From the NCBI RefSeq assembly GCF_900114715.1, contig NZ_FOTY01000001.1, forward strand, positions 131,286 to 195,285: a DNA stretch of 64,000 nucleotides, written 5' to 3'. Made by a program: the position numbers and the translations under genes. The notes beneath the pieces were generated by a model. The model was not told where the DNA came from. It did no database searches and saw nothing but the letters and a program-made list of their open reading frames with translations. Origin of the DNA: Salibacterium qingdaonense (GTDB lineage: Bacteria; Bacillota; Bacilli; Bacillales; Marinococcaceae). Each line of letters begins with the position of its first letter. Within the stretch, counting starts at the first letter, position 1. Positions 1 to 64,000 of this stretch are shown piece after piece.

Positions 1-1
1 A

Positions 2-205
2 GCGGGTTCCAAACTGATGAACGCTCTCCTGGAGCAGGCACGCCTTTGGGACGTGGAACAGCTTCAACTGGCGGTTGTTTCTTCGAATAAGCAGGCGAAA
101 TCTTTTTACGAGTCGGTTGGATTTCAGACGTTTGGTACCGAATCCAGGGCTCTTAAATGGCAGGGAAGCTACTGGGATGAAGAACATATGGTTCTGTTTC
201 TTTGA
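2..205 (+). CDS. GNAT family N-acetyltransferase, C-terminal part
   Basis: The reading frame is open from the left edge, so only the last 67 or so residues are present. They hold the end of an acetyl-CoA binding motif (AGSKLMNALLEQA), then VSSNKQAKSFYESVGFQ, the Asn and Tyr pattern typical of the last helix and strand of GNAT proteins. These transfer an acetyl group from acetyl-CoA to an amine. The substrate cannot be told from this fragment. About 130 bases separate it from the next gene, and the PTS genes downstream appear unrelated to it. Confidence 0.8.
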   Translation, partial: AGSKLMNALLEQARLWDVEQLQLAVVSSNKQAKSFYESVGFQTFGTESRALKWQGSYWDEEHMVLFL

Positions 206-335
206 TGAACCACCACACACATCGGCGCTTTCAAGCGTTTTCCGCAAATTGTGGAACAAGATGAAAACGTTCTGTGCCGGTATTTGCTATACAATAAAAG
301 TGTAAGGGATTTCAAAAAAGGAGGGAGGTGAAAAG

Positions 336-2249
336 GTGGAACAGCTGAATGCACGGCAGGTCCGGTTATTGCTTTATCTGCTTCATTATGAAGGGTTTCA
401 TGCATCCCAGGAACTCGGGAGGGGTTTTCAGGTTACATCCCGCACGGTCCGTAATGATGTGGACCGGATCGCGGAGTTTATCGATGATTTGGAACTTGAT
501 GCAGAAATCACCAGAAAACCAAGTGAAGGGATTCAACTGCAGACATCCATCAAAACAGCTCAGATTATAAAAATGGCATTGCGTCCGCATCCGGATACGC
601 TTGATAAAACGTTAAGAGACCTTCTTTTCGAATTCGCTTCCAAGGCGTCTTACATTCATATGCAGGATGTGATGGATCGTTATTTTGTAAGCCGCTCCAA
701 AGCAGTTCAGCTATTGGGTGAATTGGAAACATGGCTTAAGCGTTATGGTCTGGAGCTGGAACGCAGGAAACAAAAGGGCTTCCGTCTCCTGGGGGAGGAG
801 TGGCAACTAAGGCAGATGATGAAAGACGTCTCTATAGAAGAGAAGAAAAGTCATAACTCGGATTACGATTTTCAGTTGGTTTTTCAGGAATTTAAACAAA
901 TGGAACAGCACCTTCAATTCCCTCTGACAGACCGGGCTCGTAATAATCTACTGTATCATACGCTAATATTTATACAACGCCTGAGACTGGGGAATGTTAT
1001 TGAAGAAGATGAACGAAAAGCGGACGATTCGTTGTACCGTCATCCTGAGTATCAAACGGCCTGTCACTTTGTCTACCGCCTTGCCGACCTTCTGCAGATT
1101 CGGATTCCCTCACAGGAGGCAGATTATTTTGCCCTGCATCTGCTTGGCAGCAAGCGCGAGAGAATGAGTACTCCGGAAACAAATGATAAGGGCTGCTGGA
1201 ATCTTTTTGACAATAAAGCAACAGCAATGATGGAGACATTTATAGAAGCGGTTGCTGCTGACTTTTCAGAGGATATGGCTCGTGACGATGATTTTAAAAG
1301 TGCACTGATTCTTCATTTTCAAACGACACTGCACCGTCTTCGGTATGGCCTGCGTGTGGAAAATCCAATTCTTCAGGAAATAAAAGAAGAGTATGAATCG
1401 TCATTTGATTGGGTGAATTATTGGCTGCAGAACGTGGAGGATCCACTTTTGAAAGATGTTCCGGAAGATGAAGCAGGATTTCTTGCGATTCATCTTCAAT
1501 CGGCTATAGAGAGACACCGGCAGATGAATGAACCAATCCGGAAAGTACTCATCGTCTGTGAAAGCGGCATGGGAACCGCCTATCTGATAAAAGAAAAATT
1601 CAATAATCTATTCCCCGGAACGCGGGAGACGGAGGTCTCTGCGGTCCATGAGTGGAAAAGAAAAAAGGAGTGGATGCATCCGGACTTGATACTTTCCACA
1701 GTAGCGATTGACGATGAGCACGTGTTTCAGGTCTCTCCGGTCTTTTCCAGAGAAGATCAGAAAGCACTGATCCGTTGGATGAATACAAAAGAAGAGACAA
1801 TGCCCGCTCTGATTAAATACGGCAGTGCTTCGCTGTTTTTCTCCGGTATGGAGGCTGTTTCCAGAAACGATGCGATTGAACAACTCGCAGATGCCTTGGT
1901 TGAACAGGGGTATGCACGTTCCTCCCTGAAAGAGCATGCACTGGAACGCGAAACACTTGGAAGTACTGCTATCTCCTCCCAGATAGCCATCCCGCACGGA
2001 CACAAGGAAGATATTATTCATTCGGTCATAGCTGCAGCGCTGTTAAAAAAGCCTGTTAACTGGGGAGGTCAGGCTGTTTCGATCTTATTTTTTATTTCTG
2101 TTGATTACCATTCCCCGGGTGAGGCGGAAGCTCTTTTTAAAGAACTTTTTCACCTATCCGGGAATGAAGATCTAACCGCCGCTTTAAAAAAAGCGGCAAC
2201 GTATGAGGAATTCACTGCAACGCTGAGACAGAGAGAGGAGAGTTCGTGA
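336..2249 (+). CDS. PTS-regulated transcriptional activator with PRD, EIIB-like and EIIA domains (BglG/MtlR-type)
   Basis: 637 residues with a GTG start behind a strong GGAGGGAGGTG site. Order of domains: N-terminal winged helices (about 1-170, including a helix-turn-helix near residues 10-50 with SRTVRNDVDRI), two PTS regulation domains (about 190-400, conserved His in FALHLLGS and FLAIHLQSA), an EIIB-like domain (VLIVCESGMGTAYL, phospho-acceptor Cys) and an EIIA-like domain (IAIPHGHKE, phospho-acceptor His). In this family phosphorylation by HPr and EII proteins sets activity, so transport activity and CcpA-type repression are sensed directly. It overlaps the start of the EIIBC gene by one base (TGATG), so it very probably controls that PTS. 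It resembles ManR/MtlR-type activators rather than RNA-binding antiterminators, because the N-terminus is DNA-binding. Confidence 0.88.
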   Translation: MEQLNARQVRLLLYLLHYEGFHASQELGRGFQVTSRTVRNDVDRIAEFIDDLELDAEITRKPSEGIQLQTSIKTAQIIKMALRPHPDTLDKTLRDLLFEFASKASYIHMQDVMDRYFVSRSKAVQLLGELETWLKRYGLELERRKQKGFRLLGEEWQLRQMMKDVSIEEKKSHNSDYDFQLVFQEFKQMEQHLQFPLTDRARNNLLYHTLIFIQRLRLGNVIEEDERKADDSLYRHPEYQTACHFVYRLADLLQIRIPSQEADYFALHLLGSKRERMSTPETNDKGCWNLFDNKATAMMETFIEAVAADFSEDMARDDDFKSALILHFQTTLHRLRYGLRVENPILQEIKEEYESSFDWVNYWLQNVEDPLLKDVPEDEAGFLAIHLQSAIERHRQMNEPIRKVLIVCESGMGTAYLIKEKFNNLFPGTRETEVSAVHEWKRKKEWMHPDLILSTVAIDDEHVFQVSPVFSREDQKALIRWMNTKEETMPALIKYGSASLFFSGMEAVSRNDAIEQLADALVEQGYARSSLKEHALERETLGSTAISSQIAIPHGHKEDIIHSVIAAALLKKPVNWGGQAVSILFFISVDYHSPGEAEALFKELFHLSGNEDLTAALKKAATYEEFTATLRQREESS

Positions 2250-3670
2250 TGAAACTAGTCGGTATTACATCATGCCCCAACGGTATTGCCCATACGTATA
2301 TGGCAGCAGAAGGCCTGAACAAAGCTGCGCAGGAAAAAGGCATGGACATCAAAGTGGAAACGCAAGGATCTATAGGGGTTGAAAATGAGCTGACAGAAGA
2401 AGATATTGAACAGGCGGACGGTGTCGTGATAGCAGCGGATAAATCGGTTGAAAAATCACGTTTTCAAGGGAAACCGGTGCTTGAAACGGATTCTTCGGAA
2501 GCTATTAACAATGCAGGAGAACTGCTCGCCAGATTTGAAACCGGAGATGTGGAAGTATACGGTCAGCAGTCAGGCAAAGAAAAAGCAAAAGAAAAAATAG
2601 ATGAAGAGAAGTCAAAAAAGAAGAAAAAGCAGAATCCGGTATACCGGCATTTGATGAACGGGGTCTCCTACATGATTCCTTTTGTTGTAGTAGGCGGCTT
2701 GTTAATTGCCATTTCTCTCAGCCTGGGCGGAGAACCGTCCGCAGACGGCCTTGCGATTCCGGAGGACTCTTTCTGGAGTTCCATTAATCAAATGGGAAGT
2801 ACAGCATTCAGCCTGATGGTACCGATTCTGGCAGGATTTATTGCGATGAGTATTGCAGACCGTCCGGGTCTTGCACCTGGTATGATCGGCGGCTTTATCG
2901 CAAACGACGGAAGTTTTTACGGAAGTGAAGCAGGTGCCGGCTTTATCGGAGGTATACTTGCCGGGTTTCTTGCGGGGTATATTGCGAAATGGATTAAGGA
3001 AGTGAAAGTACCGGAAATCATTCAGCCGATCATGCCGATTCTCATTATTCCCATTTTGGCATCGCTTGCCGTTGGTCTGATTTTCATTTATGTTCTGGGA
3101 GCACCGATTGCCGGTTTGATGGAAGCACTGACAAACGGGCTGGAAGGAATGGAAGGCGGAAGCCGGATATTACTTGGTATCATACTGGGTGCTATGATCA
3201 GTTTTGATATGGGAGGACCTTTCAATAAAGTGGCTTTCCTGTTTGGTGCCGCCCTTATCACCCAGGGGCAGCCTGAAGTGATGGGAGCTATTGCTGCAGC
3301 AATCTGTACGCCTCCTCTCGGCATGGGTCTGGCTTCTCTTATGTTTAAAAGGAAATTCAAAAATGATGAACAGGAAGCCGGCAAGGCCGCTGTAGCGATG
3401 GGACTTGTCGGTATAACAGAAGGGGCCATCCCGCTTGCTGCAGCCGATCCATTCCGTGTCATCCCGAGTATTATGGCTGGAGGAATGACCGCCGGTGCCA
3501 TTGCCATGATGGGAGGCGTTGCCGACCACGTGCCGCACGGCGGACCGATTGTCGCGGTGTTTGGTGCAATAGACAATGTTCTCATGTTCTTCCTTGCCAT
3601 TATCGTCGGTACGATTGTAACAGCTGTTCTTGCGAATATCCTGAAAAAACCAACTGTGGAGGGATCCTGA
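2249..3670 (+). CDS. PTS fructose-type EIIBC component
   Basis: Membrane permease of the fructose PTS family, about 473 residues. The N-terminal EIIB domain carries the phospho-cysteine motif GITSCPNGIAHTYMA (Cys near residue 9). A Lys/Glu-rich linker (about residues 105-128) leads to a EIIC domain with about nine hydrophobic segments and the conserved GGPFNKVAF and GITEGAIP motifs of fructose EIIC proteins. It imports and phosphorylates a hexose, probably fructose or a related sugar. A GTG lies 3 bases upstream in frame, but the ATG overlapping the previous stop as TGATG fits the ribosome site spacing better. The separate EIIA gene follows after one base, completing the system. Confidence 0.9.
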   Translation: MKLVGITSCPNGIAHTYMAAEGLNKAAQEKGMDIKVETQGSIGVENELTEEDIEQADGVVIAADKSVEKSRFQGKPVLETDSSEAINNAGELLARFETGDVEVYGQQSGKEKAKEKIDEEKSKKKKKQNPVYRHLMNGVSYMIPFVVVGGLLIAISLSLGGEPSADGLAIPEDSFWSSINQMGSTAFSLMVPILAGFIAMSIADRPGLAPGMIGGFIANDGSFYGSEAGAGFIGGILAGFLAGYIAKWIKEVKVPEIIQPIMPILIIPILASLAVGLIFIYVLGAPIAGLMEALTNGLEGMEGGSRILLGIILGAMISFDMGGPFNKVAFLFGAALITQGQPEVMGAIAAAICTPPLGMGLASLMFKRKFKNDEQEAGKAAVAMGLVGITEGAIPLAAADPFRVIPSIMAGGMTAGAIAMMGGVADHVPHGGPIVAVFGAIDNVLMFFLAIIVGTIVTAVLANILKKPTVEGS

Positions 3671-3671
3671 G

Positions 3672-4121
3672 ATGGACATCGAAGCACTATTACACAAAGA
3701 ATCCGTAGATACATCGCTTGAGAACACGGGTAAAGAAGGAGCGCTTGAGGAAATGGCGGGATTACTGCCGGAAAAGGTGCTGAGTGATAAACAACAGTTT
3801 CTGCGTGACGTGCACGCACGGGAGAATGAAGGAAGCACCGGTATTGGATTCGGATTTGCCATCCCCCATGCCAAATCAAGTGGCGTCAAGGAGGCTGCTA
3901 TAGCGGTTGGGAAGTCTCCTGCCGGCATTGAATGGGCAAGCATGGACGGTCAGCCGGCCGAAGTTGTCTTTTTAATTGCCGTTCCTGAAGAAAGCGCCGG
4001 GGATGAACACCTGAAAATACTGCAGCAGCTGTCGAAAAAAATGATGGACGAAACATTTCGCAGCGAACTCAAGCAGGCCGGAACGAAAGAGGCCGTCATC
4101 GATATCCTATCCGGGATATAA
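3672..4121 (+). CDS. PTS fructose-type EIIA component
   Basis: 149-residue cytoplasmic EIIA of the fructose/mannitol family (PTS_EIIA_2). The phospho-acceptor His is in GFAIPHAKSS (His66), and ENEGSTGIGFG precedes it as expected. It takes phosphate from HPr-His and passes it to the EIIB cysteine of the gene upstream, from which it is separated by a single base. A clear terminator follows, so the regulator, EIIBC and EIIA form a three-gene operon. Confidence 0.9.
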   Translation: MDIEALLHKESVDTSLENTGKEGALEEMAGLLPEKVLSDKQQFLRDVHARENEGSTGIGFGFAIPHAKSSGVKEAAIAVGKSPAGIEWASMDGQPAEVVFLIAVPEESAGDEHLKILQQLSKKMMDETFRSELKQAGTKEAVIDILSGI

Positions 4122-4125
4122 TCAC

Positions 4126-4160
4126 AAAAGCGGAGGTGCCGTGAAGCGCCTCCGCTTTTT
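4126..4160 (+). terminator. Rho-independent terminator of the fructose-type PTS operon
   Basis: An 11-bp stem, AAAAGCGGAGG paired with CCTCCGCTTTT, followed by Ts, starts five bases after the EIIA stop codon. It separates this operon from the mannitol genes. The remaining 130 bases before mtlA are AT-rich and should hold the mtl promoter, but I could not pick a convincing -35/-10 pair. Confidence 0.9.
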
Positions 4161-4293
4161 AAATGATGTCAACATACATGTTGCCTTATTCCATCTTTCA
4201 TTTTATTGATATCACTGCCATTAAGCCTATATGATGAGACTATACGCTATTCATCTTAGATATTGTCATGATTTATTATAAGGAGGGGTTTAT

Positions 4294-5757
4294 GTGAGTG
4301 CAGAAGAAAACCAGAAGTCCGGGGGAGCGATCCGGGCGAAGGTGCAGAAGTTCGGAAGTTTTTTGAGCAGCATGATTATGCCGAACATCGGTGCTTTTAT
4401 TGCCTGGGGGATTATCACCGCGCTGTTTATATCAGACGGCTTCTTCCCAAATGAAAACCTGGCTTCGCTCGTCGATCCGATGATTAATTATCTGCTGCCG
4501 TTGTTGATTGCCTACACCGGCGGTAAGATGATACACGATACCCGGGGCGGTGTCGTTGGTGCGATCGCAGTGATGGGTGTCATTGTAGGAGCGGAAGACC
4601 CGATGTTTCTCGGTGCCATGATTATGGGACCGCTGGCCGGGTGGATCATGAAGACATTTGACGATGCCATTGACGGAAAAATCCGCCAGGGTTTTGAAAT
4701 GCTCGTCAACAACTTCTCCGCCGGTATCTTCGGCGGTGCGCTCGCTGTTCTTGGCCTTTATGCTGTAGGTCCTGTTATGGGAGCCTTCAGCAGTGCTCTT
4801 GCTGCAGGCGTGGAAGCCATTATGAACGCCGGACTGCTCCCGCTTGCCAGTATTCTGATTGAACCGGCGAAAGTACTGTTCTTAAATAATGCCATTAACC
4901 ACGGTATACTCACACCGCTTGGACTGCAGGAATCAAACGAAACGGGTACGTCGGTCCTGTTTATGCTGGAAAGTAACCCGGGACCAGGTCTTGGTGTCCT
5001 GCTTGCTTACACGGTGTTCGGCCGGGGAGCTTCGAGAAGTTCAGCACCGGGTGCAGCATTGATTCAGTTTGTGGGAGGTATCCACGAAATTTACTTCCCG
5101 TATATCCTCATGAAGCCGCAGCTGCTTCTTGCGGTCATCGCAGGCGGCATGAGTGGTGTTTTCACGTTTGTTCTGTTTGACGTCGGACTTCGTGCCGCAG
5201 CGTCGCCGGGAAGTATTCTTGCCTACTTTGCTATGACACCGCCGAATAAGTATGTGTTCATGGTACTTGGTGTTCTCGTTGCTGCTGCGGTTTCCTTTAT
5301 CATTTCCGCTATCATTTTGAAGGCGGGCCGTTCTGACGAAGAAGATCTTGGATCCGCTGCGTCGAAAATGGAAGAAATGAAAGGGAAAGAAAGCAACGTT
5401 ACGTCCGGCTTGAAAGAAGAAGGAGCCGAAAATCAGGAAAGCAGCGAATCAGAAGAGCTTTCCGGAAAAGATATCAACAAAGTGATCTTTGCCTGTGATG
5501 CCGGCATGGGATCAAGTGCGATGGGAGCTTCCGTCATGAAAGACAAAGTGAAAAAAGCAGGTCTTGATATGGAAGTGACCAACTCTGCAATCAATCAGAT
5601 TCCAGATGATGCGGATGTTATCATTACCCACAAAGACCTGACCGACCGGGCCAGAGGCAAACGTCCTGATGCCGAACATGTTTCGGTGGATAATTTCCTC
5701 GGAAGTCCGAAATACGATGAGCTGGTCGAGCGCTGGAAGTCAGATCAGGAACAATGA
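4294..5757 (+). CDS. mtlA: PTS mannitol-specific EIICB component
   Basis: 487 residues, GTG start, ribosome site AAGGAGGGG nine or so bases upstream. EIIC spans about residues 20-345 with several membrane segments and the typical GGIHEIYFPYILMKP motif of mannitol permeases. A charged linker rich in Glu, Lys and Ser (about 350-390) leads to the EIIB domain with phospho-cysteine Cys401 in VIFACDAGMGSSAMG. It imports mannitol and releases mannitol-1-phosphate inside. The order mtlA-mtlR-mtlF-mtlD with short spacers is the one known from Geobacillus. The EIIA function is on the separate mtlF product. Confidence 0.95.
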   Translation: MSAEENQKSGGAIRAKVQKFGSFLSSMIMPNIGAFIAWGIITALFISDGFFPNENLASLVDPMINYLLPLLIAYTGGKMIHDTRGGVVGAIAVMGVIVGAEDPMFLGAMIMGPLAGWIMKTFDDAIDGKIRQGFEMLVNNFSAGIFGGALAVLGLYAVGPVMGAFSSALAAGVEAIMNAGLLPLASILIEPAKVLFLNNAINHGILTPLGLQESNETGTSVLFMLESNPGPGLGVLLAYTVFGRGASRSSAPGAALIQFVGGIHEIYFPYILMKPQLLLAVIAGGMSGVFTFVLFDVGLRAAASPGSILAYFAMTPPNKYVFMVLGVLVAAAVSFIISAIILKAGRSDEEDLGSAASKMEEMKGKESNVTSGLKEEGAENQESSESEELSGKDINKVIFACDAGMGSSAMGASVMKDKVKKAGLDMEVTNSAINQIPDDADVIITHKDLTDRARGKRPDAEHVSVDNFLGSPKYDELVERWKSDQEQ

Positions 5758-5784
5758 TAGGATGGTTAAAAAGGGGGTATGCCC

Positions 5785-7905
5785 TTGGCTGTCGATTATA
5801 TGACTGCCCGGGAACGGGAACTGATCCGGTACCTGCTGCATCAGGACAAAGAGATTCCGGTGGCAGACGCCGCAGCAGAGCTGGAGGTCAGTTCCAGAAC
5901 CGTCCACCGGGATCTGAAGGGACTGGGTAAAACCCTCCGTCGTTATAACCTGAACTTGATAAAATCCGCCGGTAAAGGCGTGAAAATCGAAGGAACCCGC
6001 GAAGATAAACAAGAGCTGGAGCTGTCGCTGCTCCAGCCTTCGGTCGTCGAGTACACCGCAGAAGAAAGGCGCACGCTGATTCTCTGCCGCCTGCTCGAGA
6101 GTGTGGAGCCGCTGAAACTTCAAACTCTCGCCCGTGAGCTCAAAGTAACAAGTGCAACCATTAGTTATGATTTGGATCAGTTGGAGACATGGTTTGAAAC
6201 AACCGATTTATCGTTAACGAGAAGACGGGGCTACGGCGTTACAGTAAGCGGATCGGAATCAGCAAAGCGGGCCGCAATGAGCAGCCTGCTCGCAGAAAAT
6301 TTCGGTGAGAATGATTTATTTCGTCTCATGAGGGAAAATATTAAGAGTAAAAACGGATCCCCGGAGTCCGGAGAGATATCACAGAGACTTCTCGGGCTGG
6401 TCGAGCAGGATAAATGGCTGACCGTGGAGAAAATACTGGCAGATATGAAAGATGAGCTTCCATACCATTTTGCCGACAGTGCCTATGTCGGGCTGGTCGT
6501 TCATCTGACGCTGGCGATCGAGAGAATTTCGCAGGGCGAAAAGATAGAAATCAATGATTCCTATCTCAAAACGCTCGAGGATACGAAAGAATATGATACC
6601 GCCGTACTGCTCATTGAAAAGCTCGAAAAAGTATTTCGGCTCTCCATCCCAAAAGCGGAAATCGGCTATATTACGATGCACCTGCGCGGGGCGAAAATCA
6701 GGGAGGACCAGGATTACCTTCCGGATCTTGATCATCTGTCGGCAGCGGTCTATGCCAAAGCGTTGATGGATTATATGCAAAGCGCAACCGGACAGCCGCT
6801 GAAAGAAGATGATTCCTTGTACCAGGGGCTCGTGGCCCATCTTGATCCCGCGCTGTACCGGATCAGCGAAAACATGCGTATTTACAATCCGCTGCTTAAC
6901 CAGATCAAATCGGATTATAAAGACTTGTTTCTTCTTGTGACAGAAGCAGTGGAGGAATCGCTGGACCGGACACTGCCGGAATCCGAAGTGGGGTATCTCA
7001 CGCTGCATTTTGGTTCAGCGCTTGAGAAACTGCAGAACGACGGCAGAGTGAATGCGCTCGTCGTCTGCTCCAGCGGTATCGGATCCTCCAAAATGCTGAT
7101 GACAAGGCTGCGGAAAGAAATACCGGAAATCGAAAGTCTGAAAAATATCTCTATGATGGATCTTGAAGAACACCAGGGAGCCGGTTATGATATCGTGATT
7201 TCCACGATGGAGCTGCATGACGATGTGTTTCCGTATATTGTCGTCAATCCGTTTCTGACAAAAAAAGATATTGAAAAAGTGAAGCTGTTCATCAGAAAGC
7301 TTCCGCCCTTCGAATCAAGCAGCACCCGGACAGACAGTCAGCATGGAACCGAACCTGAAGATCTGACCGGACAATCCGGTGACGTGTCAGAGGAACTGCG
7401 CCGGATACAGGTGTATACCGAGCTGATTGTACAAGTGATGGAAACATTCAAGGTGCTGCCGCCGGTCGAAGGCGGTGATATCTATCAGATACTGACAAAG
7501 GCCGAAGCGGGTGTACAACAGGAAGGAACGCTGCAGGACAGCGAAACGGCCGCTGATGCACTCTGGAATAGATACCAAAAAGGCGGGACGGCGGTTCCCC
7601 AAACGAACCTCGCTCTTTTTCATGCCAGAACCGAAGCGGTACATGCCCCGTGTTTTCATATCCAGCCGCTCATCCGGCCGGTCTCCCTGAAGGCGATGGA
7701 CGGAACAAAAACAGACGTGGAGCATCTGTTGATTCTGCTTGCCCCGGCTGGAGACAAACCGGAAACATACGAGGTGTTGAGTGCGGTAAGTGAACAGCTC
7801 GTGGCAGGGAAGAAGACGCTTGATTTATTCGCTTCCGCCGATGAAGACAAAATAAAAAGCCACATGGGACAGGCGTTCCGTACGTGGTTAAAAGAAAAAC
7901 TATAA
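5785..7905 (+). CDS. mtlR: Mannitol operon transcriptional activator
   Basis: About 706 residues. Two N-terminal helix-turn-helix modules (VSSRTVHRDLKGL and VTSATISYDLDQL), two PRDs (about 200-410), an EIIB-Gat-like domain (ALVVCSSGIGSSKML, regulatory Cys) and a C-terminal EIIA-Mtl-like domain (LFHARTEAVHAPCF). In the studied Bacillus and Geobacillus homologues, phosphorylation of PRD2 by HPr activates while phosphorylation of the EIIB/EIIA-like domains by the mannitol EII proteins inhibits. Start choice: an ATG at 5779 lies directly against the AAGGGGGT ribosome site, whereas the in-frame TTG at 5785 has a normal 6-7 base spacing, so I prefer TTG. The linker between EIIB and EIIA domains is long and Thr/Ser/Asp-rich. 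Confidence 0.93.
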   Translation: MAVDYMTARERELIRYLLHQDKEIPVADAAAELEVSSRTVHRDLKGLGKTLRRYNLNLIKSAGKGVKIEGTREDKQELELSLLQPSVVEYTAEERRTLILCRLLESVEPLKLQTLARELKVTSATISYDLDQLETWFETTDLSLTRRRGYGVTVSGSESAKRAAMSSLLAENFGENDLFRLMRENIKSKNGSPESGEISQRLLGLVEQDKWLTVEKILADMKDELPYHFADSAYVGLVVHLTLAIERISQGEKIEINDSYLKTLEDTKEYDTAVLLIEKLEKVFRLSIPKAEIGYITMHLRGAKIREDQDYLPDLDHLSAAVYAKALMDYMQSATGQPLKEDDSLYQGLVAHLDPALYRISENMRIYNPLLNQIKSDYKDLFLLVTEAVEESLDRTLPESEVGYLTLHFGSALEKLQNDGRVNALVVCSSGIGSSKMLMTRLRKEIPEIESLKNISMMDLEEHQGAGYDIVISTMELHDDVFPYIVVNPFLTKKDIEKVKLFIRKLPPFESSSTRTDSQHGTEPEDLTGQSGDVSEELRRIQVYTELIVQVMETFKVLPPVEGGDIYQILTKAEAGVQQEGTLQDSETAADALWNRYQKGGTAVPQTNLALFHARTEAVHAPCFHIQPLIRPVSLKAMDGTKTDVEHLLILLAPAGDKPETYEVLSAVSEQLVAGKKTLDLFASADEDKIKSHMGQAFRTWLKEKL

Positions 7906-7925
7906 TATGATAGGAGTGGAGTATC

Positions 7926-8360
7926 ATGGCAAAACCAATTCTGCAGGAAGAAAACATTGAAATAAACGCATCCTTAAAAGGGAAAGAAGAAGCCATCCGC
8001 GAAACAGGGCGTATTCTGGTGGAGCAGGGCTATGTGGAAGAAGCTTATATTGATGCCATGCTGGAGCGCGAAGAAATGACATCGACCTACATGGGGAACT
8101 ACGTGGCTATTCCGCACGGTACCGAGGAAGCGAAGTCTCTTATTAAAGAATCCGGTCTATCTGTCGTGCAGGTTCCCGAAGGGGTGGACTTCGGCGGGAG
8201 CACGGTGAAAGTGCTGATCGGCATAGCCGGAAAAGAAAACGAGCACCTCGAAATTCTGCAGAAAATTGCGCTTATCTGCTCCGAAGAGGAAAACATCACA
8301 AAGATGTTGCAGGCACCGGATAAAGCATCTCTCCTGGCACAGCTGAATGAGGTGAATTAA
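7926..8360 (+). CDS. mtlF: PTS mannitol-specific EIIA component
   Basis: 144 residues, the whole of an EIIA-Mtl domain. Phospho-acceptor His64 is in NYVAIPHGTEEAK, preceded by the conserved EREEMTSTYMGN segment. It carries phosphate from HPr to Cys401 of the MtlA EIIB domain. Located 20 bases after mtlR and joined directly to mtlD, whose ATG follows the stop codon with no gap, suggesting translational coupling. Confidence 0.95.
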   Translation: MAKPILQEENIEINASLKGKEEAIRETGRILVEQGYVEEAYIDAMLEREEMTSTYMGNYVAIPHGTEEAKSLIKESGLSVVQVPEGVDFGGSTVKVLIGIAGKENEHLEILQKIALICSEEENITKMLQAPDKASLLAQLNEVN

Positions 8361-9491
8361 ATGAAAGCTCTGCAGATTGGAGCCGGTAATATCGGCCGGG
8401 GATTCATCGGACAGCTGCTGTATGAAGCAGGATGGGATCTTTGTTTTGCCGATATTAACGACGAGTTGATTCAGAAACTGAAAGCAGAGCAGCAGTACAA
8501 GGTGGAACTGGCCGGAGAAGAGCAGCAGGTCGTGCAGGTGGATGAGGTCGACGCGGTGCACAGCGCAGAGGAAGAGGAAGAACTGCTTACGCGTATCGCC
8601 GAGGCGGATCTCATCACAACCGCCGTTGGACCGAATGTGCTGAAAGGCATAGCTCCGGCAATGGCCGCCGGCCTCCGGAAACGGCTGGATGCCGGAGCCG
8701 CTCCGGTTAATGTTATCGCCTGCGAAAACATGGCAGGCGCTACAGACCAGTTGAAATACTATATTTTCGAGAACGTTACGGCCGAAGAGCAGGAGCAGAT
8801 AGCTTCCTTCACCGGATTCGCAAACGCCGCAGTCGACCGCATTGTGCCGCAGCAGCCGGCTGAAAATGAACTGGACGTTACGGTGGAGCCGTTTTTTGAG
8901 TGGGTGGTCGAAACCCCTGCATTAAAAGGCGGTCCCCCGGATATTCCTTCTGTTACCTTCGTGGACGACCTTACTCCGTATATGGAGCGGAAGCTGTTCA
9001 CCGTTAACACCGGTCACGCCGCGCTTGCCTACCATGGATTCGCCGCAGGCATCAGTACCATCAAGGAAGCAGCAGAAAATCCAGCGGTCGCAGAAAAACT
9101 GGACAACGTGCTGCAGGAGACAAGCACCCTGCTCGAACTAAAGCATGGATTTTCCGCCGAAGAGATGGAGAGGTATCGTTCCAAAATCACAGCCCGTTTC
9201 CGTAATCCACATATTTCAGACTCTGTTGAACGCGTCGGGAGGGGTCCGGTCCGAAAGCTCGGCCCAAGCGACAGACTCGTCCGTCCGGCGCTCGAGCTGA
9301 TGGAGCGCGATATTACGCCGGATGCGCTTGCCGGTGTCATCGCCGCGTGCCTGGAGTTTGACGTGAAGGAAGACCCGGAATCTGTGGAACTGCAGCAGAA
9401 CATACAAAAAAACGGAAAAAAACAGACGCTTGCCTATTACACAGAACAGGACGTGCATCATCCGCTGCTTGAGAAAGTATCTGCAATGTAA
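8361..9491 (+). CDS. mtlD: Mannitol-1-phosphate 5-dehydrogenase
   Basis: 376 residues, usual length for the family. The N-terminus has the NAD-binding motif QIGAGNIGRGFIGQLL; the C-terminal half holds KLFTVNTGHAALAYHG, the conserved Lys/Asn/His catalytic segment of long-chain mannitol dehydrogenases. It oxidises mannitol-1-phosphate to fructose-6-phosphate with NAD+, feeding glycolysis. Last gene of the mtl operon, followed by a strong terminator. Confidence 0.95.
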   Translation: MKALQIGAGNIGRGFIGQLLYEAGWDLCFADINDELIQKLKAEQQYKVELAGEEQQVVQVDEVDAVHSAEEEEELLTRIAEADLITTAVGPNVLKGIAPAMAAGLRKRLDAGAAPVNVIACENMAGATDQLKYYIFENVTAEEQEQIASFTGFANAAVDRIVPQQPAENELDVTVEPFFEWVVETPALKGGPPDIPSVTFVDDLTPYMERKLFTVNTGHAALAYHGFAAGISTIKEAAENPAVAEKLDNVLQETSTLLELKHGFSAEEMERYRSKITARFRNPHISDSVERVGRGPVRKLGPSDRLVRPALELMERDITPDALAGVIAACLEFDVKEDPESVELQQNIQKNGKKQTLAYYTEQDVHHPLLEKVSAM

Positions 9492-9501
9492 TATTCCCCC
9501 T

Positions 9502-9541
9502 GCCGCTGCCACCTGGTTCTGACCGGAGGCAGCGGCTTTTT
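9502..9541 (+). terminator. Terminator of the mannitol operon
   Basis: GCCGCTGCC pairs perfectly with GGCAGCGGC across a 17-base loop, followed by a run of Ts, 11 bases after the mtlD stop. Confidence 0.88.
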
Positions 9542-9619
9542 GGTTTTGTATTCAAACCATTTACAGCTGTAGTATACTATAAGTAAACGACGCTCCGGAT
9601 GGGGGGAGGGAACCTTGGC

Positions 9620-10450
9620 ATGACAAAAAAGTCAGGAGAACAACAGGTACGTGAAGTTAAACTTTATGAAAGCAAACATAAGGAAAAAGATCTGGTGCAG
9701 ACCCACCACCATACAACGCATCAGATACTCTATGTACTGGATGGAACCGGGCGGTGCACGCTGAATCATAAAGATCATACGCTGGAATCGGACAACGTGG
9801 TGCTCATCGCGCCGTACACGAATCATTCGATTCTTTCCTCATCAAAAATGACTGTTCTCGTGCTGGAATTTAACGAATCGTTTTTAAGTGAAGAAGTACG
9901 CACCGAACTGCTGCCGCTTGTATTCGAAACGTCTGATGTACTTAAGATGAGCCTGTTTGACAGCAGTGAACTCCGGCAGCTGCTCCGCAAAATGCTGTAT
10001 GAGCAGTCTCACGGGGATAACCTGCGTATGCTGGCAATGAAGACTTTTCTGGCAGAGCTTCTGTTTGTCATGAAACGCTCGTACCAGTCGAATCAGATCG
10101 CCGATACGAACAAGCTGCGGGTTGAATGGCTCCGGAATTACATCAATACCCATTATTACGAAATCACCGCGTCGGAAGATCTTTCGAAAAAAATGGGAAT
10201 GAGTACGCGGTACGTGCACAGCATATTCAAGGAATACTACGGCAGAACACCGATGCAGTATCTGACGGAAGTCAGGCTCGAACTCGTCAAGGACATGCTG
10301 CTTGAAACCGACAATGACATTGCTTCCATCTGTTTTGAAGTCGGCTTTGAATCCGTGTCGACATTTTACAGAGTGTTTAAAAAATATGTCGGTATCCCCC
10401 CAAACCAATACCGTACCTCTCACCACGAACCAGGACACGGAGAAGACTGA
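9620..10450 (+). CDS. AraC family transcriptional regulator with N-terminal cupin
   Basis: About 276 residues. The N-terminal half has a cupin fold pattern (THHHTTHQILYVLDGTGRC), usually the sugar-sensing part; the C-terminal 100 residues hold two helix-turn-helix motifs (LSKKMGMSTRYVHSIFKEY and DIASICFEVGFESVSTFYRVFKKYVG). I place the start at ATG 9620, nine bases from GGGGGGAGGG; an in-frame ATG at 9599 lies upstream of that site and is unlikely. It stands alone between two terminators, directly upstream of and codirectional with the oxidoreductase/DUF993/isomerase genes, which it may control. Confidence 0.88.
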   Translation: MTKKSGEQQVREVKLYESKHKEKDLVQTHHHTTHQILYVLDGTGRCTLNHKDHTLESDNVVLIAPYTNHSILSSSKMTVLVLEFNESFLSEEVRTELLPLVFETSDVLKMSLFDSSELRQLLRKMLYEQSHGDNLRMLAMKTFLAELLFVMKRSYQSNQIADTNKLRVEWLRNYINTHYYEITASEDLSKKMGMSTRYVHSIFKEYYGRTPMQYLTEVRLELVKDMLLETDNDIASICFEVGFESVSTFYRVFKKYVGIPPNQYRTSHHEPGHGED

Positions 10451-10476
10451 GCGCTTCTTCGTGTCTTCTTTTTTTG
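10441..10476 (+). terminator. Terminator after the AraC-type regulator
   Basis: AGAAGAC pairs with GTCTTCT, followed by seven Ts. The stem begins in the last codons of the regulator gene and encloses its stop codon. Confidence 0.75.
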
Positions 10477-10572
10477 TTCCGATTTTGAGACGGCGGTTCC
10501 CTAACTAATAAGACATAATGTATGCGTTTTTATAAGATATAGGTACATTGAATAGAAAAGAGGGGATTCTCG

Positions 10573-11724
10573 ATGGCTGTACAGAAAATCGGCATTATCA
10601 TGAATGGTGTAACAGGCCGGATGGGCACGAATCAGCATTTGATCCGTTCCATCAAGGCAATACGGGAACAAGGCGGCGTAGCACTTGGAGATGGAGAATA
10701 TCTCATGCCGGACCCGGTTCTTGTCGGACGCAATGAGAAAAAACTGCAGGTGCTTGCCGAAGACCACAATATTGACCGCTGGACAACGGATCTTGATGCG
10801 GCACTTGAAGATTCCTACAACCAGATCTATTTTGATTCCCAGACAACGGTCCGCCGCGCAGAAGGCATCAAGCAGGCCATCGCAGCCGGTAAACACATTT
10901 ACTGCGAAAAACCGACAGCCACTTCTGTGGAAGAATCCATTGAACTGGCGCGGCTCGCCAAAGAAGCCGGCGTGAAAAACGGTGTCGTGCAGGACAAACT
11001 GTTTCTGCCGGGTCTCATGAAACTCAAGCGTCTCATTGATGCCGGTTTCTTCGGAGAAATGCTCTCCGTACGCATGGAATTCGGCTACTGGGTATTTGAA
11101 GGAGATTGGCAGGAAGGACAGCGTCCGTCCTGGAACTACAAAAAAGAAGAAGGCGGCGGCATTATCGTCGACATGTTCGCCCACTGGAGATATGTAATCG
11201 ATAACCTGTTCGGTAACGTCCAGTCGCTCTCCTGCATCGGTGCGACCCACATTTCTGAGCGGGTGGATGAGAACGGCAAGCGGTATAAAGCTACAGCCGA
11301 CGATGCAGCGTACGGGACGTTTGAACTCGACAACGGGGTTATCGTCCAGGCGAACTCGTCCTGGGCGGTACGTGTCAACCGCGATGACCTCCTGACCATC
11401 CAGGTTGACGGCACCGAAGGAAGTGCCGTGGCGGGACTGCGTGAATGCAAAACGCAGCACCGGGTCAATACACCGAAACCGGTATGGAATCCGGATATCG
11501 AAAATCCTTTTGATTTTGAAGACCAGTGGCAGGAAGTACCTGACAATCAGGTTTTTGACAACGGTTTTAAAGTACAGTGGGAAATGTTTCTGAAGCACGT
11601 ACACACCGGCGAGCCGTTCCCGTGGGATCTTCTTGAAGGCGCGAAAGGCACCCAGCTGTCTGACCTCGGCCTGCAGGCCTGGGAAGAACGCAAATGGGTG
11701 GACGTACCGGAAATCAAACTGTAG
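10573..11724 (+). CDS. Gfo/Idh/MocA family oxidoreductase
   Basis: 383 residues. The N-terminal Rossmann domain starts IGIIMNGVTGRMGTNQH, with a somewhat altered dinucleotide motif, and includes the catalytic-lysine motif CEKPTATSV typical of inositol/glucose-fructose oxidoreductases. The C-terminal beta-sheet domain has the substrate His region (VDMFAHWRYVIDNL). Such enzymes oxidise a hydroxyl of a sugar or cyclitol with NAD(P). ATG follows GAGGGG with normal spacing. The next two genes are 15 bases away and overlapping by 4, so this is the first gene of a three-gene operon. The substrate is not recognisable. Confidence 0.87.
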   Translation: MAVQKIGIIMNGVTGRMGTNQHLIRSIKAIREQGGVALGDGEYLMPDPVLVGRNEKKLQVLAEDHNIDRWTTDLDAALEDSYNQIYFDSQTTVRRAEGIKQAIAAGKHIYCEKPTATSVEESIELARLAKEAGVKNGVVQDKLFLPGLMKLKRLIDAGFFGEMLSVRMEFGYWVFEGDWQEGQRPSWNYKKEEGGGIIVDMFAHWRYVIDNLFGNVQSLSCIGATHISERVDENGKRYKATADDAAYGTFELDNGVIVQANSSWAVRVNRDDLLTIQVDGTEGSAVAGLRECKTQHRVNTPKPVWNPDIENPFDFEDQWQEVPDNQVFDNGFKVQWEMFLKHVHTGEPFPWDLLEGAKGTQLSDLGLQAWEERKWVDVPEIKL

Positions 11725-11739
11725 GAGGTTGAAAATCAT

Positions 11740-12924
11740 ATGGTTCAATCATTGATACTGCCAAAAGCGGGTGGAGAATTATACACGTATACCCCTTCGG
11801 AGAAACCGGCTTTTAAAGTGGAAAAAGGGAAGTCGTTTGAAAAACGGACGGCGTTCTCAGCTGCCCACGTGGTCTGCGATCCGATGGCGGATGCCGATCC
11901 GCTGAATAACGCACAGATTGACTGGCAGGCGACGATGGAATATCGTCATTATCTGTGGTCTCTCGGCTTTGGTGTAGCAGAAGCGATGGACACGTCGCAG
12001 CGCGGCATGGGGCTGAGCTGGGAAAGCGCGAAAGAACTGATCCGCCGTTCTATTCCGGAAGCCCGTTCTGTAGGCGGACGGATCGCCTGCGGCACCGGAA
12101 CGGACCAGCTCACCCCGTCTCCGGACCTGACTCTTGAACAGGTGGAACAGGCGTACATGGAGCAGTGTGAATTCGTAGAAGGCGAAGGTGGTCAGATCAT
12201 TATGATGTCGAGCCGCGCGCTTGCTGCCTGCGCCAAAAGCCCTGAAGATTATGAAAGGGTCTACGGCAAAGTTCTCGGCAGTGTCTCCCAGCCTGTGATT
12301 CTGCACTGGCTCGGCGACATGTTCGACCCGAACCTGAAGGGGTACTGGGGATATGAAGACCTCGACAAAGCAACCGAGGTATGCCTGAAAGTCATTCAGG
12401 ACAATGCGGCCAAAATCGACGGTGTGAAAATATCCCTGCTGGATAAAGACCGCGAGATTGATATCAGAAACAGACTGCCGGAAGGTGTGAAAGTATATAC
12501 CGGTGATGACTTTAACTATCCCGAATTGATCAAAGGCGACGAAAACGGCTACAGCGATGCGCTTCTCGGTATTTTCGATGCTATCGCGCCAGCTGCCGCA
12601 GCCGGCCTGCAGGCGCTCGATGAAGGCAATATAGAACGCTACCACGACATTCTGGATAAAACGGTGCCGCTTGCCCGGCATATTTTCCAGCATCCGACGT
12701 TTGCCTACAAAACCGGCGTCGTCTTCATGGCGTACCTGAACGGGCATCAGTCCCACTTCCGCATGATCGGCGGCGCGGAAGGTTCACGCTCCATAATCCA
12801 TCTCAGCGACCTCTTTGTGATGGCAGATGAAGCCGGACTTCTTGAAGATCCTGAGATGGCCGTTGCGCGGATGCGTCCGGTATTCGAGCAGGCGGGAGTG
12901 AAACAGGGGGTGCAGACGTCATGA
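11740..12924 (+). CDS. DUF993 protein, dihydrodipicolinate synthase-like TIM barrel
   Basis: 394 residues. I recognise the DUF993 family (annotated as a dihydrodipicolinate synthase family protein) from the N-terminal segment and from blocks such as VLHWLGDMFDP-like ILHWLGDMFDPNLKGYWG and YTGDDFNYPELIKGD. Lys230 in KIDGVKISLLDK sits where class I aldolases of the NAL/DHDPS superfamily carry their Schiff-base lysine, so an aldol or retro-aldol reaction is plausible. No product has been assigned to the family as far as I know. It overlaps the next gene by 4 bases, so the two are probably translated together. Confidence 0.8.
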   Translation: MVQSLILPKAGGELYTYTPSEKPAFKVEKGKSFEKRTAFSAAHVVCDPMADADPLNNAQIDWQATMEYRHYLWSLGFGVAEAMDTSQRGMGLSWESAKELIRRSIPEARSVGGRIACGTGTDQLTPSPDLTLEQVEQAYMEQCEFVEGEGGQIIMMSSRALAACAKSPEDYERVYGKVLGSVSQPVILHWLGDMFDPNLKGYWGYEDLDKATEVCLKVIQDNAAKIDGVKISLLDKDREIDIRNRLPEGVKVYTGDDFNYPELIKGDENGYSDALLGIFDAIAPAAAAGLQALDEGNIERYHDILDKTVPLARHIFQHPTFAYKTGVVFMAYLNGHQSHFRMIGGAEGSRSIIHLSDLFVMADEAGLLEDPEMAVARMRPVFEQAGVKQGVQTS

Positions 12925-13742
12925 GTGGTACACCATCTTTGGACCGGATCAGCCTGAATCAGATTACAACCGAGCACTGGTCGCTCGAAGAAGCAGTGGA
13001 AGGATGCCTTCGTCATGATGTGCCCTGGATTTCCGTCTGGCGCCACAAGATTCATGAAATTGGTCTTTCCAAGAGCCGGAAACTTATTCAGGATGCCGGT
13101 TTGAACGTATCAAGCATCTGCCGGGGCGGTATGTTCCCGGCTCCGACACCGGAAGAGAGACGAGAGCGGATTGAAGATAATAAACGCGCCATTGAAGAGG
13201 CCGCAGAGCTAGGTACTGATGTACTTGTACTCGTCTGCGGCCCGGCTCCGGACAAAGATATCGACAGCGCCCGGAAGTGGGTGGAAGAAGGAATCGAAGA
13301 ATTAATTCCGTTTGCCCGGGAGCATGGCATCAAGCTCGGTATAGAACCGCTTCATCCAATGTATGCCGCGGATCGTTCCGTCATTTCCACCCTCGGCCAG
13401 GCCAATACCATCAGTGAAAGACTGCAGTCCGATTATGTTGGTGTGGTTGTGGATGTTTTCCACGTCTGGTGGGATCCTGATCTGTACCGTGAAATAGAAC
13501 GCGCACGAGGCAGCATTCTCGGCTTTCACGTATCCGACTGGGTCGTCCCGCTTCCTGATATCTTTAAGGCAAGAGGTATGATGGGAGATGGCGTGATTGA
13601 ATTAAGACGGATGCGCCAAGCTGTTGAAGCAGCCGGCTACCACGGCCCGATTGAGGTTGAAATCATAAACGACGCCATTTGGAATCAGCCCGGTGACGAG
13701 ACATTGAAGCAGATGAAAGAACGGTATGTAGAACACGTTTAG
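12921..13742 (+). CDS. Sugar phosphate isomerase/epimerase family TIM barrel
   Basis: 273 residues of the AP endonuclease 2-like (xylose isomerase-like TIM barrel) family. Putative metal ligands appear in LGIEPLHPMYAADRS, VVVDVFHVWWDPDLY, LGFHVSDWVVP and IEVEIINDAIWN, matching the Glu-Asp-His-Glu set seen in related epimerases and inosose dehydratases. Start overlaps the DUF993 stop (ATGA-type). Together with the oxidoreductase and DUF993 protein it should make a short oxidative pathway for an unidentified sugar. A terminator follows. Confidence 0.85.
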   Translation: MSGTPSLDRISLNQITTEHWSLEEAVEGCLRHDVPWISVWRHKIHEIGLSKSRKLIQDAGLNVSSICRGGMFPAPTPEERRERIEDNKRAIEEAAELGTDVLVLVCGPAPDKDIDSARKWVEEGIEELIPFAREHGIKLGIEPLHPMYAADRSVISTLGQANTISERLQSDYVGVVVDVFHVWWDPDLYREIERARGSILGFHVSDWVVPLPDIFKARGMMGDGVIELRRMRQAVEAAGYHGPIEVEIINDAIWNQPGDETLKQMKERYVEHV

Positions 13743-13763
13743 GCATGTAACAAGAAAAAGAAG

Positions 13764-13800
13764 CTCCTTTTCTCTATAATAGATGAAAAGGAGTTTTTTT
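13764..13800 (+). terminator. Terminator of the oxidoreductase-DUF993-isomerase operon
   Basis: CTCCTTTTC pairs with GAAAAGGAG across a 12-base AT-rich loop, followed by seven Ts. Confidence 0.87.
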
Positions 13801-13894
13801 CGTCTTCCATTGTTTTTTCTTCTTTTTGAAATAGGTGCGATAGAAATGTCGATTCCACTTAAATACAGAAATACTTCTGAAAATGATAAAACAG

Positions 13895-13912
13895 TTCTTA
13901 TAGTAATAAGAA
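13895..13912. promoter_or_regulatory. Perfect palindrome upstream of the TRAP transporter operon
   Basis: TTCTTAT-AGTA-ATAAGAA is a perfect 7-bp inverted repeat with a 4-base centre, 103 bases before the dctP-like GTG start and after the preceding terminator. It looks like a binding site for a dimeric repressor controlling the TRAP operon. Nothing follows it that would make it a terminator. The regulator is unknown. Confidence 0.45.
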
Positions 13913-14014
13913 TAGACCAACATAAACAGATATAATTAAAAACAAACAAATGCAAAGGTCTTTGTAAGGGGTTTCAGATTTTTCTTGGTAAAAACTATTT
14001 ATGGAGGAATCAAT

Positions 14015-15064
14015 GTGAAAAAACTATTTCTTTCAAGCATTTTCGTCATGCTGATGCTGATAGGTGCTGCCTGCGCTTCTTCCAGTACAGAGACATCCGG
14101 TGCGGGTGAAAATGGAAGCGATAACACAGGCATTCAGGAACGCAGTCTTACACTCGCCCATATTCACGGATCGGCCAGTCCGGTATACGAAAGTCTGGAG
14201 AACTTTGAAAAAAAGGTTGAAAATCGTTCCGACGGCAAGATTCAGATTAATATCTACGGCCAGGGGACTCTCGGAGGAGAAACAGAAATGCTGGAACTTT
14301 TAAAGACGGGAGTTCTTGACATGGCGAAAGTGAATGCCGGTAAGCTGGAAAGTTTTTCAGAGCAGTTTTCCGTATTCAGCCTTCCGTATATATTTGAAAA
14401 CACTGAGCATTTTCAGAGTGTCATGCATTCGGATACAGTAGAGCAGATGTATGCTGATCTGGAATCGAAAGGTTTGCGTGGCATTACTCATTATAGAGCA
14501 GGAAAGCGCAGCTTTTATACAATAGATACTCCGATTGAGAAACCAACTGATCTGGAAGGTCTGAAAATCAGGGTTATGAATAACGCTACGTCGATTCGGA
14601 CGATGGAACTGCTTGGGGCGTCCCCTACTCCGATGGCGGCTTCAAACGTATACTCCGCCATGCAGCAGGGTGTCATTGACGGTGCGGAAAGCAGTCACAT
14701 TGCACTGACTGATGCGAACCACGGCGAAGTCGCCAAAGCTTTCTCTTATGACGAGCATACACGGATCCCCGACTTTTTGACGATGAGTGAACAGACGTGG
14801 AACAGTTTCACGAACGAGGAAAAGCAGTTGATCCAGAAAGCTGCGGATGAAACGTCCGATGGTCACAGTAAGCGCTGGGAAGAATTAATGGCCCAAAGTA
14901 AGGAAAAAGCCAAACAGGAAATGAATGTAACATTTTATGAGAATATCAATAAGGAACCATTCCGTGAAAAAGTACAGCCGCTGATTGAAGAACGTCGTGA
15001 GAATGATAGAATTGCACAGATTTTGGACAGGTTTAACAGTTTGAAAGAAGAAAGCAGCCAATAG
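14015..15064 (+). CDS. TRAP transporter substrate-binding lipoprotein (DctP type)
   Basis: About 349 residues. I choose GTG 14015, behind GGAGGAAT, which gives the signal sequence MKKLFLSSIFVMLMLIGAAC with a lipobox Cys; a TTG 30 bases upstream in frame has no ribosome site. The mature protein has the DctP pattern: LGGETEMLELLKTGVLDMA and DLEGLKIRVMNN, including the Arg that usually salt-bridges the substrate carboxylate. That suggests an organic or sugar acid ligand. First gene of a P-Q-M operon next to the oxidoreductase module. Confidence 0.92.
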   Translation: MKKLFLSSIFVMLMLIGAACASSSTETSGAGENGSDNTGIQERSLTLAHIHGSASPVYESLENFEKKVENRSDGKIQINIYGQGTLGGETEMLELLKTGVLDMAKVNAGKLESFSEQFSVFSLPYIFENTEHFQSVMHSDTVEQMYADLESKGLRGITHYRAGKRSFYTIDTPIEKPTDLEGLKIRVMNNATSIRTMELLGASPTPMAASNVYSAMQQGVIDGAESSHIALTDANHGEVAKAFSYDEHTRIPDFLTMSEQTWNSFTNEEKQLIQKAADETSDGHSKRWEELMAQSKEKAKQEMNVTFYENINKEPFREKVQPLIEERRENDRIAQILDRFNSLKEESSQ

Positions 15065-15088
15065 AAGCTGGAAGGAGGAAACGTACCT

Positions 15089-15571
15089 ATGCAGAAAACT
15101 AAAAAAGCTATCGACAACTTTCTACTGATTACAGCCAGTATCCTGCTTTTGGTTTTGACTCTGGTGACGCTTTGGCAGGTATTCACCCGTTTTGTGCTGG
15201 GAAGTCCGAGCGTGGCAACAGAAGAAATAGCAGGCTTTTCCCTCATTTGGATAGCCATGCTCGGCGCAGCGTATGGGTTTGGCAGTGATGAGCATTTATC
15301 GCTGGATTTTATCAGGGAAAGATTCCAGGGAAGAGCGTATCTTGGAGTTCGTGCCGCTATAGATGCAGTGGTGCTGCTGTTTGCCCTGTTTGTACTGGTC
15401 ATTGGAGGAGGTATCCTGGTCAACGTAACATGGAGTGAAGTATCTCCGATCATGGGTTTTTCCATGGGGGCCGTGTACAGCATCGTGCCGATTTCGGGAG
15501 TATTCATTATCATTTATCAGGTAATGAATGTCTTGACTAGAAACAGTGCAAAAGGGGAGGAACAAACATGA
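15089..15571 (+). CDS. TRAP transporter small permease (DctQ type)
   Basis: 160 residues with four hydrophobic segments, and the family motif FSLIWIAMLGAAYGF in the second-third segment. DctQ proteins partner with the large permease in Na+- or H+-driven TRAP uptake. The stop overlaps the start of the DctM gene by 4 bases. Confidence 0.92.
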   Translation: MQKTKKAIDNFLLITASILLLVLTLVTLWQVFTRFVLGSPSVATEEIAGFSLIWIAMLGAAYGFGSDEHLSLDFIRERFQGRAYLGVRAAIDAVVLLFALFVLVIGGGILVNVTWSEVSPIMGFSMGAVYSIVPISGVFIIIYQVMNVLTRNSAKGEEQT

Positions 15572-16875
15572 GTGTTACCATTTTGACAACTATCGTATTA
15601 TTTGGAGTATTCTTTATCCTACTGTTTGTAGGGGTTCCGATATCGGTCAGCATCACTGTAGCTACTATTTTGGCCGGCCTGATTGTACTGCCGATGGATT
15701 CCTCTCTGCTTGTCGCATCCCAGCAGATTATATCAGGCATTGACAGTTTCGTGTTGGTGGCGCTTGTCTTTTTCATGCTTGCGGGAAGTATTATGAACAA
15801 CGGGGGGATCGCTCAGCGCCTGATTAATCTGGCAAAACTGGTCGGCGGAAGAATGTCCGGCTCCCTGGCCCATACGAACGTTGTAGGTAACGTGTTGTTT
15901 GGATCCATTTCCGGTTCAGCCATCGCATCTGCTGCCACGATGGGAAAAGTGATGGGACCGCAGCAGAAAAAAGAAGGATATGATCCTGCCTATTCTGCAG
16001 CGGTGAACATTGCCTCTGCTCCAACCGGACAGATTATACCACCAAGCGGTATTCCCATTATCTACTCTCTGCTCAGCGGTGGAACATCTATTGGGGCACT
16101 CTTTATAGCAGGATATGTGCCGGGGATTTTGATGGCACTGCTTGTGATGGTTGTGGCCTATATTCTCGCCAAACGTAATAATTATCCGGTGAGCGGCGGG
16201 GCAACCATGAGCGAAGCGGTCAGAGTGATCCTGCAGGCCATCCCGAGTCTATTTTTGATTGTAGTCGTTATCGGCGGTATTGCAGGAGGAGTATTCACTG
16301 CAACAGAGGGCTCCGCGATTGCTGTATTGTACGCTTTGGTGCTTAGTATGATTTATCGTGAAATATCGTTTAAGGATATACCGAAGATCATGAAAGAAAC
16401 GGTCGCATTCTCCGGTATGATTCTTCTTCTTGTCGGAGCTTCCACTGCAATGTCCTGGGTTATGACATATGCCCAGATTCCACAAACGTTAACCAATGCG
16501 CTGCTTGGACTTTCGGAAAATTACTACGTTATTATGCTGATTATCGCATTGCTGCTATTGTTCGTGGGAATCTTTATGGACGTAGCTCCGGCACTGCTTG
16601 TGTTCACACCGATCTTATTCCCGGTTGCAACAGAGCTTGGCGTAGATCCGGTTCACTTCGGCATGATCATGACGATGGGGCTTGCTATCGGGGTGACAAC
16701 ACCACCGATTGGAACCGTCTTGTTTATAGGAAGCAGTGTCAGCGGAGTAAGTATCGAAAGGATAGTAAAACCTTTGCTCATATTCTATATACCGCTGGTC
16801 ATTGCGTTGCTGCTTGTTACATTTATTCCTCAAATTAGTCTATGGCTCCCGAGAACTTTGGGAATACTGGGATAG
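15568..16875 (+). CDS. TRAP transporter large permease (DctM type)
   Basis: 435 residues with about 12 hydrophobic segments. Signature elements include AHTNVVGNVLFGSISGSAIA and NIASAPTGQIIPPSGIPIIYS, as well as LAIGVTTPPIGTVLFIG near the C-terminus, all typical of DctM channels. It is the ion-coupled transport subunit. Three genes P, Q and M make a complete TRAP system. Confidence 0.94.
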   Translation: MSVTILTTIVLFGVFFILLFVGVPISVSITVATILAGLIVLPMDSSLLVASQQIISGIDSFVLVALVFFMLAGSIMNNGGIAQRLINLAKLVGGRMSGSLAHTNVVGNVLFGSISGSAIASAATMGKVMGPQQKKEGYDPAYSAAVNIASAPTGQIIPPSGIPIIYSLLSGGTSIGALFIAGYVPGILMALLVMVVAYILAKRNNYPVSGGATMSEAVRVILQAIPSLFLIVVVIGGIAGGVFTATEGSAIAVLYALVLSMIYREISFKDIPKIMKETVAFSGMILLLVGASTAMSWVMTYAQIPQTLTNALLGLSENYYVIMLIIALLLLFVGIFMDVAPALLVFTPILFPVATELGVDPVHFGMIMTMGLAIGVTTPPIGTVLFIGSSVSGVSIERIVKPLLIFYIPLVIALLLVTFIPQISLWLPRTLGILG

Positions 16876-16886
16876 ACGCAGCCAAG

Positions 16887-16922
16887 AAGCCGGAACAGAT
16901 TTATTCTGTTACCGGCTTTTTT
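16887..16922. terminator. Terminator after the TRAP operon, probably shared with the convergent esterase gene
   Basis: AAGCCGG-ACAGA pairs with TCTGT-ACCGGCTT (one mismatch), with Ts after it. It lies between two convergent genes; the complementary strand also starts with A-run sequence, so it may serve both. Confidence 0.82.
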
Positions 16923-16933
16923 AAGTTTAAGCT

Positions 16934-17560
16934 TTACTTATATACATGTTCCAGCCAGGTGGATGCCATCAGCATATCTCCTTTTGTGTTCATATGAACA
17001 CCGTCTGTCGTCAGCGCCGTATCGGTTTTTGTATTCAGATAATTGAGAAACGCCTGGTGGGTCGGTACAAGTACCGCTTCAAATTGTTCTGCCAGGTGTT
17101 GTACTGCTTTCACGTACGGCTGGAGAAGCTTATTGCCTTCTGAAGAAGAGTCTTCATGGATAATGGTGGGTTCCATCAAAATCAGCCCTGCATTGGTATG
17201 TTCTTTCGTCTGCATAAGCAGTTTTTCATACATTTCTTCGAAAGCTTCCGGGTAAACCTGGTCGATCCAGGGACGATCCAGCTGTCTCCATACATCATTG
17301 ATTCCGATGGAAATGCTCAGCCAGTCCGGCTTTAGTTCCAGCACATCTTTTTTCCAGCGTTCTTTTAAATCAGTAACACGATCTCCACCGATGCCTTGAT
17401 TAAGAATATCAAGCTGCAGAGAAGGATGCCGTGTCAGCAGATAATCGTGAATCAATCGAACATATCCCTGCCCGATACTTTCTGAATCCTGCAGTCTCCC
17501 GTTTTCGGTAATACTGTCTCCTATCAATACAAGTCGGTCTTTTGTACCCCAGTTCATCAT
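16934..17560 (-). CDS. SGNH/GDSL esterase, resembling the acetylxylan esterase Axe2
   Basis: 208 residues. Four consecutive ATG codons follow GGGAGGA; the third (17560) or fourth has the best spacing. Block I LVLIGDSITENG carries the nucleophile Ser, block III is IGINDVWRQ (oxyanion Asn), and TDGVHMNTKGD carries the Asp-His pair. The block DWLSISIGINDVWRQ closely matches what I recall of Geobacillus Axe2, an intracellular enzyme removing acetyl groups from oligosaccharides. There is no signal peptide, so it should act in the cytoplasm. It lies head to head with the GH42 gene, suggesting that both process imported acetylated oligosaccharides. Confidence 0.85.
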   Translation of the reverse strand: MMNWGTKDRLVLIGDSITENGRLQDSESIGQGYVRLIHDYLLTRHPSLQLDILNQGIGGDRVTDLKERWKKDVLELKPDWLSISIGINDVWRQLDRPWIDQVYPEAFEEMYEKLLMQTKEHTNAGLILMEPTIIHEDSSSEGNKLLQPYVKAVQHLAEQFEAVLVPTHQAFLNYLNTKTDTALTTDGVHMNTKGDMLMASTWLEHVYK

Positions 17561-17675
17561 CATCATTCCTCCCTTTTTAAAATAGCAATGTATTCAGATG
17601 AATTCGGGGTGAGAAGGGGGAACACCTCCTTTTTTCGTTCAAAAAAACTGTATGATGGCATAAAGGTAAAAATCT

Positions 17676-17693
17676 GTATATTCCAGAATATAC
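17676..17693. promoter_or_regulatory. Palindrome in the divergent esterase/GH42 promoter region
   Basis: GTATATTC-CA-GAATATAC is an inverted repeat with perfect 8-bp arms, centred 70 bases upstream of the GH42 start and about 125 bases from the esterase start. It is a candidate operator for a regulator of both genes. It differs from AraR and cre sites. Confidence 0.5.
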
Positions 17694-17754
17694 TTAAATA
17701 TGGTAGGCTACAACAAACTATATTAAATTAATGAACAAAAAAGGGAGTGATTTT

Positions 17755-19773
17755 GTGAAAGCGATTTCTGATATTCTTCCCCACATAGCCTATGGCGGCG
17801 ACTATAACCCGGAACAATGGAACGAAAAAGTGTGGTATGAAGATGCGGCTTTGATGCAAAAGGCAGGGGTCAATCTCGTGTCAGTCGGGATATTCAGCTG
17901 GGCGGTGCTTGAAAGAGAAGAGGACAGGTTTGATTTCACCTGGCTGGATAAAGTGATGAACATATTGCATGAACACGGCGTCGGAGTATGTCTTGCGACA
18001 GCAACGGCATCTCCTCCCGCGTGGCTGTCACGGAAATATCCTGAGACGCTGGCGGTTGATGATAAAGGGGTACCGTATTCGTTTGGCTCGCGTCAGCACT
18101 ATTCCCCGAACAGCTCCATTTACCGCCGTGCGGTAAAGAAACTGGTGACGAAGCTGGCAGAGAGGTATAAAGATCATCCAGCGCTGAAGATGTGGCATAT
18201 CAATAATGAATACGGGTGCCACGTGTCTGAATGCTACAGTCAAGATTCACTGGAAGCATTCCATGCCTGGCTCCGCCGTCGTTATCAAACCATCGATACA
18301 TTGAACGAAAAGTGGGGAACAAACTTCTGGAGTCAGCGCTATAATTATTTCGATGATATCACATTCCTGAGTAACACACCGACATTTCCCAATCCCGGTC
18401 AGCAGCTGGATTACAAACGGTTTATGAATGACTCTCTGCTTGAGCTCTATATGGTGGAGAAAAAAATACTTCGCGATATAACTCCGGATGTGCCGGTATT
18501 TACGAACTTCATGTTTGAATTCAAGCCGCTGAATTATTTTTCCTGGGCACCGGAGCTTGATGTTGTTACATGGGATACGTATCCCGATCCACGTGAAGGT
18601 ACACCGGAGGCACATGCCCTGCAGCATGATTTGATGCGGAGTCTGAAACACGGACAGCCGTTTCTCGTGATGGAACAGGTGACAAGTCACGTGAACTGGC
18701 GCGATATTAATGTACCGAAAAAACCTGGAGAGATGCGGTTGTGGAGTTACAGCGCGATAGCCCGGGGCAGTGACGGTATTATGTTTTTCCAGTGGAGGCA
18801 GAGCCGGGCCGGCGCCGAAAAATTCCACGGCGCGATGGTTCCGCATTCGGGGGATGAACAAAGCAGAACGTACCGGGAAGTGCAGCAGCTCGGACAGGAG
18901 CTCAAGCAGCTGGATTCCCTGACCGGCGCCGTTGTGCCGGCGAGAGCAGCCATCATTTTTGACTGGGAGAACTGGTGGGCTGTAGAGATGGAAGGGAAGC
19001 CTCATAACAAGTTGTCCTATCTGGAACAGGTGAAAGCCTATTACCACACGTTTTACAGACGAAATATCGCTGTGGATTTTGTCCAGCCGGGTGGTGATTT
19101 GTCTTCTTACGATCTTGTCGCAGCACCGATGCTGTATATGGTAAAGAACGGAGAAAAGAAAAACCTGGAACAATTTGTAGAGAACGGAGGGACGCTGGTT
19201 GTCAGCTTTTTCAGCGGTATAGTAGATGAAAATGATCGTATTCATCCTGATTACTACCCGGAACCGCTGCGGCACATTCTCGGGATACACGTAGAGGAAT
19301 TTGTCCCCATGGCCGGAGGTGAGTGGAACCAATTATCAGCAGGCACAGACCATTACCGCTGTACCACCTGGAGTGATGTGATACATCTGGAGACTGCAGA
19401 AGCCGCAGCATATTTTACCGAGGACTGGTATCAGGGCAGACCGGCTGTTACGACGAATTCGTACGGAAAAGGGAAAGCAGTGTATGTAGGTACGGAACCT
19501 GAGCAGGCCTTTATTGATGATATTTTAACAGGTTTGATGCGGGAAAAAGGCATAACGGCACCGGCTTCCGCTCCTCCAAATGTAGAAATCGTGGAGCGCA
19601 CATCCGGGAAAGGAAATCACCTTGTTATAGTAAACCATAATCAGGAAGAGGCGCGTATCGAACTGGATTCAGGCCGTTCGTATGTCGATCTTTTGGCTGG
19701 CACAAAGGTGGAAAATGAGGTGATTGTGCAGGCGGTGGATGTACTTGTGCTGCGTCAAACAGAGCAAAAATAA
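17755..19773 (+). CDS. Beta-galactosidase, glycoside hydrolase family 42
   Basis: About 672 residues. GTG 17755 follows AAGGGAGTGA with good spacing and gives the usual N-terminus leading to YGGDYNPEQW; the in-frame ATG at 17731 lies upstream of that site. The acid/base Glu152 is in HINNEYGCHVSEC and the nucleophile Glu307 is in FLVMEQVTSHVNW. The N-terminal TIM barrel (about 10-385) is followed by the trimerisation domain and a small C-terminal beta domain. No signal peptide, so it should cleave imported beta-galactosides such as galactan oligomers. The downstream ABC genes probably supply its substrate. Confidence 0.94.
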   Translation: MKAISDILPHIAYGGDYNPEQWNEKVWYEDAALMQKAGVNLVSVGIFSWAVLEREEDRFDFTWLDKVMNILHEHGVGVCLATATASPPAWLSRKYPETLAVDDKGVPYSFGSRQHYSPNSSIYRRAVKKLVTKLAERYKDHPALKMWHINNEYGCHVSECYSQDSLEAFHAWLRRRYQTIDTLNEKWGTNFWSQRYNYFDDITFLSNTPTFPNPGQQLDYKRFMNDSLLELYMVEKKILRDITPDVPVFTNFMFEFKPLNYFSWAPELDVVTWDTYPDPREGTPEAHALQHDLMRSLKHGQPFLVMEQVTSHVNWRDINVPKKPGEMRLWSYSAIARGSDGIMFFQWRQSRAGAEKFHGAMVPHSGDEQSRTYREVQQLGQELKQLDSLTGAVVPARAAIIFDWENWWAVEMEGKPHNKLSYLEQVKAYYHTFYRRNIAVDFVQPGGDLSSYDLVAAPMLYMVKNGEKKNLEQFVENGGTLVVSFFSGIVDENDRIHPDYYPEPLRHILGIHVEEFVPMAGGEWNQLSAGTDHYRCTTWSDVIHLETAEAAAYFTEDWYQGRPAVTTNSYGKGKAVYVGTEPEQAFIDDILTGLMREKGITAPASAPPNVEIVERTSGKGNHLVIVNHNQEEARIELDSGRSYVDLLAGTKVENEVIVQAVDVLVLRQTEQK

Positions 19774-19870
19774 AAACGAATAAACACAACGATTAAAAAT
19801 GTGTTACTTTTCAAAATATAGTTAACATTTGTTATATACTTTTTATTTTCGAAAGCGCCTATAATGGAAA

Positions 19871-19884
19871 TGTAAGCACTTACA
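19871..19884. promoter_or_regulatory. cre-like/LacI-type palindrome upstream of the ABC binding protein
   Basis: TGTAAGCACTTACA is a near-perfect palindrome only 20 bases from the start codon. It resembles cre (CcpA) and LacI-family operators. A possible -10 element TATAAT (19860-19865) precedes it, so the site would lie at the transcription start. Confidence 0.5.
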
Positions 19885-19903
19885 AAAAAGAGGGGGACTG
19901 GTG

Positions 19904-21223
19904 TTGAGAAAATGGAAAAAGTGGGCCGCTGTTTCACTTTTGACAGTAATGGCTGCCGGATGTAGTCCAGGGGGGCCGGATGAAACCAGTGATGCAGGAG
20001 CTGATGGGGAAAGTTCAGGTGAAGGGCAGACTTCCATACGGTTTTCCTGGTGGGGAAATGATGAGCGCCATGATTTGACGCAGGAAATGCTGGATTTGTT
20101 TGAAGAAGAGCATCCGGATATTACGGTGGAAGCGGAATTCACCGGCTGGGACAGCTACTGGGAAAGACTGACGACCCAGGCAGCCGGAAGCAATCTTCCG
20201 GCAGTGGTGCAGATGGATAATTCCAAACTCACAGAATATATCTCCAATGGTCTGGCTCTCGATCTGAATACGATGATTGAAGAAGGAACCATTAACATGG
20301 AAGATGTCAATGATGTGTATCAGGATATGCTCGTCGTGGATGGAAGTACCTATGCAATATCAGGAGGCTCCAACGGTCTTGCCACGATTTATAATCAGGA
20401 TTTGTTTGAAGAATATGATATAAACCTGGAACCAGGGTACACGTATGAAGAACTGGGAGAGGAAATGGCCCGTGTATCGGAAGCAGAGGGAGAAGGTTTC
20501 TGGGGTTATGACTTTGTGAAGGCAGATTATGAAACATTCCGCCATTATGCCCGCCAGTTTGATCAGCACTTCTATAACGAAGATGGCACAAGTGTAGGCT
20601 TTGAAGCAGAGGTGCTCGAGGGCTTTCTTACGACCGTGACTACGTGGATAGATGAAGGTGTTGCCACACCATATGATGTGACGGCGGAAGTTAATGAGAG
20701 CGGCGAATCTATGGTTGCCAATGAAGAAGCAGCAATGGCAAGCGCGGCAAGTAATGGTCTCGTTGGGGTTCAGACACTTGCTGAAGCAGACCTTGGCTTG
20801 AATGTTATGCCGAGTGCTTCGGATGGAGAAAAATCAGGAAACTGGGTGCGTCCGAGCATGTCCTTTATGATCTCCAGCAATGTCAGTGAAGCGAAGCAGG
20901 AAGCCGCCGCCGAGCTCATTGATTTTATTACCAACAATCAGGAAGCCAATGAAATTCTACGGGCGGAACGCGGGGTTCCAATCGCTGCTTCCGTAAGAGA
21001 AAGCCTGGCTGGTCAGGTGGATCCAACAGTTCAGGAAACATTTGAATTTCTTGAGGTGCTGGAAGAGAGAGCCGGGGATCCGGAACCACTGCCGCCTCCT
21101 GGAGAATCTGAAGTCCGGGCTGCCTTTGACCGGATGCTGGAAAGCGTGAAATACGATGAAATGTTGATAGAAGAAGGAATCGACAGCTTTATGCAGGAAG
21201 CGGATCAGATTTTAAATCAATAG
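19904..21223 (+). CDS. Extracellular sugar-binding lipoprotein of an ABC importer
   Basis: About 439 residues. TTG 19904 has the better spacing from GAGGGGG, but GTG 19901 is possible. The signal peptide has the lipobox MAAGC, followed by a Gly/Asp/Glu/Ser-rich linker. The mature part is a family 1 solute-binding protein (TSIRFSWWGNDERHDLTQEML at its start, with many acidic residues). The organisation binding protein, two permeases, YesL-like protein, YesM/YesN matches Bacillus loci for pectin-derived oligosaccharides. Given the adjacent GH42, galacto-oligosaccharides are the likeliest cargo. Confidence 0.9.
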   Translation: MRKWKKWAAVSLLTVMAAGCSPGGPDETSDAGADGESSGEGQTSIRFSWWGNDERHDLTQEMLDLFEEEHPDITVEAEFTGWDSYWERLTTQAAGSNLPAVVQMDNSKLTEYISNGLALDLNTMIEEGTINMEDVNDVYQDMLVVDGSTYAISGGSNGLATIYNQDLFEEYDINLEPGYTYEELGEEMARVSEAEGEGFWGYDFVKADYETFRHYARQFDQHFYNEDGTSVGFEAEVLEGFLTTVTTWIDEGVATPYDVTAEVNESGESMVANEEAAMASAASNGLVGVQTLAEADLGLNVMPSASDGEKSGNWVRPSMSFMISSNVSEAKQEAAAELIDFITNNQEANEILRAERGVPIAASVRESLAGQVDPTVQETFEFLEVLEERAGDPEPLPPPGESEVRAAFDRMLESVKYDEMLIEEGIDSFMQEADQILNQ

Positions 21224-21276
21224 TTACAGCGGCGCCGGGCGAATAGTTTTCAAAGAAGAAAAAAGGCGTTGAATAT

Positions 21277-21308
21277 AAAGGCGGGCTCATAATGGCGGGT
21301 CTGCCTTT
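21277..21308 (+). terminator. Intercistronic hairpin between binding protein and permease genes
   Basis: AAAGGC plus GGGCTC pairs with GGGTCT plus GCCTTT (12 bp, four G-U pairs, 8-base loop), followed by a T-rich stretch. Such a stem could protect the upstream mRNA end or partly terminate, giving more binding protein than permease. Confidence 0.5.
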
Positions 21309-21364
21309 CTCTTTTGCTTTTTGCATCGGTACAGACGTGAATGAATGGTATAGGAGAGGTGATT

Positions 21365-22303
21365 ATGAAAACGAGTGAACCGTTGACAGAGAAAGAAATC
21401 ACGCCTGAATTTGTAGAAAAAGAACGGAAAAGAAGAAACCTGCGGGAGTCGCTCACAGGGTACGCGATGATTTCGCCGTGGCTGATCGGTTTTTTTGGAT
21501 TGATTATCGGCCCGATGATTTATTCTTTTATTCTGTCTTTCACCGACTATGATATGTTAAGTGCCCCGCAGTGGACTGGTTTTTCCAATTACGTGGAACT
21601 TTTCACAAATGATCCCAGGTTTATTCAATCGCTGCAGGCGACATTCACCTTTGTTGTGATTGCCATTCCATTGAAACTCGCCTTTTCGTTATTTTTGGCG
21701 CTTTTGTTTAACACCGGCAGGAAGGGTTCGGGAATATTTACGACCATTTATTATGTACCCTCCATTATCGGCGGGAGTGTGGCTATATCTGTTGTATGGC
21801 GGCAGATGTTCGGCAGAGACGGTGCCGTCAATACGATGCTGGATGCCTGGGGGCTCGATACGATCAGCTTCTTCGGGAATTCTTCTGCAGCGATGTCCAT
21901 CCTGATTATTTTGATCGTGTGGCAGTTTGGTGCGCCGATGATTATTTTCCTTGCCGGGCTGCGCCAGATTCCCGATGATTTGTATGAAGCAGCCAGTGTA
22001 GACGGCGCGGGAATGATAAGGAAGTTTATAAAAGTTACGATTCCGATGCTCACGCCGATTATATTTTTCAATCTCGTGATGGAAACCATCAATGGCTTTA
22101 TGACATTTACGCAGGCTTTCCTTATTACGGGCGGCGGACCACGGGATTCCACCCTGTTCTACGCCGTGTACCTTTATGAAGTCGCTTTTGAATTTCTGAA
22201 CATGGGATACGCGTCAGCGATGGCATGGATTTTATTGGTTATAATCGGCGCCTTTACGCTTCTCATCTTCAAATCTTCCACGTTCTGGGTCCATTATGAT
22301 TAA
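21365..22303 (+). CDS. ABC sugar transporter permease (MalF/UgpA type)
   Basis: 312 residues, ATG 21365 after AGGAGAGG; an in-frame ATG 24 bases upstream has no site. Six hydrophobic segments follow a cytoplasmic N-terminus, and the EAA loop that contacts the ATPase is YEAASVDGAGMIRKFIKVTIP. It pairs with the next permease. No ATPase is encoded nearby, so a shared MsmX-type ATPase is expected. Confidence 0.92.
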   Translation: MKTSEPLTEKEITPEFVEKERKRRNLRESLTGYAMISPWLIGFFGLIIGPMIYSFILSFTDYDMLSAPQWTGFSNYVELFTNDPRFIQSLQATFTFVVIAIPLKLAFSLFLALLFNTGRKGSGIFTTIYYVPSIIGGSVAISVVWRQMFGRDGAVNTMLDAWGLDTISFFGNSSAAMSILIILIVWQFGAPMIIFLAGLRQIPDDLYEAASVDGAGMIRKFIKVTIPMLTPIIFFNLVMETINGFMTFTQAFLITGGGPRDSTLFYAVYLYEVAFEFLNMGYASAMAWILLVIIGAFTLLIFKSSTFWVHYD

Positions 22304-22323
22304 TAAGAAAGGAAGGAAAGACG

Positions 22324-23166
22324 ATGAATAGACGAACCACACTCTCTGATGTCATCTATTATATCTTTGTCATTGCTTTCAGCTTCTTGATGCTGTATCC
22401 CATACTGTGGATGTTCGGTACTTCGTTTAAGCCGGAGACCGAAGTCTTTTCCAACGCTGCATCCCTTATTCCGATGGACTGGGACTGGCTGAACTATCCA
22501 GAAGGATGGGACGGCTTCGGGGGAGTTGGTTTTGATGTGTTTTTCCGTAATTCCCTGTTTGTCACGGGGAGTGTTGTGATTGGATCTTTGTTATCGTGCA
22601 GTATTGTCGCTTACGGGTTTGCCCGGATTAATTTCAGGTTCCGGAAGCTTTTATTTGCGTGTCTGATTTCCACTGTTTTGCTTCCCATTCAGATTATACT
22701 CGTTCCACAGTATCTTTTGTTTGAACAGCTGAACTGGGTCAACACGTTTTATCCGCTGATTGTTCCGCACTTTCTCGGGGGAACGCCGTTTTTCATCTTT
22801 CTGCTTATACAATTCATCCGCGGCATTCCGCGTGAACTGGATGAAGCCGCGATTATTGATGGTTGTTCGAGGTTCGGGGTGTTCTGGAGGATTGTACTGC
22901 CGATGCTTAAGCCCGCGCTGGTGACTGTAGCCATTTTTGCTTTCATGTGGTCCTGGGATGACTTTCTGACACCTCTTATTTATCTGAACAGTGTCGAAAT
23001 TCAGACTGTGTCACTCGGTCTGCGGAACTTTATGGATGCAGAGGCCGGTACTTCGTGGGGGCCGCTTCTGGCGATGTCTTCTTTGTCTTTACTCCCGCAG
23101 TTTATTTTGTTTTTGTTCTTCCAGCGCTACTTGGTAGAAGGAATTGCAACGACTGGTATCAAATAA
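22324..23166 (+). CDS. ABC sugar transporter permease (MalG/UgpE type)
   Basis: 280 residues with six membrane segments. The EAA motif is DEAAIIDGCSRFGVFWRIVLP. The C-terminus ends FFQRYLVEGIATTGIK, as is normal for carbohydrate uptake family 1 permeases. It begins 20 bases after the first permease gene. Confidence 0.92.
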   Translation: MNRRTTLSDVIYYIFVIAFSFLMLYPILWMFGTSFKPETEVFSNAASLIPMDWDWLNYPEGWDGFGGVGFDVFFRNSLFVTGSVVIGSLLSCSIVAYGFARINFRFRKLLFACLISTVLLPIQIILVPQYLLFEQLNWVNTFYPLIVPHFLGGTPFFIFLLIQFIRGIPRELDEAAIIDGCSRFGVFWRIVLPMLKPALVTVAIFAFMWSWDDFLTPLIYLNSVEIQTVSLGLRNFMDAEAGTSWGPLLAMSSLSLLPQFILFLFFQRYLVEGIATTGIK

Positions 23167-23184
23167 GTATAAAGGGTGAAGAAA

Positions 23185-23817
23185 ATGATCGAACGGTTGG
23201 GGAACGGGGCTTTTTCGATTTGCGAATGGCTGGCACGTCTTGCGGTTATCAATATGTTCTGGCTTCTCTTTACAGCGGCAGGGCTGGGATTGTTTGGCTG
23301 GGCTCCTGCGACAGCTGCCGCATTTGCGGTGATGCGCAGTGCCTTTTTGAATGGCGGGCTGGCTGATCAGGATACACGCTCGGTGTTCCGGGAGTTCAAA
23401 TCCGTCTTTCAAAACGAGTTTGTTCCAGCGAACATTATAGGATTTCTGCTCTTGTGGGGAGGAGCCCTGCTTATTTTGAGCGGCTGGTCGATGGAAGCGA
23501 TGGAAGTCTCCCTGCTCCCTCGTCTGGTTCTCATCGGTGCAGCCTCCATGTTCCTGCTCGTGCTGCTTCTCGTTTTTCCGGTACGCACCCACATGGAAAC
23601 ATCGATTCAGGGCGCGGTCCGGTATTCCCTGATGATCGGTCTTGCTAATCTTCCTTCCATGTTTATCGTATTGATTTCAGTGGCTCTGATGCTCGTACTT
23701 TTTGTCATGATTCCCGGCGTTCTTGTGTTTTATGGAGCAAGTCTGCCTGCGGCGGCTGTGATGTTTATGAGTCTGAAAATCTTTTCGAAAACAGGTTTGA
23801 ATCCGATTTCCTATTAA
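23185..23817 (+). CDS. YesL-like DUF624 membrane protein
   Basis: About 210 residues with four to five hydrophobic segments. The N-terminus (ERLGNGAFSICEWLARLAVINMFWLLFTAAGL) matches the DUF624/YesL pattern. The function is not established. The family is repeatedly encoded beside oligosaccharide ABC importers in Bacillus and relatives, as here; a second copy lies at 45380-46024 beside the arabinan importer. Start ATG 23185 fits AAAGGG better than the GTG three codons upstream. Confidence 0.85.
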   Translation: MIERLGNGAFSICEWLARLAVINMFWLLFTAAGLGLFGWAPATAAAFAVMRSAFLNGGLADQDTRSVFREFKSVFQNEFVPANIIGFLLLWGGALLILSGWSMEAMEVSLLPRLVLIGAASMFLLVLLLVFPVRTHMETSIQGAVRYSLMIGLANLPSMFIVLISVALMLVLFVMIPGVLVFYGASLPAAAVMFMSLKIFSKTGLNPISY

Positions 23818-23846
23818 AAAACAGCAGATGAAGCGGAGCTGACACG

Positions 23847-25646
23847 ATGGAATTGTTTAAAAAATATAAAATCCAGAATATATTTTTTATAAGCTTTTTT
23901 CTGTTTGTGACGGTTCTGCTTGTGATCATTATCTATGTTACCTACCATTTGTCGGCACGGGAAAATATCACCACAACCATGGCACACCAGGAAGAAAAAC
24001 TGAAACTGCTCGGGGAGGATTTGAGCAGCGAGCTGACCAATTACCATGAAACATCCATCGGGATGTCCCGCCAGAATGCATTTCATGATCTGCTCCACGG
24101 GGCGGGAGGCAGCGAATATGAGAAACGCCGCCTGCGCTCCTCCATGAATCTTGACTTTTCCAATATTACGTACAGTGTGCCGGGCCTTCATTCTGTTTCC
24201 ATTTATATGAAGGAACCTCCAGTGAGCGGACCGCATCCTGTCCGTTATCATTCTTTTTCGGCACTGCCGGGAAGCTGGAAAGAAAAATTGAAAAATACGA
24301 GCTCGACATGGCTGGGAGAAAGAAGTGTGCAGCTCTCCTTTAACTTCGAAAATGAAGAAGTGGTCAGTTACGGAAGAAATGTCTACTCAGCCAGTGGAGA
24401 ACTGCAGGCTGTATTAGTACTCAACATCAGAATATCATTCATTCAGGAATGGATGCAGAACCGGAGTGAAAGGTCCCGCTTGATGCTGATGGATGGGGAA
24501 ACATCGGTATTATCCCGTACCACCTCTTTGTCGATACCGGCCGAAACGAGAGACTATATGGAAGAGACCGCCATGCGTTTTCAGGAAGAAAACGGACTCA
24601 CGGATACAGCCGCCAGACAGGAGGGGCACCTGGTCGTTTCCGCGGCTGTTCCATCGGCGGACTGGACGTTGATCGAAGTTACACCGATGGAGGAATTGAC
24701 GGCAGGAAGCCGGGAACTAACGGGCTGGCTGTTGTTGATCGGTGCGGTATCCGTTGTTGCTGCTTTTTTTGCCACGTTGTATCTGACAAAACGATTCACA
24801 GACCCAATCGTGTATTTAACCAAGGTTTTAAATCAATATCCACTGAAGAGTATCCCGGCAGAACTTCCCGATGACTACCAAAACGAATTCGGGCAGCTGT
24901 TCCAGGGATACCGGCAGTTAATGTACCGCAGTGACATGCTGTATCAGTCGTTAATTGATAATAACAGACGGCAGCGTAAAGCGGAGATACGGGCCCTTCA
25001 GGCTAATATCAATCCCCATTTTCTGTATAATACATTAGATCAGCTGAATTGGAGAGCCATGGAGCGCGGCGATGACGATATGAGCCGGATGATGGAACTG
25101 CTCGGCAGCATGCTGCGGATTGGATTGTCAAAAGGGGAAAGCATCATTTCTGTGCAGCAGGAAATTGACTATGTGCACCATTACCTTGAGCTGCAGAAAA
25201 TCAAAATGGAGGACAGTCTTTCTTATGAAGTCATCATAGACGCGTCTGTTGAAACCTATTATATTCCAAAACTGACGTTGCAGCCGTTTGTCGAAAACGC
25301 GGTCATACACGGTCGCCCCGATACCGGCGAAGGAGTCATTAAGCTGACTGTCTCCGAAACGGCAGGCAGCATGCGCTTTGACATAACGGATAATGGTCCG
25401 GGTCTTTCATCAGACTCCGCCTCGTCCACCATTAATGCGGGAGGATACGGCATCAGAAATGTGAAAGAAAGACTGCATCTCTATTTCGGGCAGGAAGCTG
25501 TGATTTCCCTGCAGAATCAAAGTGATGGCGGTGCCGCTGCCGTCATTTCCATACCGAAAATTCAGGATACGTCTTTTTTTGATCAGAGCGACGAACACTA
25601 TCTTGAACTCGAAAGGGAGAGAGGCGCAAAATGTGGAAAATCGTAA
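23847..25646 (+). CDS. Two-component sensor histidine kinase, YesM family
   Basis: 599 residues. A membrane segment at about 10-33, an extracellular sensor region to about 287, a second membrane segment (about 288-312), a HAMP-like region and then the kinase. The phosphorylated His is in IRALQANINPHFLYNTLDQLN, and the ATP-binding boxes are QPFVENAVIHG, ITDNGPGLS and GYGIRNVKERLHLYFG. These kinases sense extracellular sugars or their binding proteins and phosphorylate a YesN-type regulator. The end overlaps the regulator gene by 16 bases. Confidence 0.93.
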   Translation: MELFKKYKIQNIFFISFFLFVTVLLVIIIYVTYHLSARENITTTMAHQEEKLKLLGEDLSSELTNYHETSIGMSRQNAFHDLLHGAGGSEYEKRRLRSSMNLDFSNITYSVPGLHSVSIYMKEPPVSGPHPVRYHSFSALPGSWKEKLKNTSSTWLGERSVQLSFNFENEEVVSYGRNVYSASGELQAVLVLNIRISFIQEWMQNRSERSRLMLMDGETSVLSRTTSLSIPAETRDYMEETAMRFQEENGLTDTAARQEGHLVVSAAVPSADWTLIEVTPMEELTAGSRELTGWLLLIGAVSVVAAFFATLYLTKRFTDPIVYLTKVLNQYPLKSIPAELPDDYQNEFGQLFQGYRQLMYRSDMLYQSLIDNNRRQRKAEIRALQANINPHFLYNTLDQLNWRAMERGDDDMSRMMELLGSMLRIGLSKGESIISVQQEIDYVHHYLELQKIKMEDSLSYEVIIDASVETYYIPKLTLQPFVENAVIHGRPDTGEGVIKLTVSETAGSMRFDITDNGPGLSSDSASSTINAGGYGIRNVKERLHLYFGQEAVISLQNQSDGGAAAVISIPKIQDTSFFDQSDEHYLELERERGAKCGKS

Positions 25647-27250
25647 TCATTGATGATGAAGACAAAGTGCTTCGCGGGATGAAACGAATTGTGCCATGGG
25701 AAGCGTTGAACTGCGAGTGGAGCGGGGAAGCTAAAAACGGACAGCAGGGGCTTGAGGTGATCCGCAGGGTGCAGCCGGACCTGGTTATTACCGATGTATA
25801 CATGCCGGTAAAAAATGGACTGGATATGGTGGAAGAACTCCGAAACGAGGGATACGAAGGCCGGGTTGTCATATTGAGCGGGTACAGTGATTTTGAATAT
25901 GCCAGAAAAGCGATGCGTCTTGATATTGACGATTATCTGTCCAAACCGGCATCCCGGACCACCATTGAAGAAGTGCTGAAAAATGTAGTGGCCCGTCTTG
26001 AAGAACGTACGATGGAGAAGCTTCAGTTTCTCGAACTGCGGAAAAAGGTTCAATGGTATGAGCCGCTTATTGAAAAGGAATGGATCAAGTCGATTGTGAC
26101 GGGAACGAGTATGGGGACAGATCCTCCGGAAGCTCTGCAGCCGCTCTTAAAGCAGTGGGAGAAGCAGGATCACTTTATCATACTCCTCACCTATACGAAT
26201 CAGCTGGAAGAATCCGATCTTTTCCAGAAAGACTGGTATTTGTTCCGTTTTGCCGCGGGCAATGTCATCAAGGAAGCGGTGCGGCAGCGGTTCCTTGATT
26301 TTGAGTTTATTGAATGCCATACGCACCAGACGGCGTTGTTCGTTCATGTTCCAAAGGGTTTCCAGGATGAAGAAAACATGCGTGAAACCGTAAAACAGGA
26401 GGTGAAGGAGAGTCTGCGGATCTACCTTCACCTTGACGTTATCATCACCTTCAGTTCCTTCACCGGGAACTGGGCCGACATTCATACGTCCACAAAAGAA
26501 GCAATCGAACATCTCCCGCTCCGATCGGATGTGCCGCTTCTTCCGGAAGTCAAAGAAGAGACAGGCTGGACAGGACAACTGCCGGTATTAACCGATTCGA
26601 TGGAATGGAATCAGCAGCTCTCTTCTGCCATCCGCTATGCAGATGAGGGAAAGGCGTGCACGATCATTGACGGTTTATTCGAAAAGCTGCGGCATGAAAC
26701 GTTCCATCAGCCATCCGCTGTTCATCTTGGCATCGAAATGTGGACGATGATGACCTATGCGTTGTTTGATATCGGCATCCGGATCCGTGACATGTTTCCG
26801 GAGCATTTCGACATATACAGCGTGCTGTCCAGGCAGCAGTCCTGGGAAGGCACGGCTTCTGAACTGAAAGAGATTGTCATGAAAATCTGCCATCACCAGA
26901 AATGGGATGAAAACCTGAAGCACCGGCAGCTGGTAGAGCAGATGACAGCTTTTGTCCAGGAACGGCTTCATGAAAACATCACACTTCATGATTTATCAGA
27001 TGAACTATTCATTTCCCGGAACTATTTAGGCAGGATCTTTAAGAAAGTGGCGGGCGAATCGTTCAAAGATTATCTGACAAGGGTAAGGATGGAAAAAGCA
27101 AGCAATATGATTCAGGAGGGGCACTATTTAATCTATGAAATCGCGGAGAGAGTAGGGTACGGGAACCCGGCCTACTTTTCAAGCCTGTTTAAAAAATATA
27201 CCGGATATACCCCGACTGAACTGATTCAAAAAAGAACCGTCGGGCAGTAA
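25631..27250 (+). CDS. Two-component response regulator, YesN family with AraC-type DNA-binding domain
   Basis: 539 residues. The receiver domain (1-120) has the acidic pocket IIDDED, phospho-acceptor Asp55 in VITDVYMP, and Lys in YLSKPAS. A long central region (about 130-420) links to the C-terminal AraC domain with two helix-turn-helix motifs (DLSDELFISRNYLGRIFKKV and IAERVGYGNPAYFSSLFKKYTG). With the kinase it probably activates the GH42/ABC genes upstream. Confidence 0.93.
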   Translation: MWKIVIIDDEDKVLRGMKRIVPWEALNCEWSGEAKNGQQGLEVIRRVQPDLVITDVYMPVKNGLDMVEELRNEGYEGRVVILSGYSDFEYARKAMRLDIDDYLSKPASRTTIEEVLKNVVARLEERTMEKLQFLELRKKVQWYEPLIEKEWIKSIVTGTSMGTDPPEALQPLLKQWEKQDHFIILLTYTNQLEESDLFQKDWYLFRFAAGNVIKEAVRQRFLDFEFIECHTHQTALFVHVPKGFQDEENMRETVKQEVKESLRIYLHLDVIITFSSFTGNWADIHTSTKEAIEHLPLRSDVPLLPEVKEETGWTGQLPVLTDSMEWNQQLSSAIRYADEGKACTIIDGLFEKLRHETFHQPSAVHLGIEMWTMMTYALFDIGIRIRDMFPEHFDIYSVLSRQQSWEGTASELKEIVMKICHHQKWDENLKHRQLVEQMTAFVQERLHENITLHDLSDELFISRNYLGRIFKKVAGESFKDYLTRVRMEKASNMIQEGHYLIYEIAERVGYGNPAYFSSLFKKYTGYTPTELIQKRTVGQ

Positions 27251-27286
27251 AGACAATCCCCGCGTTAACATAGTACCCATTTCATA

Positions 27287-28039
27287 TCAGGTTAACGAGC
27301 TGCCGCCGTCGATATAAATGTCTGATCCGGTAATGTGGGACGCTGCACCGGAGGCAAGAAACTGAATGAGCCCGGCTACCTGCTCCGCATCGGCGGGCGG
27401 AAACGTATTTAAATCTGTTTTACGGGAGGCACCTGCATCGGAGAGGTCTCCGGTACGGTGAAGACTGTTCTTAAACTCCGTGCGCACTCCTCCCGGGCAT
27501 ACCGCATTGACACGGATATTCCAGGGCGCGAGTTCTCTGGCAGCCATTTTCATGAAAGCAATCTGTCCGGCTTTGGCGGTGCTGTATGCGGAAAAACCAG
27601 GCTGGGAAAAAGTCCGGTTTCCACTCACCGAACTGGTGATAACGATACTCCCGCCTTGTTGTTTCATAAATGGGACAGCGTATTTCACAGTAAGAAATGT
27701 TCCTCTCAGATCGGTTTCAATGGTCCGGTCCCAATCCTTGGGTTCCAGGGATTCAATCGGAGCCATTGTGCCTGCGATCCCTCCGTTTGCGACCACAATA
27801 TCAAGATGCTTATATGAGGCACGAAGCATGTCGAAGGCCTGTTTCATCTCTTCCGGTGAGGCAAGGTCCGCTTCAAGAACCACAGCCCTGCCGTTTCTTT
27901 CTTCGACAGCGGTTTTGGTTTGTTCGGCTTTGTTACGGTTTATGTCGAGAATGGCGATGTCCATATTTTCACCGGCCAGTAAAAGGGCTGCCGCTCTGCC
28001 AATGCCGGAACCTGCCCCGGTAATCAATGCTTGCATCAT
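27287..28039 (-). CDS. Short-chain dehydrogenase/reductase
   Basis: 250 residues. The NAD(P)-binding motif is ITGAGSGIGRAAA, followed by NGGIAG (variant of NNAG), the catalytic Ser in VITSSVSGNRTF, the YxxxK motif YSTAKAGQ, and IDGGSSLT at the end, as in sugar and polyol dehydrogenases. The Asp after the second strand (ILDINR) suggests NAD rather than NADP. It is divergent from the rhamnose operon, so it may act on a related sugar or aldehyde, but nothing identifies the substrate. Confidence 0.85.
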   Translation of the reverse strand: MMQALITGAGSGIGRAAALLLAGENMDIAILDINRNKAEQTKTAVEERNGRAVVLEADLASPEEMKQAFDMLRASYKHLDIVVANGGIAGTMAPIESLEPKDWDRTIETDLRGTFLTVKYAVPFMKQQGGSIVITSSVSGNRTFSQPGFSAYSTAKAGQIAFMKMAARELAPWNIRVNAVCPGGVRTEFKNSLHRTGDLSDAGASRKTDLNTFPPADAEQVAGLIQFLASGAASHITGSDIYIDGGSSLT

Positions 28040-28057
28040 TCAGCCTCCTGTTTTTTA

Positions 28058-28071
28058 AAAAAGCGTTTTCA
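28058..28071 (-). promoter_or_regulatory. cre-like site upstream of the SDR gene
   Basis: On the minus strand the sequence reads TGAAAACGCTTTTT, close to the CcpA consensus TGWAARCGYTWNCW with one mismatch near the end. It lies 20 bases from the SDR start, so catabolite repression is plausible. Confidence 0.45.
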
Positions 28072-28226
28072 CTGAAGATGAAAGTTTACTATAAGAACTT
28101 CGAATTGTCTATATCAGAAATCAACGAAATCTATTGCTCTGCAATAATGTTTGTTATTTTTTGAAATGGAGAATGGAAGAAGTATATGTTTGTTTGAATG
28201 CGCTATCAAAAATTTAAATAAATATA

Positions 28227-28255
28227 TTCAAAAATAAAACCAAATTTGTTATGAT
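28227..28255 (+). promoter_or_regulatory. Probable sigma-A promoter of the rhamnose operon
   Basis: TTCAAA and TATGAT, separated by 17 bases, lie about 40 bases before the aldolase-dehydrogenase start codon in a very AT-rich stretch. The -35 box is weak, as expected for a regulated promoter. Confidence 0.5.
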
Positions 28256-28295
28256 GAAAACAAGGAAATAGAGACTTACAAAGTGGAGGTTCGAG

Positions 28296-30365
28296 ATGAC
28301 TGAAAATTTATGGAATGACACAGAAGCAAAAAAGATGGAAACGATGCTCGAAGAATTGGTTTACCGCTCCAACCTGCTCGGATCGGATCGATCTGTCGCC
28401 AACTTCGGCGGCGGAAACACCTCGGTCAAGACGACCGAAAAAGATTTCCGCGGCCGTGATACTGAAGTGATGTGGGTGAAAGGCAGTGGATCGGACCTTG
28501 CTACGATGGGTGGAAAGCACTTCACCAGCCTGAGAATGGATGATATCCAGCCGCTGATGGAACGGGATGAAATGACGGATGAAGAGATGGTGGAATATCT
28601 TGGACACTGCATGGTGGACAGTAAACATCCGCGCTCTTCCATTGAGACCCTTCTTCATGCTTTTCTTCCGTATACCCATGTTGACCATACGCATCCCGAT
28701 GCAATTATCAGTATTTGCTGTGCGGATAATGGTAAAAACATTGCAGAAGAGATTTTTGGTAACCGGTTTGTCTGGGTGCCGTACGTAAGACCCGGTTTCA
28801 AACTATCCAAGATGATTGCAGACGGCGTGAAAAACAACCCGGAGGCCGAACTTGTATTGATGGAGAAGCACGGTCTTGTCACGTGGGGAGAGACGTCGAA
28901 AGAAAGTTATGACCAGACGATTAAGGTCATCCAGAAAGCAGAAGCTTATCTCCAGGACAAAATCAAACAGCAGAACAATTTCGGAGGGCAGAAATACGAA
29001 GCGCTGACCAAAGAGAAACGGGAAGCTGTGCTGGCAGAAGTACTGCCTTATCTCCGCGGGCAGGTCAGCGATGAGAAAAAGATGCTTCTGACATATTCTG
29101 ATGATGACAACGTTCTCGAATTCGTAAACAGCCGGGACGCCCAGTCGTTATCACAGGTGGGAGCAGCCTGCCCGGACCATCTCGTGCATACGAAGAGAGT
29201 ACCGCTTTATGTCGACTGGGACCCGTCTTCTGAAGACGCAGAAGCGTTGAAAGAAAAAATCCAAGACGGCGTTGCTTCTTTTAAAGAAGAATATGAAAAG
29301 TACTTTGAGAGAAACAAAAATGAAGACGATGAAATGTTCGAACCGGCCCCGCGTGTCATCCTCCTTCCGGGCATCGGCATGGTGAACACCGGTAAGAACC
29401 TGAAAATGGCGAATGTGAGCGGTGATCTATACCACCGCGCGATTGAAGTTATGAAAGGAAGCACGGCACTTGGAAACTTTGTATCTTTGGATGAAAATGA
29501 ATCGTATAACATAGAGTACTGGCCGCTCGAGCTGTACAAGTTATCCCTTGCCCCGCCGGAAGCGGAATTCTCAAGAGACGTTGCCTTTATTACCGGAGGA
29601 GCCGGGGGTATCGGCAGTGCTTCGGCACGGGAAATGCTGGAACAGGGTGCCCACGTCGTACTGGCCGACTTGAATGAAGAAGGCGCACAGGAAAAAGCCG
29701 CGGAATTCAATCAGGAGTTCGGATCAGGACGGGCCGCCGCCGTCAAAATGGACGTGACGAAAGAAGATCTCGTTCAGAAAGCCTATGAAACATCGATTCT
29801 CACTTACGGCGGCATTGATATTATTGTCAATAATGCCGGTCTGGCCACATCCAGCCCGCTTGAGGAAACAACGCTGGATGAATGGAACCTGAATATGAAC
29901 GTGCTCGGCACCGGCTACTTCCTTGTTGCGCGTGAAGCCTTCAAGAAAATGAAGGAACAGGGAACAGGCGGAAGCATGGTCTTCATTGGTTCGAAAAACT
30001 CCGTTTATGCCGGTAAAAACGCATCTGCCTACAGTTCCGTCAAAGCGCTTGAAGCTCACCTTGCCCGCACGATTGCCGCAGAAGGTGGACAGCACAGCAT
30101 CCGCGTCAACACGGTCCTTCCTGATGCTGTACTGCAGGGGTCCAATATCTGGACGTCGGAATGGAAGAATGAACGTGCTGCGGCGTACGGCATCCACCCG
30201 GATGAGCTGGATGAACATTACCGGAAACGGACGACACTGCAGGTTAATATTTATCCAAAAGACATTGCTGAAGCGGTCGCGTTTTTCGCATCATCGAAGT
30301 CACTTAAAACAACCGGTGCGATGATTACCGTAGACGGCGGTGTACCTGCCGCTTTCGCAAGATAG
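28296..30365 (+). CDS. rhaE: Bifunctional rhamnulose-1-phosphate aldolase / lactaldehyde dehydrogenase
   Basis: 689 residues, the length of the fused RhaEW proteins of Bacillus. The N-terminal class II aldolase domain (about 1-390) has the metal-binding motif YTHVDHTHPDAI and a later catalytic-domain His in LMEKHGLVTWGE. The C-terminal SDR domain (about 425-689) has FITGGAGGIGSASA, NNAGLA and the active-site YSSVK. It splits rhamnulose-1-phosphate into dihydroxyacetone phosphate and lactaldehyde, and the second domain oxidises or reduces the lactaldehyde. It is the first gene of the rha operon. Confidence 0.92.
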   Translation: MTENLWNDTEAKKMETMLEELVYRSNLLGSDRSVANFGGGNTSVKTTEKDFRGRDTEVMWVKGSGSDLATMGGKHFTSLRMDDIQPLMERDEMTDEEMVEYLGHCMVDSKHPRSSIETLLHAFLPYTHVDHTHPDAIISICCADNGKNIAEEIFGNRFVWVPYVRPGFKLSKMIADGVKNNPEAELVLMEKHGLVTWGETSKESYDQTIKVIQKAEAYLQDKIKQQNNFGGQKYEALTKEKREAVLAEVLPYLRGQVSDEKKMLLTYSDDDNVLEFVNSRDAQSLSQVGAACPDHLVHTKRVPLYVDWDPSSEDAEALKEKIQDGVASFKEEYEKYFERNKNEDDEMFEPAPRVILLPGIGMVNTGKNLKMANVSGDLYHRAIEVMKGSTALGNFVSLDENESYNIEYWPLELYKLSLAPPEAEFSRDVAFITGGAGGIGSASAREMLEQGAHVVLADLNEEGAQEKAAEFNQEFGSGRAAAVKMDVTKEDLVQKAYETSILTYGGIDIIVNNAGLATSSPLEETTLDEWNLNMNVLGTGYFLVAREAFKKMKEQGTGGSMVFIGSKNSVYAGKNASAYSSVKALEAHLARTIAAEGGQHSIRVNTVLPDAVLQGSNIWTSEWKNERAAAYGIHPDELDEHYRKRTTLQVNIYPKDIAEAVAFFASSKSLKTTGAMITVDGGVPAAFAR

Positions 30366-30377
30366 GAGGAAACACGC

Positions 30378-30755
30378 ATGGCCTTACAGAAAAAAGGAGA
30401 AACCCATTGGATTATTCCCGATGGGTTCATCCCTCCTGAAAGCAGCGGCACGCAGACAAGTCATGAATCCATCTGCGTGTTGAATATGCAGGAAACAACA
30501 GCAAATGTAAGTATAACCGCTTATTTTGAAGACAGGGAGCCGTTAAAGGATATCAAGGTGCAGGTGCATGCAGAACGGGCTTCTCATATCCGAACCGCAG
30601 GTCTTGAAAAAGACGGGCGGACTATCCCGGAGAATGTGCCGTATGCGATTGCGGTGGAAAGTGATGTACCGGTGGTTGTGCAGTACAGCCGCCTCGATTC
30701 CACGCAGCCGGAACTGGCTTTGATGAGTACGATGGCTTATCCGCTGAATACGTAA
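30378..30755 (+). CDS. Sensory rhodopsin transducer-like protein (ASRT family)
   Basis: 125 residues. It aligns along its whole length with what I remember of the Anabaena sensory rhodopsin transducer: IPDGFIPP, SHESICVLN, ITAYFEDREP, HIRT, VPVVVQYSRLDSTQPELAL and STMAY are all matched. The fold of the known protein is a small beta sandwich forming tetramers. There is no rhodopsin gene in the window, and the gene sits between the rhamnose aldolase and isomerase with a strong AGGAGG site, so a role with sugar metabolism, perhaps sugar binding or regulation, is more likely than light signalling. The actual role is unknown. Confidence 0.9.
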   Translation: MALQKKGETHWIIPDGFIPPESSGTQTSHESICVLNMQETTANVSITAYFEDREPLKDIKVQVHAERASHIRTAGLEKDGRTIPENVPYAIAVESDVPVVVQYSRLDSTQPELALMSTMAYPLNT

Positions 30756-30774
30756 TAGAAAGGCTGTGAAAAGA

Positions 30775-31995
30775 ATGAGTGATAAACAGTACGCCCTGTT
30801 TGAAGAACAGCAGAAAGCACGCGGTATCGATCTTGATAAGGTGAAAAACAAAATAAAAGGGTTGGAAGTGGAAACGCCTTCATGGGGGTTCGGCGACTCC
30901 GGCACCCGCTTCAAAGTATTTGAACAGGAAGGCATTCCCCGCGACCCGTTCGAAAAAATCGAAGACGCCGCCCAAGTGCACAAATTCACCGGAAGCAGCG
31001 GTGCGGCAGCCATTCATATCCCGTGGGACAAAGTAGATGACTACAAAGCACTGAAGTCCCATGCCAAAGACCACGGCATAGCCATCGGTGCGGTAAACCC
31101 GAACGTATTTCAGGATGATGATTATAAGTTCGGCAGTGTTACCAATTCCGATCCTGCTATCCGCCAAAAAGCAGTCGATCACCTGCTTGAATGTGTAGAC
31201 ATTGCAAGAGAAGTCGATTCCAAAGCGATCAGCCTCTGGTTCGCTGACGGCACCAACTATCCAGGCCAGGCTGATTTCCGCAAACGCAAGAACTGGATGC
31301 ATGAATCGCTTCAGACGCTTTACAACGCCCTGGATGAAGACATGCGGATGCTGATTGAATACAAGTTCTTTGAACCCGCTTTTTATCATACAGATCTTGC
31401 CGACTGGGGAATGGCATTTAACATGGCCAATAAATTGGGTCCGAAAGCAGACGTCCTGGTCGATACCGGCCATCACCCGCAGGCAGCCAATATCGAACAC
31501 ATTGTAGCGTATCTGCTGGACGAGAAGAAGCTCGGCGGCTTCCATTTCAACAGCCGGAAATATGCTGATGACGATCTGATTGTCGCAGCCCATAATCCGC
31601 ACGAGATCTTTCTGATTATGCAGCAGATTGTGGCAGCCGAAGAAGACGGCGCGGATCCGGCCGCGGCGAAGACCGCCGGCAACATCGCCTATATGCTCGA
31701 TCAGTGCCACAACATCGAGCCGAAAATTCCTGCTATGATCCGCTCGATTATGAATGTCCAGAACCTGTATGCCAAAGCCTGCCTCGTCAACCTTGATGAA
31801 CTCCGGGAAGCTCAGGAGAAACAGGATGTGCTGTGGGCCGAAGAAGTTGTGAGGGAAGCGTATGAATTTGATGTAACACCGCTTCTGAAAGCTGTCCGTG
31901 AAGAGATGGGAGCCGCGCCGGATCCGATGAAGGCTTACCGCGAGAGCGGCTACGCCGAAAAAATTCTGAAGCGGGGCAAAGGCGGTGCAGGCTGA
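30775..31995 (+). CDS. rhaI: L-rhamnose isomerase (RhaI type)
   Basis: About 406 residues. This is the shorter RhaI-like type rather than the E. coli RhaA type; recognised from LEVETPSWGFGDSGTRFKVF and the metal-binding segments IEYKFFEPAFYHTDLADWG and VDTGHHPQAANIEHIVAYLL, then GGFHFNSRKYADDDL. It converts L-rhamnose to L-rhamnulose. I choose ATG 30775 over the GTG at 30766, which is only two bases from the GAAAGG site. The stop overlaps the start of rhaB. Confidence 0.92.
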   Translation: MSDKQYALFEEQQKARGIDLDKVKNKIKGLEVETPSWGFGDSGTRFKVFEQEGIPRDPFEKIEDAAQVHKFTGSSGAAAIHIPWDKVDDYKALKSHAKDHGIAIGAVNPNVFQDDDYKFGSVTNSDPAIRQKAVDHLLECVDIAREVDSKAISLWFADGTNYPGQADFRKRKNWMHESLQTLYNALDEDMRMLIEYKFFEPAFYHTDLADWGMAFNMANKLGPKADVLVDTGHHPQAANIEHIVAYLLDEKKLGGFHFNSRKYADDDLIVAAHNPHEIFLIMQQIVAAEEDGADPAAAKTAGNIAYMLDQCHNIEPKIPAMIRSIMNVQNLYAKACLVNLDELREAQEKQDVLWAEEVVREAYEFDVTPLLKAVREEMGAAPDPMKAYRESGYAEKILKRGKGGAG

Positions 31996-33485
31996 TGAGT
32001 GTATTAGCTTTTGATATCGGCGCCGGGAGCGGGCGTGCGATTCTGGCCGACGTGCAGGATTACCGCCTGCACATGAAGGAAATTCACCGGTTTGATAACA
32101 CACCTGTACAAATCAGGAAGCGCCTGCACTGGGATGTGTACCGGCTGTTCCATGAAATAAAACAGGGAATTTGGAAGGCGGTGCAGGCAGGAGAGAATGT
32201 CGAAGCGATTGCGATAGATACGTGGGCAGTCGACTTCGGCCTGCTTGGAAAAGACGGCGAACTTCTCCGCGCTCCGTATCATTACCGGGACCACCATACC
32301 GACGGTGTTATGGAAGAATTTCAGAAATCCAAAATAAGCCGCAGAGACATTTTTGAAAAAACCGGTATTCAGTTTCTCCCTTTTAACACCATTTATCAGC
32401 TGGAGGCGATGAGCCGGGCGGAATCACCGATTCTGAACGAAGCCGTGGATCTTCTTTTAATGCCGGACCTGCTCCGCTACTTTTTGACCGGTGAAAAGAA
32501 AACGGAATTTACGAATGCGACAACCACCCAGCTCTTCAATCCGAAATCGATGGAATGGGACCGCGAGCTGGTGGAGGCGGCCGGGGTGAGTACGGATCTG
32601 TTTCAGGAGGTTGTGACACCGGGCACAGTCATCGGGGAACTGAGCGTAGAGCTGTGTGAAGAACTCGACACCGAACCGATTCCTGTCATAGCTGCCGGAG
32701 AACACGATACAGCATCGGCTGTAGCAGGTATCCCGGCATTGGATCAGAATTTTGCCTACGTGAGCTGCGGGACCTGGTCTTTAATGGGAACAGAAGTGGA
32801 AGATGCGGTGATTAATGAAAAGGCTTTTGAATGGAACTTCACGAATGAAGGCGGCGTGAATGACACGTTCCGTCTCCTGAAAAATATTATGGGGTTGTGG
32901 ATTCTCGAAGAATGCAGGCGGATCTGGGAATTCGATGAGAAGGTAGATTATGGGAAGCTTCTCGAAGAGGCGGAAGCGGCACCTGCCTTTGCTTTCTTCA
33001 TCGACCCGGATGATTTCAGGTTTCTAAACCCGGCTCATATGCCGAATGAAATCAAGGCCTACTGCAATGACACCAATCAGTACGTGCCACGGACCCGCGG
33101 CGAAATCACAAGAGGTGTGCTGGAAAGTCTTGCGCTGAAATATCGGTATGTGTTTGAGAGGACGCAGTATCTTGCGGGAACTCCGTTCTACGGACTGCAC
33201 ATGGTCGGCGGTGGTATTCAGAATGAGATGCTGTGCCGGTTCACTTCGAATGCTCTCGGCAAACCTGTCTGGGCCGGTCCCGTGGAAGGCAGTGCCATCG
33301 GCAACGTGATGTTACAGCTGATGGCGTCCGGAAAGGTGGAGAACCTTGCCGATGCCCGGATGGTTACGTTCAAGAGTACGGAAATGGCTTTTTATTTCCC
33401 TGAGGAAGAAGACACGTGGCATCGTGCGTATAAAACATTTTGTGATACGATAGGAGTAAATAACGGTGAAGACCTCACCGTATAG
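31995..33485 (+). CDS. rhaB: L-rhamnulokinase
   Basis: 496 residues of the FGGY kinase family. N-terminal phosphate motif AFDIGAGSGRAILADV; the segment IAIDTWAVDFGLLGKDG, the adenosine motif VSCGTWSLMGTE and the C-terminal VGGGIQNEMLCRFTSNALGKPVWAGPVEGSAIGN are typical of rhamnulokinases. It phosphorylates rhamnulose for the aldolase encoded first in the operon. Start and the rhaI stop overlap. Substrate assignment rests on both sequence and context; some members also act on L-ribulose. Confidence 0.93.
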   Translation: MSVLAFDIGAGSGRAILADVQDYRLHMKEIHRFDNTPVQIRKRLHWDVYRLFHEIKQGIWKAVQAGENVEAIAIDTWAVDFGLLGKDGELLRAPYHYRDHHTDGVMEEFQKSKISRRDIFEKTGIQFLPFNTIYQLEAMSRAESPILNEAVDLLLMPDLLRYFLTGEKKTEFTNATTTQLFNPKSMEWDRELVEAAGVSTDLFQEVVTPGTVIGELSVELCEELDTEPIPVIAAGEHDTASAVAGIPALDQNFAYVSCGTWSLMGTEVEDAVINEKAFEWNFTNEGGVNDTFRLLKNIMGLWILEECRRIWEFDEKVDYGKLLEEAEAAPAFAFFIDPDDFRFLNPAHMPNEIKAYCNDTNQYVPRTRGEITRGVLESLALKYRYVFERTQYLAGTPFYGLHMVGGGIQNEMLCRFTSNALGKPVWAGPVEGSAIGNVMLQLMASGKVENLADARMVTFKSTEMAFYFPEEEDTWHRAYKTFCDTIGVNNGEDLTV

Positions 33486-33504
33486 AAGGAAAGTAGGGAA
33501 AAGA

Positions 33505-34260
33505 GTGTTAGTGGCAGAGAGGTACGAGCGAATTCTACAGACGGTCGATGAAAAAGGGAGCGTCCGTGTTTCTGAACTGAGCGAGCAGTTCGGTGTAACA
33601 GAAGAAACGATAAGGCGGGACCTGGATCATCTCGAAAAGGAAAACAAAATCAAGAGGAGCCATGGAGGCGCCGTTTCCAATAAAAATGACAAAACGGAAA
33701 CACCGTATTCCAAGCGGGAAATTACGAATGTCGAAGAGAAAAACGGCATTGCCAGAAAGGCGCTCGAGTTCGTGGAGGAAAACGACCGTATCATTCTCGA
33801 TGCCAGTTCCACCGCCTGGTATATGGCTAAAGGTCTGCCGGATATCCCGCTCATTGTGCTCACTAATTCGATGAAAGTGTCCGCCGAATTAAGTGAAAAA
33901 CAGCATATCCAGGTGATATCCACCGGCGGCATGCTGACACCGCGCTCGCTTTCCTTTGTCGGACCGCTGACCGAATACAGCATCAACATGTATCATGTAG
34001 ACAAAGTCTTTCTTTCCTGCCAGGGGATTCATGCGGAAAAAGGATTGAGTGATTCGAGCGAACTCCAGGCGCATGTGAAACAGAAAATGATCGAAGCCGG
34101 TGACGATGTTTACGTACTTGCCGATCATACGAAATTCAACGTACAGTCTTTCAGCCGAATCGCCAACTGGGACGCTGTGGATACGTTTATTACAGACAAG
34201 ATGAAAGACGACGACCGCATGCATCTGCAGGAAAAGAACATCGATGTATATACGCTCTGA
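33505..34260 (+). CDS. DeoR family regulator of the rhamnose operon
   Basis: About 251 residues. I place the start at GTG 33505 behind AGTAGGGA; GTG 33511 is an alternative, and an upstream GTG at 33466 would overlap rhaB without a good site. N-terminal helix-turn-helix: VSELSEQFGVTEETIRRDLDHLE; C-terminal sugar-phosphate sensor domain with DASSTAWYMA, TNSMKVSAELSE and ADHTKF. As the last gene of the rha operon it probably represses it until a rhamnose phosphate intermediate appears, like YulB in Bacillus subtilis. Confidence 0.88.
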   Translation: MLVAERYERILQTVDEKGSVRVSELSEQFGVTEETIRRDLDHLEKENKIKRSHGGAVSNKNDKTETPYSKREITNVEEKNGIARKALEFVEENDRIILDASSTAWYMAKGLPDIPLIVLTNSMKVSAELSEKQHIQVISTGGMLTPRSLSFVGPLTEYSINMYHVDKVFLSCQGIHAEKGLSDSSELQAHVKQKMIEAGDDVYVLADHTKFNVQSFSRIANWDAVDTFITDKMKDDDRMHLQEKNIDVYTL

Positions 34261-34285
34261 AAAACACAAACGACCTTTTAATAAA

Positions 34286-34314
34286 GAAAATCCTTCCTGT
34301 TCGGAAGGGTTTTC
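34286..34314 (+). terminator. Terminator of the rhamnose operon
   Basis: GAAAA-CCTTCC pairs with GGAAGG-TTTTC across a 5-base loop, 26 bases after the regulator stop. Confidence 0.8.
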
Positions 34315-34362
34315 TATTGAATCATGCCGTCAGTGGGAGCAGCAGCCTGGGAGGTTTCAACA

Positions 34363-34391
34363 TTTACAACCCCCGAACCTGTTGGTATAAT
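34363..34391 (+). promoter_or_regulatory. Sigma-A promoter of the tRNA gene
   Basis: TTTACA and a consensus TATAAT are separated by exactly 17 bases, ending 17 bases before the tRNA 5' end. Confidence 0.82.
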
Positions 34392-34408
34392 AGGGTTTGT
34401 GACATTGA

Positions 34409-34483
34409 GCCCCAGTAGCTCAGGGGAAGAGCAACAGCCTCCTAAGCTGTAGGTCGCAGGTTCGATTCCTGCCTGGGGCGCCA
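34409..34483 (+). tRNA. tRNA-Arg (anticodon CCU)
   Basis: Full cloverleaf of 75 bases with encoded CCA. Acceptor GCCCCAG pairs with CTGGGGC; D-arm around AGCTCAGGGGAAGAGC; anticodon stem ACAGC/GCTGT with loop CTCCTAA, anticodon CCT reading AGG; T-arm GCAGG-TTCGATT-CCTGC. It stands alone with its own promoter and terminator. tRNA genes are common integration sites, but I see no duplicated 3' end in the window. Confidence 0.95.
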
Positions 34484-34519
34484 AGAATTACAATATCATG
34501 CAGGTTATCACAATGAATA

Positions 34520-34558
34520 AAGCCGGGGCAGTTCACGATCTGTCTTCCGGCTTTTTTT
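34520..34558. terminator. Terminator after the tRNA gene
   Basis: AAGCCGG pairs with CCGGCTT followed by Ts, 37 bases after the tRNA. It also lies at the 3' end of the decayed gene on the other strand. Confidence 0.8.
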
Positions 34559-34930
34559 AGTGATACGGCGCCTGTGAACCAGTATCGGATTTTTCGATGA
34601 ACTTTTGAAACCCATAGTTCACCAGGGCAAGCGAAAAGCTGATAATAAACATAGCGGCCGCGTTCATATTTTTAAATTTGTAATGCCCGATTTTTTGAAA
34701 AAGTTTGTTCAGCGGATAGGCGAAAAGAAGGTCTATCAAAAAATTCACAACGACGTATAGGGCGAGTCTGCCGTATGTAAAATGAAACACCCATAAATTG
34801 ATGGTGAAAAAAACACCGAAAATAAAAGAAAGAGCATCAAACACCATTTAAACGATGTTGGAGGGAGAAAAAGGACGTTGATAATCCATAAAACGATGAC
34901 ATACCCTATTCTGAAAACATTCGCTGACAT
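34557..34930 (-). pseudogene. Small membrane protein gene, apparently broken by deletion and frameshift
   Basis: Two overlapping reading frames each hold part of one hydrophobic protein. The first, from 34930, reads MSANVFRIGYVIVLWIINVL and continues to LPPTSFK near 34855. The second, from about 34847, reads MVFDALSFIFGVFFTINLWV and continues through three further hydrophobic segments to 34557. A TAA stop immediately precedes the second ATG in its frame. I recall Bacillaceae proteins in which both parts are joined with an extra segment between them, so a small deletion with frameshift at about 34850 is the likely history. Two separate overlapping genes remain possible. Function unknown. Confidence 0.55.
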
Positions 34931-35068
34931 AACATCACCCTGGGTTTTTCTTTTAGAATGAGAAGGCATCCTTTGTTTTATTCCTGCATCTCAAAAAAAG
35001 GTTCTACCCGAAGCGGTTTGTCCTTTAAGATGAAAGGAGAATAAAGGAACAAAGGGAAGGGGAAGCGT

Positions 35069-36508
35069 ATGACAGCCATATTTACCCGTCGTCCGGTCGT
35101 GGCGGGACTTTTGATACTGATGTTTTGTGTCATGATGATATCGGTCTATCATCTATATAAGAAAGTGCCGGATCACACATCTGTTGAAGGAGACGTTCAC
35201 CGCACCAATGATATCGAATTTCTGTACGACCTGACCTATCAGAAAAGCGGAGAGCAGCAGCAGGAACAGGTGATTTTTGACCGCGTCTTTGAGATGATTC
35301 AGGAAGCGGAAGATTTTATTGTGGTGGATATGTTTTTGTTTAATGGGCAGTATGACCAATCGATGAACTTTCCCGCGGTTGCAGGAAGTCTGGCCGATGC
35401 GTTGGTAGAAAAGAAACAGAACCATCCGAACATGGATATTGTCGTGATAACCGACCGGATTAACACGTTTTATGGTTCGTACAAGACAGATACTTTTACA
35501 AGCATGAAAGAAGCTGATATTCCGGTGTTCTATACGAACATGAAGCCGCTCAGGGATTCAAATCCGGCGTACTCGGGGGTATACAGAACGTTTTTTCAGT
35601 GGTTCGGTACCGGGGGAAAGGGTTGGCTGCCGAATGCTTTCAGCCCGGATGCTCCGGATGTGACACTGCGCTCTTATCTCGAACTTCTGAATTTCAAAGC
35701 CAACCACCGGAAAACGGTAATCACCGAAGACCGGGGACTGGTCACGTCTGCTAATCCACATGATGCCAGTGCCGACCATTCCAATATCGGATTTGAAATA
35801 AAGGGCGGCATCCTTGAAGATATGCTGAAAACAGAGCAGGCTGTGGCGGAAATGGCCGGCGCTGATCCGTCCCTGTTTTCGTCTATGGAGGTGGAAGACG
35901 ATTCTTCAAAAGAAGGACCGTATCAGCTTCAGCTGCTCACCGAAGGTAAGATTGAAAAACATACGTTGAAAGAGATAAGGGAGGCAGGAGCGGGAGACCG
36001 CGTGACAGTTGGTGCGTTTTACCTTTCAGACCGCGATGTGATCAGCGCGCTGTTGAAAGCAGCAGACAGAGGAGTGGATGTCCGGCTTGTGCTTGATCCA
36101 AACAAAGACGCGTTTGGAAGAGAAAAGAACGGCATTCCCAACCGCCCGGCCGCCGCGGAACTGGTGGAGGATTCCGGTGGAGATGTAGAGGTGAAATGGT
36201 ACCATACAAACGGGGAACAGTTTCATACGAAGATGGTTTTTGTAGAAAAAGAAACCGAGGATGTCCTGATCGGAGGATCGGCCAATTACACAAAACGAAA
36301 CATCGGAGATTTTAATCTTGAAACGAATGTGAAAATAAGTGCGGCGTCAGACACCGAAGTGATGGAGAAGACGGACGCCTATTTTCAACGGGTATGGAAC
36401 AATGAGGAGGGTCGTTATACCGAGGATTACGAAACATTCGCCGATGAATCGGCTCTTTCGTACTGGCTCTACCGCTTTCAGGAATGGAGCGGTCTTTCCA
36501 GCTTTTAA
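35069..36508 (+). CDS. Phospholipase D-like protein with N-terminal membrane anchor
   Basis: 479 residues. An uncleaved-looking membrane segment (about 10-30) is followed by two PLD domains. HKD motif 1 is NHRKT with His213 and TSANPHDASADHSN; motif 2 is FHTKM with His386 and GGSANYTKRNIGDFNLE. Such proteins hydrolyse or transfer phosphodiester head groups; some make cardiolipin, but the layout here is that of the separate phospholipase-D-like group and the substrate is not clear. It is a single gene convergent with the ABC exporter genes. Confidence 0.85.
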   Translation: MTAIFTRRPVVAGLLILMFCVMMISVYHLYKKVPDHTSVEGDVHRTNDIEFLYDLTYQKSGEQQQEQVIFDRVFEMIQEAEDFIVVDMFLFNGQYDQSMNFPAVAGSLADALVEKKQNHPNMDIVVITDRINTFYGSYKTDTFTSMKEADIPVFYTNMKPLRDSNPAYSGVYRTFFQWFGTGGKGWLPNAFSPDAPDVTLRSYLELLNFKANHRKTVITEDRGLVTSANPHDASADHSNIGFEIKGGILEDMLKTEQAVAEMAGADPSLFSSMEVEDDSSKEGPYQLQLLTEGKIEKHTLKEIREAGAGDRVTVGAFYLSDRDVISALLKAADRGVDVRLVLDPNKDAFGREKNGIPNRPAAAELVEDSGGDVEVKWYHTNGEQFHTKMVFVEKETEDVLIGGSANYTKRNIGDFNLETNVKISAASDTEVMEKTDAYFQRVWNNEEGRYTEDYETFADESALSYWLYRFQEWSGLSSF

Positions 36509-36523
36509 ATGGCAGGACATCCA

Positions 36524-37348
36524 TTACGCATTGGTCCGCCGAAAGCTCAACGTTGCAAGTAAAACGAGGATCGTGGTGAAACCAATCATGAACAGCACTT
36601 CTTCGGCCACGGTAATGCTGCGCCCGAACAAAGTAAGGTTCAGTCCCATCGCTTCCCGGATAGCCGGAGCCAGGGACTGGGTATCTATCATGACTTTTTT
36701 CATGATATCCACCCCGTATGTGACCGGGTTGATTTTCACCACGATGTCCATCCATCCGGGCATATTGTTAACCGGGAACAGAGCGCCGGATAAAAACACC
36801 ATCGGCATAACGAGAAGCTGGACAATAAGCTGGAATCCCTGTGTGGATTTCAGAAAGCTCGCGATGAGCAGACCGACGGAAGACAGGGCACAGGCAAGCA
36901 GGAACATAAACGGAATCACCTGGATTATCGAAGCAAGAGGGTAGCTGATGCCGAGAAAGGGAATCAAAAGAAACATCATAACCCCCTGGATACAGGCGAC
37001 GGTGGAGGCACCGAGCATTTTCCCGACAGCGATACTCACCCTGGAGACCGGAGAAACAAGAATTTCTTTCATGTAGCCGAAATCCCGGTCTTCAATGATA
37101 GATAAAGAGGAGAAGACAGATGTCATAAGCAGTGTCATCGCTACAATACCCGGAAAGACAAACTGAATATACTGAAAGTCCGCTCCTTCCGGTACCGTTT
37201 CGCTGATCAGGCCTTCCATCGTTCCACTAAGTCCCCCTCCGAAGATGAGCAGAAATAATATGGGCATACTGAAAGAACCGAATAACCGTGCCCGATCCCG
37301 CAGAAATTTAATTACATCGCGCTGCCATATGGCAAATATTCCTTCCAT
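36524..37348 (-). CDS. ABC-2 type exporter permease (DrrB-like)
   Basis: 274 residues with six hydrophobic segments and the ABC-2 motif VMPMVFLSGALFPVNNMPGW near residues 195-215. It follows its ATPase gene after 14 bases. Such pairs export drugs, lipids or peptides. Confidence 0.9.
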   Translation of the reverse strand: MEGIFAIWQRDVIKFLRDRARLFGSFSMPILFLLIFGGGLSGTMEGLISETVPEGADFQYIQFVFPGIVAMTLLMTSVFSSLSIIEDRDFGYMKEILVSPVSRVSIAVGKMLGASTVACIQGVMMFLLIPFLGISYPLASIIQVIPFMFLLACALSSVGLLIASFLKSTQGFQLIVQLLVMPMVFLSGALFPVNNMPGWMDIVVKINPVTYGVDIMKKVMIDTQSLAPAIREAMGLNLTLFGRSITVAEEVLFMIGFTTILVLLATLSFRRTNA

Positions 37349-37362
37349 GGTGTACCCCCGTT

Positions 37363-38295
37363 TCAGCTTTCTGAATGTTCGATGTCACGGCCGGTGAACG
37401 ATAAAAAGACATCATTTAATGTCGGCTTACGGATGTTCAGATGAGTAATAGGCACAGACAACTCTTTCATCAACCCGGAAATAATGCTGTCACTGTCGGC
37501 GGTTTTTATTTGAATGGTGCCCTCCTGCCGGATGATTTCTCCTTCTTCGATGTACTGCTTCAATTCGACTTCCGCCTGGTCATTATCTTTTGCTGCCAGC
37601 TCAATGATGTCGCCGCCGACCTGTTTTTTCAGCTGGGCCGGGCTGTCGATTGTAATAATGCCCCCGTGGTTCATGATTGCGATCCGGTCACTGATTTCGG
37701 CCTCATCCAGATAATGCGTGGTCAAGAACATGGTAATCCCTTCTTTTCGTTTTAAACGCAGAATGTATTCCCACATATGGGCGCGGGTCTGAGGATCAAG
37801 GCCGACGGTCGGTTCATCCAGAAAAAGAACTTTTGGGTAATGCAGCAGTCCGCGTGCCATTTCAAGTCTGCGTTTCATGCCTCCTGAAAAGGTTTCGACT
37901 TTCTTGTTCCGGCTTTCGGTCAGATCGACAATCTGCAGTACTTCCTGAATCCGTTCTTCCCTTTTTTTCTTTGGTACACGGTAGAAACGGCAGTGCAGCA
38001 TTAGATTTTCTCCGGCGGTCAGCTTCTCATCAAGTGTATTTTCCTGAAAGATAATGCCGATGCTTTCTCTTACCTTACTGCGCTGTACAGTGGCATCAAA
38101 CCCGTTTATCGTAATAGTTCCGCTTGTCGGAGCAAGCATCGTGCAGATCATATTGATTGTTGTGCTTTTCCCTGCCCCGTTCGGTCCAAGGAAACCGAAG
38201 ATTTCTCCTTGACCGACATCAAAAGAAACATTTTTCACTGCATGGGTATCTTTGTATTGTTTATTCAGCCGGTCGACTTCAATAATAGATTCCAT
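37363..38295 (-). CDS. ABC exporter ATP-binding protein (DrrA-like)
   Basis: 310 residues. Walker A GPNGAGKST, signature FSGGMKRRLE, Walker B VLFLDEPTVGLD and the switch His in FLTTHYLDEAE. The C-terminal 80 residues form the DrrA-type extension. It powers the permease encoded next. The gene is divergent from a MarR regulator with a palindrome between them, which suggests inducible drug or toxin export. Confidence 0.92.
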   Translation of the reverse strand: MESIIEVDRLNKQYKDTHAVKNVSFDVGQGEIFGFLGPNGAGKSTTINMICTMLAPTSGTITINGFDATVQRSKVRESIGIIFQENTLDEKLTAGENLMLHCRFYRVPKKKREERIQEVLQIVDLTESRNKKVETFSGGMKRRLEMARGLLHYPKVLFLDEPTVGLDPQTRAHMWEYILRLKRKEGITMFLTTHYLDEAEISDRIAIMNHGGIITIDSPAQLKKQVGGDIIELAAKDNDQAEVELKQYIEEGEIIRQEGTIQIKTADSDSIISGLMKELSVPITHLNIRKPTLNDVFLSFTGRDIEHSES

Positions 38296-38333
38296 GTCTT
38301 CCCCTGCCTTTTTTTAGATTACGCGGCTAAAAT

Positions 38334-38351
38334 AGTTATGTTATTATAACT
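38334..38351. promoter_or_regulatory. Probable MarR operator between exporter and regulator genes
   Basis: AGTTAT-GTTATT-ATAACT is a perfect inverted repeat with 6-base arms. It lies in the 112-base gap between the divergent ABC and marR-like genes, where MarR proteins normally bind. Confidence 0.55.
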
Positions 38352-38407
38352 GTATTATCAGGTGCAGGGAAATGCTTGTCAAATTTTGAAATGAAGAAGG
38401 GATTATC

Positions 38408-38863
38408 ATGAACAAGGAAGAAAACCAGGAAATAGCGAGAGATCTTCTGACCTTGTTTCCGATGATCAAAAGAAAACTGCTTCCGCCTGCCAAAACGAAT
38501 CAGGGCAGCGAATTAAGCGTCACTGACTTTTTTATATTAAAGACATTGGAAGATTTCGGCGATTTAACATCAACGGAGATCGGAAAAAAATTACGTATCC
38601 AGAAATCCAATCTAACTCCTCTTGTACAGAAACTCGAGGAATCGGGATTTGTGATTCGTACGCCCTCTTCTGCTGACCGGCGTGTGAAGTATATGAGCCT
38701 GACCGGCGAAGGGGCCGGCTGCCTGCAGAGAATTGCTGTGAAACTGGAGGAGGGGATGGAAAAAAGGCTGGAACATCTTCAGGAAGAAGATCTGATAAAA
38801 CTGCAGGAATCGGTACTCAATATGCATGATATTCTGGCGAAACTCGATCAGGAGGAGGAGTAA
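38408..38863 (+). CDS. MarR family transcriptional regulator
   Basis: 151 residues. Winged helix with LTSTEIGKKLRIQKSNLTPLVQKLEESGFV and the wing segment SSADRRVKYMSLT. It is divergent from the ABC exporter and probably represses it. The next gene, a macrodomain protein, begins two bases after its stop, so the two are cotranscribed. Confidence 0.92.
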   Translation: MNKEENQEIARDLLTLFPMIKRKLLPPAKTNQGSELSVTDFFILKTLEDFGDLTSTEIGKKLRIQKSNLTPLVQKLEESGFVIRTPSSADRRVKYMSLTGEGAGCLQRIAVKLEEGMEKRLEHLQEEDLIKLQESVLNMHDILAKLDQEEE

Positions 38864-38865
38864 AC

Positions 38866-39396
38866 ATGCACGTACAACGTAATGGAATTGCGGTGGAATG
38901 TCTGCAGGGAGACATTGCCCGCCAGAAGGATATGGAGGCGGTTGTTAATGCAGCGAATGCGGAATTGATGATGGGCGGGGGAGTTGCCGGCGCGCTGCAC
39001 CGCGCGGCAGGTCCTGAACTGGCGGAAGCAGGAGCGCCAATGGCTCCTATTCAGCCGGGAGAGGCCGTAACAACGGAAGCATTCAACCTGCCGAATGATT
39101 ATGTCATTCACTGCCTCGGTCCGGTATATGGCAGAGACAGACCCGAAGAGGAGCTGCTCCGTGCCTGCTACCGAAACGCGCTTAAGAGGGCGGAAGAACA
39201 TCGCATCCAGAGCATTGCTTTTCCCTCTATTTCCACCGGAGCGTTCGGGTATCCGGTCGAAGCAGCGGCATCGGCTGCAGTCAAAGAGGTTTATGAACAG
39301 AGCCGGCACCTGAAATCGGTGCAGGCAATCCGCTTTGTTTTGTTCAGTCAGGAGGACTTGAAGAGGTACGAAACGGCTTGGCAGCATCTGGTTTAA
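38866..39396 (+). CDS. Macrodomain protein (O-acetyl-ADP-ribose deacetylase-like)
   Basis: 176 residues. The ADP-ribose-binding features are VVNAANAELMMGGGVAGALHRAAG and IAFPSISTGAFGYP, as in MacroD/YmdB proteins, which remove acetyl or ADP-ribosyl groups from ADP-ribose adducts. Strong AGGAGGAGG site. It is translationally close to the MarR gene upstream and 28 bases before araM. Confidence 0.92.
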   Translation: MHVQRNGIAVECLQGDIARQKDMEAVVNAANAELMMGGGVAGALHRAAGPELAEAGAPMAPIQPGEAVTTEAFNLPNDYVIHCLGPVYGRDRPEEELLRACYRNALKRAEEHRIQSIAFPSISTGAFGYPVEAAASAAVKEVYEQSRHLKSVQAIRFVLFSQEDLKRYETAWQHLV

Positions 39397-39424
39397 TTAT
39401 GAAGTGTGGAAGGAGAGCATGTTG

Positions 39425-40639
39425 ATGCTGAAACAAGAATTACAGAATCTTTCCGAAAACTGTTATGAAGGTTGTCCGCTTCCCGTGGAACACATGGAAG
39501 TCGAAAAAAACAGTCTTGATCATATTACAGGTTATGTGAGAGAGAAAGGCTTCCATAATATTGTCATCATAGAAGATACGAACACGAAAAAAGCTGCTGG
39601 AGATAAAATGGAGCAGTTGTTCAGTGATGCAAATACGGCTTTGGAGACTGTACTTGCGCCTGAAAATGAGCACGGCCAGGTGACAGCGGACGAACGAACC
39701 ATCATGCAGATGTTTGTTCAGATTCCGGAACATACGGATTGCCTGTTGGCGGTTGGTTCCGGAACCATTCATGATATCACCAGGTTTGTAAGCGCTAAAA
39801 TGAAGATCCCATTTATTTCGGTTCCGACCGCAGCCTCTGTTGATGGATTTACATCCAAAGGAGCTCCTCTTATCCTCGGTGGAGTAAAGCAGACCGTTCA
39901 GGCGGCTGCCCCTCTGGCAGTATTTGCTGATGTGAACGTACTCCGTGGCGCCCCGCAGGAAATGGCGGCGGCAGGATTTGGTGATATGGCGGCGAAGTCG
40001 ACTTCTGTATTTGACTGGGAGATTTCCCGGCTTATTGCAGAAGAAACCTATAACGAGTGGGCGAGCCGTGCGATGCAGAGGGCCTGGTCAACATGTAGAA
40101 ACGAAGCAGAACGTATTGCACAAGGGGAGGAAGAGGGACTTAGAATATTAATGGAGAGTCTGCTGCTTTCGGGACTGGTCATGATGACACTGGACCATTC
40201 CCGGCCAGCTTCAGGGGCTGAGCACCATCTCTCTCATTACTGGGAACTGATTTTTCTGAAAGAGGGAAGAAAGCAGAAGCTGCACGGCGCCAAGGTCGGC
40301 GTTGCCACGTCTATTATTTCTGATTTGTACAAAGGTTATTTTACCAAACCGGAAGAACTTCCGGTGGAGGAACCGGTGTATAAGAGAAGACTGGAAGAGC
40401 ATGCCGAAACCATCAAACACTGGATCGGTAATATGCCGTCTTCCAGTGAAATAAGAGAACTTCTCAGAAAAGTGGGCGGCCCGGAACTTCCTGAAGAACT
40501 GGGCATTCATCATGAACTGGTGCAGGAAAGTCTTGAACAGGCCCATCATTTACGGGAACACCGCTATACCGGACTGAAAATGCTGCATATGTCCGGGTGG
40601 GGCGTTCCGTCGTATCCTTTCACGAAGCAGGAAACATAA
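39425..40639 (+). CDS. araM: sn-glycerol-1-phosphate dehydrogenase (AraM/EgsA)
   Basis: About 404 residues of the iron/nickel dehydrogenase group. Recognised by VTADERTIMQMF, AVGSGTIHDITRF, SVPTAASVDGFTSKGAPLIL, AAGFGDMAAKSTSVFDWEI and the metal His motif LDHSRPASGAEHHLSHYWE. It reduces dihydroxyacetone phosphate to sn-glycerol-1-phosphate, in Bacillus the precursor of heptaprenylglyceryl phosphate. I choose ATG 39425; ATG 39419 and GTG 39404 are in frame but closer to or upstream of AAGGAG. In Bacillus subtilis it lies inside the ara operon; here it is separate and convergent with araR. Confidence 0.92.
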   Translation: MLKQELQNLSENCYEGCPLPVEHMEVEKNSLDHITGYVREKGFHNIVIIEDTNTKKAAGDKMEQLFSDANTALETVLAPENEHGQVTADERTIMQMFVQIPEHTDCLLAVGSGTIHDITRFVSAKMKIPFISVPTAASVDGFTSKGAPLILGGVKQTVQAAAPLAVFADVNVLRGAPQEMAAAGFGDMAAKSTSVFDWEISRLIAEETYNEWASRAMQRAWSTCRNEAERIAQGEEEGLRILMESLLLSGLVMMTLDHSRPASGAEHHLSHYWELIFLKEGRKQKLHGAKVGVATSIISDLYKGYFTKPEELPVEEPVYKRRLEEHAETIKHWIGNMPSSSEIRELLRKVGGPELPEELGIHHELVQESLEQAHHLREHRYTGLKMLHMSGWGVPSYPFTKQET

Positions 40640-40728
40640 AAAAGTATTTTCGTGAAGGGGAAGGCTGAGGACACGAAATGCCGAAGAACTGCCTTTAGTA
40701 TCCGCTGCGAATCTTTCCATAAAAAAAC

Positions 40729-40764
40729 GGGGCTCTGGATCATTTCCCAGAGTCCCTTTTTTTA
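40729..40764. terminator. Terminator between convergent araM and araR
   Basis: GGGGCTCTGG pairs with CCAGAGTCCC (one mismatch) with Ts on the right side and As on the left, so it can serve both genes. Confidence 0.85.
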
Positions 40765-40770
40765 TTATGT

Positions 40771-41880
40771 TTATGTTGCAATGGAGCTGGTTCCGCTGGC
40801 AGGGGCGGCGGTGGAGTTGCGGAGCACGAGTTCCGGTTCATAGACAATAGATTCTGCCCTGTCTTCGGAAGCTCCCTCTATTCTGTCGACAATCAAAGCG
40901 GCGGCATCTTCTCCCATTTTTGTTTTGGGATGTTTGATGGAAGCAAACTTGATTTCTGTTGTTTCGGTCAGGGAGGAATCGTCAAAGCCGATAATGGAAA
41001 TATCATCTGGAACAGAGAGTTTTTCCTCTCGAATGACATCCAGCACCTGAATCACAAGCTCATCGTTGTAGCAGACAATAGCGGTGGGACGCTGCGATGC
41101 CTCTTTCAGCAGCTGCTTGATTTTTTCCACCGGCTTCCCGAACTTTTCTGCTGTGCTATATGTGATAATCTGGTTTGGATCAACAGGCGTCCCAGCTTCC
41201 CGGTGCGCTTTTAGAAAACCTTTCATCCGGCGCGTTCCCTGGATATCGTCATTTTTAAAAATTCCGGCAATCTTTTCATGGCCGAGATCGAGAAGATGGC
41301 GTGTCTGCATGTAACCGCCTTTTTCATCGTTCATGACAAGGTGGAACGGCTCCAGTTCTTCGTAAAAGGCGTTAATCATCACGAAAGGAATCTGCTGGTT
41401 TTCGAGATTTAGATAATAATTAATATTCGGGTTGGTAAAGGCACTGCGGGTCGGTTCTACGATAATACCTTCTACACGCTGGCTTAAGATGTTCTCAAGT
41501 GCGGATTTTTCTTTTTCCAGGTCGTTATTTGTATTAAATAAAATAACATTGTAGCAGGCATCACTTAAATAACTTTCCGCCCCGCGTATAATGTGGGGGA
41601 AAATATAATCGGACATGTATGTTGTAATGATGGCGATACTTTTTCTGACGGGCTGCTGAAGAAACCGGGAACGATCGGCACAAAATGTTCCGACTCCGTG
41701 TTCCCTGTACAACCAGCCTTCACTCACGAGTTCACCGATCGCCTGGCGGATGGTATGGCGGCTGACGTCAAAGTAGTTTACCAGCTCATACTCGGAGTGT
41801 ATTTTCTGATGGGGCTGGTACGACCCGTCGAGGACTTTTGATTTAATAAACTGCTTTACATTTTTGTATTTAGGAGTCAT
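40771..41880 (-). CDS. araR: L-arabinose repressor AraR
   Basis: About 369 residues. ATG 41880 has proper spacing from the GAGGTG site, which overlaps an in-frame GTG at 41892. N-terminal GntR-type winged helix (HSEYELVNYFDVSRHTIRQAIGELVSEGWLYREHGVGTF) joined to a LacI/PBP1-type effector domain (about 85-369, with MNDEKGGYMQTRHLLDLGHEKIAG and PDDISIIGFDDSSL). This chimeric layout is that of Bacillus AraR, released from DNA by L-arabinose. Five operators resembling the known AraR site are seen in the window, including one in its own promoter. Confidence 0.93.
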   Translation of the reverse strand: MTPKYKNVKQFIKSKVLDGSYQPHQKIHSEYELVNYFDVSRHTIRQAIGELVSEGWLYREHGVGTFCADRSRFLQQPVRKSIAIITTYMSDYIFPHIIRGAESYLSDACYNVILFNTNNDLEKEKSALENILSQRVEGIIVEPTRSAFTNPNINYYLNLENQQIPFVMINAFYEELEPFHLVMNDEKGGYMQTRHLLDLGHEKIAGIFKNDDIQGTRRMKGFLKAHREAGTPVDPNQIITYSTAEKFGKPVEKIKQLLKEASQRPTAIVCYNDELVIQVLDVIREEKLSVPDDISIIGFDDSSLTETTEIKFASIKHPKTKMGEDAAALIVDRIEGASEDRAESIVYEPELVLRNSTAAPASGTSSIAT

Positions 41881-41922
41881 AGTACACCTCACTGCAAGAC
41901 TTTCTTCATTTTACTATACCAC

Positions 41923-41938
41923 ACTTGAACGTACAACT
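41923..41938. promoter_or_regulatory. AraR operator in the araR promoter
   Basis: ACTTGAACGTACAACT matches the Bacillus subtilis AraR consensus ATTTGTACGTACAAAT at 13 of 16 positions, 43 bases upstream of the araR start. It implies autoregulation. Confidence 0.75.
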
Positions 41939-42009
41939 TTATCTCGTAAAAACATGATGTACTGCTTTGCTGTAATATATACCCATAGGTGAATTTTTAA
42001 AAAATTATA

Positions 42010-42024
42010 AGAAAGCGATTGCAA
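42010..42024 (+). promoter_or_regulatory. cre-like site upstream of the arabinan ABC operon
   Basis: AGAAAGCGATTGCAA fits the CcpA site pattern with the central GAAAGCG. It lies 32 bases before the AraR operator of the same operon, so carbon catabolite repression is probable. Confidence 0.6.
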
Positions 42025-42055
42025 AAAAGGGTGATATATGGTTCAATAGTAACTA

Positions 42056-42071
42056 GCTTATACGTACAAGT
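42056..42071. promoter_or_regulatory. AraR operator of the araNPQ-GH43-abfA-araA operon
   Basis: GCTTATACGTACAAGT keeps the core TACGTACAA of the AraR site. It lies 78 bases before the binding-protein start codon. A nearly identical core occurs in front of the second araA. Confidence 0.8.
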
Positions 42072-42148
42072 TAAAGAAAAGATTTCATATATCCCGCGTT
42101 GTATGAACAGGGAGCGCTTATGAAATCAAAATCAGGGAGGGGAACATA

Positions 42149-43489
42149 TTGAAAAAATCATTAAGTTTGCTGCTGATTCCAGGACTCTTTCTTGCTGCCT
42201 GCGGGGGAAATGGCGGAAGTGAAGGAGCTGGTGGAAGCGAAGCAGAAGACACTTCTGTTATCGGACCGGACAGTGAAGAAGCGACAGAGTTGACATTCTG
42301 GACATTCAATGAACAGCATATTGGGGTCTATGAGCCGGCCGTAAAGCGTTGGAATGAGGAAAATCCCGACCGGCAGATTCAGCTGACTGCTGAAGTGTTT
42401 CCGATTGATCAGATGAATAACAACTTAAGGCTTGCGCTGCAATCCGGAGAAGGGGCGCCGGACATTGCCGACATTGAAGTCAGTCATTTTGGAAGCTTTC
42501 TGGAAGGGGACGTTCAATTCGAGTCCATGAACGACCAGGTTGAACCTGTTCTTGAAGACATGGTGGAAGGAAGACTTGATCTATATTCCAAAGATGATAA
42601 TTATTATGGTCTCCCGTATCACGTAGGTGCCACGGTCATGTATTACAATGAGGAAATCATGGATGAAGCAGGCGTCGATATTGATTCCATAGAGACGTGG
42701 GATGACTATGTTGAAGCAGGTAAACAAGTGACTGAAAACACGGACTCGATGATGACTACGGTGGAGACGACAGATCAGTTTACGTTCTGGCCGCTCATCG
42801 CTCAGCAGGGATCCGACTATTTCAATGAAGATGGAGAAGTCATACTTGATAATGAAACCAACGTGGAATCCCTTCAGTTTATGAATGATATGGTCCATGA
42901 ACATGAAATCGCAGAGATTGCTCCAGGCGGTGACCACCATGAAGAACAGTACTACGGCTACATGAATGACGGCGGTGCCGCTTCACTGATGATGCCGATG
43001 TGGTACATGGGCCGGTTTATTGACTATATGGAAGACCTTGAAGGAAAAATACAGATCCGCCCGCTGCCAAGATGGGAAGAAGACGGGAACCGCACCTCCG
43101 GAATGGGTGGTACCGGTACAGTGGTAACGAACCAGACAGAAAAACCTGAACTGGCTAAAGAGTTTCTGGCAGAAGCGAAGTTGACCGAAGAAGGCAACAT
43201 TGATCTCTGGACAGAGCTTGGTTTTGATCCACCGATGTACAGTGTTTGGGATAGTGAAGAAATGGGTGAAAGTAACAAGTATTATGAATATTTCCACGAT
43301 GATATTTTTGACATGCTGCTTGAGTTGAACGACGAAGTGGAAGGATTGAACATTACACCTGAAACGTCGGATGTAACAAACGAAATTAACACGAATGTGC
43401 TGAATAGTGCTGTCCGTCAGCAGAGCAGTACACCGCAGGAGGCACTCGAACAGGCCGCAGAATCCGTACGGAGTGGGATGAGCGAGTAA
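42149..43489 (+). CDS. Arabino-oligosaccharide-binding lipoprotein (AraN-like)
   Basis: 446 residues with a TTG start after AGGGAGGGG. Signal sequence MKKSLSLLLIPGLFLAACGG with lipobox LAAC, then a Gly/Ser/Glu linker. Mature part is a family 1 solute-binding protein (ATELTFWTFNEQHIGVYEPAV). With two permeases downstream and AraR control it corresponds to the AraNPQ importer of arabino-oligosaccharides, though it is only clearly similar at the family level. It is the first gene of a long operon reaching araA. Confidence 0.87.
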   Translation: MKKSLSLLLIPGLFLAACGGNGGSEGAGGSEAEDTSVIGPDSEEATELTFWTFNEQHIGVYEPAVKRWNEENPDRQIQLTAEVFPIDQMNNNLRLALQSGEGAPDIADIEVSHFGSFLEGDVQFESMNDQVEPVLEDMVEGRLDLYSKDDNYYGLPYHVGATVMYYNEEIMDEAGVDIDSIETWDDYVEAGKQVTENTDSMMTTVETTDQFTFWPLIAQQGSDYFNEDGEVILDNETNVESLQFMNDMVHEHEIAEIAPGGDHHEEQYYGYMNDGGAASLMMPMWYMGRFIDYMEDLEGKIQIRPLPRWEEDGNRTSGMGGTGTVVTNQTEKPELAKEFLAEAKLTEEGNIDLWTELGFDPPMYSVWDSEEMGESNKYYEYFHDDIFDMLLELNDEVEGLNITPETSDVTNEINTNVLNSAVRQQSSTPQEALEQAAESVRSGMSE

Positions 43490-43510
43490 TGAATTCCTGT
43501 CTTTGAGAAA

Positions 43511-43533
43511 GGGGGAGGTGCTCTGCCTCCCCC
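43511..43533 (+). terminator. Intercistronic hairpin between binding protein and permease genes
   Basis: GGGGGAGG pairs perfectly with CCTCCCCC across a 7-base loop; only a short mixed T stretch (TCCATTTTC) follows. It could stabilise the upstream message or act as a partial terminator, giving excess binding protein. Confidence 0.65.
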
Positions 43534-43567
43534 TCCATTTTCATAAACGTTGAAAGGAGGTACTGAC

Positions 43568-44503
43568 TTGGAGCCATCAACTTCCACTTCAGTAAATAAA
43601 GTAAAAACGAAACAATCATCGAAACTGTCCAGGTTTCTCACTTCACGAAAAGCAGCTCCATATGTTTTTGTGACTCCTTTTATTGTGTCGTTTTTACTGT
43701 TGTTTTTGTACCCCATGATCCAGGCAGTCATCATGAGTTTTCAGCAGGTGCTGCCGGGACAGGTAGAGTTTATCGGCCTTCGGAACTATGAACGGCTGCT
43801 TAACCCGGAGTTTTACCGGGCTTTGCTTAATACGAGCATCTACGTGGTGTTCACTGTATTGATACTCGTTGCTCTGCCTGTTATTTTAGCTGTCTTTTTA
43901 AATAGTAAATTATTAAAATTCCGTAACTTCTTCCGTGCCTCTTTGTTTGTACCTGCTTTGACTTCCGTTATCGTGGCCGGTGTTATTTTCCGGATGATGT
44001 TTGGAGAGTCTGAAACCGCTGTTATAAACGAGATTATTGGATTTTTTGGAATATCACCGGTTGAATGGAGATACGGCTCTGTTTCCGGAATGTTTTTGAT
44101 GGTTATGCTTGCCGCGTGGCGGTGGATCGGCGTCAATATTCTTTATTTTCTCGCCGGACTGCAGAATGTATCCGAAGAACTTTATGAAGCGGCGGATATC
44201 GATGGAGCCAATGCTTTTCAGAAATTTTTCTCCGTTACGCTGCCATCCTTAAAGCCGGTCATCATTTTTGTATCCACAATTACAATCATTAATGGTTTCC
44301 GGATGTTTGAAGAAAGCTTCGTTTTCTGGCAGAACAATTCTCCCGGTAATATTGGATTGACTGTGGTCGGGTACATATACCAGGAAGGAATATCCCAGAA
44401 TGATATGGGCTTTGGTGCCGCGATCGGGGTCGTACTGATGATTATCATCTTTATTGTCAGCATAATCCAGCTTAAATTTGTCGGAGCCTTTAAGGAGGAT
44501 TGA
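43568..44503 (+). CDS. ABC arabino-oligosaccharide permease (AraP-like)
   Basis: About 311 residues. TTG 43568 lies 7 bases after AAAGGAGG; the longer frame from 43550 would start inside that site. Six membrane segments, with the ATPase-contacting loop YEAADIDGANAFQKFFSVTLP. Partner of the next permease. Confidence 0.9.
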   Translation: MEPSTSTSVNKVKTKQSSKLSRFLTSRKAAPYVFVTPFIVSFLLLFLYPMIQAVIMSFQQVLPGQVEFIGLRNYERLLNPEFYRALLNTSIYVVFTVLILVALPVILAVFLNSKLLKFRNFFRASLFVPALTSVIVAGVIFRMMFGESETAVINEIIGFFGISPVEWRYGSVSGMFLMVMLAAWRWIGVNILYFLAGLQNVSEELYEAADIDGANAFQKFFSVTLPSLKPVIIFVSTITIINGFRMFEESFVFWQNNSPGNIGLTVVGYIYQEGISQNDMGFGAAIGVVLMIIIFIVSIIQLKFVGAFKED

Positions 44504-44511
44504 AGCAGAAG

Positions 44512-45354
44512 ATGACTACGAAAAAGAAAAAATGGATATCCATTGCCGTTACATTTATATTTGCTGTTATTACACTAACCGCCTTGTTTCCGATTATCTC
44601 TCTGGTCGTTGCATCGCTGCGTCCGGCGTCGGGATTGATGAGGGAAGGACTGTCTCTTTTATTCGATCCAGCTGAATTAACATTCAGCAACTACTTATCC
44701 ATTTTCTCAGAAAGCGGACAGCAGTATTGGCGCTGGTACCTCAACAGTCTTTTGATCAGTGGGATGTTGATTGTTTTGTCCCTGTTCTTTTCGTCCATGG
44801 TAGGTTATGCGCTTGCGATGTATCAGTTTAAAGGAAGAAATGTATTGTTTGTGCTCGTTCTTTTTATACTGATGATACCATTTGAGATTTTGATGCTGCC
44901 GTTGTATCAGCTGATGATTGATCTTAATCTCATTAATTCCTACTTTGCCGTTATGCTGCCATTGATTGTGGCTCCTATCGCTGTCTTCTTTTTCAGACAG
45001 TATTGTCTGGGACTGCCGAAAGAATTAATGGAATCGGCAAGGATAGATGGGTGCACGGAATACGGAATATTCTTTCGTATCATGGCACCGTTAATGGGGC
45101 CGTCTTTTGCAGCAATGGCTATCCTGCAGGGATTGACCAGCTGGAATAACTTTCTGTGGCCTCTTCTCGTTCTTCGTTCGAGTGATATGTTCACACTGCC
45201 AATCGGCCTTTCTACATTAATGACACCTTACGGCAATAACTACGAATTGCTGTTTTCCGGTTCAGTGCTGACGATTATTCCGATTATCATTCTGTTTTTG
45301 TTCTTTCAGAAATTCTTCATATCCGGCCTTACCGTCGGTGGAGTGAAAGGATAA
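44512..45354 (+). CDS. ABC arabino-oligosaccharide permease (AraQ-like)
   Basis: About 280 residues with six membrane segments and the loop MESARIDGCTEYGIFFRIMAP. ATG 44512 is 13 bases from GGAGG, rather far, but the in-frame TTG 44500 abuts that site. The ATPase is missing from the operon, as for other MsmX-dependent importers. Confidence 0.9.
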   Translation: MTTKKKKWISIAVTFIFAVITLTALFPIISLVVASLRPASGLMREGLSLLFDPAELTFSNYLSIFSESGQQYWRWYLNSLLISGMLIVLSLFFSSMVGYALAMYQFKGRNVLFVLVLFILMIPFEILMLPLYQLMIDLNLINSYFAVMLPLIVAPIAVFFFRQYCLGLPKELMESARIDGCTEYGIFFRIMAPLMGPSFAAMAILQGLTSWNNFLWPLLVLRSSDMFTLPIGLSTLMTPYGNNYELLFSGSVLTIIPIIILFLFFQKFFISGLTVGGVKG

Positions 45355-45379
45355 TACGTCATGAAAGAGGGGGAAATGC

Positions 45380-46024
45380 ATGCTTGAAAAAACGGTCACA
45401 GGTCTGGATGGGGCCTTCCAATGGCTGTCTCGGCTGGCTTTGTTAAATATGCTCTGGCTTCTCACCAGCCTCGCAGGTCTGGTGGCTGCAGGGCTGTTTC
45501 CGGCAAGTTCGGCTATGCTGGCTGTCACAAGAAAATGGCTGATGGAAGGAACAGAGTTTCCAACAATAAAAACGTACTTCCGTCAGGTGAAGCAGGATTT
45601 CTGGAAAGCCAATCTAATCGGATGGATTCTCACAGCGGCGGCAGGACTGCTTTATTTTAATTTTGAAATTCTTCTCCAATGGAACGATGAATTTTCAATG
45701 ATAGTGACGGCGGCGTTTTATTTCATTGTTTTTCTGTTTCTCCTCGTCTGTGTGAATATTTTCCCGTTGTTTGTCCATTACGAAGCCGGTGTTAAAACCT
45801 TGTTCAAAAATGCATTTATTATAGGTCTGGCACGACTTCCGATGACATTGGCCATCCTGGTTATTCTCAGTGGTATGGTATATTTCAGTGTTGTCCTGCC
45901 TGCGGGTTTTCTATTCTTTTCAGGCAGTCTTGTCAGTTACACTGTCATGAAACTGATGTTGTGGTCTCTGAGGAATATAGAAGCCGGTATTTCCGAAACA
46001 GAACAGGTGGAATATCCGGGATAA
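45380..46024 (+). CDS. YesL-like DUF624 membrane protein, second copy
   Basis: 214 residues, about five hydrophobic segments. The N-terminus (GLDGAFQWLSRLALLNMLWLL) has the same pattern as the protein at 23185-23817. It is in the arabinan operon directly after the permeases, the same position as in the other cluster, so it probably supports the ABC importer in some way. Role not known. Confidence 0.85.
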   Translation: MLEKTVTGLDGAFQWLSRLALLNMLWLLTSLAGLVAAGLFPASSAMLAVTRKWLMEGTEFPTIKTYFRQVKQDFWKANLIGWILTAAAGLLYFNFEILLQWNDEFSMIVTAAFYFIVFLFLLVCVNIFPLFVHYEAGVKTLFKNAFIIGLARLPMTLAILVILSGMVYFSVVLPAGFLFFSGSLVSYTVMKLMLWSLRNIEAGISETEQVEYPG

Positions 46025-46046
46025 ATCTGAAGAAAGAGGTGCTTTA

Positions 46047-47006
46047 ATGAAGAGCAAAAGAGTGAAAGGTACAGTCCTGTCGCTTGGTGTGCTGATTGGT
46101 GGTTTAGTTGTATATCAAATGGATGCCGATGCAGCTCACTGGAATGTGGAAGAAGATACAATTGCACATGATCCGACATTGATCAGAGAGAATGGAACCT
46201 GGTACACCTTCTACACCGGCGAAGGGCTGCAGTTGACTGCCTCCGGAAACGGAATGAATTGGAACCTGCAGGATCCGGTCTTTGATGAGCCGCTGGACTG
46301 GTGGGACAATTACGCGCCGGAACAGAATTACAATGATATCTGGGCTCCTGACATCAGCAGATATAATGGGAAGTACTGGCTCTATTACTCCGTATCGAGT
46401 TTCGGATCGAATGATTCCGCAATCGGTCTTGTTTCCTCGGATTCCATTCAAAATGGGAACTGGACAGATGAAGGGGTGGTGGTTCATTCGTCGGCAGGTG
46501 ATAACTTCAACGCGATTGATCCTAATATGACAGTAGACGAAAATGGAGACCCCTGGCTTGCATATGGTTCCTACTGGAGCGGTCTCAAGCTGACACGGTT
46601 GAATGAAAACACGATGAAGCCGGAAGGGGAAGTGCATTCCATCGCCCAGCGTGAAGTAAATGACAGATCTATTGAAAATCCAATGATTACGTACAGGGAC
46701 GGTTCCTATTATCTTTTTGCCTCTATTGATTACTGCTGCCAGGGAGCAGACAGCACCTACAAGATTGTCGTTGGACGGTCGGATTCTATTACCGGACCCT
46801 ATGTTGATAGAACCGGCGTCCCTATGATGGAGGGAGGCGGAACGCTTATCGACAGCGGTAATGAAAAGTGGGCCGGTCCCGGCGGGCAGTTTGTTTATCA
46901 AAACCGCATCATAGCCCGGCACGCTTACGATACCGAAGATGATGGTGCTCCGAAACTGTTAATCAGCGACCTTCAATGGGATGCAGAAGGCTGGCCTTAT
47001 TATTAA
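46047..47006 (+). CDS. Extracellular endo-alpha-1,5-L-arabinanase, GH43
   Basis: 319 residues. Signal peptide about 1-30 ending near DADA-AHW. Five-bladed propeller motifs: base Asp in IAHDPTLIRENGTWY, the pKa-modulating Asp in FNAIDPNMTVDENGDPWLAYGSYW, and acid Glu in SIENPMITYRDGSYYLFASIDYCCQG. It cuts the alpha-1,5 backbone of arabinan outside the cell; the products would be taken up by the ABC importer encoded upstream. It is short, lacking the C-terminal extra domain of larger arabinanases. Confidence 0.92.
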   Translation: MKSKRVKGTVLSLGVLIGGLVVYQMDADAAHWNVEEDTIAHDPTLIRENGTWYTFYTGEGLQLTASGNGMNWNLQDPVFDEPLDWWDNYAPEQNYNDIWAPDISRYNGKYWLYYSVSSFGSNDSAIGLVSSDSIQNGNWTDEGVVVHSSAGDNFNAIDPNMTVDENGDPWLAYGSYWSGLKLTRLNENTMKPEGEVHSIAQREVNDRSIENPMITYRDGSYYLFASIDYCCQGADSTYKIVVGRSDSITGPYVDRTGVPMMEGGGTLIDSGNEKWAGPGGQFVYQNRIIARHAYDTEDDGAPKLLISDLQWDAEGWPYY

Positions 47007-47057
47007 CAACAGCTTGTGCGTATAAGTAATAGCTGCCTGGTATTCAGGCGGCTTTAA

Positions 47058-48602
<1,545 letters not shown>

Positions 48603-48629
48603 AAAACAATAGAGAAGAGGGATCGATCA

Positions 48630-50129
48630 TTGATCAAATCAAAAACTTATGAAATATGGTTTGTCACAGGAAGCCAGCATTTATACGGCCCGGAGACGCT
48701 TGATGCAGTGAAGGCTGACTCGGAAGATATCGTCGAGGGCCTGAAAAAAGATGAAACCATTACGACACCAATACGTTTCAAACAGGTGGTCACTACCTCC
48801 GATGAAATTTTGACACTCATGCGGCAGGCTAACAGCGATGACAGCTGCGCCGGCATCATTACGTGGATGCATACGTTTTCCCCGGCAAAGATCTGGATTG
48901 CAGGTTTGAAAGCACTGCAAAAGCCGCTTTTGCACCTTCACACGCAGTATAATGCCGAGATTCCGTGGAATGAGATTGATATGGATTTCATGAATCTCCA
49001 CCAGTCTGCCCACGGTGACCGTGAATTCGGCTTTATGACCGCACGTCTGGATATTCCGAGGAAAGTCATCGCCGGCCACTGGCAGCAGCCTCATGTAAAA
49101 AAGCGTATCGGGCGCTGGGCGAAAGCAGCGGTGACAGCATCTGAAGGCCGTAATATCAAGGTGGCGCGTTTTGGAGATAATATGCGAAACGTTGCCGTAA
49201 CAGAGGGAGATAAAGTCGAAGCGGAAGCTGTGTTCGGCTGGATCGTGCAGGCTCACGGTATTGGAGATTTAGTCGATTATATGAATCACGTGAAAGAAGA
49301 ACATGTGGAAGCTATCCTGACCGACTACAAAGAGCGGTACCATATTCCGGAGGATATCCTGAATAATCAGGAAAAGTGGGATGCGGTACGGGAACAAGCC
49401 CGCATTGAAGCCGGCATAGAAACGTTTCTTGATGACGGCGGCTACACGGCGTTTACGACGAACTTTGAAGATCTGCACGGCATGAAACAGCTTCCGGGAC
49501 TTGCCGTACAGCGCCTGATGGAGAAAGGATACGGATTTGGAGGAGAAGGAGACTGGAAAACAGCTGCACTCGTCCGTGCCATGAAGGTAATGGCAGAAGG
49601 AAAGGAAACCACCTTTATGGAAGACTATACGTATCATTTGGAAGAAGGGAGAGAACGGATTTTAGGGTCTCATATGCTGGAAGTCTGCCCGACCATTCAG
49701 GAGTCGGGGAGCAAACCGGAAATTCAGGTTCACCCGCTCTCTATGGGGGACAGGGAAGATCCTTCCCGCCTCGTCTTTGACAGTCGTGCCGGGCACGCGG
49801 TCAATGCATGCATCATTGACCTTGGGGATCGGTTCCGCCTCGTTCTAAACGAGGTCGAAGCAGAAGAAATCAACGAAAATATGCCGCACTTACCGGTAGC
49901 CCGGGTGCTCTGGGAACCGAAGCCGAACCTGCAGGATGCAGCCGAATCCTGGATTCTTGCCGGAGGGGCCCATCACACCTGTCTATCCTACGAATTGACA
50001 AGTGAAGACCTGCAGGACTGGGCGGAAATAAACGGGATAGAATGCATCGTCATTGATGAGACGTCCAAACCAAGAGAGATTCAAAAGGAAATCCGTCAGA
50101 ATGAATTCTACTGGAGCAGCAAAAAGTAA
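48630..50129 (+). CDS. araA: L-arabinose isomerase, copy 1
   Basis: 499 residues, TTG start. N-terminus IWFVTGSQHLYGPETL; the catalytic and Mn-binding Glu/His residues lie in TFMEDYTYHLEEGRERILGSHMLEVCP and AGGAHHTCLSY. Converts L-arabinose to L-ribulose. Last gene of the arabinan operon, followed by a strong terminator. A second, very similar copy starts at 51793. Confidence 0.95.
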   Translation: MIKSKTYEIWFVTGSQHLYGPETLDAVKADSEDIVEGLKKDETITTPIRFKQVVTTSDEILTLMRQANSDDSCAGIITWMHTFSPAKIWIAGLKALQKPLLHLHTQYNAEIPWNEIDMDFMNLHQSAHGDREFGFMTARLDIPRKVIAGHWQQPHVKKRIGRWAKAAVTASEGRNIKVARFGDNMRNVAVTEGDKVEAEAVFGWIVQAHGIGDLVDYMNHVKEEHVEAILTDYKERYHIPEDILNNQEKWDAVREQARIEAGIETFLDDGGYTAFTTNFEDLHGMKQLPGLAVQRLMEKGYGFGGEGDWKTAALVRAMKVMAEGKETTFMEDYTYHLEEGRERILGSHMLEVCPTIQESGSKPEIQVHPLSMGDREDPSRLVFDSRAGHAVNACIIDLGDRFRLVLNEVEAEEINENMPHLPVARVLWEPKPNLQDAAESWILAGGAHHTCLSYELTSEDLQDWAEINGIECIVIDETSKPREIQKEIRQNEFYWSSKK

Positions 50130-50141
50130 CCAAAGAAAAAA

Positions 50142-50169
50142 GGAGGGTGCCCCGGCACCCTCCTTTTTT
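50142..50169. terminator. Bidirectional terminator between araA copy 1 and the sugar porter
   Basis: GGAGGGTGCC pairs perfectly with GGCACCCTCC, with A-run before and T-run after, serving both convergent genes. Confidence 0.92.
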
Positions 50170-50171
50170 GA

Positions 50172-51545
50172 TTAATAACTGATATAACGCTTTTCCGGCT
50201 TCCAGATCGTTTCGATTTCTTCGAGCGATTTGTTTTTCGTTTCTGGAACGATGGTCATGACGAAGATATAACAGATGGCACAGATGACGGCGAATATCCA
50301 GAATGTGAAGGCGCCGCCTACGTTGTTAATGAGCATTGGCGTGAACTGGCCGATACTGAAGTTCGCTCCCCATAAAAACATCGTAGCAATGCCGACTGCT
50401 TTGGCACGCAAGTAGTTTGGGAAGATTTCCGGAATCATAATCCACGGAATCGGTCCCATGGAAATACAGAAGGCCGCCGTGAATCCCATAATAGCAAGCA
50501 GTCCCCAAATTCCCTGAACATCAAAGTAGAAAACAAGACCAATTAAAACCATGAAGACAGCCATAAGACTGGAACCGACAGCCATCAACCGTTTTCTGCC
50601 TGCTTTATCAATCAAGAAAATAGCAACAACAGTGAAAATAACCTGAACGGTTCCAATTAAACTTGTAGCGAGAAATTCAGTATTATTTTCAAAACCCATC
50701 ATGTTGAAAATCGTAGGGCCGTAGTATGTTACTGCATTCATACCTATCACTTGGTTAAATAGAGCCAAAAAGATGCCCAGAAGCATCGCCTTACGAAGCC
50801 CCGGCTTCAGCAGTTCTCTTATGGAGGTGCTGGTTTCCATGTCGATTGAAGCCTGGATGGAGTTCAGTTCCTTTTGGGCGGTGTCCTGGCCATTGATACG
50901 CTGTAATGTATCCAACGCTTCGCTGGTTCTGTCGTTTTTAACCAGAAACCGCGGGCTTTCCGGTATGAAAATAAGAATCAGAAAGAATAAAATACCTGGT
51001 ATAACACCATAACCAAGCATCCATCTCCACCCTGTTTCCAGTCCCCACTGATAGCTTCCAGAGTTTGCTACAGCGAGGTTAATATAAAAGGTGGCGGAAA
51101 TGCCGATGATGGTGAATAACTGATACATCGAACCCAGTCTTCCTCGAATATGAGGAGGGGCACATTCAGCGATGTATGTAACGGAGAGCGCAGAGGCAAA
51201 CCCGATACCAAGACCGCCAAGGAATCTGGCAAGGATAAGAGAAAGAACGCTGCCGGCCAATGCAGACCACAAAGCAGAGATCGCGAAAATAATACCTGAC
51301 ACCATTAGAATCTTTTTCCTGCCTACTCGATCGCTTAAAAAGCCTGAAATGCCGACACCAATAACTCCACCTACCATAACACTGGAAATAACAATACCTT
51401 CCATAGCCGGTGATAAGCTGTACAAATCCCGAAGGAAAGTGATGGCTCCGGATATGACAGCGGTATCAAATCCATATAAAAAACCGGCCATTCCAGCTGC
51501 GCAGGCAATTAAAATAATATACCACACGGACTGATCGCTTTTCAT
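50172..51545 (-). CDS. Sugar:H+ symporter, MFS sugar porter family (AraE-like)
   Basis: 457 residues with 12 membrane segments. Family motifs: GFLYGFDTAVISGAI, DRVGRKKILM, RFLGGLGIGFASALS, PESPRFLVKNDR, DKAGRKRLM and PETKNKSLEEIE. It is probably L-arabinose uptake because an AraR operator and a cre-like site lie in its promoter region and it is between two araA genes. Xylose or galactose transport cannot be excluded from sequence. Confidence 0.9.
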   Translation of the reverse strand: MKSDQSVWYIILIACAAGMAGFLYGFDTAVISGAITFLRDLYSLSPAMEGIVISSVMVGGVIGVGISGFLSDRVGRKKILMVSGIIFAISALWSALAGSVLSLILARFLGGLGIGFASALSVTYIAECAPPHIRGRLGSMYQLFTIIGISATFYINLAVANSGSYQWGLETGWRWMLGYGVIPGILFFLILIFIPESPRFLVKNDRTSEALDTLQRINGQDTAQKELNSIQASIDMETSTSIRELLKPGLRKAMLLGIFLALFNQVIGMNAVTYYGPTIFNMMGFENNTEFLATSLIGTVQVIFTVVAIFLIDKAGRKRLMAVGSSLMAVFMVLIGLVFYFDVQGIWGLLAIMGFTAAFCISMGPIPWIMIPEIFPNYLRAKAVGIATMFLWGANFSIGQFTPMLINNVGGAFTFWIFAVICAICYIFVMTIVPETKNKSLEEIETIWKPEKRYISY

Positions 51546-51569
51546 ATTGAAACACTCCTTATTTGTAAA

Positions 51570-51583
51570 TGTAAGCGATAACT
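51570..51583. promoter_or_regulatory. cre-like site upstream of the sugar porter
   Basis: TGTAAGCGATAACT fits the CcpA pattern (TGWAARCGNT core) and lies 25 bases from the porter start on the opposite strand. Confidence 0.5.
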
Positions 51584-51593
51584 ACAAGATATT

Positions 51594-51609
51594 ACATGTA
51601 CGTACTAGT
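51594..51609. promoter_or_regulatory. AraR operator of the sugar porter gene
   Basis: ACATGTACGTACTAGT keeps the core TGTACGTAC of the AraR site and lies about 50 bases from the porter start. Confidence 0.75.
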
Positions 51610-51722
51610 GTCAATGAATAATAAGTATATCGTTCTTTTTGCATACAAGAACAAGGCGGAATGAATGTATTGTACTACTAATAAAACGTCATAAAATTTT
51701 ATTGTGAAAGAGAAAAGAAACA

Positions 51723-51751
51723 TTAACAAGTAACGGTATAGATGATATTAT
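51723..51751 (+). promoter_or_regulatory. Promoter of araA copy 2
   Basis: TTAACA and TATTAT separated by 17 bases. The AraR operator starts at the last base of the -10 box, so bound AraR would block this promoter. Confidence 0.65.
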
Positions 51752-51766
51752 CTTATACGTACAAGT
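51751..51766. promoter_or_regulatory. AraR operator of araA copy 2
   Basis: TCTTATACGTACAAGT, sharing its last 14 bases with the operator of the arabinan operon at 42056. It covers the expected transcription start. Confidence 0.82.
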
Positions 51767-51792
51767 TATTAGGTGAGAGGAGACAAAGACGA

Positions 51793-53286
51793 ATGATAAA
51801 AGCAAAACAGAATGAAATTTGGTTTATCACCGGAAGTCAGCACCTATACGGTCCGGAAACCCTTGAAGCAGTGAAAGCACACTCAGAAGATATCGTAGAG
51901 GGACTGCAGAAAGGGGAGGCAATCACAACGCCAATCCGCTTTAAGCAGGTGGTGACCACCTCTGATGAAATCCTGACACTCATCCGTCAGGCAAACAGCG
52001 ATGACAGCTGCGCCGGCATTATTACATGGATGCATACATTTTCGCCGGCAAAAATCTGGATCGCAGGCTTAAAAGCACTGCAGAAGCCGCTTTTGCACCT
52101 TCACACGCAGTACAATGCCGAAATTCCGTGGAATGAAATTGATATGGATTTCATGAACCTCAACCAGGCCGCCCACGGTGACCGTGAGTTCGGCTTCATG
52201 ACAGCGCGTCTGGATATCCCGCGGAAAGTTGTTGCCGGCCACTGGCAGCAGCCTCACGTGCAAAAGCGGATCGGGCGCTGGGCAAAAGCGGCGGTTACAG
52301 CTTCTGAAGGCCGCAATATCAAGGTGGCTCGTTTTGGGGACAATATGCGCAACGTTGCCGTAACAGAAGGTGACAAAGTAGAAGCTGAAGCTGTATTCGG
52401 CTGGATTGTGCAGGCTCATGGCATTGGCGATCTGGTGGAGTACGTAAACAAGGTGGCCGATGAGGAAATTGATCAAATTGTAAGGGAATATGAACAATCC
52501 TATACAATACCGGAAGAGACGAGAAATAATGAAGAGACATGGCAGGCTGTACGCGAACAGGCCCGTATTGAAGCCGGCATGGAAGCATTTCTTGAGGACG
52601 GCGGCTACACGGCGTTTACGACGAACTTTGAGGACCTGCACGGTATGAAACAGCTTCCGGGACTTGCCGTACAGCGCCTGATGGAGAAAGGATACGGCTT
52701 CGGCGCGGAAGGAGACTGGAAAACTGCAGCGCTCGTGCGTGCCATGAAAATGATGACAAACGGCAGCAATACAGCGTTTATGGAAGATTACACTTACCAT
52801 CTACAGGACGGAAAAGAACGAATTCTGGGGTCGCATATGCTTGAAGTATGTCCGAGCATTAAAAAAGAAGACGAAAAACCGGAAATTCAGGTTCACCCAT
52901 TACCGATGGGAGGAAAAGAAGACCCGGCACGGCTTGTATTTAACAGTAAAGCAGGCAGCGCGGTGAACGCATGTCTCATTGATCTGGGAGACCGTTTCCG
53001 CTTGATTCTGAATGAGGTGGAAGCAGTGGAAATAGAAGAAGACATGCCGCACCTCCCGGTAGCCGGAGTACTGTGGAGACCGGAGCCGAATCTGGAGGAT
53101 GCAGCCGAATCGTGGATTCTCGCCGGAGGCGCGCACCACACTTGTCTTTCCTATGACCTCACCAGTGAAGACCTGCAGGACTGGGCAGAGATAAACGGTA
53201 TTGAATGTATCATCATAGATGAAACATCCAAACCAAGAGAAATACAAAAAGAAATCCGCCAGAATGAAGCGTACTGGTCTAAATAG
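51793..53286 (+). CDS. araA: L-arabinose isomerase, copy 2
   Basis: 497 residues. ATG 51793 follows GAGAGGAGA; the upstream ATG at 51742 lies inside promoter and operator and is not a start. It has the same active-site segments as copy 1 (EDYTYHLQDGKERILGSHMLEVCP, GGAHHTCLSYDLTSED). Long blocks are identical at protein level, while residues around 212-245 differ strongly (VEYVNKVADEEIDQIVREYE against VDYMNHVKEEHVEAILTDYK). It stands as a single-gene unit with its own AraR-controlled promoter. Confidence 0.95.
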   Translation: MIKAKQNEIWFITGSQHLYGPETLEAVKAHSEDIVEGLQKGEAITTPIRFKQVVTTSDEILTLIRQANSDDSCAGIITWMHTFSPAKIWIAGLKALQKPLLHLHTQYNAEIPWNEIDMDFMNLNQAAHGDREFGFMTARLDIPRKVVAGHWQQPHVQKRIGRWAKAAVTASEGRNIKVARFGDNMRNVAVTEGDKVEAEAVFGWIVQAHGIGDLVEYVNKVADEEIDQIVREYEQSYTIPEETRNNEETWQAVREQARIEAGMEAFLEDGGYTAFTTNFEDLHGMKQLPGLAVQRLMEKGYGFGAEGDWKTAALVRAMKMMTNGSNTAFMEDYTYHLQDGKERILGSHMLEVCPSIKKEDEKPEIQVHPLPMGGKEDPARLVFNSKAGSAVNACLIDLGDRFRLILNEVEAVEIEEDMPHLPVAGVLWRPEPNLEDAAESWILAGGAHHTCLSYDLTSEDLQDWAEINGIECIIIDETSKPREIQKEIRQNEAYWSK

Positions 53287-53340
53287 AAAAAGTCATATGG
53301 TCTCTTCCAAAGAGGCTGGGACAAAACTTCTATAAGATAG

Positions 53341-53381
53341 AAAAATACCGAACGATTTTTTAAAAATCGTTCGGTATTTTT
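53341..53381. terminator. Perfect 20-bp inverted repeat, possible terminator of araA copy 2
   Basis: AAAAATACCGAACGATTTTT and AAAAATCGTTCGGTATTTTT are exact inverted copies around a single T. As RNA this forms a long stem ending in Us, so it can terminate transcription in both directions. It lies 54 bases after the araA stop, just inside the left end of the repeat element. Confidence 0.75.
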
Positions 53382-53672
53382 CGTTGCTGAGACAAACCGC
53401 TGCGCCAATATGTTTCGCTTTTACTGTAGAGCGCAAGGGAGGCATCGATCGCCGGGCTCATCGTGCCTTCTTCGCCCCGGGTACGGCCTGCCTCCGCCGT
53501 TCCTCCGGGTCAGCTGCTTGTCGAAACCGACGCACCACGGCTGTTCCAGGGCCCGTTTGCCGGAATCGAAGCCACACCTGCACTGCTCCGCGATGGGATC
53601 ACGGTGCCACTCGGTATAATTGTTTGTTTTGTACAGGTTGGGGGCGCGAACGTCGTTGGTAATGGGTTCTAA

Positions 53673-54153
53673 GGCACTTTAGGAGGTTCTGCGCTCCTGT
53701 AAACGTCGTTATACATGACTATTGAGACACTTTAGAGGGTTCGGTACCCTCGTAAACGTCATCAGGAAAGATTCCCAAGGCACTTTAGAAGGTTGCGGAC
53801 TCCCTAAAACGTCGTTGGACAAGATGCCTGAGGTACATTAGAAGGTTTCGTCCCCTGCCGTAAACGTTGTCATGAGCGAATCGAGGCTGCGTTCAGCGGG
53901 AAACTGAACGGGGCGATGCAGCAACGAGAGCCTGCCGCTGTGTGAAAACGGCGGAGAATAGTCCTTAAGGCACTTTAGGGTATCATGCAGCGTCTCAAAC
54001 GTCATCAGGCATGTCGTCGGAGACACTTTAGAGGGTCCGGTGCGCCCGTAAACGTCATCAGGAATGATCCCCAAGGCACTTTAGAAGGTTGCGGACTCCC
54101 TAAAACGTCGTTGGACAAGATGCCTGAGGTACATTAGAGGGTTTCGTGCGCCG
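53673..54153. repeat. Array of eight degenerate repeats with an exact 53-base period
   Basis: The box GRYACWTTAG starts at 53673, 53726, 53779, 53832, then 53969, 54022, 54075 and 54128: two groups of four with spacing of exactly 53. Bases 29-35 of most units read AAACGTC, which with the preceding bases is roughly the inverse of the first box (GACrYTTTAg). The 18 bases between vary but pair in several units, for example GAGGGT-TCGGT-ACCCTC in unit 2. Units 3 and 7 are identical, units 2 and 6 close, so the four-unit block was itself duplicated. The eighth unit is cut off. An 84-base stretch interrupts the two blocks. It is not a CRISPR array, since neither repeats nor spacers behave as such. 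Confidence 0.8.
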
Positions 54154-54319
54154 GCCCTGACCGCACATCCTGCGGCTTGGGCTGTCCTGAGCAGTAGTCG
54201 AAGCATTTTGACTTCGCTGCTATGAGACTCCTGAACAGCGACTCAAGACTTTCATGTTTCGTTATCTTTTGTCCCGGTCTCTTTTTTCATAAAGATGGAA
54301 TGTTGTTTGTGTTCAGTGA

Positions 54320-55705
54320 TTATTGATTACTGCCCAGGCTGATATTCATCGTATCAGCCATGATTTTCGGCAGATCCGTGTTATCCAGAAGGCCGCTGAA
54401 GGAATCGGATTGAGGACCATAAGCATAGACGGGAATATCTACACCGGTGTGTCCGGAGCTTGTCCAGCCTACGAGAGCCTTGTCACTTACAATGGTATTG
54501 ATGGCTGCGGCAGGATTATCCGCTTCCTGTACCGCTGTAATGTTTTCTTCTGTCCATTCAAAAGGGGTGTGATTTTCGACGACTTCCCGGACATTGGTGC
54601 GGTTCTCGTTTAATTGTGCTGCCATATAATCACCGGTTGCCTGCACCTCTTTCAGCTTATCGGCCTGTACATCATATTCTCCATTGGTTCCTACAGACAT
54701 TCCGCCTGTTTCATGGTCACCGGCCACAACGACAAGGGTGTTTCCTTCTTCTTCGGCAAAGGTGATGGCGTCTTCCACAGCGTGTTCGAAAGCCTCGGTA
54801 TCGCTCATGGCCCATCCGGCATCATTGGCATGACCGGCCCAGTCAATCTGACTACCTTCCACCATCAGGAAAAATCCATCCTGATCCCGGCTCAGTGTAT
54901 CAATGGCACTGCTTGTCATGTCGGAAAGACTTGGTTCTTCTGTGCTACTACGCTGCAGTTCAGGGCTCAGTGCACCATCTGCGAACAAACCGAGCAGCTT
55001 TTCCCCTTCATTGACATTCACGCTGTCGGTTTCCATCAGCTCACCGTTTGTCTCCACGTGCTGGTAACCAGCATCCTGAGCCTGCTGCAATAAATGCTCT
55101 TCCGACTGCATGCCGCCTTCAGATTCCGGCAGGAAATATTCTTTTCCACCTCCCAGCATGACATCGACGTCGTTATCAAGCATCTGTTTTGCGATTTCGG
55201 CTTGGTTGTCACGGGATTCCACGTGAGAAGCAAAGACTGCTGGTGTAGCATGGGTGATTCTGGACGTTGCGACTAGTCCGGAGGATTTCCCTTCCTCTTC
55301 CACAGCTTCCAGAATAGTTTCCACTTCATTTCCCTGCGCATCGAGGCCGACCATTCCATTGTTTGTTTTATGTCCTGTTGCCATGGCAGTCCCGGCAGCA
55401 GCGGAGTCCGTTACCCTGGAGTCGCTGGATCTTGTTTTAAACATGCCCTTCAGATGTTCATCCCAGACTGCATCTTCTCCTTTATACCACCGATAGTTTG
55501 CTGCATAATCTGCATTAAAGCCATCCGGTATCATATAAATGATGTTCTCTACTTCATCCTGCTGAGAAGATTCATTCCAGCCGGGATTCCACATCCCGGG
55601 AAACCCGAACTGGTTCGCTTCTGTCTGAGCCTCCGTCACGTTTTCGCCGCCTCCGGCCAAAACCAGACCGGCTCCCAATGTAACAGCACCCATCTTTTTG
55701 AACAT
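54320..55705 (-). CDS. Secreted alkaline phosphatase
   Basis: 461 residues. N-terminal signal peptide (about 1-28) without a lipobox Cys. The nucleophile Ser101 is in RVTDSAAAGTAMATGHKT; metal-binding segments include MIPDGFNADY, VEGSQIDWAGHANDAG, VVVAGDHETGG and SGHTGVDIPVYAYGP. It releases phosphate from phosphomonoesters outside the cell. The protein is very acidic, as in salt-adapted bacteria. A PhoP-box-like array lies just upstream, so phosphate starvation should induce it. It has no obvious tie to the surrounding sugar genes. Confidence 0.94.
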   Translation of the reverse strand: MFKKMGAVTLGAGLVLAGGGENVTEAQTEANQFGFPGMWNPGWNESSQQDEVENIIYMIPDGFNADYAANYRWYKGEDAVWDEHLKGMFKTRSSDSRVTDSAAAGTAMATGHKTNNGMVGLDAQGNEVETILEAVEEEGKSSGLVATSRITHATPAVFASHVESRDNQAEIAKQMLDNDVDVMLGGGKEYFLPESEGGMQSEEHLLQQAQDAGYQHVETNGELMETDSVNVNEGEKLLGLFADGALSPELQRSSTEEPSLSDMTSSAIDTLSRDQDGFFLMVEGSQIDWAGHANDAGWAMSDTEAFEHAVEDAITFAEEEGNTLVVVAGDHETGGMSVGTNGEYDVQADKLKEVQATGDYMAAQLNENRTNVREVVENHTPFEWTEENITAVQEADNPAAAINTIVSDKALVGWTSSGHTGVDIPVYAYGPQSDSFSGLLDNTDLPKIMADTMNISLGSNQ

Positions 55706-55744
55706 GAATTATCTCTCCTCCGTTTAGTAGATTCCATTTCATTG

Positions 55745-55794
55745 TACTAAAAGAATATAAAGAGAATTTTTAAAATTTTTAAAGAAATATTAAA
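55745..55794 (-). promoter_or_regulatory. PhoP-box-like array upstream of the alkaline phosphatase gene
   Basis: Read on the minus strand, five TTTAAT/TTTAAA-like hexamers (TTTAAT, TTTAAA, TAAAAA, TTTATA, TTAGTA) each start 11 bases after the last. Bacillus PhoP binds direct repeats of TT(A/T/C)ACA with about 11-base spacing. The array lies 40-90 bases upstream of the start codon. The region is AT-rich, so chance contributes. Confidence 0.6.
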
Positions 55795-55815
55795 GAGGTG
55801 TTGGTTTTTGTTAAT

Positions 55816-55855
55816 AAAAAGACGGGCCCGCTCTTGAGAGCAGTCCCGTCTTTTT
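55816..55855 (-). terminator. Terminator of araD
   Basis: AAAAAGACGGG pairs with CCCGTCTTTTT around an 18-base region that itself holds GCTCT/AGAGC. It begins five bases after the araD stop codon. Confidence 0.88.
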
Positions 55856-55859
55856 CCCT

Positions 55860-56552
55860 TTATTGACCGTAATAGGCATTTTTACCGTGCTTTCTTTCAT
55901 AATGTTTATTCAGCACGTAATCGTCCAGCAGTTCCGGCTTCCCGTCCTCAGAAAGTTGACTCGATAAGAAGGTCATCTTCGACGTTTTCTCGAGGACAAC
56001 AGCATTATGCAGAGCGTTTTCCGGGGAGTTTCCCCATGCAAACGGTGCATGGCCGTGAACGACAACGCCCGGTACTTCAAGAGGTTCGGTATGCTCAAAA
56101 GCTTCGATGATAACCGTGCCGGTATATTTCTCGTAATCTTGTTCTACCTCTTCTTTGGTAAGGCGGCGTGTGCATGGTATCTCCCCGTTGAAATAATCGG
56201 CCTGGGTGGTACCGGCGCACGGAATTCCTTTTCCTGCCTGAGCCCATGCTGTTCCCCAGTCGGAATGAGTATGGACAATTCCCTTCACACCGGGGAACGC
56301 TTTATACAACTCGATGTGAGTAGGAGTGTCGGAAGAAGGTTTGAGCTTTCCTTCCACGACTTGGCCATCCAGTGAAACGACGACCATGTCCTCCGGCTGT
56401 AATTTACTATACGGCACACCGGAGGGTTTAATAACGAGATTTTCAGACTCCGGGTCGAATCCGCTTACATTTCCCCATGTGAACGTTACAAGATCGTATG
56501 TTTCCAGACCTTGATTGGCTTCCAGCACTTCTTGTTTTAGATTTTCCAGCAT
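55860..56552 (-). CDS. araD: L-ribulose-5-phosphate 4-epimerase
   Basis: About 230 residues. ATG 56552 has good spacing from GAGGTG; the GTG at 56561 overlaps that site. Class II aldolase/epimerase fold: TWGNVSGFDP, PSGVPYSKL, zinc-binding His94 and His96 in GIVHTHSDWGTAWAQAG, QADYFNGEIPCTR and VVHGHAPFAWG. It turns L-ribulose-5-phosphate into D-xylulose-5-phosphate, the last step of arabinose breakdown. It is a single-gene unit with an AraR operator in its promoter. Confidence 0.95.
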   Translation of the reverse strand: MLENLKQEVLEANQGLETYDLVTFTWGNVSGFDPESENLVIKPSGVPYSKLQPEDMVVVSLDGQVVEGKLKPSSDTPTHIELYKAFPGVKGIVHTHSDWGTAWAQAGKGIPCAGTTQADYFNGEIPCTRRLTKEEVEQDYEKYTGTVIIEAFEHTEPLEVPGVVVHGHAPFAWGNSPENALHNAVVLEKTSKMTFLSSQLSEDGKPELLDDYVLNKHYERKHGKNAYYGQ

Positions 56553-56579
56553 GGTTTTCACCTCATTTAAAGTATAATT

Positions 56580-56595
56580 AATTGTACGTACATGT
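56580..56595. promoter_or_regulatory. AraR operator of araD
   Basis: AATTGTACGTACATGT matches the AraR consensus at 13 of 16 positions, including all of TTGTACGTACA. It overlaps the likely core promoter (TATACT on the minus strand at 56571-56576). Confidence 0.85.
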
Positions 56596-56718
56596 TATAA
56601 AAAATCATAATTTAAATTAGCTGCAAGGTCAACCTCTTGTGTTGTTGACTCATTTTGAATGTAAAAATGCGCATACATTATCCTTTTATGAAACCACGCA
56701 GAAAACAACACCCAAAGA

Positions 56719-56770
56719 TTGGTATAAGTAGTGTGCATATAGTATACTAAAGAAGAAGAAAGCGCTTATA
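56719..56770 (+). promoter_or_regulatory. Promoter and cre-like site of the DeoR regulator gene
   Basis: TTGGTA (56719-56724) and TATACT (56743-56748) with an 18-base gap form a likely promoter. GAAAGCGCTTATA (56758-56770), a CcpA-type site, sits at the expected transcription start. The rest of the 300 bases between araD and this gene is AT-rich without further signals that I can see. Confidence 0.5.
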
Positions 56771-56860
56771 AAGAAAAAAGCTCCTATAATAAAAACAACA
56801 TCATATTACTGTTTTAGTGTGGTTTTTATGTTGTTTTAAGTTGGATAGAGGTGTTGTTTT

Positions 56861-57649
56861 GTGGGAAAAACAAATGATAATTCTTTACAATTGAATGAAC
56901 GCCAAAGAGAGATTGTCAAAATGATTGATAGAAACGGTGCTGCACGCGTTGCTGATTTAAGTTCCATGTTTCATGTCAGTGAAGAAACCATAAGAAGAGA
57001 TTTTGAAAAACTGGAAAAAGATAAGCTGCTTCGTAAAATTCACGGCGGTGCTTTAAAAGTGGATCAAGGGGTTGAAACTCCGCAATTGCACAGACAATCG
57101 AAAAATGCAGAAGAAAAACAGGTCATAGCTAAAAAAGCAGCTTCATTTGTTGAAAACGGGGATATTATAGCAGTGGATGCAAGTACGACAGCTCTCATGG
57201 TTGTGCAGCATGTTAAAGATAAGAGTATCACCGTCATTACGAACTCTATTGGTGTGACCATGGAATTATCCACAGAGGACCACATAAGGGTCATATTGAT
57301 AGGAGGTTACTTATCGAAAGCATCTATGTCTCTGGTTGGTAATTTCGCTGAAAGAGTAATTGAAGACTATCATGTTGATAAATTCTTTTTTTCCTGTCTC
57401 GGTGTTGATATTCAGCGGGGTGTCAGTGAAATGCATGAGGATCAGGCTCTTGTAAAAAAGCAGTTAATATCTATCTCTGAAAACCTATATTTATTGGCAG
57501 ATTCAAGCAAGTTCGGAGAGAAGTCGCTATTTCGTCTTTGCGACGTTTCGATACTTGATTATCTAATAACGGATAACAAAGTATCCATGAATTCAATCAG
57601 GGATGTGAATAAAAGCGGTGTAAGCATTATTGTTGGAGATGAAAATTAG
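56861..57649 (+). CDS. DeoR family transcriptional regulator
   Basis: 262 residues with a GTG start. Helix-turn-helix VADLSSMFHVSEETIRRDFEKLEKDKLLRKIHGGA, then the sugar-phosphate sensor domain with DASTTALMVVQHV, TNSIGVTMELS and ADSSKFG. Own promoter and terminator; it precedes the epimerase/kinase/ABC operon and probably represses it in the absence of a phosphorylated sugar. Confidence 0.88.
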   Translation: MGKTNDNSLQLNERQREIVKMIDRNGAARVADLSSMFHVSEETIRRDFEKLEKDKLLRKIHGGALKVDQGVETPQLHRQSKNAEEKQVIAKKAASFVENGDIIAVDASTTALMVVQHVKDKSITVITNSIGVTMELSTEDHIRVILIGGYLSKASMSLVGNFAERVIEDYHVDKFFFSCLGVDIQRGVSEMHEDQALVKKQLISISENLYLLADSSKFGEKSLFRLCDVSILDYLITDNKVSMNSIRDVNKSGVSIIVGDEN

Positions 57650-57662
57650 GCATATGTTTTTT

Positions 57663-57690
57663 CACGCTGTTGGCACAGCGTGTTTTTTTT
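57663..57690 (+). terminator. Terminator of the DeoR regulator gene
   Basis: CACGCTGT pairs perfectly with ACAGCGTG across TGGC, followed by eight Ts. Confidence 0.92.
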
Positions 57691-57784
57691 ATGATTGCTG
57701 CCAATACCGGAAATCATGCTAAAATAACAGAAATCTGTTTTGTTGGTTTTTACACAATAAATTTTGAAAACGCCAAAAAAAATG

Positions 57785-57813
57785 TTGCCTTTTTAAAATG
57801 TAAGTGCTAGTAT
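57785..57813 (+). promoter_or_regulatory. Promoter of the epimerase/kinase/ABC operon
   Basis: TTGCCT and TAGTAT with a 17-base gap, about 48 bases upstream of the start codon. Confidence 0.55.
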
Positions 57814-57830
57814 TAATTAAAACAAAAAAA

Positions 57831-57844
57831 TGAAAGCGCTTTAT
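57831..57844 (+). promoter_or_regulatory. cre site of the epimerase/kinase/ABC operon
   Basis: TGAAAGCGCTTTAT fits the CcpA consensus closely and lies just downstream of the predicted transcription start, where CcpA acts as a roadblock. Confidence 0.7.
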
Positions 57845-57860
57845 TTAAGGAGGAGGTATT

Positions 57861-58538
57861 TTGACTGAAATTGGACCTTCCTTGATGTGCAGTGACTTAG
57901 GGGCACTGCGGGAGGATATTAAGATCCTTCACGAAGGAAATGTGGATTTCTTTCATTTTGATATTATGGACGGACATTTTGTTCCGAATTACACGATGGG
58001 AACGGATATGATAAAAAGTGTCAGACACGATACCAATCTACCGTTTGACGCTCATTTGATGATTGAATATCCGGAACGCTATATTGACACCTTTGTAGAA
58101 TGCGGGTGTGACATGATTTCTATTCATGAAGAAGCCACACCTCATTTACACCGGACACTGCAGCATATGAATAGTACGGGAGTGCGGACAGGGCTGGCTC
58201 TTAACCCCTCCACTTCCTTGAACAGCCTGGAATATGTGGGGGATATTGTGGATTATGTTGTGATTATGACGGTTAATCCGGGGTTTGCCGGACAGACATT
58301 TATTCCTTCTACTTTAAATAAAATTGAGAATCTTAAGCATTTTATAAATAGTAATAATCTTCAAATAAAAATCCAGGTGGATGGAAATATCAGCTACGAC
58401 ATTATTCCGGAAGTTATAAGAAAAGGAGCAGATATGCTGGTTTGCGGGACTTCCTGTTTATTCAAGCAGCCAAATGGGCTTAAACAATCAACCGCAGACT
58501 TAAGACATTTCACGGATCGTCTGAAAGTAGAGCAGTAA
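57861..58538 (+). CDS. Ribulose-phosphate 3-epimerase family protein, AlsE-like
   Basis: 225 residues, TTG start after AAGGAGGAGG. TIM barrel with metal and catalytic residues in HFDIMDGHFVPNYT, DAHLMI, MTVNPGFAGQTFIPS and IQVDGNIS. PSLMCSDL and HFDIMDGHFVPN resemble E. coli AlsE, D-allulose-6-phosphate 3-epimerase, more than the housekeeping Rpe as I recall them. With the kinase and importer in the same operon, making fructose-6-phosphate from allulose-6-phosphate is a reasonable guess; a pentulose-phosphate substrate is possible. Confidence 0.82.
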   Translation: MTEIGPSLMCSDLGALREDIKILHEGNVDFFHFDIMDGHFVPNYTMGTDMIKSVRHDTNLPFDAHLMIEYPERYIDTFVECGCDMISIHEEATPHLHRTLQHMNSTGVRTGLALNPSTSLNSLEYVGDIVDYVVIMTVNPGFAGQTFIPSTLNKIENLKHFINSNNLQIKIQVDGNISYDIIPEVIRKGADMLVCGTSCLFKQPNGLKQSTADLRHFTDRLKVEQ

Positions 58539-58560
58539 TGTAGAGAGGGGCAGTCAGTAG

Positions 58561-59529
58561 ATGACTATTACAGTAGTAGGGAGCATTAACAACGACATTG
58601 TGGCGGTCATCGATCAGTACCCAAAACGGGGCGACACGATTTTTGGAAAAGAAATTCAGTATTTTCCGGGTGGAAAAGGAGCAAACCAAGCTACAGCTGC
58701 AGCAAGGTTTGACAAGCATGTCCGTATGATAGGGGCAGTAGGCAGCGATTATTATGGGGAAAATCTCTTGAAGAGCCTGGGCTCTTCCAGTGTGGACACC
58801 CGGTTTGTAAAAACATCGGAAAAATATGCGACAGGAACAGCGATAGTCACGATTGACAGTACCTCGGAAAATACAATGTTCGTCATGAAAGGTGCCAACG
58901 AAGACCTGCTGCCGGAAGATGTAGAAACTTCATTTAGAGAAACGGATGATACCAATGTGCTGCTGGTGCAGATGGAGGTTCCCCAGGAAACGGTTATTCG
59001 GTCTATGCAGCTTGCCAAAGAAAGAAATATCTATACAATCCTGGACCCTGCTCCGGCTGAAGGCATTACAGTAAAAGCATTGGAATATGCCGATATCATT
59101 ACACCAAACAGACAGGAAACCTACCACATGCTGGGGATTGATGTTGTAGATGTGGATACAGCAATTCAGGCGGGTAGAACATTTGAAAATATGGGTGTGA
59201 AAAATTCCATATTAAAGATGGCGGATCAGGGAGCAGTCGTTTATCAAAGCGGTGAATGGTGTCACATTCCTTCCATACCAGTGGATCCAGTGGACAGCGT
59301 TGGAGCCGGTGATGCGTTTGCCGGTACTCTCGCCTGCTGCATTGAAGAAGGAATAGATTTAGTGAGAGCAGCCAGATTTGCTTCTGTTGTAGGGGCTCTG
59401 AAAGTAACGAAGGCCGGAGCGCAGGTCGGTATACCAAGCAAAGAAGAGGTGAGAGATTTCTGCTCTCAACTTGGGGAAGAATATCTTTTGGATAAACAAG
59501 GAACATTCGAAGGGGGTTTTTCCGGATGA
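58561..59529 (+). CDS. PfkB family sugar kinase (ribokinase-like)
   Basis: 322 residues. VVGSINNDIVAVIDQYPKRGDT and FPGGKGANQATAAARF at the N-terminus are ribokinase motifs; the catalytic Asp is in DPVDSVGAGDAFAGTLAC. It phosphorylates the imported sugar with ATP. Its stop overlaps the start of the ABC ATPase gene by 4 bases. Confidence 0.9.
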   Translation: MTITVVGSINNDIVAVIDQYPKRGDTIFGKEIQYFPGGKGANQATAAARFDKHVRMIGAVGSDYYGENLLKSLGSSSVDTRFVKTSEKYATGTAIVTIDSTSENTMFVMKGANEDLLPEDVETSFRETDDTNVLLVQMEVPQETVIRSMQLAKERNIYTILDPAPAEGITVKALEYADIITPNRQETYHMLGIDVVDVDTAIQAGRTFENMGVKNSILKMADQGAVVYQSGEWCHIPSIPVDPVDSVGAGDAFAGTLACCIEEGIDLVRAARFASVVGALKVTKAGAQVGIPSKEEVRDFCSQLGEEYLLDKQGTFEGGFSG

Positions 59530-61082
59530 GTGATTACATTCTGGAAATGGAACATATAAGCAAAACCTTCCCGGGGGTCAAGGCACTCGATAACGTAGAG
59601 TTAAAAGTAAAAAGAGGTGAAGTTCATGCCTTAATTGGAGAGAATGGAGCTGGGAAATCGACGCTGATTAAAGTGCTGGCTGGTATTCACGATGCAGATG
59701 CAGGAGGGAAATATTTATTCGAAGGAGAAGAGGCTGACATTCATCAGCCCCTGGATGCAACGCTGAAAGGGATATCCATTATCTATCAGGATCTCAGCTT
59801 ATTTCCCAATTTAAGTGTAGCCGAAAACATCTATATCGGAAGGGACAGCAATAAAAAACCGTGGAAGAAAATAAATTGGAAATCCATGAAGGATCTTGCA
59901 GAAAAGGCAATGAATGAACTGGATATGGATATAGACCTCAACAAAAAAGTAGAACTTTTGAGTATTGCACAGCAGCAAATGATAGAAATAGCCAGAGCTC
60001 TGGCATTTGACTCTAAATTAATAGTAATGGATGAGCCAACATCCTCTCTTTCATCAGGGGAGGTCGAAAAACTGTATAAGGTGATTGATACATTAAAAGA
60101 ACGTGGAATTTCGGTTATTTTTATCAGTCACAAGTTGAAAGAACTTTTCCGGGTATCCGATAGACTGACTGTGCTCCGGGATGGACAGTATGTAGGCACT
60201 TACGGTGTGAATGAAATAAATGAGCAGGAACTTATCAAATTGATGGTGGGTCGTGAAGTAGTTTATGAAAGGAATACAGAAAAAGCAGATATCGGTGAAA
60301 AAATGTTTGAAGTTAATAATTTTTCAAAAGAAGGCAATTTCAAAGATATTAACTTCAGCCTGCATAAAGGGGAAATACTTGCGATAACCGGGTTGGTGGG
60401 TTCAGGCCGAACAGAGCTTGCTCAATCCATCTTTGGTGTTAATAAAGCTGACCAGGGAACGATCAGGCTCAATGGAGAAGATCTTACCATTTCTTCTGCT
60501 GAAGATGCAGTGAAAAATGGAATCGCTTACATTCCGGAAGCAAGACAAGTACAGGGACTCGTTCTTGGGCAGTCCGTTGTTAATAATATGACCCTTCCTG
60601 TGATAGACACGCTGCGTAACAAGTTTAAATTGATAGATCATAATATCGAGAAAAATCTTACGAATCAATATATTAAATCCCTGGATGTTCGGCCTTCTAT
60701 GCCGGATATGCCGGCTGATAAACTTTCTGGAGGCAACCAGCAGAAGGTGGTTATCGGTAAATGGCTTTCGGCTCAGCCAAAGCTTCTCATCATCGATGAA
60801 CCAACTAATGGTATCGACATAGGAGCTAAAACTGAAATTCACAAACTTCTCAGAAGAATGGTAAACGAAGGGATCGGTGTTATTATGATTTCTTCGGAGC
60901 TGCCTGAGGTGTTGTCTGTGAGCGATAGAATTTTAGTCATGAGCCGGGGAAGAATAGAGGGAGAAATGAACACCATCGATGCAGATCAGGAAAAAATAAT
61001 GAATATCGCGTTGGATACAGAGGGTGAGAAGGACGTGGGTAACTCAGAAGTATCGGACGGCAAGTCTCACCAGGAGGTCTGA
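59526..61082 (+). CDS. ABC sugar importer ATPase, double-domain RbsA type
   Basis: 518 residues, two ATPase domains. First: Walker A GENGAGKST, signature LSIAQQQM (degenerate) and Walker B LIVMDEPTSSLS. Second: GLVGSGRTEL (atypical Walker A, usual for this family), signature LSGGNQQKV and LLIIDEPTNGID. It energises the two permeases encoded next. Confidence 0.93.
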   Translation: MSDYILEMEHISKTFPGVKALDNVELKVKRGEVHALIGENGAGKSTLIKVLAGIHDADAGGKYLFEGEEADIHQPLDATLKGISIIYQDLSLFPNLSVAENIYIGRDSNKKPWKKINWKSMKDLAEKAMNELDMDIDLNKKVELLSIAQQQMIEIARALAFDSKLIVMDEPTSSLSSGEVEKLYKVIDTLKERGISVIFISHKLKELFRVSDRLTVLRDGQYVGTYGVNEINEQELIKLMVGREVVYERNTEKADIGEKMFEVNNFSKEGNFKDINFSLHKGEILAITGLVGSGRTELAQSIFGVNKADQGTIRLNGEDLTISSAEDAVKNGIAYIPEARQVQGLVLGQSVVNNMTLPVIDTLRNKFKLIDHNIEKNLTNQYIKSLDVRPSMPDMPADKLSGGNQQKVVIGKWLSAQPKLLIIDEPTNGIDIGAKTEIHKLLRRMVNEGIGVIMISSELPEVLSVSDRILVMSRGRIEGEMNTIDADQEKIMNIALDTEGEKDVGNSEVSDGKSHQEV

Positions 61083-61084
61083 CT

Positions 61085-62074
61085 ATGAAATTTTTATTAA
61101 AACAAAAAGAATTCAGCGTTTTGGCGATAGTTGTTATTATCAGCATTATTTTATCGTTTGTCAGTCCAGTCTTTCTAACTGTGGAAAACTGGCTGGACAT
61201 CATAGAAGGAAACGCTGTAATCGGCATACTCGCCATAGGAATGACGTTAATTATCATCACTAGTGATATTGATGTTTCCGTAGCAGCCTTAACTACCGCT
61301 GTAACTGTATCCATTGGCTATTTGTTTCAGTTTCTCCCGGACAGCTGGATTTCTGTGGTTTTGATATTTTTAATAGCACCGCTTATCGGAATTCTGCTGG
61401 GCTCTTTTAACGGACTGTTGGTTTCAAAAATCAAAATTCCTGCGATTGTGGTAACGCTTGGAACCCTGAATATCTTTTCCGGATTGGTTTTATATATAAC
61501 CAACGGTAATTACATTAACAGCACTAATTTTCCGGATTCTTTCATGGCATTCTCAAACATTGAAATAGCTGGTATTCCGATATTGATATATTTGTTTGCT
61601 CTGGTTGCAGCAGGTACCTGGTTTATCCTCAAGTATACTTTAATTGGAAGATCGGTGCTGGCCATAGGCGGAAATGCACAATCGTCCGTGCGGGTGGGGA
61701 TAAACTTTGAAAAAGTAAAAATGTTTGTATTTAGTTACATGGGCTTTCTTGCAGGCATAGCAGCTATCGCCCAAACTTCGTATACAAGCGCCATTGATCC
61801 CAACGGCCTTGCGGGACTGGAATTAACCGTTATCGCAGCTGTAGTTCTCGGCGGCGCCAATATTCATGGCGGAAGAGGTTCTATCCCCGGAACATTGCTG
61901 GGTGTCCTGTTGTTGGCGATTATGCAGAATGGAATGATTTTAGCCAGGATCGATACGTTTTGGCAAAATGTTGTAACCGGTGCCATTATTGTCATTGCTG
62001 TCTCCTATGATGAAATTAACCACCGCAGAAATCAGGAAAAGCTATCGAATATTGACGTCAAGGAGGCCTCTTAA
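61085..62074 (+). CDS. ABC sugar importer permease 1 (RbsC family)
   Basis: 329 residues with about ten hydrophobic segments. Typical RbsC features: GMTLIIITSDIDVSVAAL, GSFNGLLVSKIKIPAIVVTLGTL and AVVLGGANIHGGRGSIPGTLLG. Starts two bases after the ATPase stop. Confidence 0.93.
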   Translation: MKFLLKQKEFSVLAIVVIISIILSFVSPVFLTVENWLDIIEGNAVIGILAIGMTLIIITSDIDVSVAALTTAVTVSIGYLFQFLPDSWISVVLIFLIAPLIGILLGSFNGLLVSKIKIPAIVVTLGTLNIFSGLVLYITNGNYINSTNFPDSFMAFSNIEIAGIPILIYLFALVAAGTWFILKYTLIGRSVLAIGGNAQSSVRVGINFEKVKMFVFSYMGFLAGIAAIAQTSYTSAIDPNGLAGLELTVIAAVVLGGANIHGGRGSIPGTLLGVLLLAIMQNGMILARIDTFWQNVVTGAIIVIAVSYDEINHRRNQEKLSNIDVKEAS

Positions 62075-62075
62075 C

Positions 62076-63044
62076 ATGAACATGAAACTTTCAAAAGAAA
62101 GCGTTTTAGGCCTTATAGCCCTTGGTATTTTTGTAGGAATGGGTTTATTCACACCAGGATTTTTTTCCTCCAGTAATTTAAATAACATGATGTTTCAACT
62201 GCCGGAATTCGGGTTGATTGCCCTGGGAATGATGGTTGTCATTGTAACCGGAGGAATTGATCTTTCCATTACCTATATCGCTGCCTTTTCAGGTGTAGGA
62301 GCAGCATTAATGATGACAAATGGCTTTGGAATATTACCAGCCATTGTCGTGGGTATCTTATTTGCTTTGGCCTGCGGTGCTTTTAACGGTACGGTTGTCT
62401 CAAAAATCGGAGTTCCGCCGATTCTTGTAACACTTGGAACCATGGTTTTATTTGAAGGAGTAATCCTTGCTATTACAAGCGGGAACGCGATTTCAGGATT
62501 TCCTGATGCTTATGGACTTATAGGAAATGGATATTACATGGGCATTATCCCTGTATCGCTTCTTATATTTATCTTCTTCATTATCTTAACCGCAGTATTG
62601 CTGAACAAATCAACTTGGGGCAGAAGAGTCTACATGTATGGCAGTAATGATATTGCTACTATGTTCTCTGGAGTGAAAAACAGTAAGGTTTTAATGAAAG
62701 TCTATTTATATGCCAGCCTGCTTGCTGCTGTGTCAGCCATCATTATGACATCCCGCTACAATTCGGTGAAAGTAGACCTTGGTTCTTCTTATCTTCTCCA
62801 GAGTGTAGCAGCAGCAGTGCTTGGGGGCACTGACATTCACGGTGGTTACGGGAAAGTAATGGGAACTATCTATGCTGTTTTAATCTTTCAGTTTATTCGA
62901 AACGGACTCAATCTGATGGATGTTCATTCTTCATTGGTGGATGTGGTGATTGGTGCCATTTTGATTATCGTTCTTACGCTGAATTTCTTTTCTGACAAGT
63001 TCAGCAGACGAAAAGCGGAAAGTTCTTCTGAAAAAACAGCTTGA
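62076..63044 (+). CDS. ABC sugar importer permease 2 (RbsC family)
   Basis: About 322 residues. ATG 62076 is nine bases from AAGGAGG; the frame is open further upstream, but only inside the previous gene. Features: GMMVVIVTGGIDLSITY, GTVVSKIGVPPILVTLGTM and AAAVLGGTDIHGGYGKVMGT. Two different permeases, as in LsrCD, RhaPQ or similar importers, rather than the single permease of ribose or allose systems. Confidence 0.92.
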   Translation: MNMKLSKESVLGLIALGIFVGMGLFTPGFFSSSNLNNMMFQLPEFGLIALGMMVVIVTGGIDLSITYIAAFSGVGAALMMTNGFGILPAIVVGILFALACGAFNGTVVSKIGVPPILVTLGTMVLFEGVILAITSGNAISGFPDAYGLIGNGYYMGIIPVSLLIFIFFIILTAVLLNKSTWGRRVYMYGSNDIATMFSGVKNSKVLMKVYLYASLLAAVSAIIMTSRYNSVKVDLGSSYLLQSVAAAVLGGTDIHGGYGKVMGTIYAVLIFQFIRNGLNLMDVHSSLVDVVIGAILIIVLTLNFFSDKFSRRKAESSSEKTA

Positions 63045-63060
63045 ATGTAAATCATTTCGT

Positions 63061-63091
63061 TTTATAAGCCCGGAAAACCGGGGTTTATAAA
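63061..63091 (+). terminator. Intercistronic hairpin between permease and binding-protein genes
   Basis: TTTATAAGCCCGG pairs with CCGGG-TTTATAAA (one bulged G, one G-U pair, loop AAAA). No long T-run follows, so it is likelier an mRNA processing or stabilising stem than a full terminator. Confidence 0.55.
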
Positions 63092-63121
63092 TAAATCAAG
63101 AAGAAAAAGGGAGGATCAATC

Positions 63122-64000
63122 ATGAAGAAGTTGTGGTTATCGCTGACTGTGGTGATTGTCGGACTTATTTTATTGACAGGTTGTGTATCGGAACAAAGCG
63201 CCGGCAGTGGAGATTCAGGTGAAGGAGGCGGCACTGGAAGCGAAGAAACCTCCGGAAATTCTGAAGAAGGGAACAGCGGAGAATCCGGATCAGACGGAGG
63301 CGGTGGTGTCGCTGTCGTTCCTAAACTTGTAGGCATTCCATACTTTAATGCTTCGGAAACAGGTGCAGAGCAGGCAGGAGAAGACCTGGGAGTGAACGTG
63401 GAATATACCGGCCCGACGGAAGCGGATGCTGCGGCACAGGTAAAAGTAATAGAAGATTTGATTTCTCAAGGTATGGATACTATTGCGGTAGCCCCAAATG
63501 ATCCGGCCTCCGTGGAACCAGTCCTGAAAAAAGCGAAAGAAGAAGGAATCAACGTCATGGACTGGGATACCCCGGCGGACAAAGAATTAGTGGATTTATC
63601 GATCAAACAGGTAGATGATGAGGAATTTGGGCGTCACATGGCAGAAAAGCTGGTGGAAGCGATGGGGACAGAAGAGGGCAAAATTGCTATCCTGACAGGC
63701 GGTCTTTCTGCTGCGAACTTGAACCTATGGATTGATGCAGCCAAAAGCGAATTGGAAGAGAACTATCCTGATATTGAAATTGTTTCGGACAAAATTCCGA
63801 CAGAAGAAAAGCAGCAGGTAGCTTATCAGAAAACCCTTGATCTGTTGAAATCTTATCCAGAATTGGACGGTGTCCTTGCGGTTTCTACGCCTGCGCCCTT
63901 AGGTGCAGCCCAGGCGGTGCAGGAAGAAGGCCTTCAGGATGAAGTATCCGTTGTCGGTTCCGCCCTTCCTACGGATTCTGAGCCATTTCTCGAAGACGGT
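63122..64000 (+). CDS. ABC sugar-binding lipoprotein (LsrB/RhaS-like), N-terminal part
   Basis: 293 codons remain open to the right edge, so the C-terminus is missing. Signal peptide with lipobox LLTGC, then a Gly/Ser/Glu-rich acidic linker of about 40 residues. The periplasmic-binding fold starts at PKLVGIPYFNASETGAEQAG and includes IAVAPNDPASVEPVLKKAKEEGINVMDWDTPA. The resemblance is to LsrB/RhaS-type binding proteins with two-permease importers. The ligand is probably a monosaccharide handled by the kinase and epimerase upstream. Confidence 0.9.
   Translation, partial: MKKLWLSLTVVIVGLILLTGCVSEQSAGSGDSGEGGGTGSEETSGNSEEGNSGESGSDGGGGVAVVPKLVGIPYFNASETGAEQAGEDLGVNVEYTGPTEADAAAQVKVIEDLISQGMDTIAVAPNDPASVEPVLKKAKEEGINVMDWDTPADKELVDLSIKQVDDEEFGRHMAEKLVEAMGTEEGKIAILTGGLSAANLNLWIDAAKSELEENYPDIEIVSDKIPTEEKQQVAYQKTLDLLKSYPELDGVLAVSTPAPLGAAQAVQEEGLQDEVSVVGSALPTDSEPFLEDG

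Follow-up and report, generated by a model that had tools for sequence, protein, structure and literature searches.

A phased array in the window

What holds an array of short DNA boxes to an exact 53-nt period while the bases between them change? The question is raised by a locus in the window analysed here, i.e. the whole 64,000-nt stretch of the Salibacterium qingdaonense genome. Eight boxes of the form [CT]AC[AT]TTAG start at positions 53675, 53728, 53781 and 53834 and at 53971, 54024, 54077 and 54130, with box-to-box spacings of 53, 53 and 53 nt, then 137 nt, then again 53, 53 and 53 nt; in a pattern search of the 64-kb window the longer box G[AG][CT]AC[AT]TTAG was confined to the array. 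The strict period and the arrangement as two blocks of four, proposed earlier in a sequence-only reading, are confirmed by the box coordinates and by TRF, which picks up the array. Block 1 (53663-53876, plus strand) and block 2 (53959-54150, plus strand, its last unit truncated) are 89% identical across 151 nt at an offset of 296 nt, and unit 7 repeats unit 3 exactly from the box onward: the suspected duplication of a four-unit block is real.

A second box, AAACGTC, occurs in six units (1-3 and 5-7). In unit 4 its counterpart is AAACGTT, displaced by 2 nt, and unit 8 lacks the box because this unit runs into the right part of the surrounding element. The proposal that box 2 is a rough inverse of box 1 also holds, both boxes being versions of one half-site, GTTACGTTTA / TAAACGTAAC. 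Between the blocks lies a palindrome, GCTGCGTTCA / GATGCAGC (53886-53922, plus strand), which is a diverged extra unit and whose counterpart in native arrays reads GTTACGTTTA-N17-TAAACGYAAC. A repeat within a coding gene was rejected, as 53 is not a multiple of 3 and no long ORF crosses the array. Not visible to a reading confined to the window were the dispersed element around the array, the adjacent decayed piece of a tatD gene and the occurrence of the same geometry in other genera.

A dispersed element around the array

The window array is the interior of a single transposon-like element of about 970 bp with inverted ends GAGKCTGGGACAAAA. As delimited by these ends and by comparison of genome copies, it is a long-form element of 970 nt from left to right inverted end (53312-54281, plus strand). 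The left end, GAGGCTGGGACAAAA (53312-53326, plus strand), is the same 15-mer as the end of an IS1182-family insertion sequence (IS), save for T instead of G at position 4. Next comes a perfect 21-bp hairpin between runs of A and T (53340-53382, not assigned to a strand, arms matching at 100%), which resembles a bidirectional terminator and is found in most element copies, and a left module common to short and long elements (53383-53480, plus strand) that ends near a CGGCTC junction. This is followed by the decayed remnant of a tatD-family nuclease gene, a piece of its 3' end (53481-53618, plus strand; PF01026), which matches residues 233-278 of the intact TatD on contig C53 of the same genome (G000) with 63% identity (tblastn, E=1.4e-10). 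Beyond the array blocks lie a right module, also present in short elements (54151-54266, plus strand), and the right inverted end TTTTGTCCCGGTCTC (54267-54281, plus strand). The ORF list contains no transposase-like ORF within the window element.

Two convergent ORFs flank the element. The upstream one (51742-53286, plus strand), which reads into the element, we take from its sequence to encode L-arabinose isomerase, and the downstream one (54320-55705, minus strand) presumably encodes alkaline phosphatase, again judged from its sequence. The ORFs at 48630-50129 and 51742-53286 are arabinose-isomerase-like, closely similar and in tandem, with a sugar-transporter-like ORF on the opposite strand between them. 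At this locus, the hairpin near 53361 would end transcription of the convergent flanking genes, and the array would be a passenger site.

Element sequence is found at about 40 places in the genome. Short forms of approximately 250-350 bp consist of the left and right modules only, without the tatD fragment and array, and long forms of approximately 600-1100 bp additionally carry the tatD 3' fragment, together with between one and three array blocks. The left-hand gene reads into the element in 35 of 39 copies (binomial p=3e-7), often ending less than 50 nt away. Both ends, GAGTCTGGGACAAAA / TTTTGTCCCAGACTC, were recognised within 3 mismatches in 31 elements, and among these 31 copies no direct repeats of 2-8 nt exceeded shuffled expectation as target-site duplications; insertion of the IS1182 type at palindromes may leave none. 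The left module of two long elements (L061 and L066) contains a second tandem repeat of about 54 nt (CTCCAGAGCACAAGGGCGGCATCGATTCGCTGGCGCTC...), in one or two copies, located between the hairpin and the tatD fragment.

This architecture is of a known kind, that of MITE-like elements with internal repeats such as BrickBuilt (PMC4596501) or of the modular BOX elements (PMC3049150): the element has terminal inverted repeats and many intergenic copies, and lacks both a transposase and the target duplication expected of a MITE. BrickBuilt of Porphyromonas gingivalis is likewise intergenic, with short inverted ends, a leader and tail, and an internal minisatellite of direct repeats in variable copy number; however, its unit is 23 nt long without inverted half-site geometry, and no repeat-free leader-to-tail forms are known from it (PMC4596501), whereas array-less short forms are common in the S. 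qingdaonense genome. BOX of Streptococcus pneumoniae shares the modular boxA-boxBn-boxC design with variable central repeats and a terminal inverted repeat resembling that of an IS, but is unrelated in sequence and 67-637 bp long, and the description consulted reports no alternating inverted half-sites in fixed phase (PMC3049150).

Origin and mobility

An intact tatD gene (PF01026) is directly followed by an array at one place in the genome (G000:C53) and at the orthologous place in Salibacterium halotolerans (S7, G003:C32), while every other long copy contains only the decayed tatD 3' end; in two other congeners tatD is present as an orthologue, but no array accompanies it. Because further arrays lie near tatD without element ends (G000:C53:9887-10180 and its orthologue, and also G003:C32 near 32375), arrays existed as chromosomal sites, one of which was probably captured by a short element and then spread. 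The sequences suggest that the junction of the long elements coincides with the six-base match CGGCTC between a short element and tatD. The interiors differ at several insertion sites that are orthologous in the two species, which points to exchange among copies, and recombination between copies would swap interiors and alter unit number. A TatD-family nuclease gene also lies between two glutamate-dehydrogenase-like ORFs at another locus (L078, 3177-4082), where resemblance to QatD is weak and below cut-off.

A candidate for the mobilising enzyme is provided by an IS1182-family IS (NF033551, 433 bits) that interrupts an array element at the palindrome GTCAC/GTGAC. It has the same outer 15 nt as the element (GAGTCTGGGACAAAA), a hairpin beside the end and insertion at a palindrome without duplication. 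Unlike the element it has a transposase, and in contrast to the long elements it is without an array; the sequences diverge beyond GAGTCTGGGACAAAACC, i.e. there is no match past the outer 15 nt. The IS is single-copy, and of the four Salibacterium genomes it occurs in this one alone, being absent even from congeners carrying elements. This copy (L166, 149-1997; G000:C60) is intact, with hairpins within both ends. The shared ends suggest that an IS1182-type transposase moved the elements, presumably by acting on these common ends. The solitary copy, the different ends of most related IS1182s and the lack of target duplications speak against this. A general link between IS1182 and GGGACAAAA ends was not supported in the bacterial family, most Bacillaceae IS1182s having ends of the GGGGCTGTCCCA type or others, and the search for an autonomous transposon with the element ends CTGGGACAAAA, in which extra sites were also read, yielded only the one IS1182 IS. 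Phage or plasmid origin was rejected for want of any match.

The location of the element also recalls REP/BIME sequences and GTAG/CGTC-tagged REPs, which occupy intergenic positions close to the 3' ends of genes, where neighbours are convergent or in tandem, and whose inverted units can cluster (PMC3733652). Box 2 contains CGTC beside a palindrome, as do CGTC-tagged REPs, but the Salibacterium array has no GTAG, no RAYT and a strict phasing of 52-53 nt. The CGTC families occur mainly in alpha-Proteobacteria, with stems of 8-9 bp and rare clusters (PMC3733652). The tag is not kept elsewhere, being replaced by CGTA or CGAG in the arrays of two other genomes discussed below (G325 and G115). No RAYT (Y1 transposase, PF01797) was matched in the S. 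qingdaonense genome, in which search positive controls were detected, and a RAYT/REP origin was rejected for this reason.

Units and constraint on the boxes

A gapless 53-nt profile recovered 199 units (186 distinct) from elements of the two genomes, with scores of 17-80 against a best shuffled score of -27. All 126 neighbouring pairs detected within blocks are exactly 53 nt apart, a figure from which the few units with small indels that escape the profile, and rare exceptional spacings of 52 or 108, are excluded. Since scores are far above those of shuffles and the spacing is constant, the array is not a product of chance. A typical block contains three unit types, A-B-C, followed by a spacer of about 81 nt, the next block mostly starting after 133-136 nt; with its 4+4 blocks, the window array departs from this common form.

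The covariance-model search of family genomes called for by the earlier reading, carried out with a sequence-only model, gave 148 matches in S. qingdaonense (140 of them strong, in 29 arrays), 102 in S. halotolerans and none in 27 further family genomes, two congeners among them; unit copy numbers are lower bounds because assemblies break at these repeats. Units lie at contig ends in contigs C16, C23, C28 and C34 of the S. halotolerans assembly. The exact unit pattern, searched across genome contigs, was otherwise found only in S. halotolerans, apart from single chance-like matches in unrelated MAGs.

Conservation reaches about 95-99% at CAC.TTTA and AAACGTC, compared to 40-60% in the unit middle. 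When the units were joined in a minimum spanning tree, the 14 box-core positions accounted for 27 of 883 changes where 233 are expected, and between units differing by only 1-3 bases the figure is 5 of 127 (33.5 expected), for units that were collected by profile at a score threshold far below typical scores. At orthologous native arrays of the two species, boxes have changed at 7 of 114 sites and other positions at 52 of 204 (p=9e-6). Selection on the boxes as well as on the suggested spacing is thus supported, both by the constant distance between detected neighbours and by box cores that are poor in changes even among near-identical units, and likewise between orthologous arrays.

These data bear on two alternatives. 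The array could be a minisatellite evolving neutrally, its regularity maintained by gene conversion and by tandem amplification in the recent past, as the identity of units 3 and 7, the exchange of interiors at orthologous sites and the changes in unit number would suggest. However, changes are depleted specifically in the boxes, and the same geometry occurs with different sequence in unrelated genera, so that this explanation is already disfavoured and appears very improbable. Alternatively, the half-sites might bind an enzyme that moves or amplifies the element, their conservation reflecting selection for mobility. The element is indeed dispersed and mosaic, and presence among close relatives is sporadic in several genera. 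Yet boxes are conserved both among copies so similar that they are presumably recent and at orthologous native arrays that lack element ends, although drift would be expected of dead copies; moreover, the IS1182 IS itself has no array and the genome no RAYT. We regard such selfish sites as unlikely.

Secondary structure

Conserved structure over sequence, in the form of hairpins inside units, had been hinted at from the window. The hairpins named for single units can be seen there, but other units do not preserve them, and the structural claim itself is not supported: the intra-unit stem is paired at 80.3%, compared to 79.8% with shuffled partners, as in column-shuffled controls. Base-pair covariation, the check that had been suggested, gave no support for such a hairpin, which was rejected; units have no consensus fold, and their minimum free energy is no better than that of column-shuffled controls. 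An H-type pseudoknot (GGCAC/GTGCC) was also tested and showed no covariation. No significant match to the element was found in Rfam at gathering or relaxed thresholds, the only match in the window being a tRNA elsewhere.

Pairing between units behaves somewhat differently. The inter-unit palindrome (TTATGAA-TGA-TTCATAA type) pairs slightly more often than shuffled sequences do (0.777 vs 0.745 for B|C), and some compensatory changes on both sides (C-G/T-A exchanges) are seen in the spacer stem. Both also fit an RNA or cruciform structure and count against DNA binding. Taken together, the structure data are no less compatible with a DNA dyad than with RNA. The array might be read as RNA, its tandem hairpins behind the upstream gene serving for 3'-end protection, titration of a regulator or as a sponge. 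Besides this pairing, the position behind genes and the complementarity of the half-sites, which lets either strand fold, speak for such a role; against it stand the intra-unit results, the absence of any Rfam family, G-U counts without consistent strand preference and the terminator-like hairpin upstream of the array. An RNA function seems doubtful to us.

Half-site geometry beyond the genus

In less diverged arrays found via weak model matches (G000:C47, C37 and C18), the boxes read GTTACGTTTA and TAAACGTAAC/TAAACGTCA, and half-sites alternate at 25 and 28 nt between 5-mers, which sum to 53. Compared with these, box 1 (GGCAC-TTTAG) reads as a half-site minus one base. One such locus (L204, G000:C47:54860-55700) is a 220-bp higher-order repeat in four copies, made of full GTTACGTTTA half-sites.

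A pattern describing geometry only, CGTTT N19-20 AAACG N22-24 CGTTT, was applied to 397 genomes from the order, reversed patterns serving as controls. S. halotolerans had 83 matches, S. qingdaonense 41 and two genomes of other genera 45 (G325) and 31 (G115), with 0 in all controls; a further genome (G311) had 8. Background was about 0-3, and close relatives of the outlier genomes had none or one. The pattern fixes only three half-sites and narrow gap ranges, and imposes neither the long chains nor the constant period of 52-53 nt that were found: up to 18 half-sites at 24, 28, 24, 28 nt in G325, up to 15 in G115, and shorter chains in G182, G101, G237 and G201. In a class-wide sample of Bacilli, a genome of another order (G633) had two sites 156 nt (3x52) apart. 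The period in the unrelated genera is 52 nt and the filler sequence is different; the arrays are mostly intergenic, without a common neighbour gene. Alternating CGTTT/AAACG arrays of 52 nt are seen at L238-L240 (G325), L241-L243 (G115), L245 (G201) and in G633. Those of G325 seem bounded by inverted motifs of their own (GATGTTCA...TGAACAT), possibly another MITE-like carrier.

Literature on 52/53-bp repeats and interspersed arrays in Bacillales was searched and the repeat was not found described there; nor were the half-site geometry, its constraint or its recurrence across Bacilli.

A putative binding array and its significance

Our preferred reading, tentative and with not quite an even chance of being right, is that of a transposon-like element, non-autonomous and dispersed through intergenic regions, that encloses an array of putative binding sites acting at the DNA level. 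A putative DNA-binding protein would recognise inverted pairs of the half-site (G)TTACGTTTA / TAAACGTAA(C), and several dimers could load side by side to constrain or bridge DNA, in a manner comparable to the recruitment of nucleoid factors by BIMEs. Because two spacings add up to five helical turns, successive pairs would lie on one face of the helix. Against this reading, the blocks are separated by 133-137 nt, which does not place them a whole number of turns from the rest, and the half-site sequence varies by lineage (ACGTTT, TCGTTT).

We further conjecture, with more reserve, that AAACG/CGTTT arrays with a rhythm of 24-25 and 28 nt (52-53 bp, five turns) may represent a new, sporadic class of putative protein-binding arrays in the chromosomes of Bacilli, tied to no particular mobile element and read by an undescribed DNA-organising or defence-related protein.

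That one half-site geometry should return in unrelated genera amid changing sequence strongly indicates a conserved binding partner, and the array could be used as bait for its putative binding protein. The element also shows how mobile DNA can acquire an array of chromosomal sites along with the end of the adjoining tatD gene, and spread the array behind dozens of genes. If the binder were a nucleoid or chromosome-organising factor, such arrays would be a Bacilli counterpart of BIMEs.
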